The notes beneath the pieces were generated by a model. The model searched no databases. It was not told the origin of the DNA and worked only from the letters and a program-made list of their open reading frames with translations. A program made the translations under genes and the position numbers. Shown in pieces: positions 1-31,259 of a stretch of 31,259 nucleotides of DNA. Positions within the stretch are counted from its first letter, which is position 1. Each line of letters begins with the position of its first letter. Origin of the DNA: a virus; IMG/VR virus record IMGVR_UViG_3300005563_000321, positions 1 through 31,259 of that record; one strand, written 5' to 3'.

Positions 1-981
1 CGCATACGTTCCCGGTTGCAGGAACGACGAGAACAACGACTCGAGACGAACGAAGTAGGCGCGGAGCGTGTAATCGACGAACGCACGACCCTGCACCTCA
101 ATGCCGGTTCCCCAGCTTGTCGTGCGATCGATGATGCCCAACAGGTGCGGGGGAATGCCGAGCAAGGTCGCGATCTCGCCACGCTGAAACTCGCGCGACT
201 GCAAGAACTGAGAATCCTCAGGCGTCAACGAAATCGGTGTGTACTTCGCACCACCACCGATAACGATCGGCAACGACGAACGCCCAACACCCGCATGGTT
301 CTGGATGAACTGCTCAGCAGTCGCCTTCACTTCATCCTGGGTCAGAGGCACATCGGTCGAGATAATGCCCGTCGACATGATGCCGTTCTTGAAGAACGAC
401 CCCGAAACCTCATCCAGAGCAATACCCAGACCGATAGCGTTGCGGCAATACTCAACGATGCCCATGCCCTTGACATCGTTCGGGAGCATGTTCGACGCAA
501 CATGCCACATCAACGCCGTGTCGCGCAGCTCACCGTTCACCGTGTACTGGCGGAACCCATACGCATCCCACGTCACAGCAACCTGATCCGGGTTCAGTAT
601 CCGCCACTTGTTCGCGGTCCCAGAACGATCAAAACCAACCGCGATCCCATACGCATTACCGCGCAGAATCAGCGACGTCACAATCTGCCCAAGACCCTGC
701 TGCAGATTGAAATCCATGAACGGGTCAATGAGCTGCACCGGCTTGTTCACAACCGGGATACGCAACCCAGACGGGTCCTGCGTGAACCCCTGCAACGGCG
801 TCAACGACACCGCATCCGAGATAATCCGCACGCCCGCAAAGAAATCGATGACCGACAGTGCGGCACGATCATTGACCGTCACACCCGAGCTCGACCCGCG
901 ACCAGCACCCCACCTGTACGGGGTCAACGCGGACGGATCAAACGCTTGCCTGGCCTCGAGTGCACGACGGAGGACGCTCAC
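1..981 (-). CDS. Phage portal protein, HK97 type (3' end outside window)
   Basis: Forms the dodecameric ring at the capsid vertex through which DNA is packaged and to which the tail attaches. The open frame runs for 327 codons from GTG at 981 and leaves the window at base 1, so the C-terminus is missing. The translation has portal features: an N-terminal stretch on choosing residues for wall and stem, a segment ILRGNAYGIAVG, and the signature GEIATLLGIPPHLLG near residue 275. The GTG overlaps the stop of the small upstream membrane gene (GTGA), so translation is probably coupled. It follows the terminase large subunit, the normal order. The missing remainder and the capsid genes should lie immediately left of the window. 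Confidence 0.93.
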   Translation of the reverse strand, partial: MSVLRRALEARQAFDPSALTPYRWGAGRGSSSGVTVNDRAALSVIDFFAGVRIISDAVSLTPLQGFTQDPSGLRIPVVNKPVQLIDPFMDFNLQQGLGQIVTSLILRGNAYGIAVGFDRSGTANKWRILNPDQVAVTWDAYGFRQYTVNGELRDTALMWHVASNMLPNDVKGMGIVEYCRNAIGLGIALDEVSGSFFKNGIMSTGIISTDVPLTQDEVKATAEQFIQNHAGVGRSSLPIVIGGGAKYTPISLTPEDSQFLQSREFQRGEIATLLGIPPHLLGIIDRTTSWGTGIEVQGRAFVDYTLRAYFVRLESLFSSFLQPGTYA

Positions 982-1133
982 CGCTTACCCCCGAGATTGT
1001 AGGAAACAAAAACCAGATACGCGGCAACCGGAATCAACGCCCACCAAACCGAACCAGTCAAACCCCACACCACAAGAGCAAGGACAGTCACACCCATCGC
1101 CTCAAGCACGTAAGACAAGATCCGCTCAATCAT
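978..1133 (-). CDS. Small two-helix membrane protein between terminase and portal
   Basis: A 51-codon gene that starts ATG at 1133, overlapping the terminase stop (ATGATTGA), and ends in TGA overlapping the portal GTG. The product has two hydrophobic stretches, about residues 12-26 (VTVLALVVWGLTG) and 28-42 (WWALIPVAAYLVFV), then a short charged end, NLGGKR. I do not recognise a family. The tight overlaps on both sides and the continuous good frame argue that it is real. A membrane protein between terL and portal is odd, because its neighbours act on DNA and the capsid; it might serve superinfection exclusion or act as an accessory holin, but the sequence does not show this. Confidence 0.75.
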   Translation of the reverse strand: MIERILSYVLEAMGVTVLALVVWGLTGSVWWALIPVAAYLVFVSYNLGGKR

Positions 1134-2634
1134 CAGAAGACGGCACCAAATCGTTGAGGTTCGCCAAGAAGAACTCCTTTTTCGGCTTCTCCGGGGTCAA
1201 ACCCCAAACAGCCAACGCAGCCCCCTCAAGGGGATCGATAGGCACACCAGAGTCCCGGCGAGCAAAAACCTGACCATCACCGACCTTGCGCCACTTCACC
1301 CGAGCGGCAGCAGTCGACAAGGCCGCATCGCCGCGATGGGCGAACCGTCCGTAACGAACCTCATCAACCAGCACTGCACACGCCGCCTTGTACGCAGCCG
1401 TGTCCACAACACGAACCGGAAGACCAGCCGACCCAAGCGCAGGCAACATCGTTCCGGCAGGCCCAGACTGATCAACAGCAACCGACCCAATACGCCGACG
1501 ACTAGCAACATCCGCCAGATACGGCAGAACCCAATCCGTCCCAGAACGACGAACAACATCCACCGCAGAACGATCGCCAACCCGCCAAGACCAAACCACA
1601 GACGACCACTCACGATCCGGCGACATCGCCAGCCCGGCAGACAAAGCCGAGTCGGAAACCGTCAAATGCGGATCAAACGCAGAACCCCACTCAGCAGCAG
1701 GAATGACCGAGTTAGACAACGCCAGGTCATCCCAAATGCCCAACGCCTCACGCTTGAACGAATCCTCATCGGTCAAGTTCTCCCGCATCCGCTCCATCGA
1801 CTCCACAGGAGTCCGAGCAGGAAACGACGGATTAGCTTTCGCCCAAGCCTTCCGGTCATCAACATGCGCATCGTCATCCGCCGAAAACTCGACGTAAACC
1901 ATGTTCTTCGCTTTTCCCGACAAAGCCTTGTTGCGCCGGTTGGTGAACTCCTCACCCGGATCATTCGGACGAGGCGGCGTACCCATGAAGAACAACAACG
2001 CACCGGTCGGCTGCCGCGACTGGTTCGCGGCCGGAACCATATCCTCGAGAGCCTTCTCCGTCAGAATCTGGCCCTCGTCGAACACCTCGACATCGACCTC
2101 ATCAAAACCACGACCGAAGCCCTGCTCCCGAGCCCCGAACATAATCACCGACCCGTTCAGAAAACGGATCTCCTGCTCGCCATTCGTATTACGCGGATCC
2201 AACATGAACGGCTTGATCTTCTTCCGCGAAGTCATGCCCTTCAACGAACCAAACGTCTTAGTCGCCGTCCGAGTCCGATGCGCCGACCAAAGAACCGTCA
2301 ACCCCGGCGTCAGGATGCACAACGCGATCACGATCATCCCGATCAGGAACGTCTTCCCAACCTGACGCGGAATCGACAAAACAACCCCGCCGACCGTGGC
2401 CGCATACTTCCCATCAGCACGCTTACCCAAAGCGATCGACCCGATACCGTGCTGCCAGGCATCAAAGGTCACACCGACCTCAGCACACTGAGCAACCACC
2501 CGAGGCCAAGCAGTCGTCACAATCCCCTCAGGGATCACAACATGCCGAGCAACCTCAGATAGCTTCGGCGTTGAATGGCTGGTCGGTGACTTCGGCGCGG
2601 GAATCTCCGGCCTCCTTGGCGTCAATCGCCTCAA
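1126..2634 (-). CDS. terL: Terminase large subunit
   Basis: ATP-driven DNA packaging motor and nuclease. Residue numbers refer to the TTG start at 2634. Walker A is IPRQVGKT at residues 88-95. Walker B is VEVFDEG at about 182-188, with the catalytic carboxylate E187. The C-terminal RNase H-like nuclease begins near AVDQSGPAG, about residue 390. Length (502 aa) is normal for the family. The start is uncertain: TTG at 2634 or TTG at 2625 both precede the conserved segment LSEVARHVVIPEG, and both overlap the small subunit gene by 70-80 bases. A GTG at 2538 would remove conserved sequence. The downstream partner is the small membrane gene and then portal. Confidence 0.95.
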   Translation of the reverse strand: MRRLTPRRPEIPAPKSPTSHSTPKLSEVARHVVIPEGIVTTAWPRVVAQCAEVGVTFDAWQHGIGSIALGKRADGKYAATVGGVVLSIPRQVGKTFLIGMIVIALCILTPGLTVLWSAHRTRTATKTFGSLKGMTSRKKIKPFMLDPRNTNGEQEIRFLNGSVIMFGAREQGFGRGFDEVDVEVFDEGQILTEKALEDMVPAANQSRQPTGALLFFMGTPPRPNDPGEEFTNRRNKALSGKAKNMVYVEFSADDDAHVDDRKAWAKANPSFPARTPVESMERMRENLTDEDSFKREALGIWDDLALSNSVIPAAEWGSAFDPHLTVSDSALSAGLAMSPDREWSSVVWSWRVGDRSAVDVVRRSGTDWVLPYLADVASRRRIGSVAVDQSGPAGTMLPALGSAGLPVRVVDTAAYKAACAVLVDEVRYGRFAHRGDAALSTAAARVKWRKVGDGQVFARRDSGVPIDPLEGAALAVWGLTPEKPKKEFFLANLNDLVPSSDD

Positions 2635-2833
2635 TCTCGTTCGCGATCGCCATCAACCGAATCGTCAAAGACGCCAAATCACGAGCCGGCGTGTTCTTGT
2701 CCTCAACCGCCGCAGCAACCCGAGCCCGAGTCGCCACCAACAGTTCACGCCGCGTCCCATGATCCGCAGCCTCAGTAATCGACTTCGGGTCAGCCCGCTC
2801 ATCCACACCAACCGCACGCAACTTCGCAACCAC
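2555..2833 (-). CDS. terS: Terminase small subunit
   Basis: Probably recognises the packaging site and delivers DNA to TerL. The 92-residue product begins with GTG at 2833 and carries a segment typical of actinophage small terminases: SITEAADHGTRRELLVATR, then ARDLASLTIRLM and a helical stretch rich in Glu/Ala. It sits just upstream of terL and just downstream of an HNH gene, the usual cos-phage arrangement. The frame is open back to the HNH stop at 2924, but no ATG, GTG or TTG occurs before 2833. A weak AAAGG lies about 10 bases upstream of the chosen start. Confidence 0.85.
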   Translation of the reverse strand: MVAKLRAVGVDERADPKSITEAADHGTRRELLVATRARVAAAVEDKNTPARDLASLTIRLMAIANEIEAIDAKEAGDSRAEVTDQPFNAEAI

Positions 2834-2923
2834 AAGATCACGACCTTTGGGAAAACGACGGAGGGAGATTTTTTCTGCTGGCGGGTCCGCAGCATGTTGA
2901 GACTGCAGAGATTTGACGCGCCC

Positions 2924-3226
2924 CTACCAGTCGAGTGGTCTTGTCTTCGGCATCGTCTTGTTGCCGCGTGACTGGTTGTGGGTTAGGTGCATGGCTTGAA
3001 GGTTGCTGATGTGCCACAGTCGGACGTCGCCTGGTTGGAGCATTGACTTGGGCACTATGTGGTCGGCTGACCATGACAGCGGGTGTGGGTATTTGAGTTG
3101 CATGTCGATTGGTTGGCGGCAGTCGGGTGCGTGGCAGATGTGATCCCATTTGCGTAGCTCGAGGCGTGCTGCTCGGTAGCGTGGGTCTGAGTAAGCGGGG
3201 TGGCCTTTGGGTTTCTTGCCGCCCAC
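2924..3226 (-). CDS. HNH endonuclease next to terminase
   Basis: A 100-residue HNH nuclease. The motif is visible as C-x4-C (CHAPDC), then SADHIVPKS containing the DH pair, then LQAMHLTHNQSRGNK containing the HN element. Short HNH proteins beside terS and terL in other phages stimulate the terminase and are needed for cos cleavage; that role is inferred from position. The start is GTG at 3226 with GAGG seven bases upstream. It ends in PLDW and TAG, a common style of ending for this family. Confidence 0.9.
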   Translation of the reverse strand: MGGKKPKGHPAYSDPRYRAARLELRKWDHICHAPDCRQPIDMQLKYPHPLSWSADHIVPKSMLQPGDVRLWHISNLQAMHLTHNQSRGNKTMPKTRPLDW

Positions 3227-3369
3227 TATCGAACCTCTATTCGATGGCGTGTGATGTGGTGTTGCGCTGCGGCCTTCAGCGCCCGTGTAACGAGTTGGGA
3301 CCCCTTGGTGTCACTGTGACCCGTGGGCGCTTTCCTGTACTGCTGGCGGTACTGTTTCGAACGTGTGTG

Positions 3370-3471
3370 CTATGCCTGATCGTTGTCGATGAGTGCGAGT
3401 GCCATGTGCGCGGCTTCGATGGTGGCTTCACGTTCGGTATCGGTGAGGTCAGCCGGCGTCAGTGGTTGCAT
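3370..3471 (-). CDS. 33-residue hypothetical protein
   Basis: Starts ATG at 3471 inside the end of the preceding gene, with GGAG seven bases upstream, and ends in TAG at 3370. The product is acidic and helical (TDTEREATIEAAHMALALID). I do not recognise it. After the TAG the same frame stays open for 46 codons to another TAG just before the HNH ribosome binding site, with no normal start codon in between. This could mean a nonsense mutation, readthrough, or only chance. The 143 bases from 3227 to 3369 otherwise show no gene. Confidence 0.5.
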   Translation of the reverse strand: MQPLTPADLTDTEREATIEAAHMALALIDNDQA

Positions 3472-3661
3472 GTTCTGTCTCCGGTTCACCGATGGATGCT
3501 TGACGCGCGTATGCCTTCAACGCTTCCCATTCGTTGCCGGTGAGCTTGTCCTGTAGCGGCACGAAGTGGATGGGCTTGGGCGGGTAGTCGGCGCGATCGA
3601 ACTCTTTGTCGAGTTCGGCTGGTACGTCGCGCGCTTCGGGAACCCATGCCGGGTCGGTCAT
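3449..3661 (-). CDS. 70-residue hypothetical protein
   Basis: Starts ATG at 3661 within an ATGA overlap with the upstream gene. The product is hydrophilic, rich in Pro, Asp and Glu at the N-terminus (WVPEARDVPAELDKEFD), with one helix-prone segment around NEWEALKAYAR. No family is recognised. It is part of a chain of small overlapping genes (3985 to 3370) ahead of the HNH and terminase genes, so it is likely co-transcribed with the packaging genes. Confidence 0.65.
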   Translation of the reverse strand: MTDPAWVPEARDVPAELDKEFDRADYPPKPIHFVPLQDKLTGNEWEALKAYARQASIGEPETEHATTDAG

Positions 3662-3813
3662 CGTAGGTGTAGCTCCAAGTCGTTGAGGATCTCGGATAGT
3701 TCGGGGTCGGTTTCGCGCCAGAGTTCGATTTGGCGGAGTGTGTCGTCGCGTTTGTGGACGAGCGCACTGATGGCCTCGAGCAGTTGGTCTTCGCGTTTGC
3801 CGACGTCAACCAC
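3658..3813 (-). CDS. 51-residue coiled-coil-like hypothetical protein
   Basis: The chosen start is GTG at 3813, which overlaps the stop of the membrane microprotein upstream (GTGGTTGA). A longer TTG start at 3861 is possible but would lie wholly inside that gene. The product is highly charged and helical (KREDQLLEAISALVHKRDD, then ELSEILNDLELHL) with a heptad-like pattern. The stop overlaps the next ATG (ATGA). The function is unknown. Confidence 0.6.
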   Translation of the reverse strand: MVDVGKREDQLLEAISALVHKRDDTLRQIELWRETDPELSEILNDLELHLR

Positions 3814-3985
3814 GGAGCAGTTTCTTGAGGTCGCGGTCGGTGAGTGTGAGTTGGTCTTCAACGATGCGGAAGCCAGCGACCCAGATGCCGAGGATGATGG
3901 CGAGTGGGATGGTGTGCCAGCCTGCGGTCATGCATGCGATGAGGGCAGCAGTTTGCAGTGTGGTAGTGATGATGCGACGTTGCAT
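3806..3985 (-). CDS. Single-pass membrane microprotein
   Basis: A 59-codon frame from ATG at 3985 to TGA at 3806. The basic N-terminus (MQRRIITTT) is followed by a hydrophobic helix of about 30 residues (TAALIACMTAGWHTIPLAII and LGIWVAGF) and a charged tail ending DLKKLLRG. This resembles an N-in single- or double-pass membrane protein. It is the first gene after the 240-bp intergenic region carrying the 51-bp dyad, and the first of four small overlapping genes. I do not recognise the family. A role at the membrane, such as exclusion or lysis timing, is possible but not shown. Confidence 0.6.
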   Translation of the reverse strand: MQRRIITTTLQTAALIACMTAGWHTIPLAIILGIWVAGFRIVEDQLTLTDRDLKKLLRG

Positions 3986-4060
3986 ACGTCACCGCCTGCG
4001 CGATTGGTGTGGGGAAGTAGGTGAGCAGTTTTGGCGACGTGCTCAGGTCCCTAGGTGCGG

Positions 4061-4082
4061 CGCTGACTTCCTAGGAACAGCG
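4061..4082. other. Imperfect palindrome, possible cos-region element
   Basis: The arms CGCTG and TTCCT face AGGAA and CAGCG around a central CCTAGG, with a two-base AC bulge on the left arm. A second CCTAGG lies at 4050-4055. It sits in the non-coding 3986-4225 region upstream of the HNH, terS and terL genes, where cos sites lie in many HNH-encoding phages. Only the position and the dyad support a cos role. Confidence 0.3.
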
Positions 4083-4116
4083 CTGCGTGGAGCTCAGCGG
4101 TTACGATCCGCTATAA

Positions 4117-4167
4117 CGATGTAACCTTTTTGTGACATCGGGAAGATGTCACGTTTCTGTTACATCG
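4117..4167. repeat. 51-bp nested dyad of four GATGT(A/C)AC boxes
   Basis: The outer arms are CGATGTAAC and GTTACATCG; the inner arms are GTGACATC and GATGTCAC. Both pairs are perfect and share one centre at 4142. The result is four copies of an 8-mer, GATGTMAC, in alternating orientation, separated by T-rich spacers. It lies between the HNH gene ending at 4226 and the membrane microprotein starting at 3985. It may be a multi-site operator, a terminase or nuclease recognition site, or part of the packaging region. Lack of a clear U-tract makes a simple terminator less likely. Confidence 0.75.
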
Positions 4168-4225
4168 ACTCGACCAAATCGAGCCCCTAAATCCCGTGGG
4201 CGCTGCCGGGATAACGCAGACGTGT

Positions 4226-4804
4226 TCAGTTGAGCCTCCATGCAGCGAGCAACTTGGAGGACTTCGATTGGTTGCACGGCGGACAGGCCGGCACCAGATT
4301 TCCGACACCGTGCGAGCCGCCCTTAGCTACGGGAACGACATGATCCCAATGGATCTCGTTCAGTCGTTTTCCGCAGTAGGCACAGCGGCCGTCGAACCTG
4401 ATCAGGGTGCGTCTCAGGTCACGTTCGGTGACCAGATACGAGCCGTTCCCCAGGATTCGAGCGCGGCGCGATGCTGCGTTGAGTCGGCCCAGTTCACGCG
4501 AACGCTCACCGTTGCGTCGGTACCAATCGCGGACGTGCGCTGAGTACCTATCGCGATGCACGGCGCGGTATTCAGCCTCTCGCTGTCGGGTTTGATTTCG
4601 ATGGCGCATCCCGTAGTCGCGGGCAAGTTCGCGCGCCCGTTCCAGATGATCATGCTTCCATGCCTTGCTGCGCGCGATCCACGCATCACGGTCGGCCCGA
4701 TACCTAGCCGACGCTCGAGCCTTCTCTGCGGATGCCTTGCACTCAGGCGAGCAGATCGATCTATGTCTCGGTGGAAGTTCGCCACCACATACCCGACAGA
4801 TCAC
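4226..4804 (-). CDS. HNH endonuclease with N-terminal zinc finger
   Basis: A 192-residue protein that starts at GTG 4804, overlapping the metallophosphoesterase stop (GTGA). Residues 3-21 hold an N-terminal zinc knuckle, CRVCGGEL then CSPEC. A long basic helical middle (rich in Arg, Lys, Tyr) follows. The C-terminal HNH domain has CAYCGK, then HWDHVVPVAKGG, then LVPACPPCNQSKSS, giving the Cys pairs and the catalytic DH. The form resembles free-standing phage HNH homing nucleases. No self-splicing intron was seen around it, so a role as a mobile gene is only inferred. Confidence 0.9.
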   Translation of the reverse strand: MICRVCGGELPPRHRSICSPECKASAEKARASARYRADRDAWIARSKAWKHDHLERARELARDYGMRHRNQTRQREAEYRAVHRDRYSAHVRDWYRRNGERSRELGRLNAASRRARILGNGSYLVTERDLRRTLIRFDGRCAYCGKRLNEIHWDHVVPVAKGGSHGVGNLVPACPPCNQSKSSKLLAAWRLN

Positions 4805-5937
4805 AGCACCGTCAAACTGCTCAGATCGAATCCCTGGTCGGTGATGTCGAATACCAGTAATCCGGGGTCTGAGTCGTCGCCCTTGATGTTCCGAAACCAG
4901 TCCGACCCGTTGTCGACGGTAGGGGCTTGAAGGAACCACTTCGAACGGCCCGTGTACGGATTGCGCCCGGTCGGTTCCACGCGGAGGCAGTGATAGTGAG
5001 CTCCGACAAGTACGTCAGCAGCGCCTACCGGCTGGCCGCCATGGATTTGGCCGGCCCACCATTCGATCGCTTTGCGCTGTCCGTACTGGTTCCCGTGGAC
5101 AAGGCCGATGACCGTTCCGTCGACGTCGATCGTCACAGACTCGTCGTACTGAGCCGGGAAGGTCCAAGACACGTCAAGATTGGCCGCATGCGCGACCTTC
5201 TCAACCTGCTTGTGAACGAAGATGCCTAGGTCGTCGCCCGGGCGACCTAGGTTTGTCTTACCCCTTCGCCACGCAGTGTGATTCGAGGGCACTGACACCA
5301 CGTCAACGTGACCGTGGCGATGCATCAACTCAACGAAGCTGTAGACCTCTGTGCCAGCCAAGTCCATCTGCTGCGCGAGGCTGAGATCGTTCGTGAATGC
5401 CGGGTTTCCACCGGACTCGAATCCCTCGAAGAGATCGCCGCCCTCGAGCAGCACTGTCTTGGCGGGTTTGCGTTGTGAGAGCAACGAGGTCAACTTCGCC
5501 CGCTTCTCGACCAGCCGGTCGATCAACTCGGGCGTCCCACCTCTAGCTCCCACCTTCCCGGCCTGCACATCGGAGAGGACAACCACCGTCGTGTGGCCGC
5601 TCAAGGCTGGCTTCAGTTGTTGACGCGGTTTCCTGCTCGCGGCTGCGTACAGCGCGGGAAGATTCAGGGATGCAGATTTTGGCCGATGCGAGAACCGGTA
5701 CGAGACGCGCCATGTGCCGTCCGGTTGCTGCTTCTGCCATTGCATGATGTTGCCGACGATCTCGATGGTGTCGGGGTCGTAGCCAACTTCGCGGAGGATG
5801 TCTTCGTCTTTGTCGACGGGTTTGATGAGACCGGTGACGGTCTCACCTTCGTCGCCATTGAGAACACGGCGAGCTCGCCACTCTTCGGGAATGTCGCGTC
5901 CCGTGAGCGCGTCAGCCACGGTCACAGTTGCACTCAT
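4801..5937 (-). CDS. Calcineurin-like metallophosphoesterase
   Basis: A 378-residue protein with the metal-binding motifs of the metallophosphoesterase superfamily in order: SDVQAGK (D123, Q125), GGDLFEG (D168), PSNH (N219, H220), VHGNQ (H281) and GAHYH (H314, H316). Gln at the usual D-x-H histidine is seen in phage versions of this family. Such phage enzymes are usually called metallophosphoesterases or nucleases; the substrate is not known. Residues 1-110 form an extra N-terminal domain (GLIKPVDKDEDI, then MQWQKQQPDGTW) that may bind DNA. It overlaps the upstream HTH gene by 26 bases and the HNH gene downstream by 4. Confidence 0.9.
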   Translation of the reverse strand: MSATVTVADALTGRDIPEEWRARRVLNGDEGETVTGLIKPVDKDEDILREVGYDPDTIEIVGNIMQWQKQQPDGTWRVSYRFSHRPKSASLNLPALYAAASRKPRQQLKPALSGHTTVVVLSDVQAGKVGARGGTPELIDRLVEKRAKLTSLLSQRKPAKTVLLEGGDLFEGFESGGNPAFTNDLSLAQQMDLAGTEVYSFVELMHRHGHVDVVSVPSNHTAWRRGKTNLGRPGDDLGIFVHKQVEKVAHAANLDVSWTFPAQYDESVTIDVDGTVIGLVHGNQYGQRKAIEWWAGQIHGGQPVGAADVLVGAHYHCLRVEPTGRNPYTGRSKWFLQAPTVDNGSDWFRNIKGDDSDPGLLVFDITDQGFDLSSLTVL

Positions 5938-6151
5938 GCTTCCTGTGACGTGCGACGGTTCCTCCGCCGATCTTGTGGCCTTCCGAGTACAGCGCCCTGC
6001 TGATGTCGGTGGCGTACATGTCGGACTCGAGTGCGTTGATGAGCGCTTTGCGGTCGATATCGTCGAGCTGTTCGATCAGGGTTCCGACACCACATCTGGT
6101 GCCTTTCCCGACTGGTTTCTGTGCCGCTAGGGCGGCTGCGAGCGATGACAT
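5912..6151 (-). CDS. Small HTH DNA-binding protein
   Basis: A 79-residue protein that starts ATG at 6151 with GGAG about 10 bases upstream. It has a pattern seen in actinophage helix-turn-helix proteins: GVGTLIEQLDDIDRKAL, then ATDISRALYSEGHKIGGGTV as helix-turn-helix, and RHRKHEC at the end. It is the first gene of the leftward late unit, right behind the promoter and terminator pair at 6285-6179. A regulatory role, or a small-terminase-like DNA-recognition role, would fit, but neither is proven. The frame is open further upstream to 6247, but that extension covers the terminator hairpin. Confidence 0.75.
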   Translation of the reverse strand: MSSLAAALAAQKPVGKGTRCGVGTLIEQLDDIDRKALINALESDMYATDISRALYSEGHKIGGGTVARHRKHECNCDRG

Positions 6152-6178
6152 TTCGGGTTTGCTCCGATCCCGGCCCAC

Positions 6179-6210
6179 GCAAAAGGCCCCCGAACAATGT
6201 CGAGAGCCTT
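6179..6210 (-). terminator. Intrinsic terminator / attenuator in late leader
   Basis: An 11-bp stem with three G-U pairs (minus strand AAGGCTCTCGA and TCGGGGGCCTT around a 6-base loop) runs into TTGCG, giving a run of four U. It lies about 40 bases after the predicted start of transcription from the promoter at 6257-6285 and ahead of the gene at 6151. It could end early transcripts, attenuate late transcripts, or both. Confidence 0.6.
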
Positions 6211-6256
6211 GGGTGTGATTCCGGCGCTTGGGTGCAATGCACCACAATCAATAAGG

Positions 6257-6285
6257 ATTATCCAGGTTGTCCAGGTACTTGTCAA
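6257..6285 (-). promoter_or_regulatory. Near-consensus leftward promoter, probable late promoter
   Basis: The minus strand has TTGACA (6285-6280), a 17-base spacer, and GATAAT (6262-6257). This is the best sigma-70-type promoter I found in the window. Transcription should begin near 6250 and proceed left towards 6151. It overlaps the stop codon of the early HTH gene ending at 6282. Confidence 0.8.
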
Positions 6286-6476
6286 GTCCCAATCTTGCGG
6301 CGGGTGGTTGTTTCCTTCTCGACCAGTAACAGGTCAGGCAGAAACAACCACATTTCCCTCCCCGGCCTCATCGTCCGAACCTTCCCCTGCGCCACCCATG
6401 AGTAGATAGTCGACCGCGATCTGTTGACTCTCGAGGGCGCTTCTCGGACGTTTACCCAGTTTTCGAGCTCGCTCAT
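6282..6476 (-). CDS. Excisionase/MerR-like HTH protein
   Basis: A 64-residue protein starting ATG at 6476 with GGAG upstream. It holds a winged-helix excisionase-type fold: [20 protein letters not shown], then WVAQGKVRT, then [11 protein letters not shown]. It is the last gene of the early unit and begins inside the preceding gene, overlapping it by 143 bases in another frame. It may be a recombination directionality factor for one of the two tyrosine recombinases, or a regulator of the late promoter that overlaps its end. The other MerR-like gene (21045-21242) sits closer to the integrase. Confidence 0.8.
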   Translation of the reverse strand: MSELENWVNVREAPSRVNRSRSTIYSWVAQGKVRTMRPGREMWLFLPDLLLVEKETTTRRKIGT

Positions 6477-7017
6477 CTTTCTCCTTTTGCTCGGCCTCGG
6501 TCAGCAGAGCCATCCGAGTGAACATCACTTCATCGACAACGGCACGGCATGTCTTCTCGGTGCATTTCACAACCGAATCGATCAACCGTTCACCGATGAA
6601 CCTGGGCGGGTAGTAACGCAGCGTCGTGCCCTGACAGGCCAGGCATCGGAAGTACTTCACCGCGTGAGCACGGTCTGACATGGGCCAGCGCGCCATCGCC
6701 GTTTCGACTTCTTGTGTGAGCTGCAACGCGAACTCGAATCCGACCGCGGCCACGTTCTCAAGGGTCGGCCACTGCTGAATCTCGGTCAGAAGTGCGGTGA
6801 TCTCTTCTGCCGCCAGCCACGTATCGGGGACACCGATTGGCATGTCGACGCGATGTCCACGGTGGGTGAACCATTCGTCAGGGTCAGCGCCGATCTTCAC
6901 GTAGCCGGCGACACGTAGCCAGGGAACATACTGGCGGGCGTTGTAGACGGCAGCGCGGAACCTGTCGAACTCCGCAGCCGTGAGTAGTCCGACGTTGCCC
7001 TCGATTTCGTCGCTCAA
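6334..7017 (-). CDS. Zinc-ribbon hypothetical protein
   Basis: A 227-residue protein. The chosen start is TTG at 7017, which overlaps the SSB stop (TTGA) and has CGGAG upstream. Four cysteines form a ribbon near residues 147-174 (CLACQG, then CTEKTC). The first 140 residues are helical and Trp-rich; the C-terminus is charged and low-complexity ([14 protein letters not shown]). Such proteins occur in actinophage replication modules without known function. Its final 47 codons overlap the HTH gene at 6476 in a different frame. Confidence 0.75.
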
Positions 7018-7478
7018 AAGGGTGTCTCCGAGTCGTTGTAGTTGCCGGGTGTGACCCACGTGTCATCATTCGCGGGCGTCGTGCTCGAGGTCGTGGAACG
7101 TGACGAACCCGCGTAGTCGGCCTTGGTGACCTGCGCTGTCGCATACCGGAGCGATGGGCCGATCTCGTCGACCTCGAGCTCGATGCTGGTGCGCTTCTCG
7201 CCTTCCTTCGTCTCGTAGGACCGCTGCTTCAATCGGCCGGTCGCAACGACGCGGCTGCCCTTCGTCAGGCTGCCGGCGACGTGTTCAGCGAACTCACGCC
7301 AACACGACGCACGGAGGAACAACGCATCACCGTCCTTCCAATCGTTCGCCTGCTTGTCGAACTGCTTCGGGGTCGATGCGATGGTGAAGTTCGCCACCGC
7401 CAGACCACCTTGCGTGTATCGGAGTTCGGGGTCTGCGGTGAGGTTGCCCACCACCGTGATGATCGTTTCGCCGCTCAT
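7014..7478 (-). CDS. ssb: Single-stranded DNA-binding protein
   Basis: A 154-residue OB-fold SSB. The N-terminal domain shows [42 protein letters not shown] and [12 protein letters not shown] in the family order. A Ser/Thr-rich linker follows, then an acidic tip ending ETPF, similar to the DDIPF tail that recruits partner proteins. It starts ATG at 7478 with AAGGAG eight bases upstream and overlaps the previous stop (ATGA). It probably protects phage ssDNA in replication and recombination together with the exonuclease and initiator genes upstream. Confidence 0.96.
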
Positions 7479-7819
7479 GCTGCGTTCTCCTTCTGGGTCA
7501 TTCGTTTCCGTGGTTGGGTAAGCCTGAGACGCACAAGTTCCCGATGAGCCGTCGTAACCTTGATGCCCATCTCCTGAGCGATCTCGGCTTCTGACAGCCC
7601 GCGCGAATGCAACTGCCGCAACCGGGACTCACGCTTAGACGTGCGCGATGCGTACAACTCGGCAGCTAGCTCGGCTAGCCGGTCGGGTTCGGTTCTCCCG
7701 ATGGTTCGCATGATCGAGTTAGCTATGACGTCTTGGACCGTGATTCCTTTTACGGCGGCGATGGATGCGAGGCGTCCCCATACCCAGTCCGGCATTGCGA
7801 TTGTTTCGACTCGGTTCAT
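7475..7819 (-). CDS. HTH protein in replication module
   Basis: A 114-residue protein from ATG 7819, overlapping the stop of the gene upstream. The N-terminus ([20 protein letters not shown], then QDVIANSI) looks like a ribbon-helix or helical dimer segment. The C-terminal half has a LuxR/sigma-type helix-turn-helix, [20 protein letters not shown]. Position between the initiator-like gene and ssb suggests regulation of replication genes or origin binding. The open frame extends upstream to 8026, but that part is a shadow of the previous gene. Confidence 0.8.
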
Positions 7820-8505
7820 GTGATCTCGATTCCGCAGAGGACGCAGTAGCCGTGGATGTCTGGCTTGTGTTTGTGTCCGTCGTTCGGTTCTGGGTAGCGG
7901 GGTGTTACGTGCCCGCTGGTTGTTGGCTTCTTCTTTGCTTCGGCTTGTGCCGCTTCGAATGCGAGTCGTGCGGTTCTGCATGGTCCGCAGTTCTCTTCGG
8001 TTCCTCCGGGGTGGCGCGTGCACCACGGCTGGTTATCCACAGGTTTCGACTTGTCTGCCCCGCCCTTTAGTTCTTTAAGTGGTCGGGTCGGGTCGGGTCG
8101 GGTCGGGTCGGGTCGGGATAGAGGGGACAAGGCCGGGACATCGGTAGACGTTTGCAGGGTTTTTTGGGCCTTCGATTCGCGCCAAGATTTCTTGCGAGCT
8201 GCTTCTTGCGCGCGTGCCGTCTCAACTTGTTCGCGTGTGATCTGCCACTTCGACCAGTTTCGGAACCTGTATCCGTTCTTCCCGACACGAGTCCAGAGCT
8301 TCGCCACGACCAGTGCGTCAGCTAGCGCGGTCGTTCCGCCCCACGTCTTGAGCATCGTGATCGGCACGTAGCCGTCCTTCAACTGGTCGGACGACCACGC
8401 GCCGGCCAAGCACCAGAGACCGACAGCAGCGGCTCTTTTAGATGGTGTGATCGACATGACCTCCACCGATGAGTGGAACTTGTCGTCGACCTTGAACCAT
8501 GTCAT
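7816..8505 (-). CDS. Replication-initiator-like protein
   Basis: A 229-residue protein starting ATG at 8505 (ATGA overlap). The N-terminus (MTWFKVDDKFHSSVEVM, then AAAVGLWCLAGAWSSDQ) is the winged-helix style of phage replisome organisers. A basic helical region follows (EAARKKSWRESKAQK), then a Pro/Asp/Thr repeat linker encoded by tandem pentanucleotides, and a C-terminal domain with paired Cys/His (CTRHPGGTEENCGPC, then HGYCVLCG) that may bind zinc. It lies among SSB, HTH and exonuclease genes. The assignment is from N-terminal style and context, not from a catalytic motif. Confidence 0.75.
   Translation of the reverse strand: MTWFKVDDKFHSSVEVMSITPSKRAAAVGLWCLAGAWSSDQLKDGYVPITMLKTWGGTTALADALVVAKLWTRVGKNGYRFRNWSKWQITREQVETARAQEAARKKSWRESKAQKTLQTSTDVPALSPLSRPDPTRPDPTRPLKELKGGADKSKPVDNQPWCTRHPGGTEENCGPCRTARLAFEAAQAEAKKKPTTSGHVTPRYPEPNDGHKHKPDIHGYCVLCGIEIT
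8081..8117. repeat. Seven tandem GGTCG pentamers inside initiator-like gene
   Basis: GGTCG is repeated seven times without a change, then GG. On the coding strand it encodes the linker RPDPTRPDPTRP. Because five is not a multiple of three, gain or loss of one unit shifts the frame and replaces the zinc-binding C-terminus with a short ending (DHLKN). Confidence 0.95.
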
Positions 8506-9047
8506 TGCGCCTTCAGTTCGTTGTACCGGGCGCGGATCTTGGCGAGTGTCGATTCGGGCGCTCCGGCGTCGGCGGCTGCTTTCCCGAGCGCGGTCACGTT
8601 GGCGATGTCGTTGCCTGCCTTCACGAGTTCTGCCCCCCAGTCGCGTCCGAGTACAACGGCCTCGGCTAGTGGCTTGACCGTGAAGTCCTTCCGCTTTCCG
8701 CGTGAGACGGTCAGGGCGAGGGTCACCGGGCCTGCGATGTGGGAAGCGTGGCTGATTTCGATTCCGCCCACGCGGTCTTTGCCGAATGTGATGTCGGGGT
8801 TGCGGTAGAGGGTGAGTTTGCGGCCGGCGTAGGTCGTTGCTTCCGGCCCCCAGCATTGGACGATGATCCGTCGCATCGACTTCGAGGGCCGGTATGAGCG
8901 GTCGGGGAACTCGACGAGGTTGAAGAAGAACGGCTGCTCGGCGTTGCCCTTGCTGACTTCGCTGATGGTGACGGTGATGGGACCGGCGATTAGATCATCC
9001 GCGTTGACTTGGGCGCTGTTGGGTACGAGCGATGGGGTCAGATCCAT
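8502..9047 (-). CDS. Conserved phage recombination/replication-associated protein
   Basis: A 181-residue protein from ATG 9047, overlapping the exonuclease stop by one base. It has a style I know from actinophage replication modules: SAQVNADDLIAGPITVTI, then PFFFNLVEFPDRSYRPSKSM, CWGPEATTYAGRKLTLYR and GGIEISHASHI. The C-terminus is helical. The gene directly follows a YqaJ exonuclease, the place usually held by a strand-annealing partner, so it may be a ssDNA-binding or annealing protein. No RecT or Erf motif is evident, so the function is inferred from context only. Confidence 0.65.
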   Translation of the reverse strand: MDLTPSLVPNSAQVNADDLIAGPITVTISEVSKGNAEQPFFFNLVEFPDRSYRPSKSMRRIIVQCWGPEATTYAGRKLTLYRNPDITFGKDRVGGIEISHASHIAGPVTLALTVSRGKRKDFTVKPLAEAVVLGRDWGAELVKAGNDIANVTALGKAAADAGAPESTLAKIRARYNELKAQ

Positions 9048-9721
9048 CAGAGTCTCATTTCTTCGTACAGGTCGATGCCGCGTTCGGTTTCGGGGAGTCC
9101 GCGTGTGATGTTCTCGTAGCGGGCGATCATGGTGTTTGCGGTTTCTTCGAATGCGGCGGCGGCTTCGAGGATGGCTTCTTGCCAGTGACGGTTGGGGGTG
9201 ACGCGGATTGTCCACATGGGCATGCCGCCGCACCAGGACACGTAGTCGCACCATTTCCGCCGTGAGACGAGGAGGCCGCATTGGATTTGTGCCATGTTCT
9301 CGGGGGGTACTTTGTCGGTGAGGATGGTTTCGAGGTGCTTCTTCTGGCGACGGGACTTCACTTCGATGAGCCCGTCGTCACCAACGAGCCCATCGGGTGA
9401 GAACCCCAACTTGAATCCGAACTCGTCACGGACCATGAACCCCACCTGCGTCACGGACTCGATGTGTTCCGAGTAGTGGTCGCGGGCGATGGGTTCGTCG
9501 AATGTTCCACGCTCCATGTCGGCGGACACGTAGGTCGGGTCGGTGTAGCCGGTGATCCGTTCAGCGACGAGAAGGTTGGTGAGAGCGCGTGAACTCTCGT
9601 TGTGGGCTACTGTTCCGCTCGAGGTGAGTAGGTCGCCTACGACTGATGCGGTGACCATGCCGCGTCTAGCGTCGTGCCATTCGTCGGTGCCTTGTTCGAA
9701 GTCGTAGACGTGAAGGGTCAT
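9047..9721 (-). CDS. YqaJ/lambda-exonuclease-like nuclease
   Basis: A 224-residue PD-(D/E)XK exonuclease. Visible motifs are the opening EQGTDEWHDARRGMVTAS typical of YqaJ recombinases, MERGTFDEPIARDHY, and the active site FSPDGLVGDDGLIEVKS with D110, E120 and K122. It probably resects dsDNA ends to give 3' ssDNA for recombination with the downstream partner protein. The start is ATG 9721 within an ATGA overlap with the resolvase-like gene. Confidence 0.92.
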   Translation of the reverse strand: MTLHVYDFEQGTDEWHDARRGMVTASVVGDLLTSSGTVAHNESSRALTNLLVAERITGYTDPTYVSADMERGTFDEPIARDHYSEHIESVTQVGFMVRDEFGFKLGFSPDGLVGDDGLIEVKSRRQKKHLETILTDKVPPENMAQIQCGLLVSRRKWCDYVSWCGGMPMWTIRVTPNRHWQEAILEAAAAFEETANTMIARYENITRGLPETERGIDLYEEMRL

Positions 9722-10086
9722 TCGGGTCTCTGTCCTGTGATGAGGGTGATGAGGGTGTCGACATCCATGAGCACCCACTGTTTGCCGGGTGCTGTGACGC
9801 CTTTGCGTTTGGCGATGACGATCCCAGCCGCTGCGTCGTCGTTGCCAGCCTCGAGTTCGGCTTCCTTGATCCACTCGGCGGCCTGGATCTTGCCGCCGTA
9901 GTCTTTGCACTCGAGGACGATCCGGTTGCCCAGTACACGCAGGCCAGCGATGTCGCCGCGGTCTTTCGCTCCGGTTTTCACGCGGCGGTCGATTCGGTCG
10001 TCAACATGCAGCGCGAGGTAGTCGGCAATGTTGCGTTCGTGACTACTTCCGGCTGCTTTCGCTGACGATCTTGAGCGGCTCACCAT
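9718..10086 (-). CDS. PD-(D/E)XK Holliday-junction resolvase-like protein
   Basis: A 122-residue nuclease-fold protein. The active site is E17 in the first helix, D45 (RGDIAG), then E59 and K61 in VLECKDYGG, a layout seen in archaeal Hjc-type and phage resolvases. The C-terminus has IVIAKRKGV and WVLMDVDTLITLI, usual for this fold. It starts ATG 10086, overlapping the recombinase stop by seven bases (ATGGTGA). It probably cuts branched DNA formed during replication or recombination. Confidence 0.85.
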   Translation of the reverse strand: MVSRSRSSAKAAGSSHERNIADYLALHVDDRIDRRVKTGAKDRGDIAGLRVLGNRIVLECKDYGGKIQAAEWIKEAELEAGNDDAAAGIVIAKRKGVTAPGKQWVLMDVDTLITLITGQRPE

Positions 10087-10895
10087 GCGCCCATTGCGGC
10101 GTCGCGGAGTTGGTCGTCGTCGATGCCTACGTAACCTTGTGTGGTGGCGACTGAGGCGTGACCCATGAGGCGCTGAAGGGCTAGGAGTTCGCCACCACTC
10201 TTGATGACTTGGGTGGCGAACCGATGCCGCAGCTTGTGGCAGGTCACACCGGGAGGCAGGACCTTCGATACGTAGCGGGAGACGGTTGCGGGTGCGATGT
10301 GTCCGTTGTCTCGTCCGGGGAACACGTAGCCGGTTCGTTCGTTGCCTTCGCGGTCGACCCGCAGTAGGTCGGCGGTCTCGTCGGAGATTGGTACGAGGCG
10401 TGTCTTTGAGCCTTTGCCCACGATGCGGAGTGAGTAACGCCCGGGCAGTCCTTCGATGTCGCGGACGTGGACTTGTGCGATCTCCATGGCCCTAGCACCG
10501 ATGCGTACTCCGATGATGACCATGAGCTCGACGCGTGGGCTGGCTTTGTCTAGTGCGGCGTTGACAGCCTCGAGGGTGGCCGGCTTCGGTACACCATGCG
10601 GGACACGGACTGCCGGCAGATCCTTCGTCGGGTCGTCTGGCAGGAATCCTTTGCGGAATGCGAACCCGAAGTAGCCGGTGAGTGAGCTGCGGACGACACC
10701 TTTGGTGTTGGGTGCCCAGCCGGGGTTTCCCATGTAGTCGACGAGGATGTCGTCGGTGATGTCTTCGGCTTCGAGTCCGGGGTGTGCGTTGCGGAGTTTG
10801 CGGATTTGGTAGGTGCGTAGTTCGATGGTGCGCGGTGATCTCGTCGCGGCTTTGAGGTATTTCAGGTACGCGGGATCGATTGTGTTCCACGGCAT
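10080..10895 (-). CDS. Second tyrosine recombinase (Xer-like)
   Basis: A 271-residue tyrosine recombinase. An N-terminal SAM-like core-binding domain is followed by the catalytic residues R135 (GARAMEIA), K161 or K164 (GKGSKTR), H220 and R223 (CHKLRHRFAT), H246 (LMGHAS) and nucleophile Y255. It is on the early strand next to a resolvase and exonuclease, far from the tRNA, and has AAGGAG upstream. It is distinct in sequence from the integrase at 21791. It may resolve genome multimers, act as a second integrase, or be a captured Xer-like enzyme. Confidence 0.93.
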   Translation of the reverse strand: MPWNTIDPAYLKYLKAATRSPRTIELRTYQIRKLRNAHPGLEAEDITDDILVDYMGNPGWAPNTKGVVRSSLTGYFGFAFRKGFLPDDPTKDLPAVRVPHGVPKPATLEAVNAALDKASPRVELMVIIGVRIGARAMEIAQVHVRDIEGLPGRYSLRIVGKGSKTRLVPISDETADLLRVDREGNERTGYVFPGRDNGHIAPATVSRYVSKVLPPGVTCHKLRHRFATQVIKSGGELLALQRLMGHASVATTQGYVGIDDDQLRDAAMGAW

Positions 10896-10924
10896 GTGGA
10901 CTCCTTCAGTTGTTATTCAATTGT

Positions 10925-10943
10925 CGTATAGCGTGGCTATACG
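10925..10943. promoter_or_regulatory. Palindrome upstream of second recombinase
   Basis: CGTATAGC, a 3-base spacer GTG, and GCTATACG form a perfect dyad 30 bases upstream of the recombinase start. The minus strand then reads TATACGACAA; the same 10-mer occurs upstream of the gene starting at 11929. It could be an operator, a recombinase binding site or a promoter element. Confidence 0.5.
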
Positions 10944-10944
10944 G

Positions 10945-11139
10945 TCACGTGTCGGTGACTTCGACTCCTTGGATCAGTGTCGTTTCCCCATTGGGGTAGG
11001 TGACCTCGAGGATGCCGTTCTTGTCGGGTATTCCGATCTTGTAGTGGCCATCTCCCATGTCAGCGGAAAGAAACCCGCTGAACAGCCAACTCTTTCGCGG
11101 CTTGGCGTGTTGTACCCCAAATCCGCCGAGGCTGGTCAC
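10945..11139 (-). CDS. 64-residue hypothetical protein
   Basis: Starts GTG at 11139 with GAGG four bases upstream. The product has a beta-rich C-terminal half (DGHYKIGIPDKNG, then EVTYPNGETTLIQGVEV), like a small SH3-type barrel. An internal ATG would give about 37 residues. It is not recognised. It ends just before the palindrome ahead of the second recombinase gene. Confidence 0.55.
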   Translation of the reverse strand: MTSLGGFGVQHAKPRKSWLFSGFLSADMGDGHYKIGIPDKNGILEVTYPNGETTLIQGVEVTDT

Positions 11140-11159
11140 GATGCCTCGGTCTTAGTCGG

Positions 11160-11519
11160 TTAGGTCATGCCACCTCGCAGGCTTTCGATGTATGGCAGCA
11201 CGCGGGCGGCGTGGTCTTCTTCGGACTCGTCATAGACGGTCGTGGCCTTGCGGGTGCGAATCTCGATCGGCTCGGGGTCAGCGTCGTAGTCGTACTGGAG
11301 CCAGTCGTTCGCCTCACCTTCCGCCATGACTGACCTGAAGCGTTCCGTCCAATCCCGCTGGCGCTGCTGTTCATCATCTGAAACGTCCACGTATTCGAGG
11401 TGCGAGTGGCGGGCGAGCTTTCCAACGAAGTCAGTACGGCGCAGTTCGGCGTCGACCATTTGACGGGGGATGCTCGCGAGCACCATTGGGATGATGACGT
11501 CGTTCTCGCCGATTTCCAT
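11160..11519 (-). CDS. 119-residue acidic hypothetical protein
   Basis: Starts ATG at 11519 with AAGGAG upstream, preceded by one of the four start-associated motifs (11536-11544). The product is acidic, with helices rich in Asp/Glu/Arg (DDEQQRQRDWTERF) and a segment DWLQYDYDADPEP. It has no membrane segment or Cys motif. I do not recognise a family. A longer frame in the opposite phase over the same bases is a shadow. Confidence 0.7.
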   Translation of the reverse strand: MEIGENDVIIPMVLASIPRQMVDAELRRTDFVGKLARHSHLEYVDVSDDEQQRQRDWTERFRSVMAEGEANDWLQYDYDADPEPIEIRTRKATTVYDESEEDHAARVLPYIESLRGGMT

Positions 11520-11535
11520 CTGGTCTCCTTCGGTC

Positions 11536-11544
11536 GGGACAGAA
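11536..11544 (-). repeat. Start-associated motif, copy A
   Basis: Minus strand TTCTGTCCC followed by GACCG and AAGGAG, ahead of the ATG at 11519. It shares CCATTCTGWCCCGACC with copy C. Confidence 0.55.
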
Positions 11545-11570
11545 TGGGTGCATGCTTGGATGTAGCGCCG

Positions 11571-11717
11571 CTACATATCCGGGTCGACAGACAGTTGCGC
11601 CGCTTCATCATCGATCGGGTCGGCGCGCCAGGGTAGCCACCCGCTGCGAGCCCCGGTCTGCGGGTTCATGTAGCAGTAGTCACCGTTGAACCGCGTCAAT
11701 CGGATGACATCCGTCAT
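11571..11717 (-). CDS. 48-residue hypothetical protein
   Basis: Runs from ATG 11717, which overlaps the stop of the gene upstream (ATGA), to TAG at 11571. The product (RLTRFNGDYCYMNPQTGARS, then WLPWRADPIDDEAAQ) is aromatic-rich and acidic at the end. It is not recognised. The overlap and clean frame support it. Confidence 0.65.
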   Translation of the reverse strand: MTDVIRLTRFNGDYCYMNPQTGARSGWLPWRADPIDDEAAQLSVDPDM

Positions 11718-11929
11718 CGGTTCTCCGCGATGATCCACCCCGACCGCAGACTCACGCCGTACTCGACAATCTTGCGGCCGACGAGCTGCTCCATCTTGCG
11801 GTAGACAACCTTCTCGGGAACATCGGGAAGCATGTCAGCCGGCCAGACGTAGTTTCCCCGGTCGCGCTCTGCCCGCGCGCGACGGATTGCGTCGAGCAAC
11901 CGTTCGTCAGTCAGGTCTTTGACCTGCAT
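11714..11929 (-). CDS. 71-residue winged-helix-like protein
   Basis: Starts ATG at 11929 with AAGGAG upstream; the minus-strand 10-mer TATACGACAA lies just before it. The sequence VWPADMLPDVPEKVVYRKME, then QLVGRKIVEYGVSLRSGWI, looks like a small winged helix that reads DNA or partners. It belongs to the early gene chain. The function is unknown. Confidence 0.7.
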   Translation of the reverse strand: MQVKDLTDERLLDAIRRARAERDRGNYVWPADMLPDVPEKVVYRKMEQLVGRKIVEYGVSLRSGWIIAENR

Positions 11930-11964
11930 CGGGTCTCCTTTGTCGTATATCGGAACGTGCTGGG

Positions 11965-12261
11965 CTAGTTGATCGGCGCAAACTGGCCGTGTTCGTAGCC
12001 AGCCGCAAAGACCCTGTACGGGTCGTCGGTTGGGTTGCTAGCTTTCCAGCGAGCCCACTCCACCGCGAGGCGTGTCATGCCGTTTTCGACCAGTTCGTAC
12101 TTCGTGACGATCGTCCAGTCGTAGGCATTGCCACGCTTCCTGGGCTCATCGACGCCCTGCCAATAACAGTCGCCGCTATCGGCGCGCACTGCCTCGATGC
12201 GGACGAGCACGCCATCCTTCTTGCGTCGCCAAATCTGTCCACGCTCGACGGTCTGATCCAT
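11965..12261 (-). CDS. 98-residue hypothetical protein
   Basis: Starts ATG at 12261 with a GGGAG site upstream. The first half is beta-rich (VERGQIWRRKKDGVLVRIEA, then CYWQGVDEP), like small phage DUF proteins that fold as SH3-like barrels. The second half ends in helices (AVEWARWKASNPTDDPYRVF, then AAGYEHGQFAP), resembling the conserved phage tail segment of the type FxAGxxHG. I cannot name the family. Confidence 0.7.
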   Translation of the reverse strand: MDQTVERGQIWRRKKDGVLVRIEAVRADSGDCYWQGVDEPRKRGNAYDWTIVTKYELVENGMTRLAVEWARWKASNPTDDPYRVFAAGYEHGQFAPIN

Positions 12262-12276
12262 GCTGTCTCCCTATGC

Positions 12277-12456
12277 TCAGGTAGTTGTCGGGGCCAGGCG
12301 GCTCAGCACGCGGCGGGCATCCTCGATGTCCTGGGGCGTCTCGTAGTCGGTGATGATTCGGTAGTCGAGCTCCTCGAGCAGGTACGCCGGCGTCACCCAG
12401 TCCAGTTCGGGATCTCGCAGACTAGACAGGATCGGGTTGTCGTGACTCTTGATCAT
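12277..12456 (-). CDS. 59-residue hypothetical protein
   Basis: Runs from ATG 12456 to TGA 12277, with AAGGAGG four bases before the start and one base of overlap with the upstream stop. The product is acidic and helical (YLLEELDYRIITDYETPQD, then IEDARRVLSRL). It is unrecognised. The strong ribosome binding site makes this one of the better-supported small genes here. Confidence 0.7.
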   Translation of the reverse strand: MIKSHDNPILSSLRDPELDWVTPAYLLEELDYRIITDYETPQDIEDARRVLSRLAPTTT

Positions 12457-12785
12457 CAGTCCTCCTTGGACGGTCGCATATCAGGGGATGTGCGGCCATG
12501 CTTCACTGCCTGAGACAGCAACGCGACCATCTTCGGAGCATGATCGGCCGACCCGATGTCGAACAGGCTTCCGTTCAGGCGTACGAAGTACCTGTCGGGA
12601 GAATCTGGGTAGTGGTCTGGGAAGGCCACGGGGCCGTAGACGTCCAGGTCGACATCGCGCATATCGTGTGCCCACCCCAACATGACCGAAACGCGATCTC
12701 GGGGACTGTCGTCTGCCGTCATCTTGCGTGACTCACCGGTCGGGACGCGATCGGAGTCGAACACAAGATCCTCTACACGGTTCAT
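12456..12785 (-). CDS. 109-residue hypothetical protein
   Basis: Starts ATG at 12785 with AAAAGGAG upstream and start-associated motif B at 12801-12809. The sequence has VSVMLGWAHDMRDVDLDVYG, then YFVRLNGSLFDIGSADHAPK, an alpha/beta mix with conserved-looking aromatic residues. There are no Cys, no membrane helix and no known motif. It sits in the early chain. Confidence 0.7.
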   Translation of the reverse strand: MNRVEDLVFDSDRVPTGESRKMTADDSPRDRVSVMLGWAHDMRDVDLDVYGPVAFPDHYPDSPDRYFVRLNGSLFDIGSADHAPKMVALLSQAVKHGRTSPDMRPSKED

Positions 12786-13012
12786 TCGGACTCCTTTTCT
12801 GGGACAGAACTTGACCGTTCTTGTCCGTACAAGTACGCCCGAACTTCAAGTAGGGCGTCTCGGTGAGAGTCGAGGCACGAGGCGATGTTCGCGTCGAGCA
12901 CATCAACCGGCGACACGTTGTATGTGACGTGCTCAAGCTGGAACTGAATCAGGCCGTCAGGCAGTCTGACCAGATAATCCGTGATGTCCGGGTACACCTC
13001 GACCTCACTCAT
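12782..13012 (-). CDS. 76-residue hypothetical protein
   Basis: Starts ATG at 13012, overlapping the previous stop by eight bases (ATGAGTGA). The product has a beta-like first part (YLVRLPDGLIQFQLEHVTYN) and a helical end (IASCLDSHRDALLEVRAYLY). The C-terminal codons contain start-associated motif B that precedes the next gene. The family is unknown. Confidence 0.7.
   Translation of the reverse strand: MSEVEVYPDITDYLVRLPDGLIQFQLEHVTYNVSPVDVLDANIASCLDSHRDALLEVRAYLYGQERSSSVPEKESE
12801..12809 (-). repeat. Start-associated motif, copy B
   Basis: Minus strand GTCAAG then TTCTGTCCC, followed by AGAAAAGGAG, ahead of the ATG at 12785. It shares GTCAAGTTYTGTCCC with copy D. Confidence 0.55.
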
Positions 13013-13391
13013 TGGCCGGCCCAACACTCTCGCATGCTGGTACTAGCCGAGTGAGGTTTCCCAGGCGCTGGACCCAATCGTTCTTTAGGTACTTCGAGTC
13101 GGTGCTGTCCACCCACTGATTAGTACCCAGAAGCTCGATCAAAACCTTTCCGCTGGGAGACGGTTCGTAGTCGCCCACGTAGTAACCGGGAATAGTAGGA
13201 AGTTCGTTGAGCGGAGCTGGATCGCAGCCGCAGATCACCCATCCGCTTTCCTGTCGGCGCAGCCTGGCTTCATTCGACGAAAGGTGGCTGTCGATGACCC
13301 ACTCGACACCTTCGGATGTGGCTCGCGCCCACCAAACCTTGTCTGCCGGCCTGATCTCGATCCCGGCGTAGTACAGCTTCGCTGCCTTCAC
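13005..13391 (-). CDS. 128-residue hypothetical protein
   Basis: Starts GTG at 13391 in a GTGA overlap. The sequence is mostly beta with several Trp (KVWWARATSEGVEWVI, then ESGWVICGCDPAPLNELP, IPGYYVGDYEPSPSGKVLIE). The internal CGC pair could bind metal. It is not recognised. It ends with an eight-base overlap with the next gene, so its translation is coupled. Confidence 0.7.
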   Translation of the reverse strand: MKAAKLYYAGIEIRPADKVWWARATSEGVEWVIDSHLSSNEARLRRQESGWVICGCDPAPLNELPTIPGYYVGDYEPSPSGKVLIELLGTNQWVDSTDSKYLKNDWVQRLGNLTRLVPACESVGPANE

Positions 13392-13600
13392 TTATCTGCC
13401 TCCATACGGCTATTCCCACATGCTGCGACACCAGCCTCATAGCCCGCGTGCCACGCGATCCCGAGTGATGCCCAGAAGTGCCAAGGAACTCCGTTCGACT
13501 GGTCGATCACATGCTCGGGGATGTTGAGCGTGTCGCCGCCCATAAACTTCCGAAGGGCAGCGACGCCTGCCGCCTCATCCCGTAATCCGTGGTCAGCCAT
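13388..13600 (-). CDS. 70-residue hypothetical protein
   Basis: Starts ATG at 13600, overlapping the stop of the diphosphohydrolase gene by eight bases (ATGGCTGA). The product contains PWHFWASLGIAWHAGYEAGV, a Trp/His-rich helical element similar in style to the FxxGxxAG tails of small phage proteins. The function is unknown. It ends in a GTGA overlap with the next gene. Confidence 0.65.
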   Translation of the reverse strand: MADHGLRDEAAGVAALRKFMGGDTLNIPEHVIDQSNGVPWHFWASLGIAWHAGYEAGVAACGNSRMEADK

Positions 13601-13964
13601 TGGCCTCTCCCGTCGTGCGTGCATTCGCTAGTGCTGGGATAAATCGGTCGTCGAAATCGGGGTGCTCCTCGATGAAGGTGAGCAGCGTGAATGCGTGCCA
13701 GGCTACGGCCGCGATGTGCGACGATCCGGTCTCCTCGTCGGTGTCCTCGCCCGCCCACCACGCGGTCAGGTGCCGCTGTAGGGCCGCATAGGACTTCGAC
13801 CACTCGTAGCCCTTGCGCCACTGGTTGTCGGCGTACTTGCGGGCACCCACGCCATAGTGGCGTGCGAGCTGGGTCAGCGCCGAGATCGGGATGAGATCGA
13901 AGCGTTCGTCCTTTGTTCCCTTCTCGCCGCCCGTGCGCGACACGCTGCGAACTTCGGCGCTCAT
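13593..13964 (-). CDS. dATP/dGTP diphosphohydrolase-like protein
   Basis: A 123-residue protein with the signature of the phage dATP/dGTP diphosphohydrolase N-terminal family: KGTKDERFDLIPISALTQLA, then HYGVGARKYADNQWRKGYEW, AALQRHLTAWWAGEDTDEET, and HIAAVAWHAFTLLTF. By family it would split dATP or dGTP to the monophosphate and pyrophosphate. The ATG at 13964 overlaps the stop of a 5'-nucleotidase gene (ATGA), which suggests a joint pathway from dNTP to deoxynucleoside. The longer frame to 14126 is a shadow. Confidence 0.85.
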   Translation of the reverse strand: MSAEVRSVSRTGGEKGTKDERFDLIPISALTQLARHYGVGARKYADNQWRKGYEWSKSYAALQRHLTAWWAGEDTDEETGSSHIAAVAWHAFTLLTFIEEHPDFDDRFIPALANARTTGEANG

Positions 13965-14575
13965 CGCGGGGCCGCTTCCATGAACGCTCCGGGGAATGGC
14001 TCGGACGGGATCATGGAGCCGGTCGTGAAGTAGCCGGCGATGATGTCTTCCCAGTTGCCCCAGTCGATCATTCGGCGCTTGTGGGTGTCGCGGTTGTAGG
14101 GCTGATCGAAGATGACGTGTTCCCACTCGGGCTCGGCGGCACCGTGGATCTCGGGCTTGTCGTCGATGAGGATGTCGCCGCGAACGAGGGTCTTGTCAGC
14201 CGTGATGATGACTCGCGGTCCCCAGTGTGAGCCATAGTGCTTCACGACCCAGTTGAGCTTGTCGCTCGCGCACGTCGGGTTAGACACCCACGGACTCGTG
14301 ACGATCCGAACGTCATGCCCGGCCTTCACCATGCCCTTGAGCGCTTGCTTCGCACCGGGGATTGGCAGGAGCCGGGAGTAGAAGCCTTCCTCGATCATCA
14401 CGGCGTCGATCAGCGCACGCTCCGCGTCGGTGCGGCCAGCGTGCAGATCGAAGCCGCGCTGATCCTTGTGCCGGGGAATGCCAGCAGCGCTCTCTCCAAA
14501 GCGATCTAGAGACTCACCGTAAGCGTGGCCCCAGTCAGCAATCACGCCGTCCATGTCCACCAGGATTCGCGTCAC
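13961..14575 (-). CDS. HAD-type 5'(3')-deoxyribonucleotidase
   Basis: A 204-residue HAD phosphatase. Motif I is ILVDMDGVIADW with D7 and D9, motif II is VTSPW, and motif IV is ILIDDKPE with the acidic pair at about residue 137. The insert (HKDQRGFDLH, then FYSRLLPIPGAKQAL) matches the NT5C family. It removes phosphate from deoxynucleoside monophosphates. It starts GTG 14575 in a GTGA overlap and is followed by the dATP/dGTP diphosphohydrolase, whose product it could use. Confidence 0.88.
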   Translation of the reverse strand: MTRILVDMDGVIADWGHAYGESLDRFGESAAGIPRHKDQRGFDLHAGRTDAERALIDAVMIEEGFYSRLLPIPGAKQALKGMVKAGHDVRIVTSPWVSNPTCASDKLNWVVKHYGSHWGPRVIITADKTLVRGDILIDDKPEIHGAAEPEWEHVIFDQPYNRDTHKRRMIDWGNWEDIIAGYFTTGSMIPSEPFPGAFMEAAPR

Positions 14576-14973
14576 TTGCTCTCTCCTTCTGGAACTACAT
14601 CAACGGATGCCGGTACAAACTCTCCGGGGTACTCGCGGCGCAGTCGCTCGATCACCCGTGCGTCACGGTCCTTTTTCTGATCAGCAATGCGGCTGCGCTG
14701 TTTCGCCAGGCGCTCCGCATGGGCCTTGATCTTGGCGCGCTCATCATCGGTTGGACGTCGCGCGCCAGTGGCGCTGAGCGTGTAATCGTCGATACCCACC
14801 ATCGCGCTGTAGCCGATCTTCTCCGCAACCTCTTCAAGCTCACGGATCATCGCCGCGACGGTCGTGTACGAGTCCAGTTCGTAGGTCTGGAAGACGAGGA
14901 AGTCCCTGCCGTCCTTCTTGTACTTGACGTTGCCCGACCACCAGGGGCCGAGGGTATCAATCCACTCGCTCAC
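14572..14973 (-). CDS. 133-residue coiled-coil hypothetical, paralogue of 17830-18234
   Basis: Starts GTG at 14973. An N-terminal beta part begins MSEW and contains FQTYELDSYTTVAAMIRELE. Then DYTLSATGARRPTDDERAKI leads into a long basic and acidic helix, and it ends with RVIERLRREYPGEF. The same plan (MSEW start, a YTLS or YLCLAG strand, T-D-(D/E)-E-x-A-x-I-K helix, RLL/RLR-x-YP end) is seen in the gene at 17830-18234. The function is unknown. Confidence 0.75.
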   Translation of the reverse strand: MSEWIDTLGPWWSGNVKYKKDGRDFLVFQTYELDSYTTVAAMIRELEEVAEKIGYSAMVGIDDYTLSATGARRPTDDERAKIKAHAERLAKQRSRIADQKKDRDARVIERLRREYPGEFVPASVDVVPEGESK

Positions 14974-15001
14974 TCTGTCTCCGAACTGTGCGATGTAGGG
15001 C

Positions 15002-15964
15002 TCATACGGTGACCCCGAGAGTTGGTTGCAGGAACCGTGTGCGGAGCGACAGATCGAGGTAGTCGGGATTCAAGTCGATACCGACGTACCGGCGTCCCTC
15101 TTGTGTCGCGACCATGCCCGTCGTGCCGGATCCGCTGAACGGGTCAAGCACGACATCTCCCGGCTCGGAGCCAGCCCGCACACACGGGCGCACGAGCTCG
15201 GGTGGGTAGACGGCGAAATGGGCTTCCCCGAACGGCTGAGTCGGGATATCCCACACCGTTCGCTTGTTGCGGGTGTCGCCTGATGCCACGGCTCGCATGG
15301 TGCCGTTGGTCTTCGCTCCACCGTTCGCCCTGACGCTCCCAGCCTGTGCGGCTACGTCCTGGGCAAGCCGTGCGATAGACGCTGCCGAAAGCGGCTCAGC
15401 GATTGCCGCCGCGTCGTAGTTGTAACGCTCGGACTTCGAGAACAGGAACAGGTACTCATGCGACTTAGTGGGACGGTCGGTGACGGACTCGGGCATCGGG
15501 TTGGTCTTCGACCAGATGATGTCAGAACGGAGAATCCAACCGTCCTCCTGCAACGCGAACGCTACACGCCAGGGGACGCCGACCAGGTTCTTGCTCGGCA
15601 GTCCGTCAACGATGCGAGTCTGTACGCCCTGTCTGTGGTCGGCCACCGCGCGACCGGACATCTCGCCACTTGCGCCCTGGGGTCCACCTCGAGACCCTGT
15701 GTAGGAGTCGCCAAGGTTCAGCCAGAGCGTGCCATCGTCGGTGAGCACACGACGCAGCTCGCGGAAGAGTCGCACCATGTGCTCGACGTACTCGCCCACC
15801 GTTCCCTCTACCCCGTACTGCCCGGTCTCGCCGTAGTCTCGGAGACCGTAGTAGGGCGGGCTCGTGACGATCGTGCGAACAGACACCGATTCCAAAGCGC
15901 GGGCTTCTTCGAGCGCGTCTCCGCAGAGCAGGCGCACGGTGTCGTCTTCGTAGTGGACGCTCAC
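15002..15964 (-). CDS. DNA methyltransferase, N4-cytosine/N6-adenine type
   Basis: A 320-residue site-specific methylase. The catalytic motif TSPPYYGL is at residues 34-41 and the SAM-binding motif DPFSGSGTTG is near 275-284, the order of beta-class enzymes. The conserved EYLFLFSKSERYNYDA and VWDIPTQPF segments are present. The chosen start is GTG 15964 in a GTGA overlap; the open frame to 16054 is less likely. No restriction partner is near, so it probably protects phage DNA from host enzymes or marks it for regulation. Confidence 0.93.
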   Translation of the reverse strand: MSVHYEDDTVRLLCGDALEEARALESVSVRTIVTSPPYYGLRDYGETGQYGVEGTVGEYVEHMVRLFRELRRVLTDDGTLWLNLGDSYTGSRGGPQGASGEMSGRAVADHRQGVQTRIVDGLPSKNLVGVPWRVAFALQEDGWILRSDIIWSKTNPMPESVTDRPTKSHEYLFLFSKSERYNYDAAAIAEPLSAASIARLAQDVAAQAGSVRANGGAKTNGTMRAVASGDTRNKRTVWDIPTQPFGEAHFAVYPPELVRPCVRAGSEPGDVVLDPFSGSGTTGMVATQEGRRYVGIDLNPDYLDLSLRTRFLQPTLGVTV

Positions 15965-16179
15965 GTTGGCCCTGCATCCTGAGATAGTTCGTCGGGCGTG
16001 AACAGGAGGGCGGCTGGTAACAGTTGTCTCGTCCCGGCGTTTACCGCCCACCAAAGTCCCGTCTCGCTGGCGAAGGCCTTGGTCTTCTTGCAGATTCCGC
16101 CATCGCGAGACACGATGTGAGCACCTACGGGCAGTGCGTCAAGATCTTCCTGAGTACTGAGGTTCCAGAGCAACATCAC
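15961..16179 (-). CDS. 72-residue hypothetical protein
   Basis: Starts GTG at 16179 in a GTGA overlap, or ATG at 16176. It is encoded between the two methylase genes. The sequence LDALPVGAHIVSRDGGICKK, then WWAVNAGTRQLLPAALL, suggests a small beta-rich fold. I do not recognise it; it could be an accessory to the methylases, but only position supports that. Confidence 0.65.
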   Translation of the reverse strand: MMLLWNLSTQEDLDALPVGAHIVSRDGGICKKTKAFASETGLWWAVNAGTRQLLPAALLFTPDELSQDAGPT

Positions 16180-16694
16180 TCGCCCGCTTGTTCTGAATCG
16201 TGTGATAGTTGCAGGTAGGTGCCCGCGATCTTCGACTCATGGAGTCGTCGCGCTGCTTGCTTCCCGTAGGCCACCAGCACGCTCGGGGCACCGCTGTTCG
16301 CTTCCGCGCGCCGACCGTCCGGGTAGTGGAAGTGCAGCCGGCCCCAGATGAACTTGACGGCATCCGCGCGCCGCCAGATCGACTTCACGAAGCCAGCAGT
16401 CTCGGTGCGTGCGAACACGAGCGCGACCCCGTTGCCATGATCGGCCAGCTTCTCGAGCCAGTCCCACGCCGCGAACGAATACGGCGGGTTGCACCACACG
16501 TAGCCATCCCACTCAGCAGCTAGACCGTCTTCGGGCAGCTCGATCATCCGCTCGGCGGTCGACCAGGGGCGCGGGCTGGGTGCGGCGCAGGGGTCGAGAT
16601 CGAAGGGGCCGAGTTCGTCGGTGATCTCGCGCGGGGTCAGCCAGGTGGTCGTGTCCGCTCGAGCGCTCTGGTGAGAGCCCATCGCGCCTGTCAC
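16176..16694 (-). CDS. Phage N-6-adenine methyltransferase (Dam family)
   Basis: A 172-residue protein of the phage Dam family. Motifs in order are WLTPREITDELGPFDLDPCA, DGLAAEWDGYVWCNPPYS with the catalytic NPPY at about 69-72, and HGNGVALVFARTETAGF, then ADAVKFIWGRLHFHYPDG. It would methylate adenine in short sites, probably to shield phage DNA. It starts GTG 16694, overlapping the previous stop (GTGA). It is the second methylase in a 1.7-kb stretch. Confidence 0.93.
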   Translation of the reverse strand: MTGAMGSHQSARADTTTWLTPREITDELGPFDLDPCAAPSPRPWSTAERMIELPEDGLAAEWDGYVWCNPPYSFAAWDWLEKLADHGNGVALVFARTETAGFVKSIWRRADAVKFIWGRLHFHYPDGRRAEANSGAPSVLVAYGKQAARRLHESKIAGTYLQLSHDSEQAGE

Positions 16695-17044
16695 GGATTA
16701 CCTGAATCTGATGATGCTTTGCCATCCGCAGACTCGAAAGCGGCGACCACGAGGGCGAGTGTTTCGTTGATCAGGTCTCGCACGTCCTCGATGTCGGCCC
16801 GCGTTGCCTCGTTGAATATCCGGCCCAGGGTGGGCACGCCGTTGTCGTCGAGGTCGACCTCGAAGTAGCCGTACTTCACGACGCGGCCCCATGAGCCGTC
16901 CTCGCTGTACAGCGTCACGTCAAGCGGGTCGACCGCGAACACGCCGCCCTTCTCCGCGCCGTGGACTACGAACGATCCTCGGATGCGCGTGTCGGATGTG
17001 GCGATGACCCGCTGGTAGCGGCTCATGTCGAATGCGCGTGTCAT
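16691..17044 (-). CDS. 117-residue hypothetical protein
   Basis: Starts ATG at 17044 in an ATGA overlap with the 43-residue gene. The sequence alternates beta strands (IRGSFVVHGAEKGGVFAVDP, then VKYGYFEVDLDDNGVPTLG) and ends with a helical half (ADIEDVRDLINETLALVVAA). No motif is recognised. The longer frame to 17413 is a shadow of two other genes. Confidence 0.7.
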   Translation of the reverse strand: MTRAFDMSRYQRVIATSDTRIRGSFVVHGAEKGGVFAVDPLDVTLYSEDGSWGRVVKYGYFEVDLDDNGVPTLGRIFNEATRADIEDVRDLINETLALVVAAFESADGKASSDSGNP

Positions 17045-17172
17045 GGCTTTTCCGTTCCGGCATCGGCTGATTCTTGGATCTGCCATTTCACGTCGCAGGT
17101 GCAGTGGTCTGGTTCGATGCACCCGATGACCGTGTGACACCAGTCCGCGTGCTGCGGTTCGGTCTGCGTCAT
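17041..17172 (-). CDS. 43-residue Cys-rich microprotein
   Basis: Runs from ATG 17172 (one base overlapping the upstream stop) to TGA 17041. The middle holds WCHTVIGCIEPDHCTCDVKW, with four Cys and two His that could bind zinc. Start-associated motif C and AAGGAGG lie just upstream. It is not recognised. Confidence 0.7.
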   Translation of the reverse strand: MTQTEPQHADWCHTVIGCIEPDHCTCDVKWQIQESADAGTEKP

Positions 17173-17576
17173 CACTTCGCCTCCTTGGTCGGGTCAGAAT
17201 GGATGGATGTACGGATACCCGTGAACTCGGCCTTGGGGTGACGCCGATCGAAGGATCTGATGGCATCGAGGACCGCCTGGTCGCCGAATTCGATCCGCGC
17301 GTGCATGCGGAGTTCCTGACGGCGCTTCTTGAGTTGGACGACCAGGGCCATGGCGCGCCCTGACCATAAACTAACGACGCTAGAAATGCCCCGCTTGGCC
17401 ATCTGATTGGCAACGCTGCGATGCATCTTGCTCACGATCTCTAGGGCCTCCATGAGATCGCGGCGCGCGATCCACTCGGACCACTCGGAGTCATCCCAGA
17501 TGGCGTCCTTCAACTCGTCGCCGGGTCTGATCCACTCGATCTCTTCATAGCCGAGCGTCACCGTCGTGAACTTCAT
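17172..17576 (-). CDS. 134-residue hypothetical protein
   Basis: Starts ATG at 17576 in an ATGA overlap. It has an acidic N-terminal part (IRPGDELKDAIWDDSEWSEW) and a basic helical middle (MHRSVANQMAKRGISSVVSL, then VVQLKKRRQELRMHARI). The end contains start-associated motif C. The family is unknown. Confidence 0.7.
   Translation of the reverse strand: MKFTTVTLGYEEIEWIRPGDELKDAIWDDSEWSEWIARRDLMEALEIVSKMHRSVANQMAKRGISSVVSLWSGRAMALVVQLKKRRQELRMHARIEFGDQAVLDAIRSFDRRHPKAEFTGIRTSIHSDPTKEAK
17191..17199 (-). repeat. Start-associated motif, copy C
   Basis: Minus strand TTCTGACCC followed by GACC and AAGGAGG, ahead of the ATG at 17172. It is closest to copy A. Confidence 0.5.
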
Positions 17577-17833
17577 ACTTCCGCCCCGGTCGGGAGTGCT
17601 GGCCCTAGGGCGCGGAACGAGGCCGCGCGAGACAGCAAGTTGCGCCGGGTGTAACCATCCCAGTGCTGGGACTCCTCTTCCAGCACCTCAGCGGCGGTCA
17701 GATTGAGCAGTTGGCGCACGAACTCATCGGCCTCATCATTGGTCGCCTGACGCACGTCGATCGGGACGTGAGGGTGCCAGAGGTCGCCTAACTGATTGAC
17801 GATGTTTAGCGCACGGAAGCTCATATCGATCAT
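17573..17833 (-). CDS. 86-residue hypothetical protein
   Basis: Starts ATG at 17833 in an ATGA overlap. The product is helical with LGDLWHPHVPIDVRQATNDE and VLEEESQHWDGYTRRNLLSR. The ATN-DE-A segment resembles a small phage family of unknown role, but I cannot name it. It is part of the early chain. Confidence 0.65.
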   Translation of the reverse strand: MIDMSFRALNIVNQLGDLWHPHVPIDVRQATNDEADEFVRQLLNLTAAEVLEEESQHWDGYTRRNLLSRAASFRALGPALPTGAEV

Positions 17834-18234
17834 GAGGCCGGCCCCAAACTGGAAGATGTTGCGACGGGGTACTTGGCAAGTAGGCGCTCAAGCGTCTTGA
17901 CCTCCGCAGCCTTCTTGCGCTCCCGCGCTCTCTTGGCGGCAGCAGCCTTCTTGTCGCGGTCCTGCTTGATTCGCGCGAGCTCTTCGTCGGTGCAATAGCG
18001 TTCACCTGCGAGGCAGAGATAGTGGCTGCACGAATCCCAGTACTGGTTGTCGTCGGCTATCTGGATCTTCGGTGCGTCGATGAACAGCGGGAGGACTTCG
18101 GCAACAGCGGCGGCAAACTCGTCAACGGTGGCGTACTCGGGCAGGCGAGTCACGGTGCCCGTGATGTGCTTGCCGTCCTCGACGCGGTAACTGAACTGAT
18201 TGGGGAATCTACCCACCGTCTTCCACTCGCTCAC
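17830..18234 (-). CDS. 134-residue coiled-coil hypothetical, paralogue of 14572-14973
   Basis: Starts GTG at 18234 with a perfect AAGGAGG seven bases upstream. The N-terminal part (MSEWKTVGRFPNQFSYRVED) is followed by an ATVDEFAAAVAEVLPLFID helix, YWDSCSHYLCLAGERYCTD, a very basic helix (DRDKKAAAAKRARERKKAAE) and LERLLAKYP. It matches the gene at 14572 in plan, which suggests duplication and drift. The extra Cys (S-C-S-H, RYC) are not in the paralogue. Confidence 0.75.
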   Translation of the reverse strand: MSEWKTVGRFPNQFSYRVEDGKHITGTVTRLPEYATVDEFAAAVAEVLPLFIDAPKIQIADDNQYWDSCSHYLCLAGERYCTDEELARIKQDRDKKAAAAKRARERKKAAEVKTLERLLAKYPVATSSSLGPAS

Positions 18235-18539
18235 GGTGCTACCTCCTTATTGCGACATGTTGCGACGGTCATTTGATGACCCCGCAGAGATTGAGAATCC
18301 CAGCGACGAAATCGAAGATGCTCACGGCCCAGACGACGAGTGATCCCGCCGCCGCGCAGATCGTCTTTCCGGCACGACGCCGTGTTCTCTCCGGGCGTCC
18401 AAACTTGCGGAACGTTTACGCCCGTGAGTCGTCCGAGCTTGTCAATGCGGAATGACCGCGCGCCCGTGAGCACTCCGGCCGCGAAGTCGAGGCCGGAGAA
18501 CTCGTCATCGTGGGTTGGCATGGAGAAGCTGATGCTCAT
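18231..18539 (-). CDS. Hypothetical protein, possibly truncated or frameshifted
   Basis: Starts ATG at 18539 in an ATGA overlap. Residues 1-60 have the style of a common actinophage protein: GARSFRIDKLGRLTGVNVPQ, then WTPGENTASC. In that family a Cys-containing segment normally follows, but here the rest (RRLGREHLRFRRWDSQSLRG) looks like a wrong-frame reading. Over 18240-18380 another frame encodes a plausible membrane segment (CAAAGSLVVWAVSIFDFVAG, then ILNLCGVIK) that lacks a usual start. An indel or an overprinted gene is possible. Confidence 0.5.
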   Translation of the reverse strand: MSISFSMPTHDDEFSGLDFAAGVLTGARSFRIDKLGRLTGVNVPQVWTPGENTASCRKDDLRGGGITRRLGREHLRFRRWDSQSLRGHQMTVATCRNKEVAP

Positions 18540-18628
18540 GCGGGCACCTTCTCGGGCTGCGGGACGCTGATGGGTGCCTCGATCGGCTCCATCTCGATGT
18601 GCTTCAACGGTTCTCCGATGTCACCCAT
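18536..18628 (-). CDS. 30-residue GEP-type microprotein
   Basis: Runs from ATG 18628 with AAAGGA upstream and start-associated motif D before it. The product (MGDIGEPLKHIEMEPIEAPI, then SVPQPEKVPA) matches a known style of tiny actinobacterial and phage proteins that begin with IGEP and end in a Pro-rich tail. The function is unknown. The longer frame to 18829 is a shadow of the HNH gene. Confidence 0.75.
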   Translation of the reverse strand: MGDIGEPLKHIEMEPIEAPISVPQPEKVPA

Positions 18629-18651
18629 GACGGGTTCCTTTCGTGGTGGTA

Positions 18652-18660
18652 GGGACAAAA
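18652..18660 (-). repeat. Start-associated motif, copy D
   Basis: Minus strand TTGTCAAG then TTTTGTCCC, followed by a short spacer and AAAGGA, ahead of the ATG at 18628. It is closest to copy B. Confidence 0.5.
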
Positions 18661-18675
18661 CTTGACAATTTGGGG

Positions 18676-19251
18676 CTAGGCGGCGATCGACTGATCGGCC
18701 GGCATGAACTCGTCGACCATCGCCTGCTGCTTCGCCGTGAGCCGCAGCCCGTACACGAGCTCGATGCGACGCAAGGGCTGCTGGATGGACGCGAGGATGT
18801 CGTTGCGCTCCTTCACGCAACCCGCGCAACGCATCCGGGGCGCTGAAGACTTAGTGGCGTAGAGCTTCTGCTCAGTCAACTTGTGACCCCACCGGCACTC
18901 GTCCAGCGGCCAGTCCTGCTTGCCGAACTTCTCCTTGCGCGCGTTGTTCTGCGTCCGCGTCAGCAGGCGCAGGTGCTGCGGGTTGATGCAGGCGTGGTTG
19001 AAGCACTTGTGGTCGATTACGAAACCGTCAGGGATCTGGCGACCGTTGTAGAAGACCCAACTCGCCCGGTGTGCCAGAAAGACGTTGACGACCCGCTTGC
19101 CCTCGACCCGATGGGACGAACCGAGCATCACGTAGCCCTTGACGTTCGACTTGTAGCCGCTGATCCAGCACCCGTTCTCGTCAACCGTGTAACGGCTCGT
19201 CGCACGCTCCTGGATGTTCTCGGGGATCGGAAGGTTCTTGTGGTAGCTCAC
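18676..19251 (-). CDS. HNH endonuclease
   Basis: A 191-residue HNH protein of the homing-nuclease type. An N-terminal strand pair (DENGCWISGYKSNVKGYVML) leads to the catalytic core LAHRASWVFYNGRQIPDGFV, then IDHKCFNHACINPQHLRLLT. This includes the HR-x2-W, the DH pair and the final Asn-His. A C-terminal region (CRWGHKLTEQKLY, then RCAGCVKERND) may be a zinc-binding NUMOD-like element. It starts GTG 19251 in a GTGA overlap. It is the third HNH gene in the window and could be a mobile insert in the early chain. Confidence 0.92.
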   Translation of the reverse strand: MSYHKNLPIPENIQERATSRYTVDENGCWISGYKSNVKGYVMLGSSHRVEGKRVVNVFLAHRASWVFYNGRQIPDGFVIDHKCFNHACINPQHLRLLTRTQNNARKEKFGKQDWPLDECRWGHKLTEQKLYATKSSAPRMRCAGCVKERNDILASIQQPLRRIELVYGLRLTAKQQAMVDEFMPADQSIAA

Positions 19252-19427
19252 GATTTGACTTCTTCCAACTCGAAGTTCCAGAACGTTTGCAACACCCCAT
19301 CGATCTGCACCCGAGACATCCCCGGCACAAAATGGGGTTTCACGACAACACCACGCTTCGACGGCACGCGCGGCCCACCCTTGAACCAGACCGGGTGCGT
19401 GGTTACCTCAGTGCCCTTCTCGAGCAT
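19248..19427 (-). CDS. 59-residue beta-rich hypothetical protein
   Basis: The chosen start is ATG 19427, overlapping the upstream gene by 20 bases. The sequence TEVTTHPVWFKGGPRVPSKR, then GMSRVQIDGVLQTFWNFELE, suggests a small beta barrel. The frame to 19577 is open but reads a shadow. The stop overlaps the HNH start. It is not recognised. Confidence 0.65.
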   Translation of the reverse strand: MLEKGTEVTTHPVWFKGGPRVPSKRGVVVKPHFVPGMSRVQIDGVLQTFWNFELEEVKS

Positions 19428-19671
19428 CACGTTTCTGATCCCATCTGCGTCGTTGGTCGTAGTCCCACCGCACCCTCGACCACGGCTTATCCCCGTAGCG
19501 GGTGACGATGCCGTGGTCGTGTAGTCCGCCCATGTCGGCGAGCATTCGGTCGATGGTGGTGTTGCCGTGTGCGGCAAGTTCGGCGATCGTTGCGGTGTGA
19601 TGCTCGATCAGGTAGGCGATGACTGGATTTGTGCGGTGTTCGGCAACCCATTCGGCAACGGTGTCGGTCAC
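19408..19671 (-). CDS. Small winged-helix protein
   Basis: An 87-residue protein from GTG 19671 (GTGA overlap). A clear winged-helix pattern is present: PVIAYLIEHHTATIAELAAH, then NTTIDRMLADMGGLHDHGIV and a wing TRYGDKPWSRVRW. It ends in a basic tail (YDQRRRWDQKRDAREGH). It probably binds DNA and could be an early regulator. No wider family can be named from sequence alone. Confidence 0.75.
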   Translation of the reverse strand: MTDTVAEWVAEHRTNPVIAYLIEHHTATIAELAAHGNTTIDRMLADMGGLHDHGIVTRYGDKPWSRVRWDYDQRRRWDQKRDAREGH

Positions 19672-19811
19672 TTCAATGCGCCGAGCCGTGCTGCGAGTAG
19701 TTCGGCCATGTCGTCGTTCTCGGGCACATAGGGTGTGCCGGCGAGTGCGGACACGGCGGCCATGACTCGTTCGTGGTTGCGGACAGCTTCGTCAGTCGTT
19801 GGGGTCGACAT
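19668..19811 (-). CDS. 47-residue hypothetical protein
   Basis: Runs from ATG 19811 to TGA 19668, overlapping the upstream gene by 20 bases and the downstream start by four. The product is helical (EAVRNHERVMAAVSALAGTP, then NDDMAELLAARLGALK). It is not recognised. Confidence 0.65.
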   Translation of the reverse strand: MSTPTTDEAVRNHERVMAAVSALAGTPYVPENDDMAELLAARLGALK

Positions 19812-19896
19812 CTTGTTCTCCGAGTTCGAGCATGGTCAGTAGGTGGTCCCAGCGGGTGAGGGCACGGTTGATCGCGGCACGAATCCGGTCACGCAT
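19792..19896 (-). CDS. 34-residue helical microprotein
   Basis: Starts ATG at 19896 with an eight-base overlap with the zinc-finger-like gene (ATGCGTGA). The product MRDRIRAAINRALTRWDHLL, then TMLELGEQDVDPND, is one amphipathic helix with an acidic tail. The longer frame to 19998 is a shadow. The function is unknown. Confidence 0.55.
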   Translation of the reverse strand: MRDRIRAAINRALTRWDHLLTMLELGEQDVDPND

Positions 19897-20050
19897 CTTC
19901 GCCCTCGTCGTTCGTGTGCGAATGAAACTCGCGGTCATGCTCCGCAGCGCCACGATTGGCCCACTGCAACAGCATCGGTTCGCCACCGCCAACACCACAG
20001 GGAACGCACCGCCACTCGGCCAGGACTACCTCGATGACTTCGGCGCTCAT
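19889..20050 (-). CDS. 53-residue putative zinc-binding protein
   Basis: Runs from ATG 20050, overlapping the stop of the gene upstream, to TGA 19889. The sequence has a CVPC pair followed later by HDREFHSH, a possible C2H2-type metal site (WRCVPCGVGGGEPML, then AEHDREFHSHTND). It is not assigned to a family. Confidence 0.65.
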   Translation of the reverse strand: MSAEVIEVVLAEWRCVPCGVGGGEPMLLQWANRGAAEHDREFHSHTNDEGEDA

Positions 20051-20337
20051 CGGAGGTTGCCGGTGAGTGCGTGGAGGATGTGGCCGCGCGAGATGACGGC
20101 GGTCAGTGCGAGCTCGGACGACAACTCGCTGCGGAGTGTCACGATCGCGGTATCGGTGAGTGCCGGCCAGTTGAAGAAGTGGGCGTTACGTCGATACGCC
20201 TCGCACATGTCCTCATCCGACATCGCACCCCGCACGTACAGGGAGAGGATGTGCTGCTTGGCTTGGTCGCGGATATCGCCTTGCGGACCACGCGCCAACA
20301 CCACCGCATGGGTGAACAGATCATCAGTGATCGTCAT
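20047..20337 (-). CDS. 96-residue hypothetical protein
   Basis: Starts ATG at 20337 with AAGGAG nine bases upstream. It is the first gene after the terminator at 20361-20402, so early transcripts must pass that terminator or start anew. The product is helical: AKQHILSLYVRGAMSDEDMC, then YRRNAHFFNWPALTDTAIVT. It is not recognised. Confidence 0.7.
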   Translation of the reverse strand: MTITDDLFTHAVVLARGPQGDIRDQAKQHILSLYVRGAMSDEDMCEAYRRNAHFFNWPALTDTAIVTLRSELSSELALTAVISRGHILHALTGNLR

Positions 20338-20360
20338 ACTTGCTGCTCCTTAGAACGAAC

Positions 20361-20402
20361 GAAAATGCCCCGACAGGGATTCGGGCGTCAACCTGTCGGG
20401 GC
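20361..20402 (-). terminator. Strong intrinsic terminator in early region
   Basis: An 11-bp perfect stem (GCCCCGACAGG with CCTGTCGGGGC) with a 14-base loop, followed on the minus strand by ATTTTCG. It lies 24 bases ahead of the gene at 20337 and directly downstream of the tRNA-like element. Confidence 0.8.
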
Positions 20403-20409
20403 CTGCGGG

Positions 20410-20631
20410 CTATTGCGTATCCCGCATTGTGCTCGGGCGGGGAGTCGAACCCACACCTACGACCATCCGAGCAACCGGTCCTCCTACTTCTGCTCCCCGT
20501 GTGCGCGGATCAGCAGAGCGTGTGGCGCTGACCCCTCGCACGTAACGGGATCGCGTCATAGACCGAAAGTTTTGAGCCCACACCATGCGGTCTCGTTTGC
20601 AGCCGGGACATACCGGTCTGACTTTCAGCAT
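20410..20631 (-). CDS. Possible 73-residue protein with CxxC (doubtful)
   Basis: A frame from ATG 20631 with GAGGGG upstream. The first 20 residues (MLKVRPVCPGCKRDRMVWAQ) look like a zinc-binding start. The C-terminal half is low-complexity (VARMVVGVGSTPRPST) and overlaps the tRNA-like element, so the full length may not be real. I rate it as uncertain; a structured RNA is an alternative explanation of the same bases. Confidence 0.3.
   Translation of the reverse strand: MLKVRPVCPGCKRDRMVWAQNFRSMTRSRYVRGVSATRSADPRTRGAEVGGPVARMVVGVGSTPRPSTMRDTQ
20430..20473 (-). ncRNA. tRNA-like acceptor/T-arm minihelix
   Basis: The minus strand has a 7-bp closing stem TGCTCGG with CCGAGCA. Inside it is a T-arm mimic: GGG, the loop TTCGACT with the invariant TTCGA, and CCC, extended by further pairs with one bulge. 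The D and anticodon arms are absent; nine bases join the two helices. No complete tRNA can be folded from the flanks. It lies 28 bases upstream of the terminator and could mark a 3' end for tRNA-processing enzymes or mimic tRNA. Confidence 0.45.
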
Positions 20632-20824
20632 TTGCGCCCCTCACCCGGCCACTACACCGAGATCCCAACGCACCATCTATTTTGCGAGCAACGCTTTCTG
20701 GAACCGGCAATACCGCCTACTACGGCGGCCCCGAGTGGGGATCGGATTTCGCGATGCTCTATGAAGTTGTGATCCGGGCGAGTGAGGGGATCCTGCTGGG
20801 GGAACAGCACCCGCCCGGAAGTAG

Positions 20825-20902
20825 TTAGAGAGTCGGCCGCTTAGACCAAACCCACGCCAGCAACACCACAAGGGCCACACCGGCATACATCCATGGCGTC
20901 AT
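20825..20902 (-). CDS. 25-residue membrane microprotein
   Basis: Runs from ATG 20902 (ATGA overlap with the previous stop) to TAA 20825. The product MTPWMYAGVALVVLLAWVWS, then KRPTL, is a single transmembrane helix with a basic end. It is the last gene before the structured non-coding stretch. Together with the gene at 20899-21048 it forms a pair of tiny membrane proteins at the start of the early unit. The function is unknown. Confidence 0.65.
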   Translation of the reverse strand: MTPWMYAGVALVVLLAWVWSKRPTL

Positions 20903-21048
20903 CGCAGACCCGCGATCGTGATACCCGCAGCAACAACCCACAGAAACGCGATAAACCCACCCACGAAATAGCCCAAACACAGCAGAACAGCCAGGGCGAG
21001 AATGCCGACGAACAGGCCATCACGAGCGACACGAAACGCGCGGATCAC
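20899..21048 (-). CDS. 49-residue membrane protein
   Basis: Starts GTG at 21048, overlapping the stop of the MerR-like gene (GTGA). Two hydrophobic helices are visible: GLFVGILALAVLLCLGYFVG and FIAFLWVVAAGITIAGL, after a basic start (IRAFRVARD). It is expressed from the early promoter, so superinfection exclusion is a fair guess, but no family is recognised. The frame to 21147 reads a shadow. Confidence 0.7.
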   Translation of the reverse strand: MIRAFRVARDGLFVGILALAVLLCLGYFVGGFIAFLWVVAAGITIAGLR

Positions 21049-21242
21049 GACGCACGCTCCTCGAGCAGCGCGAAGACGCCATCGGAGGGGAACCGGCGTT
21101 GGTTGCCGGCCGTGCGGAAGGACCGGAGTCGGCCTTGCTTCTCCCATTCGCGGATGGTGTCGACGCTGACCCCGAGGAGTCTCGCCGCAGCTCCGGTGCT
21201 GAGCGGGGGTGCCTTGTCTGGCTGGGTATCCCTGGGGTTCAT
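21045..21242 (-). CDS. MerR/excisionase-like DNA-binding protein
   Basis: A 65-residue protein with a MerR-type winged helix: LSTGAAARLLGVSVDTIREW, then EKQGRLRSFRTAGNQRRFPS. Its ATG at 21242 lies about seven bases after a predicted -10 element, so the message is probably leaderless. It is divergent from the repressor gene across a shared palindromic operator. It could be an excisionase for the nearby integrase or a Cro-like switch protein. It is the first gene of the early leftward unit. Confidence 0.85.
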   Translation of the reverse strand: MNPRDTQPDKAPPLSTGAAARLLGVSVDTIREWEKQGRLRSFRTAGNQRRFPSDGVFALLEERAS

Positions 21243-21249
21243 AGGTGTC

Positions 21250-21278
21250 AATCTAGGTATACCTAGTGGCATTGTCAA
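21250..21278 (-). promoter_or_regulatory. Early leftward promoter, probably leaderless
   Basis: The minus strand has TTGACA (21278-21273), a 17-base spacer and TAGATT (21255-21250). The expected start site falls at or next to the ATG at 21242. The spacer is filled by a palindromic operator. Confidence 0.75.
21253..21266. promoter_or_regulatory. Palindromic operator CTAGGTATACCTAG
   Basis: A perfect 14-bp palindrome inside the early promoter, overlapping its -10 region. A protein bound here, most likely the repressor at 21352, would block the early promoter. Confidence 0.7.
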
Positions 21279-21316
21279 GCCCTAGTTTTGCTGGGGTACG
21301 CGCGCGCAGAAAGGTA

Positions 21317-21345
21317 TTGCGCGCGGCGCGAGGTTTCCCTAGGAT
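21317..21345 (+). promoter_or_regulatory. Rightward repressor promoter, leaderless
   Basis: TTGCGC (21317-21322), a 17-base spacer and TAGGAT (21340-21345). The ATG at 21352 begins seven bases after the -10, so the repressor message is probably leaderless. No ribosome binding site is present, which agrees. Confidence 0.6.
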
Positions 21346-21351
21346 TCAGAC

Positions 21352-21735
21352 ATGAGCTTGAACGTGACCCGACTGCCGCGACAAGCCCCCAGAATCAAAC
21401 TGGGGGACAGAACCCGCATCGTCCGCCGAGAGATGAACCTCACCCAAGAACAGTTCGTCGAAGGACTCCGCGCCTACCTGCCCACCCTCGGCCCCAAGTC
21501 CTACGCGGCATGGGAAGCCGGCACCAACGAGCCCACAGACAAAGCCGAGGTATGCGAGGCCCTCGAGCTCTACACCGGCCTACCCCGTGAATGGTTCATG
21601 GGCTGGGCGGATCACTCGCGCCCCACACCAGGCGGGGAAAGCCAGGCCTTGGATTATGGGGCTGCTGTTTCGTCCCGATCCGGCGAAGTCTTGGCTTTCC
21701 CCACACCTGGACTTGACATCAAGACGGCAGCATAG
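21352..21735 (+). CDS. HTH (XRE-type) immunity repressor
   Basis: A 127-residue protein with a helix-turn-helix near residues 20-60: RTRIVRREMNLTQEQFVEGL, then KSYAAWEAGTNEPTDKAEVC. The C-terminal third is loosely structured (GWADHSRPTPGGESQALDYG) and has no LexA-like Ser/Lys protease, so induction by RecA cleavage is not evident. It is on the plus strand, divergent from the early unit and followed by the integrase, the normal place for the repressor of a small actinophage. Confidence 0.85.
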   Translation: MSLNVTRLPRQAPRIKLGDRTRIVRREMNLTQEQFVEGLRAYLPTLGPKSYAAWEAGTNEPTDKAEVCEALELYTGLPREWFMGWADHSRPTPGGESQALDYGAAVSSRSGEVLAFPTPGLDIKTAA

Positions 21736-21742
21736 CGTAGTC

Positions 21743-21757
21743 GTTTCGACCCGAAAC
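21743..21757. promoter_or_regulatory. Dyad ahead of integrase, with upstream TTGACA
   Basis: GTTTCG, ACC, CGAAAC form a perfect 6-bp dyad in the 55-base gap between repressor and integrase. A TTGACA at 21713-21718 is a possible -35 element, but no good -10 is visible. A related GTTTCGTCCCG occurs inside the repressor gene near 21667. Confidence 0.4.
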
Positions 21758-21790
21758 AATCTATGACCCTCACTGGGGGGTAGACGACCC

Positions 21791-22741
21791 GTGGCCCTCT
21801 ACCTACTCTCAAGCATGGACTGGGAGCAAACGCTCTCGGACTACGCGACTCATCAACGCGCCGCGCGACTCTCAGAAAAGACGATCAGGAACCGTGAAGA
21901 GTGCCTACGACTCGTCGCAAGAGTTTCCCGCCGCGGCCCCGACCAGGTAACGCTCAACGACCTCGAGCGGACCCTGGCTAGACGCCACCCCCGAACCGGT
22001 CTCCCACTCGCGGCCGGCACGTTGCAGTCCGAGCGCTCATACATGCAGAGCTTCTTCACATGGATGAAGAAGACGAAACGTCGCCGCGATAACCCGGCGA
22101 AGGATCTGCCCAAGGTGAAAGTGCCGCGCCGCAAACCGCGACCCCTGCGCCTGGATCAGATCGAAGACGTACTCGACTGCGGCATCTACACGCGTACCCG
22201 CGACATCATCCTCATCGCCGCATTCACCGGACTACGCATCGGTGAAGTGGTCAAGATTCGGGGCGAAGACGTCGACCTCCGCGCCATGACCATCAAGTCG
22301 ATTCGTAAAGGCAACCTCGACTGGGAAGGCACACTCAACACAGCCCTGCTCGACATTGCGAAACGATACCCACGCACCGGTTGGTGGTTCCCGTCCCCCT
22401 ACGCCAACGAGAAGTTCCCAGACGGCGGCGGCCACATCCTCATGGCGTCCGCATCCGACCGTGTATCGAAGGCCATCCGTGCGGCCGGGATCACGGATAC
22501 CAGAATCACCGGTCACTCGATCCGACACTACGCCGCTACCGAGATGATCCGCCGTGGTGCATCCATCCGAGCTGTCCAAGAGTTCCTAGGCCACGCATCC
22601 CTCGCGACCACTCAGTTGTACGCAGAGGTCACCCTGGACGACATGCGCGCCGCGAACGACGTCCTCCCGACGATCATCGCACCGGCACACGCGAACCGGA
22701 AACCACGGACAATCGCCACGTCTGAGATACTGGCCGCTTAG
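21791..22741 (+). CDS. int: Tyrosine integrase
   Basis: A 316-residue phage integrase. An N-terminal SAM-like core-binding domain (residues 10-95) is followed by the catalytic set R149 (TGLRIGEV), K173 (RKGN), H242 and R245 (GHSIRHYAAT), H268 (FLGHAS) and nucleophile Y277. The start is GTG 21791 after a G-rich site, with ATG 21815 as a shorter choice. Its TAG stop shares its G with the first base of the tRNA-Lys gene, so attP most likely lies in that tRNA. It catalyses integration and, with an excisionase, excision. Confidence 0.95.
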   Translation: MALYLLSSMDWEQTLSDYATHQRAARLSEKTIRNREECLRLVARVSRRGPDQVTLNDLERTLARRHPRTGLPLAAGTLQSERSYMQSFFTWMKKTKRRRDNPAKDLPKVKVPRRKPRPLRLDQIEDVLDCGIYTRTRDIILIAAFTGLRIGEVVKIRGEDVDLRAMTIKSIRKGNLDWEGTLNTALLDIAKRYPRTGWWFPSPYANEKFPDGGGHILMASASDRVSKAIRAAGITDTRITGHSIRHYAATEMIRRGASIRAVQEFLGHASLATTQLYAEVTLDDMRAANDVLPTIIAPAHANRKPRTIATSEILAA

Positions 22742-22813
22742 CCCCTGTAGCTCAGTTGGTAGAGCAGCGTCCTTTTAAGTCGCGGGTCCCCGGTTCGAGA
22801 CCGGGCGGGGGCA
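22741..22813 (+). tRNA. tRNA-Lys (anticodon UUU), probable attP region
   Basis: A complete cloverleaf of 73 bases: acceptor GCCCCTG with CGGGGGC (one T-G pair), D arm GCTC with GAGC, anticodon loop CTTTTAA, T arm CCCGG-TTCGAGA-CCGGG and discriminator A. The CCA is not encoded. The anticodon stem GCGTC with GTCGC has one T-T mismatch. The gene fits exactly between the integrase stop (shared G) and the SGNH stop codon at 22814. It is either a phage tRNA or, more likely, a copy of the host target gene used for integration. Confidence 0.92.
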
Positions 22814-23527
22814 CTACCGGTGGGTGGGTTGTCCGAGCGAAAGAATCACCGGCCCCAGAACTCCCGCCGCGATCTGCTGACCCGCGTTGTTCGGGTGTGT
22901 CGGGTCGTTCACGGGGTCACGTTGGTATCCGGGAAGGAAGCTGCCATCATCCGCACGGATGGCCGCGTAGGGGTCGACGAACGTCCATCCCTTCTGTGTC
23001 GCGTGAGTCCTCAGGGCGGCGTTGTAGTCGAGGGTCGCGGCAGCCCACGCGGGAACGTTTGATGGGGCGATGGCTGACACGAGGACGTGCACGCCTGCGG
23101 GGGCGGCTGCTGCAAGGCGGTCCCATTGGGTGAGGCAGTTGTGCCAGTCGACGCCTTGTGCGATGTCGTTGGTGCATCCCATTACGACGATGGTGTTGAC
23201 GGTGGGGATGCCGCGTGCGAGGGCGGTGTCTACGATCTGATCCGACCGCAACCCGACTTGGAATGCGCCGGAGTCGAACGTGATGTGCTTGTCGGTGATG
23301 TACACGGTCCACGAGTTCATGGGTGCCCAGCCTGCGGTGATCGAGTCGCCGTATGCGGCGTAGGTGACCGGTGCGATGCGGACTGGGGCGGGCTGTGTGG
23401 TGAACGTAGCAGTAGGTGTGAGCGTGTTGGGGGATGCTGTGGCTTCGATTCCTGCGAGCGCCAGAGCGGTTGCGGTGAGGGCTGTGGTGAGTAAGACGAG
23501 TCCGATTGTTGCCGGGGTACGCTGCAT
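22814..23527 (-). CDS. Secreted SGNH/GDSL esterase
   Basis: A 237-residue protein with an N-terminal signal or anchor (about residues 8-28, LVLLTTALTATALALAGIEA). It has SGNH blocks: YGDSITAG near residue 58 with the catalytic Ser, the GCTNDI block with Asn near 118, and DPTHPNNAG with D208 and H211. It would cleave an ester, such as acetyl groups on peptidoglycan or mycolyl-type lipids. It lies beyond the terminator that closes the lysis genes, next to the tRNA. It may be a lysogenic-conversion gene or aid release. It starts ATG 23527 with AAGGAT upstream. Confidence 0.9.
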   Translation of the reverse strand: MQRTPATIGLVLLTTALTATALALAGIEATASPNTLTPTATFTTQPAPVRIAPVTYAAYGDSITAGWAPMNSWTVYITDKHITFDSGAFQVGLRSDQIVDTALARGIPTVNTIVVMGCTNDIAQGVDWHNCLTQWDRLAAAAPAGVHVLVSAIAPSNVPAWAAATLDYNAALRTHATQKGWTFVDPYAAIRADDGSFLPGYQRDPVNDPTHPNNAGQQIAAGVLGPVILSLGQPTHR

Positions 23528-23630
23528 GGTAGGCCATCCTTGGATTGATCAAGCGTTGGTTAGGGGCCGGCTGGGTGCGTCCACACCTTGCCGGCCCTGC
23601 TGGGTAGACAGATTAGTGCATGTGGACGCG

Positions 23631-23666
23631 AAAAAGCGCCCCGACCCTTTGTGGGGGTCGGGGCGC
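23631..23666 (-). terminator. Strong terminator closing the late operon
   Basis: A 12-bp perfect GC-rich stem (GCGCCCCGACCC with GGGTCGGGGCGC) with a 7-base loop, followed on the minus strand by TTTTTCG. It lies just downstream of the 24-residue gene that ends the lysis module and upstream of the SGNH gene. The remaining bases 23528-23630 hold further inverted repeats (GGGCCGGC with GCCGGCCC; GCGTCCAC with GTGGACGC) and no gene. Confidence 0.9.
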
Positions 23667-23686
23667 GTAGTTTCCGAAGCCGCTTC

Positions 23687-23761
23687 CTACTCGCAGGATT
23701 CGCAGCGCAGGTCGTCCATCGGGTCGACGGGGACTTCGTACTGCTCCGGGTCGCCGTTCAT
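23687..23761 (-). CDS. 24-residue CxxC microprotein
   Basis: Runs from ATG 23761 (ATGA overlap with the holin-like gene) to TAG 23687. The product begins MNGDPEQYEVPVDPMDDL and ends with R-CESCE, an acidic peptide with a terminal CxxC. Small proteins of this style occur in other actinophages. It is the last gene before the strong terminator. Confidence 0.65.
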   Translation of the reverse strand: MNGDPEQYEVPVDPMDDLRCESCE

Positions 23762-24114
23762 TCGCCGGCGACCGTGGGAGGAATGATCGGCAGGGGCGGC
23801 GTGCCAATGTCAGCACCGATGACGGGGCTCGAGGTAACCGAGACCGGGACGACAGGGTACGACGGCTGAACGGGCAGCCCAAGGAGCCATCCGAGCTTGG
23901 GCCATTTCTTCTCAAGGAGACGCACGGCCGCGTAGTAGGCGAACCCGAACGCGAACGTCAGAACCCCCTCGAGTGCCGGTTCTGACACTCCGGGGATGCT
24001 GACATTGATCGAAACGAGCCAGCCGAGGATGAGGCCGGCCATGCCGGGGACCGCAGTTCGGATGAGGGACGCGACGATGGCGTTGAAGGTTTGGGCGGGG
24101 GTCTGGTCGGTCAT
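23758..24114 (-). CDS. Holin-like membrane protein
   Basis: A 118-residue protein from ATG 24114 with GAAGGAA upstream. It has two hydrophobic helices, about residues 22-44 (AVPGMAGLILGWLVSINVSI) and 50-66 (LEGVLTFAFGFAYYAAVRLL), followed by a basic patch (EKKWPKLG) and a Pro-rich tail (PLPIIPPTVAGE). Length, topology and place behind the endolysin fit a holin that lets the endolysin reach the wall. There is no sequence signature, so this is by context. Confidence 0.7.
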   Translation of the reverse strand: MTDQTPAQTFNAIVASLIRTAVPGMAGLILGWLVSINVSIPGVSEPALEGVLTFAFGFAYYAAVRLLEKKWPKLGWLLGLPVQPSYPVVPVSVTSSPVIGADIGTPPLPIIPPTVAGE

Positions 24115-24125
24115 GGTTCCTTCTT

Positions 24126-24455
24126 CTAGGGGTGGTTGATGATGAGGTAGCCAATACCGCCGATGATCGCGAGGACGGCGGCGGGGATGCCGAGCCAGAC
24201 CATGAACCATTGGGGGCGGTTCTTTATGAGCCCCTGGGTGACTTGTTTGTTGTCTTTGAGGACTGCGAGCTCGGATGCGTGCTCGGTCAGTGTTTTGCGA
24301 AACTCGGCGTGTTCGGCTTCGTGCTGGGTGTTGGCGATGGCTTGGGCGGCTGCGGATGCGACAACGGTGTCCTTGAGGGCACCCATTGTTCCCTCGAGCC
24401 GGCCGAGGAGGTAGTTGGTCTGATCCTTCGGTGGGATCTGGCCGATGTCGCTCAC
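24126..24455 (-). CDS. Coiled-coil protein with C-terminal membrane anchor
   Basis: A 109-residue protein from GTG 24455, overlapping the endolysin stop (GTGA). Residues 15-80 form a helical region (LLGRLEGTMGALKDTVVASA, then AEHAEFRKTLTEHASELAVL), and residues 83-105 form one transmembrane helix (WFMVWLGIPAAVLAIIGGIG). This plan is common for a second lysis membrane protein in actinophages. It may be a holin, antiholin or pinholin partner of the gene at 23758. Confidence 0.7.
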   Translation of the reverse strand: MSDIGQIPPKDQTNYLLGRLEGTMGALKDTVVASAAAQAIANTQHEAEHAEFRKTLTEHASELAVLKDNKQVTQGLIKNRPQWFMVWLGIPAAVLAIIGGIGYLIINHP

Positions 24456-24769
24456 GAGAGTTCGATGGTAGCTTTGGTCGGGATCTTGAGCGCCTTGACA
24501 GCGGCTTCGATGGCGTCGAGGTCGCTGGCAACATGCGTCAGATCAATCGACGGCCCGGAGGTGCCGCCAGAGATGGCGAGCGGGGTGAGGTAGGCAGCTT
24601 TCCATGCTGCATACGTCTTCGCGTCCACGACGTTGAGTGCGCCGTGTGCGTCCTGCCATGATGCGATCAGGCTTGCGGCGCTGGTCTCGAGCCAGTTCGC
24701 TGGGGTGCCCGGTGAGTCGCCGGCCAGGGCAACGGTCGGGGTTCCGCCCACGTTGTACAGAGTCGTCAT
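24452..24769 (-). CDS. Possible separate product: C-terminal part of the endolysin
   Basis: An in-frame ATG at 24769 (M153 of the endolysin) is preceded by AAGGAA with a five-base spacer, a good ribosome binding site. The site is formed by codons of the basic linker SPKRRKT. Translation from it would give the 105-residue C-terminal region alone, from MTTLYNVGGTPTVAL to the end. Whether this part binds the cell wall cannot be seen. Confidence 0.5.
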   Translation of the reverse strand: MTTLYNVGGTPTVALAGDSPGTPANWLETSAASLIASWQDAHGALNVVDAKTYAAWKAAYLTPLAISGGTSGPSIDLTHVASDLDAIEAAVKALKIPTKATIELS

Positions 24770-25225
24770 GGTCTTCCTTCGTTTCGGGGACGTAGAGGTG
24801 TTGTCGAGGGAGGCGCTAGAAATATCTGCGGGCACAAGGGCGTTGCCCCACTCCCAATGCGGAACGTCATTGCTCACCCAGTGGGTGAAGTGATGCTTGA
24901 CCGCAATCTGAGCCAGTACCGGCCACGGCGCATTCGAGGCGATATCAACCGCCCGTCCGAACCCGTGACGCGAGAACCCCACCGGGGCCAGCGGCGGGGC
25001 GGGTGGGGACGGCAGCAGATTGTGTGCGGCCGGGTGGACGTGCATGTCAACCTGGGTCGCAAGTGATCGGTATCCGCCATCGGGGAGGAATATCGCGAAG
25101 GTGTAACCGCGCTGCCTAACCTCATCGCCGCACGCTCGCAGGTCGGGCAGGATCGCAACCGACACCTGGACGCCCTGATAGGTGGTCAGATGCTCGGGTG
25201 CGACGTTGCCGTTCGTGTCAGCCAT
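24452..25225 (-). CDS. Endolysin, peptidase M15 (VanY/L-alanyl-D-glutamate type)
   Basis: A 257-residue enzyme that should cut the peptide stems of peptidoglycan. The M15 zinc site is H87 and D94 in HGFGRAVD, with H123 in PHWEWGN and E125 near it. Residues 1-75 hold the usual first part (SLATQVDMHVHPAAHN). After residue 140 a Ser/Thr and basic linker leads to a different C-terminal region (WLETSAASLIASWQDAHGAL, then LDAIEAAVKALKIP), perhaps cell-wall binding or multimerising. It starts ATG 25225. It is followed by two membrane proteins, the expected lysis cassette. Confidence 0.92.
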   Translation of the reverse strand: MADTNGNVAPEHLTTYQGVQVSVAILPDLRACGDEVRQRGYTFAIFLPDGGYRSLATQVDMHVHPAAHNLLPSPPAPPLAPVGFSRHGFGRAVDIASNAPWPVLAQIAVKHHFTHWVSNDVPHWEWGNALVPADISSASLDNTSTSPKRRKTMTTLYNVGGTPTVALAGDSPGTPANWLETSAASLIASWQDAHGALNVVDAKTYAAWKAAYLTPLAISGGTSGPSIDLTHVASDLDAIEAAVKALKIPTKATIELS

Positions 25226-25234
25226 GCGGTGCCC

Positions 25235-25852
25235 TCAGTTATTGTTGAAGCCGTAGACGCGAATGCTGCCCGTCGCCGTTCCAGCACTAACGGTGAGCAA
25301 GAACCCGTCAAACTGGGTCGTCGCGCGCTGGGAGAACCCGTAGTTGAACTTCGTGAGCGCCGCCGCCGTGCCAGGGTTGTTGGTGGAGAAGAAGTCAGCC
25401 AGACACAAAGTCGCGACCGCGCGGAACGGAGACCGCACCCTCAGCTCCGCAACACCCAAAGTCGTCGTGTTAGTGATCGCGATCGAAGCGGCGTTCACAA
25501 CCGGAGTTGCACCAGGGGTCGCGTTGATGGCGGTGATCTCTTCACCGTCGTACCCCGTGACAGTCGCCGTGCCAGCAACCGTGTATTGAATCGTCATCGC
25601 GCCCGGACTAGTGGCCGAATCCTGGTCGATAATGACTAGATAGTTGTCGTAGGTGCTGGTGAAGCATCCCTTGACGCTGATGCTGCTCGCTCCGGTGAAT
25701 GTAACCTTGCCCGATGCGCCCACCGATACGCCCGACCCGACAACACCTGTGGGGATGACGCTGGTTAGACCTTGCGCGTTGACGACGCCGATGATCGCAT
25801 TGGTGATTGCGGCGGTGATCTTCGCACCAACGGCAACAAGAGACAGGGCCAT
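25235..25852 (-). CDS. Beta-rich tail protein
   Basis: A 205-residue protein from ATG 25852 with GGAG upstream. It is rich in Gly, Thr, Ser and Val in alternating strands (VGSGVSVGASGKVTFTGASS, then YDNYLVIIDQD, and FDGFLLTVSAGTATGSIRVY at the end). This is usual for phage tail tip or fibre proteins. It is placed between the minor tail protein and the endolysin, where receptor-binding or tip proteins often lie. No enzymatic motif is visible. Confidence 0.7.
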   Translation of the reverse strand: MALSLVAVGAKITAAITNAIIGVVNAQGLTSVIPTGVVGSGVSVGASGKVTFTGASSISVKGCFTSTYDNYLVIIDQDSATSPGAMTIQYTVAGTATVTGYDGEEITAINATPGATPVVNAASIAITNTTTLGVAELRVRSPFRAVATLCLADFFSTNNPGTAAALTKFNYGFSQRATTQFDGFLLTVSAGTATGSIRVYGFNNN

Positions 25853-25908
25853 CTAGGGCACTCCAATGGCCCACGTCAGGTGGGTAACTGCCAGCGGTGA
25901 AGCTGGGG

Positions 25909-27966
25909 CTAGAAGGCGAAGATTCCGTTGTTGAGTCGGGCCGTGGAGTCGGCGTAAACCTCAGGGGCCACACCAACAGCGTGGGCAGCAGCAGACGTCC
26001 CGAGCTGCGCCCGAGTGATGGTCAGCGTTTGCACTCCGGCGACCGGGGCAGAACACGCCGTGACTTTCACAACCTCGGAATCGACCAGCAGGTAGTAGTT
26101 CACGGCAGACGTTTCAAACAGGGTCACACCGTCAGTCGAGGTGCACAGCATCGAAGTTGCAACATTGGTCAGCGTGGTGCTGATGGTGTTGTTGCCACCG
26201 TTCGCGTACAGGTCGGTGTCGTAGATACCTGTCGCCGGTTGGCAGGGTTGCAGGTACAGGGTGAATAGGTCTTGCCCGTCCGGTCCCGAGGTATGGGTTT
26301 GGGCTTTGTCGAGCAGCCACCCGTCCCATGTGGTGAATCCGACTACCGTGGAGGGGATGTTGCTGATGCGGATGCGGTCGCCGGGAACCATTGCGAGGAG
26401 GTCAGCGGATCTGTCGGTTGGGCACTTGACGTTATCGATCGTCACCGACACGGGGCGGAGGGAGACGTTCTGCCCACGCCACAACCGGTCGGTTCCGAAC
26501 TCGTACAGGTCGGATGGTCGGTAGACGGCAACGGTGTCGGATGAGTTGTTGGAGCCTGCGCGAGATTGCAATGCAGTCTGGGCTACAGTTTGTGAGCTCC
26601 CGTTCGCGCCTGTCACGCTGTCTGACCAGATCAGGTTCGTCGAATCGCGCACCAGATCGATCGTGCCCGACACTTCCTGCTGTGCATCGAACGTGTACGA
26701 CACCGTGGGCGGTCGTTGCCTGGCACGCACTCGAATCGTCTGCGTGGGCGCTGTCAGGGTGCCGGTGGTTACGCAGTCGATGTAGCCCTGCTCGGTGCGG
26801 ATGACCGTATTGATGGCGTCTAGGGCTGACTGACCCGTTGTTGCCGCGTTTCCGATTGGGGCGGTGGACAGGTCGCCGGGGAATGCGGCGAATGTGAGTT
26901 GCGGGGTGGACTGGTCGATGAGTGTGAGGCGGGCCGCTTCGGTAGTGGTTCCGGCGTCAGCGATGTTCAGGAGCGTGCTGCCGAACATCATCTCCGCGAC
27001 CACAATGTCGCTCGCGCCGGCCGATGCGTCACCGACCGTGATGGTCGTATTGGCTCCGCCCGAGGAGAAGAAGAGGGCAGTGTCGGTCGCGACGGAGACG
27101 CCGTTCACGTACATCGTCCACAGGTTGCCTGCACGGATACCTTGCACAAAGTACTGGACGCCGGGAACGCATGGCGTAGTTGTTGCTATCCACCCAGGAG
27201 TGGCGAGAGAGTAGTAGTAAAAGAACCCGTTCTGGACGCCGATCTGTCGGCCCCACAACGAATCCGAGCTCAACGCAAAGTACGTAGTCAGAAGCTTCGT
27301 CGACAACACAAGACCCAGTGCGTTAGTCTGCGGCGGCGACGGCTGTTTGGTGAACTGCAAGAAAATCGAACCAGACACTAATGACTGCACCGCCGCAGCA
27401 GGAGCCGTGATCTCACACTGGGTGCCAGCCACAAACCCCGACGCTGCAACGCCGAACGTGACGGTCCCGCCCGTCAAACCCACAGCCATAGACGGGTAGC
27501 CGTGCAAAACCTCGGCAGCCGAAACCGAACCAGCCGGATCGCTGAACGGGAAATACGCCGACTGCTGCCGCCCAATCGTGTCAGCCAGATCGCCCAAAGT
27601 GTTCCGTGACGCAGCACCCAACATGTCATCACAAGTGATCGTGACCGCAGTCCAGTTGTCCTCAGCCAACCCAATCGACAGAATCGCACCCTGACGCAAC
27701 TGCCCACCAACAGACCAACAAACAGCCATCCGCTCAGTCGGCGTATTCGAATAAGGCGACGACGTATTACCCGGCGTGAACCGGCCGTCATAGTTCTCGA
27801 GCGTGAACGTGAACGTCGCAGCCCCAGAATCACGAAACTGATCCGTACGAACCGGCGTCTTCCGAACACCATCAACACCACGCACATAGGACGTGATATC
27901 GACAAGGGTCCCGGTACCGTTCAGATCCATCGCAACAAACTGGGGCAGCAGAGGGTTACCCATCAC
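25909..27966 (-). CDS. Large minor tail protein with concanavalin-like insert
   Basis: A 685-residue protein starting GTG 27966 (GTGA overlap with tape measure) or ATG 27963. The N-terminus (VDITSYVRGVDGVRKTPVRT, then GAATFTFTLENYDGRFTPGN) is the start of many actinophage minor tail proteins. Residues about 140-330 look like a LamG/concanavalin-type lectin domain (YFPFSDPAGSVSAAE, then LWTMYVNGVSVATDTALFF). The C-terminal half is the beta-rich tail-hub part (VPGDRIRISNIPS, WDGWLLDKAQTHTSG). It probably combines hub and receptor-contact functions at the tail tip. Confidence 0.85.
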   Translation of the reverse strand: MMGNPLLPQFVAMDLNGTGTLVDITSYVRGVDGVRKTPVRTDQFRDSGAATFTFTLENYDGRFTPGNTSSPYSNTPTERMAVCWSVGGQLRQGAILSIGLAEDNWTAVTITCDDMLGAASRNTLGDLADTIGRQQSAYFPFSDPAGSVSAAEVLHGYPSMAVGLTGGTVTFGVAASGFVAGTQCEITAPAAAVQSLVSGSIFLQFTKQPSPPQTNALGLVLSTKLLTTYFALSSDSLWGRQIGVQNGFFYYYSLATPGWIATTTPCVPGVQYFVQGIRAGNLWTMYVNGVSVATDTALFFSSGGANTTITVGDASAGASDIVVAEMMFGSTLLNIADAGTTTEAARLTLIDQSTPQLTFAAFPGDLSTAPIGNAATTGQSALDAINTVIRTEQGYIDCVTTGTLTAPTQTIRVRARQRPPTVSYTFDAQQEVSGTIDLVRDSTNLIWSDSVTGANGSSQTVAQTALQSRAGSNNSSDTVAVYRPSDLYEFGTDRLWRGQNVSLRPVSVTIDNVKCPTDRSADLLAMVPGDRIRISNIPSTVVGFTTWDGWLLDKAQTHTSGPDGQDLFTLYLQPCQPATGIYDTDLYANGGNNTISTTLTNVATSMLCTSTDGVTLFETSAVNYYLLVDSEVVKVTACSAPVAGVQTLTITRAQLGTSAAAHAVGVAPEVYADSTARLNNGIFAF

Positions 27967-29756
27967 ACGCCCAACGCGGCAAGCAGCTCAGCCTTCGAAA
28001 TCTGCCCATTCCGCAACCCGCCGATAAGGTGCGACGCCAACGCCTTCCCCACATCAGCCGCCGACCCCACATAGAACCCAGGAGGCGCAGCGATCGTGAT
28101 GTTCAGACCGCCCCCACCGCCAGTCGGCCCTTGTCCGTTCGGAAACACATGCGACCCACCCGGCAGACGAACAACCTCAGGGCCGTTCTCACCCACGACC
28201 GAGTACTGCGACTGCATGATGTCGCCACCACCAGCATGGTGAGAATACGCCGTAGCCTGACCCGCATACCGACCAGCTGACGCCGCATTCCCCCGGTCGA
28301 TCGTCGTCTGCAACGAAGCGTTGTACAGATCGGCGTTCTTCCGCGCGTTCTTCAGCGCCGTGCTCTGGTCATCAACCGAACCATTGACCGCCTGAATCGC
28401 CTCACGAGTCGCGGCCTGCTGTTTCGCAAGATCCAGCAACGCCGACTTCGCCTGGTTACCGGACATGCCAGCCGTGTCCAGCGAAGCCTTCTGCGCATCC
28501 AACTTCGCTGTGGCAGCAGCGGTTTCCTTGTTCAGTTCCTTCTGCGCGGCAGCATTCCCCAGGGCGGCGTCAACGACAAGCTTCCCGCTGATCCCCAACT
28601 TGTTAGCCGCAGCCAAAGCGCCGTCATCGAGCAGGGCCTTGCGCGCAACGTTCTCGACGTTTTTCTCGAGCTCGCCATTCACCCCGCTGAGGGCAGCCGC
28701 GTAATCGCTCGTCGCCTTAGTGAGGTCATGTGTTGAACCCAACGCCAGGCCACCAGCAACAGCCGCGAACGCACCGATAGCACCCGCGACGATCCCGATC
28801 GGGTTCGCGTCCATCGCGCCGTCAAGCGCAACGGTCTCCGTCGCCAGGCCAGCCGTCGACACGGCAGCGGCATCCGTAGCAGCCGATGCCGCCAATGTGG
28901 CCGCCGCCGCAGCGGTCTGCTTCGCCTTGTAGATGTCCAGCACAAGACCGGTTGCCGTGGCGATACCACCAAGCGCCGTGAGCCCGCCACCAACAGGGCC
29001 GGCGATCTCTTCCGCGAAGTCTTTGACCTTCGTCTTCACGATGTCAACCTGCGAACCGAAGTTGTTCACAGACGCCTTCGCCTGACCATCCAACTTCTTC
29101 GCAAGCTCATCAAGAGCCCGCTTACCCTGCTCAGTCTTCGTACCCACACCATCCATATGGATACCGAACTGAACAAGAGTGCGAGCCCCGGAACCACCCA
29201 GAACGCGGTTCACCAACAGTGCCGCATCCGACAAACTGATGTGCTTCGCCGCCGCCAAATCAGTAACGATGCCCATCAAGTTCAGGGCCTTGCCAGTGTC
29301 ACCCGTCGCCTGCGTAAGAACCTGCAACGCCTGCTTCGTATCAACAGCAGAGTGGTCAAGGTTCTCGTTCTTCTTGACCGCCTTGTCGATGCGCTCCGTG
29401 TAATCCGTCGAAGCCGCGCCCGTCGCGGTGATCGCCGCGTTGAGCTGATCGGTCGCCTGAGTAGCCCCCGACCCGAACTGCTGCAAACCGATACCAGCAG
29501 TCAGCGCAACACCGCCACCGACCGTCAGCAGCGTCGAAAGGTGCTGCGCCTTCTGCCCGAGCTCGTCAAGTCCAGTGCCGACACCGGAGATGACGTTGCC
29601 GAACTCGCCGCCGATGATGCCGCCGACCTTCTGGAACGCTCCACCGATCCGGGCGGTGACCTTCTCCGCTGTCGCAGCAGCACCCGTCATAGTCCGAGAC
29701 GCGGTGCGGTCCTCGCCCAACAGAATGAACGACAGATTTTGGGAGAGGTTAGCCAT
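27963..29756 (-). CDS. Tape measure protein
   Basis: A 597-residue protein that sets tail length. It is Ala/Gly-rich and mostly helical, with hydrophobic segments near residues 74-95 (LLTVGGGVALTAGIGLQQFG), 258-276 (GLTALGGIATATGLVLDIYK) and 316-340 (PIGIVAGAIGAFAAVAGGLA). A coiled middle follows, and a C-terminus with the tape-measure ending SVVGENGPEVVRLPGGSHVF. By the usual ratio of protein length to tail length the tail should be short, roughly 90 nm. It starts ATG 29756 directly after the chaperone stop. Confidence 0.93.
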   Translation of the reverse strand: MANLSQNLSFILLGEDRTASRTMTGAAATAEKVTARIGGAFQKVGGIIGGEFGNVISGVGTGLDELGQKAQHLSTLLTVGGGVALTAGIGLQQFGSGATQATDQLNAAITATGAASTDYTERIDKAVKKNENLDHSAVDTKQALQVLTQATGDTGKALNLMGIVTDLAAAKHISLSDAALLVNRVLGGSGARTLVQFGIHMDGVGTKTEQGKRALDELAKKLDGQAKASVNNFGSQVDIVKTKVKDFAEEIAGPVGGGLTALGGIATATGLVLDIYKAKQTAAAAATLAASAATDAAAVSTAGLATETVALDGAMDANPIGIVAGAIGAFAAVAGGLALGSTHDLTKATSDYAAALSGVNGELEKNVENVARKALLDDGALAAANKLGISGKLVVDAALGNAAAQKELNKETAAATAKLDAQKASLDTAGMSGNQAKSALLDLAKQQAATREAIQAVNGSVDDQSTALKNARKNADLYNASLQTTIDRGNAASAGRYAGQATAYSHHAGGGDIMQSQYSVVGENGPEVVRLPGGSHVFPNGQGPTGGGGGLNITIAAPPGFYVGSAADVGKALASHLIGGLRNGQISKAELLAALGV

Positions 29757-30199
29757 CTACGCCTCCGGGGGTCTGCCTAGTTGAACATCGATATAGCGAA
29801 TGAAACGGTCGAAGTCGGCAACGCTCAACGCATCAACCTGCGCCGGCGTCAGATGGCAGATGTGGGCGAAGTATCCGAGGTAGTCGTCACGTTTTTGGCG
29901 GCTCGGCCCGCCTTGGGAGGGTTTGCGAACACCACCGGAATCACATGCAACGCCTTCAGGCGGAAGTTGATCGACAACAGATCCACCGTCTTGCCCTGCT
30001 TGTACCGCATGAACCACACCAGGGCTCGAGACGCTTTCGAGTCGGCTTCCTCGATGCCGGTGAGCATCTGGTTGAACGTCATGCCGGTGTTGTTCTCGAA
30101 CACGAACGAGTCATCCAACATGAGCAAGTCATCATCGAAGATGCCGAGGTCTTCGTCATCAAGAGTGACCGTGAAATAGTTCGGGCGCGTTGCCACCAT
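29757..30199 (-). CDS. Tail assembly chaperone fusion by -1 frameshift (gpGT-like)
   Basis: If ribosomes slip one base back at 29897-29891, the first chaperone frame joins a second one that reads RDDYLGYFAHICHLTPAQVD and FDRFIRYIDVQLGRPPEA. The second frame has no good start of its own, and it ends with TAG one base before the tape measure ATG. This is the classic arrangement of siphovirus tail chaperones upstream of the tape measure. Confidence 0.8.
29849..30199 (-). CDS. Tail assembly chaperone (gpG-like)
   Basis: A 116-residue acidic protein from ATG 30199 with AAGGAG upstream. The N-terminus (VTLDDEDLGIFDDDLLMLDD) and the middle (GMTFNQMLTGIEEADSKASR, then ALVWFMRYKQGK) match tail chaperones of siphoviruses. 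It ends shortly after the slippery site. It holds the tape measure during tail assembly. Confidence 0.88.
   Translation of the reverse strand: MVATRPNYFTVTLDDEDLGIFDDDLLMLDDSFVFENNTGMTFNQMLTGIEEADSKASRALVWFMRYKQGKTVDLLSINFRLKALHVIPVVFANPPKAGRAAKNVTTTSDTSPTSAI
29891..29897 (-). promoter_or_regulatory. -1 frameshift slippery site CAAAAAC
   Basis: On the minus strand the zero frame reads GCC AAA AAC. Slipping back one base gives CAA AAA C, allowing re-pairing of most tRNA bases. It is the only homopolymer-like slippery heptamer I see in the overlap of the two chaperone frames. Confidence 0.65.
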
Positions 30200-30206
30200 G
30201 CTCCTT

Positions 30207-30659
30207 CTACTGGTACTTGAAACCGGCGTCCAGGGCAGCTCGAATCGCCATACGTTCCATCGCCTGATCGATACCCGGTTTACGTTCCTGAACTGCGACC
30301 ATGAAGAACGGACGCGCGGACTGCTTCACCCACGCACCCTTGTTGCCGAACACCGGATGCCGGAACACGGGACCCGATGCACCATCAAACGGGCGCGCAT
30401 GAGGGGCCTTGTTCTTGTTCGTCTGAATCCGCGCCGAAGCACCCCGAGTGTTGTACCGAACCTGAATCGTCGTCGCGTCAGGAATCCGAGAAGACCACGA
30501 CGCACGCGACTTCACATCCGACAACACGCCCTCACCCTGAGCACGAATCGCAGCCGTCAGATTCTTGCGAATCGCACGCGCAAACGCCGGCTCGATCGTC
30601 TTTAGCTGCGTCGACAGGTTCGTCAGCGCATGCAGACCAAGCGCGTTATTCGCGGCCAC
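30207..30659 (-). CDS. HK97-gp10-like head-tail/tail completion protein
   Basis: A 150-residue basic protein from GTG 30659, overlapping the major tail stop by one base. The sequence pattern (AIRAQGEGVLSDVKSRASWS, then PDATTIQVRYNTRGASARIQ, GPVFRHPVFGNKGAWVKQSA) fits the HK97-gp10 family, which completes the tail or joins it to the head. It lies after, not before, the major tail gene, which is unusual. Confidence 0.75.
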   Translation of the reverse strand: MAANNALGLHALTNLSTQLKTIEPAFARAIRKNLTAAIRAQGEGVLSDVKSRASWSSRIPDATTIQVRYNTRGASARIQTNKNKAPHARPFDGASGPVFRHPVFGNKGAWVKQSARPFFMVAVQERKPGIDQAMERMAIRAALDAGFKYQ

Positions 30660-31259
30660 TAGACCGCCGCGTCAGTGTTCACCAAAACAGCCTGGATTGC
30701 ACCGTTCGTCCCATCGTCCAGAACCTCAAGCTGAAGCTTCGGAATCAGAATGTCCGGCCCCGAAACCTCCGGGTCCGTGCCATCGTTCTGGAACGCAACC
30801 GGCATGTAGAACTGAAGGTAGATGCCACCAGGTGCGGTGAACTTCAGCAGCAACGCCAACGCCGTGTCAGCGGTGTAGTTCTGGTAGAAGTACGGGGACG
30901 AGTACTCGACCTCAGCCTCAAGCGAATACGACCGGTAGTCGTTCTCGATCTGCTCCGACTTCAACGCCGAACCAATACCGAACCGGTCAACCTTCAGCGG
31001 GTTCGTACCCTTCAAAGTGAAGGAGCGCACGTTACCGACCGCAACACCACCCGTGTTCGTCCACACACCCGACACAACCGCAGTCGAGCCACCAGCAATC
31101 AGCGTTGAGCCGGTCGCGTCATACGAGAAGATCGACGTACCTGCCGTGTACGACGCAGCCTGCAACGCGGCCGGCGACCCATAGTTCACCGCAGACGGCG
31201 AGCTCACCACATTGCCAGAAGCGTGCGCATACGCGAGTGCCGGCGACACCGTAAGCGTG
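30659..31259 (-). CDS. Major tail protein (5' end outside window)
   Basis: The frame runs in from the right edge, with 200 codons inside the window, and ends with TAG at 30659. The visible part has VRSFTLKGTNPLKVDRFGIG, then YRSYSLEAEVEYSSPYFYQN, ADTALALLLKFTAPGGIYLQ and DGTNGAIQAVLVNTD near the end, a pattern seen in actinophage tail tube proteins. It should polymerise around the tape measure. The internal GTG at 31249 is not taken as the start, because the frame stays open to the edge. Confidence 0.8.
   Translation of the reverse strand, partial: TLTVSPALAYAHASGNVVSSPSAVNYGSPAALQAASYTAGTSIFSYDATGSTLIAGGSTAVVSGVWTNTGGVAVGNVRSFTLKGTNPLKVDRFGIGSALKSEQIENDYRSYSLEAEVEYSSPYFYQNYTADTALALLLKFTAPGGIYLQFYMPVAFQNDGTDPEVSGPDILIPKLQLEVLDDGTNGAIQAVLVNTDAAV

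Follow-up and report, generated by a model that had tools for sequence, protein, structure and literature searches.

The window analysed here, a virus record of 31,259 bases, raises the question of what is carried by a gap (positions 20338–20824) in its leftward early unit. This unit consists of a promoter-like site, an excisionase-like gene, two small ORFs, the gap and a gene of 96 amino acids. The promoter-like site upstream of the unit (21278–21250) agrees with the prediction that the gap lies downstream of an early promoter, but it is weak, since its chance expectation is 0.7. The 96-aa gene (20047–20337, minus strand) is an ORF preceded by the Shine-Dalgarno (SD)-like sequence AAGGAG, and has a 71% identical relative in contig L253. 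Elsewhere in the window, a full tRNA-Lys(TTT) gene (22741–22814), possibly part of the attachment site, shares its first base with the end of the integrase ORF. A hydrolase of the GDSL/SGNH type (Pfam E 3e-16) is encoded on the minus strand at 22814–23527.

The gap had been described as lacking a good gene, and this was borne out: no conserved gene was found on the minus strand. Neither ARAGORN nor Rfam called an RNA in it. The original prediction had set codon-like conservation of the frame at 20410–20631 against an RNA; this frame is broken by a TGA in L253 and by an indel in L023, has no relative in phages and no PHROG or Pfam match, and was rejected as a gene. Another frame, at 20484–20610, reads ANETAWCGL...HALLIRAHGEQ in the window, L023 and L253, with several synonymous changes. 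It contains an internal UGA in the window, the usual start is absent in the window and L253, and a search gave no credible relative. Either gene decay or chance may account for this frame.

Three contigs related to the window locus were found (L023, L253 and L263), and a scan with a 27-nt leader pattern yielded no additional contig. The structures of the window locus all lie on the minus strand. A three-way-junction-like leader domain (20475–20566) was obtained with RNAalifold from the window, L023 and L253, and is located directly upstream of a tRNA-like minihelix. About 50 nt of this domain are almost invariant in L023 and L253. What had been described as several stable hairpins is a conserved domain, with few covarying pairs among only three sequences. 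A UAG stop codon (20484–20486), identified by sequence and alignment, ends the short frame 10–11 nt before the acceptor stem of the minihelix.

Two stem-loops follow the minihelix. The first (UGCGGG/CCCGCA, 20404–20426), identified by folding and alignment, starts 3 nt after C74 and is also found in L023 and L263. The second (20367–20402), with 11 bp, is the one originally called a strong terminator. It is a stable hairpin in folds and alignments, and its stem covaries in L023, L263 and L253 (GACAGG/CCTGTC versus GGCAGG/CCTGCC). A U-tract is absent behind the hairpin, however, both in the window (CATTTTCG) and in the relatives (CATTTCAC, CATTCTCG and CATCTTCG).

The slot of the minihelix is occupied differently in two of the relatives. 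In L263, whose excisionase is 97% identical to that of the window, the slot holds a full tRNA-Thr (66.7 bits), behind which the stem-loops and the downstream gene are those of the window locus. In L253 (2680–2920), a different structured, GC-rich RNA of about 240 nt lies between the same leader and the terminator-like hairpin, with no Rfam match at gathering score.

The minihelix and its family

The minihelix (20429–20473, minus strand) was identified by cmsearch, by its homologues and by covariation in the family to which it belongs. It consists of an acceptor 5' strand (20473–20467), a linker AUGGUCGUAG (20466–20457), a T-arm with the loop UUCGACU (20449–20443) and an acceptor 3' strand (20436–20430), followed by C74 at 20429. 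It scores 56.7 bits against the family model (E 7e-14, cmsearch with filters off), and DNA 85–90% identical to it lies between genes of other phages, in stretches without annotation. The predicted acceptor/T-arm mimic with a TTCGA loop is thus present as a conserved element. The T-stem of the window copy carries an extra U (20453) and folds poorly alone: the isolated fold is no better than that of shuffled sequences (z -0.88), and the case for the window minihelix consequently rests on its relatives and not on its fold. The bulged U may weaken the window copy. In the close relative L023 the T-stem has no bulge and the pairing is kept. The minihelix is not matched as a tRNA gene by ARAGORN or by any Rfam family, and the window holds no second copy, the next-best model match having an E-value of 0.7 (filters off).

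Members of the family share a common plan: an acceptor of 5–7 bp, a linker of 8–12 nt that contains GG and replaces the D and anticodon arms, and a T-arm whose loop is UUCRANU. Type A, to which the window copy belongs, has an acceptor of 6–7 bp, the linker AUGGUCGNA, a 6-bp T-stem and usually the loop UUCGACU, followed by R73 and C74. Type B has an acceptor of 5 bp, the linker ACUGGCAGACA, a 6-bp T-stem and the loop UUCRAGU, followed by A73 and C74; its stack is 11 bp compared with 12 in tRNA. Other linkers (AGUGGCACACA, ACCGGCAGACA, AACGGUUUUCG, AAUGGCAUACA, AACGGUUCACC and small D-hairpins whose loop contains GG) were seen in Cafasso, VanLee, Zenon, Endor2 and Sujidade. Since the linker and part of the T-loop were prescribed by the search patterns, the constancy of these is partly by construction; the stems, R73 and C74 were left free. 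A looser descriptor required the T-loop UUCRA, a T-stem, a perfect acceptor and GG in the linker; the GG in every linker it accepted is hence a requirement of the descriptor.

Covariation with related phages had been proposed as a check beforehand, and both stems covary strongly across the family. The covariation score of type A is 0.741 with 92.5% of cells paired (controls at most 0.124 when slid and 0.158 when shuffled), and that of type B is 0.645 with 99.3% (controls at most 0.166 and 0.160, respectively). At the 3' end, R73 is found in 109 and C74 in 116 of 118 elements, and C75 in only 3, so that the RCCA favoured by RNase P lacks C75 and A76. The element is the top half of a tRNA, a covarying acceptor stacked on a T-arm with a UUCRANU loop.

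A distant blastn search with the gap matched only about 50 bases, which are the minihelix, in unannotated DNA of the Gordonia phages MakoManhole, Cafasso, Aleemily, ObLaDi and Morgana and the Streptomyces phage Dagobah. A short query added the Gordonia phages VanLee and Trine, mycobacteriophages and the Corynebacterium phage StAB, and pattern scans of IMG/VR gave many more elements, including some on AT-rich contigs. With the E limit set laxly at 10, the type B consensus matched 806 places in 220 phage records, ordinary tRNAs being among the weakest of these matches. The strong type B matches listed are in unannotated DNA, mostly of Streptomyces phages (Sujidade, Endor1/2, phiCAM and Joe), the others being in Konstantine, Predator, Zenon and further mycobacteriophages. 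Searched as whole records, Zenon contains 12 model matches, Endor2 nine, Saftant eight, Sujidade seven and Konstantine five. Outside the training set, a Riemerella phage (E 4e-10) and the halovirus HRTV-14 (E 2e-5) were matched; HF1 and HHTV-2 are weaker, being recognised by eye, by blastn and as marginal model matches only. Related elements are carried by phages whose hosts are Gordonia, Mycobacterium, Streptomyces, Corynebacterium and Riemerella, as well as by haloarchaeal viruses, with up to about 12 copies per genome.

A chromosomal bacterial element was considered and rejected. Type A matches were present in only 6 of the 396 actinobacterial genomes searched, which argues that the family is mainly a phage trait. 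Most matches of a wide pattern in genomes were of 22 bases and were taken collectively to be ordinary tRNAs. An annotated tRNA-Arg in Endor2 (44378–44460; L336:8379–8461) covers one element and extends into the upstream gene; this annotation is probably false.

Position of the elements between genes

Simple greedy gene calling proved unreliable on unannotated GC-rich contigs, and adjacency to stops and starts, together with annotated phages, was used instead. In six annotated actinophages (Endor2, Sujidade, Zenon, Konstantine, Cafasso and VanLee) the descriptor matched in 46 out of 57 early-operon gaps of 70–320 nt, compared with none in 5,700 shuffled gaps and none in 458 coding 100-mers. The median element in these phages starts 8.5 nt after a stop codon and ends 45 nt before the next start. 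Among 118 elements, 42% of those of type A and 74% of those of type B have the stop codon of an ORF of at least 60 codons 4–9 nt upstream of the acceptor, whereas the controls gave 2.5% at random positions and 4% on the antisense strand. The elements thus lie at gene borders and on the same strand as the genes, which is the placement of the t-elements of plant mitochondria. The flanking genes differ in kind, indicating an element that is not specific to any one of them.

A second stem-loop is usual between the acceptor and the SD sequence, starting 2–5 nt past the acceptor. Its mean z is -1.6, with z below -1 in 30 of 39 cases. Some type B elements are followed within about 20 nt by a promoter-like TTGACA (e.g. 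L285:320–360 and L289:12600–12640).

Three of 30 elements in an earlier set from annotated phages overlap an annotated gene (Trine 40 and Journey13 74), and in Trine one more copy runs across the start annotated for gene 40. The annotated starts of these two genes cover elements (L258:6007 and L259:2995). That of Trine gene 40 looks misplaced, since a better start comes after the third element. Quasi-repeat spacers of GGCNNGGCNNGG adjoin tandem elements at L002:2790–3000 and L258:6050–6230 and in L016, L022, L117 and L126.

Possible functions

A role as a cut site is proposed for the minihelix. It would be an intergenic, tRNA-shaped element of the mRNA that marks points at which RNase P and RNase Z separate phage mRNAs, and from the sequence comparisons we give this reading a probability of roughly 0.6. 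The GG of the linker would dock on the T-loop and rebuild the tRNA elbow, as the GG of the D-loop does in tRNA. Host RNase P would then cut at the 5' end of the acceptor, with the single-stranded nucleotides between stop codon and acceptor as leader, and RNase Z or another 3' tRNA nuclease would cut after N73. In RNase P, the protein is known to touch leader nucleotides -8 to -3 and the RNA component to base-pair with the 3' RCC (PMC11143913, PMC12710915). The upstream mRNA would be left ending a few nucleotides beyond its own stop codon, and the downstream mRNA would begin with a 5'-proximal stem-loop, which may be protective. The genes of an early operon would in this way be separated by enzymes of the host, comparable to tRNA punctuation in mitochondria.

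This reading is suggested by the exchange for a tRNA in L263, by the kept end letters of tRNA and by the fit of the positions of stop codon and stem-loop. Covariation, placement between genes and rarity in chromosomes are also consistent with it. Points against it are the absence of C75 and A76, the 11-bp stack of type B, the bulged window copy, the different RNA in the slot of L253 and the letters partly fixed by the search patterns. The TTGACA after some type B elements also counts against it, since a cut there would serve the upstream mRNA only. The original prediction of a noncoding RNA processed by tRNA enzymes survives in its enzymes: acceptor stem, T-loop, linker GG, R73 and C74 are kept and L263 has exchanged the element for tRNA-Thr, which makes processing by tRNA enzymes the best-supported reading of the sequences. 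The element itself appears as a repeated part of mRNAs, not as a single noncoding RNA. More tentatively, and with the odds slightly against it, viruses of bacteria and archaea might share a general, as yet undescribed punctuation system, in which anticodon-less tRNA mimics behind stop codons are cut by the tRNA-maturing enzymes present in every host, stem-loops protect the new 5' ends, and most genes of early operons give rise to separate, protected mRNAs.

The stop codon very near the element, the kept R73 and C74, and the promoter-like DNA that follows some elements in place of an operon gene would also fit trimming of the 3' side only, by RNase Z with CCA addition. The minihelix would then stay on the end of the upstream mRNA, protecting it or aiding its translation, in the manner of the tRNA-like ends of plant-virus RNAs. 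We consider this unlikely, because the stem-loop right after the acceptor suits protection of the downstream piece and a full tRNA in the same slot, as in L263, would be cut on both sides.

The minimal top half of tRNA is bound by several tRNA enzymes, and with many copies per genome, freed minihelices could act in trans by titrating some factor of the host or a defence nuclease directed at tRNA. Such a decoy is very unlikely, however: the position behind stop codons, the presence in gaps throughout the operon and the variable stems favour a role in cis, and the element has no anticodon.

It is scarcely probable that the tRNA shape acts in translation, by recruiting or recycling ribosomes or by coupling neighbouring genes through a bound synthetase or ribosomal protein. 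The tight spacing to the stop codon would suit such a role, as would an AUG 1–2 nt past the acceptor in L032, L037, L065, L131 and L092, but most downstream starts in annotated phages lie about 45 nt further on, as a rule with an SD-like sequence in front of them. Readthrough of the stop codon was rejected, since stop-to-start distances are not constant modulo 3.

The full tRNA-Thr in L263, the integrase and tRNA-Lys near the locus and the bulged stem of the window copy could be taken as signs of a functionless relic, either of a tRNA gene or of an attachment site. This is hardly credible for the family, whose strong covariation across unrelated phages and many copies per phage show selection on the RNA. 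The close relative L023 keeps the pairing; decay may apply to the window copy alone.

Finally, the put-like antitermination RNA of the original prediction, or a transcription terminator, could be placed in an early-strand leader with stable stem-loops after it, but it found no support and is highly improbable, because the hairpin has no U-tract in any of four related sequences, the family occupies most early-operon gaps, behind stop codons and up to about 12 times per genome, and the tRNA signature would be left unexplained.

Novelty and relation to known systems

The statement in the original prediction that no described family has this layout agrees with our searches of Rfam and of the open literature. 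Rfam 15 gave nothing credible at gathering or relaxed thresholds, types A and B being silent at the gathering score, and the sole trace in Zenon was a 17-nt match to the T-arm of tmRNA, below threshold. A description of the family was not found in the open-licence literature. The RNA family appears to be undescribed in phages. As a cut site it would give a function to otherwise unexplained intergenic gaps of 80–100 nt in well-studied phages, and it would account for some false annotations of phage tRNAs.

To our knowledge, the control of amount and lifetime of each mRNA in long polycistronic early messages of phages is mostly unexplained outside a few models, e.g. T7. If most genes were separated by tRNA-shaped cut sites, this would offer a simple solution, and one that would work in hosts as far apart as Streptomyces, Riemerella and haloarchaea, since every host has enzymes that mature tRNAs.

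In T7, the early polycistronic mRNA is cut between genes at structured sites by host RNase III. The likeness is a host nuclease acting between phage genes, whereas the enzyme and the structure are different. Repeated intergenic sequences of phages and haloviruses have also been reported: those of HF2 are promoters, and the SAS/ESAS of cluster K are start-associated (PMC8707807, PMC7302621). These are DNA or start-associated motifs not described as tRNA-like RNA, and the HF2 repeats were rejected as the same element on the basis of their description as promoters.

Phage RNAs other than tRNAs are known as substrates of host RNase P, namely phage M3 RNA, the C4 antisense RNA of P1/P7 and the T4 gene 32 mRNA (PMC11143913). 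In contrast to the family described here, these are single cases with other structures, and not a repeated intergenic family with the T-loop of tRNA. Among plant RNA viruses, TYMV has a tRNA-like structure that ends its message and is a substrate of RNase P in vitro (PMC12710915). This structure has a pseudoknotted acceptor, is located at the 3' end of the genome and encodes CCA, whereas the present elements are intergenic, lack a pseudoknotted acceptor and have only C74.

The mechanism, as proposed, is nearest to tRNA punctuation in mitochondria. The t-elements of plant mitochondria and the punctuating tRNAs of animal mitochondria likewise place tRNA or tRNA-like shapes at gene borders, as the proposed cut sites of enzymes that separate mRNAs. 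The present family differs in that it occurs in DNA phages of bacteria and viruses of archaea, lacks the anticodon arm and is present in many copies, with cleavage as the proposed step.
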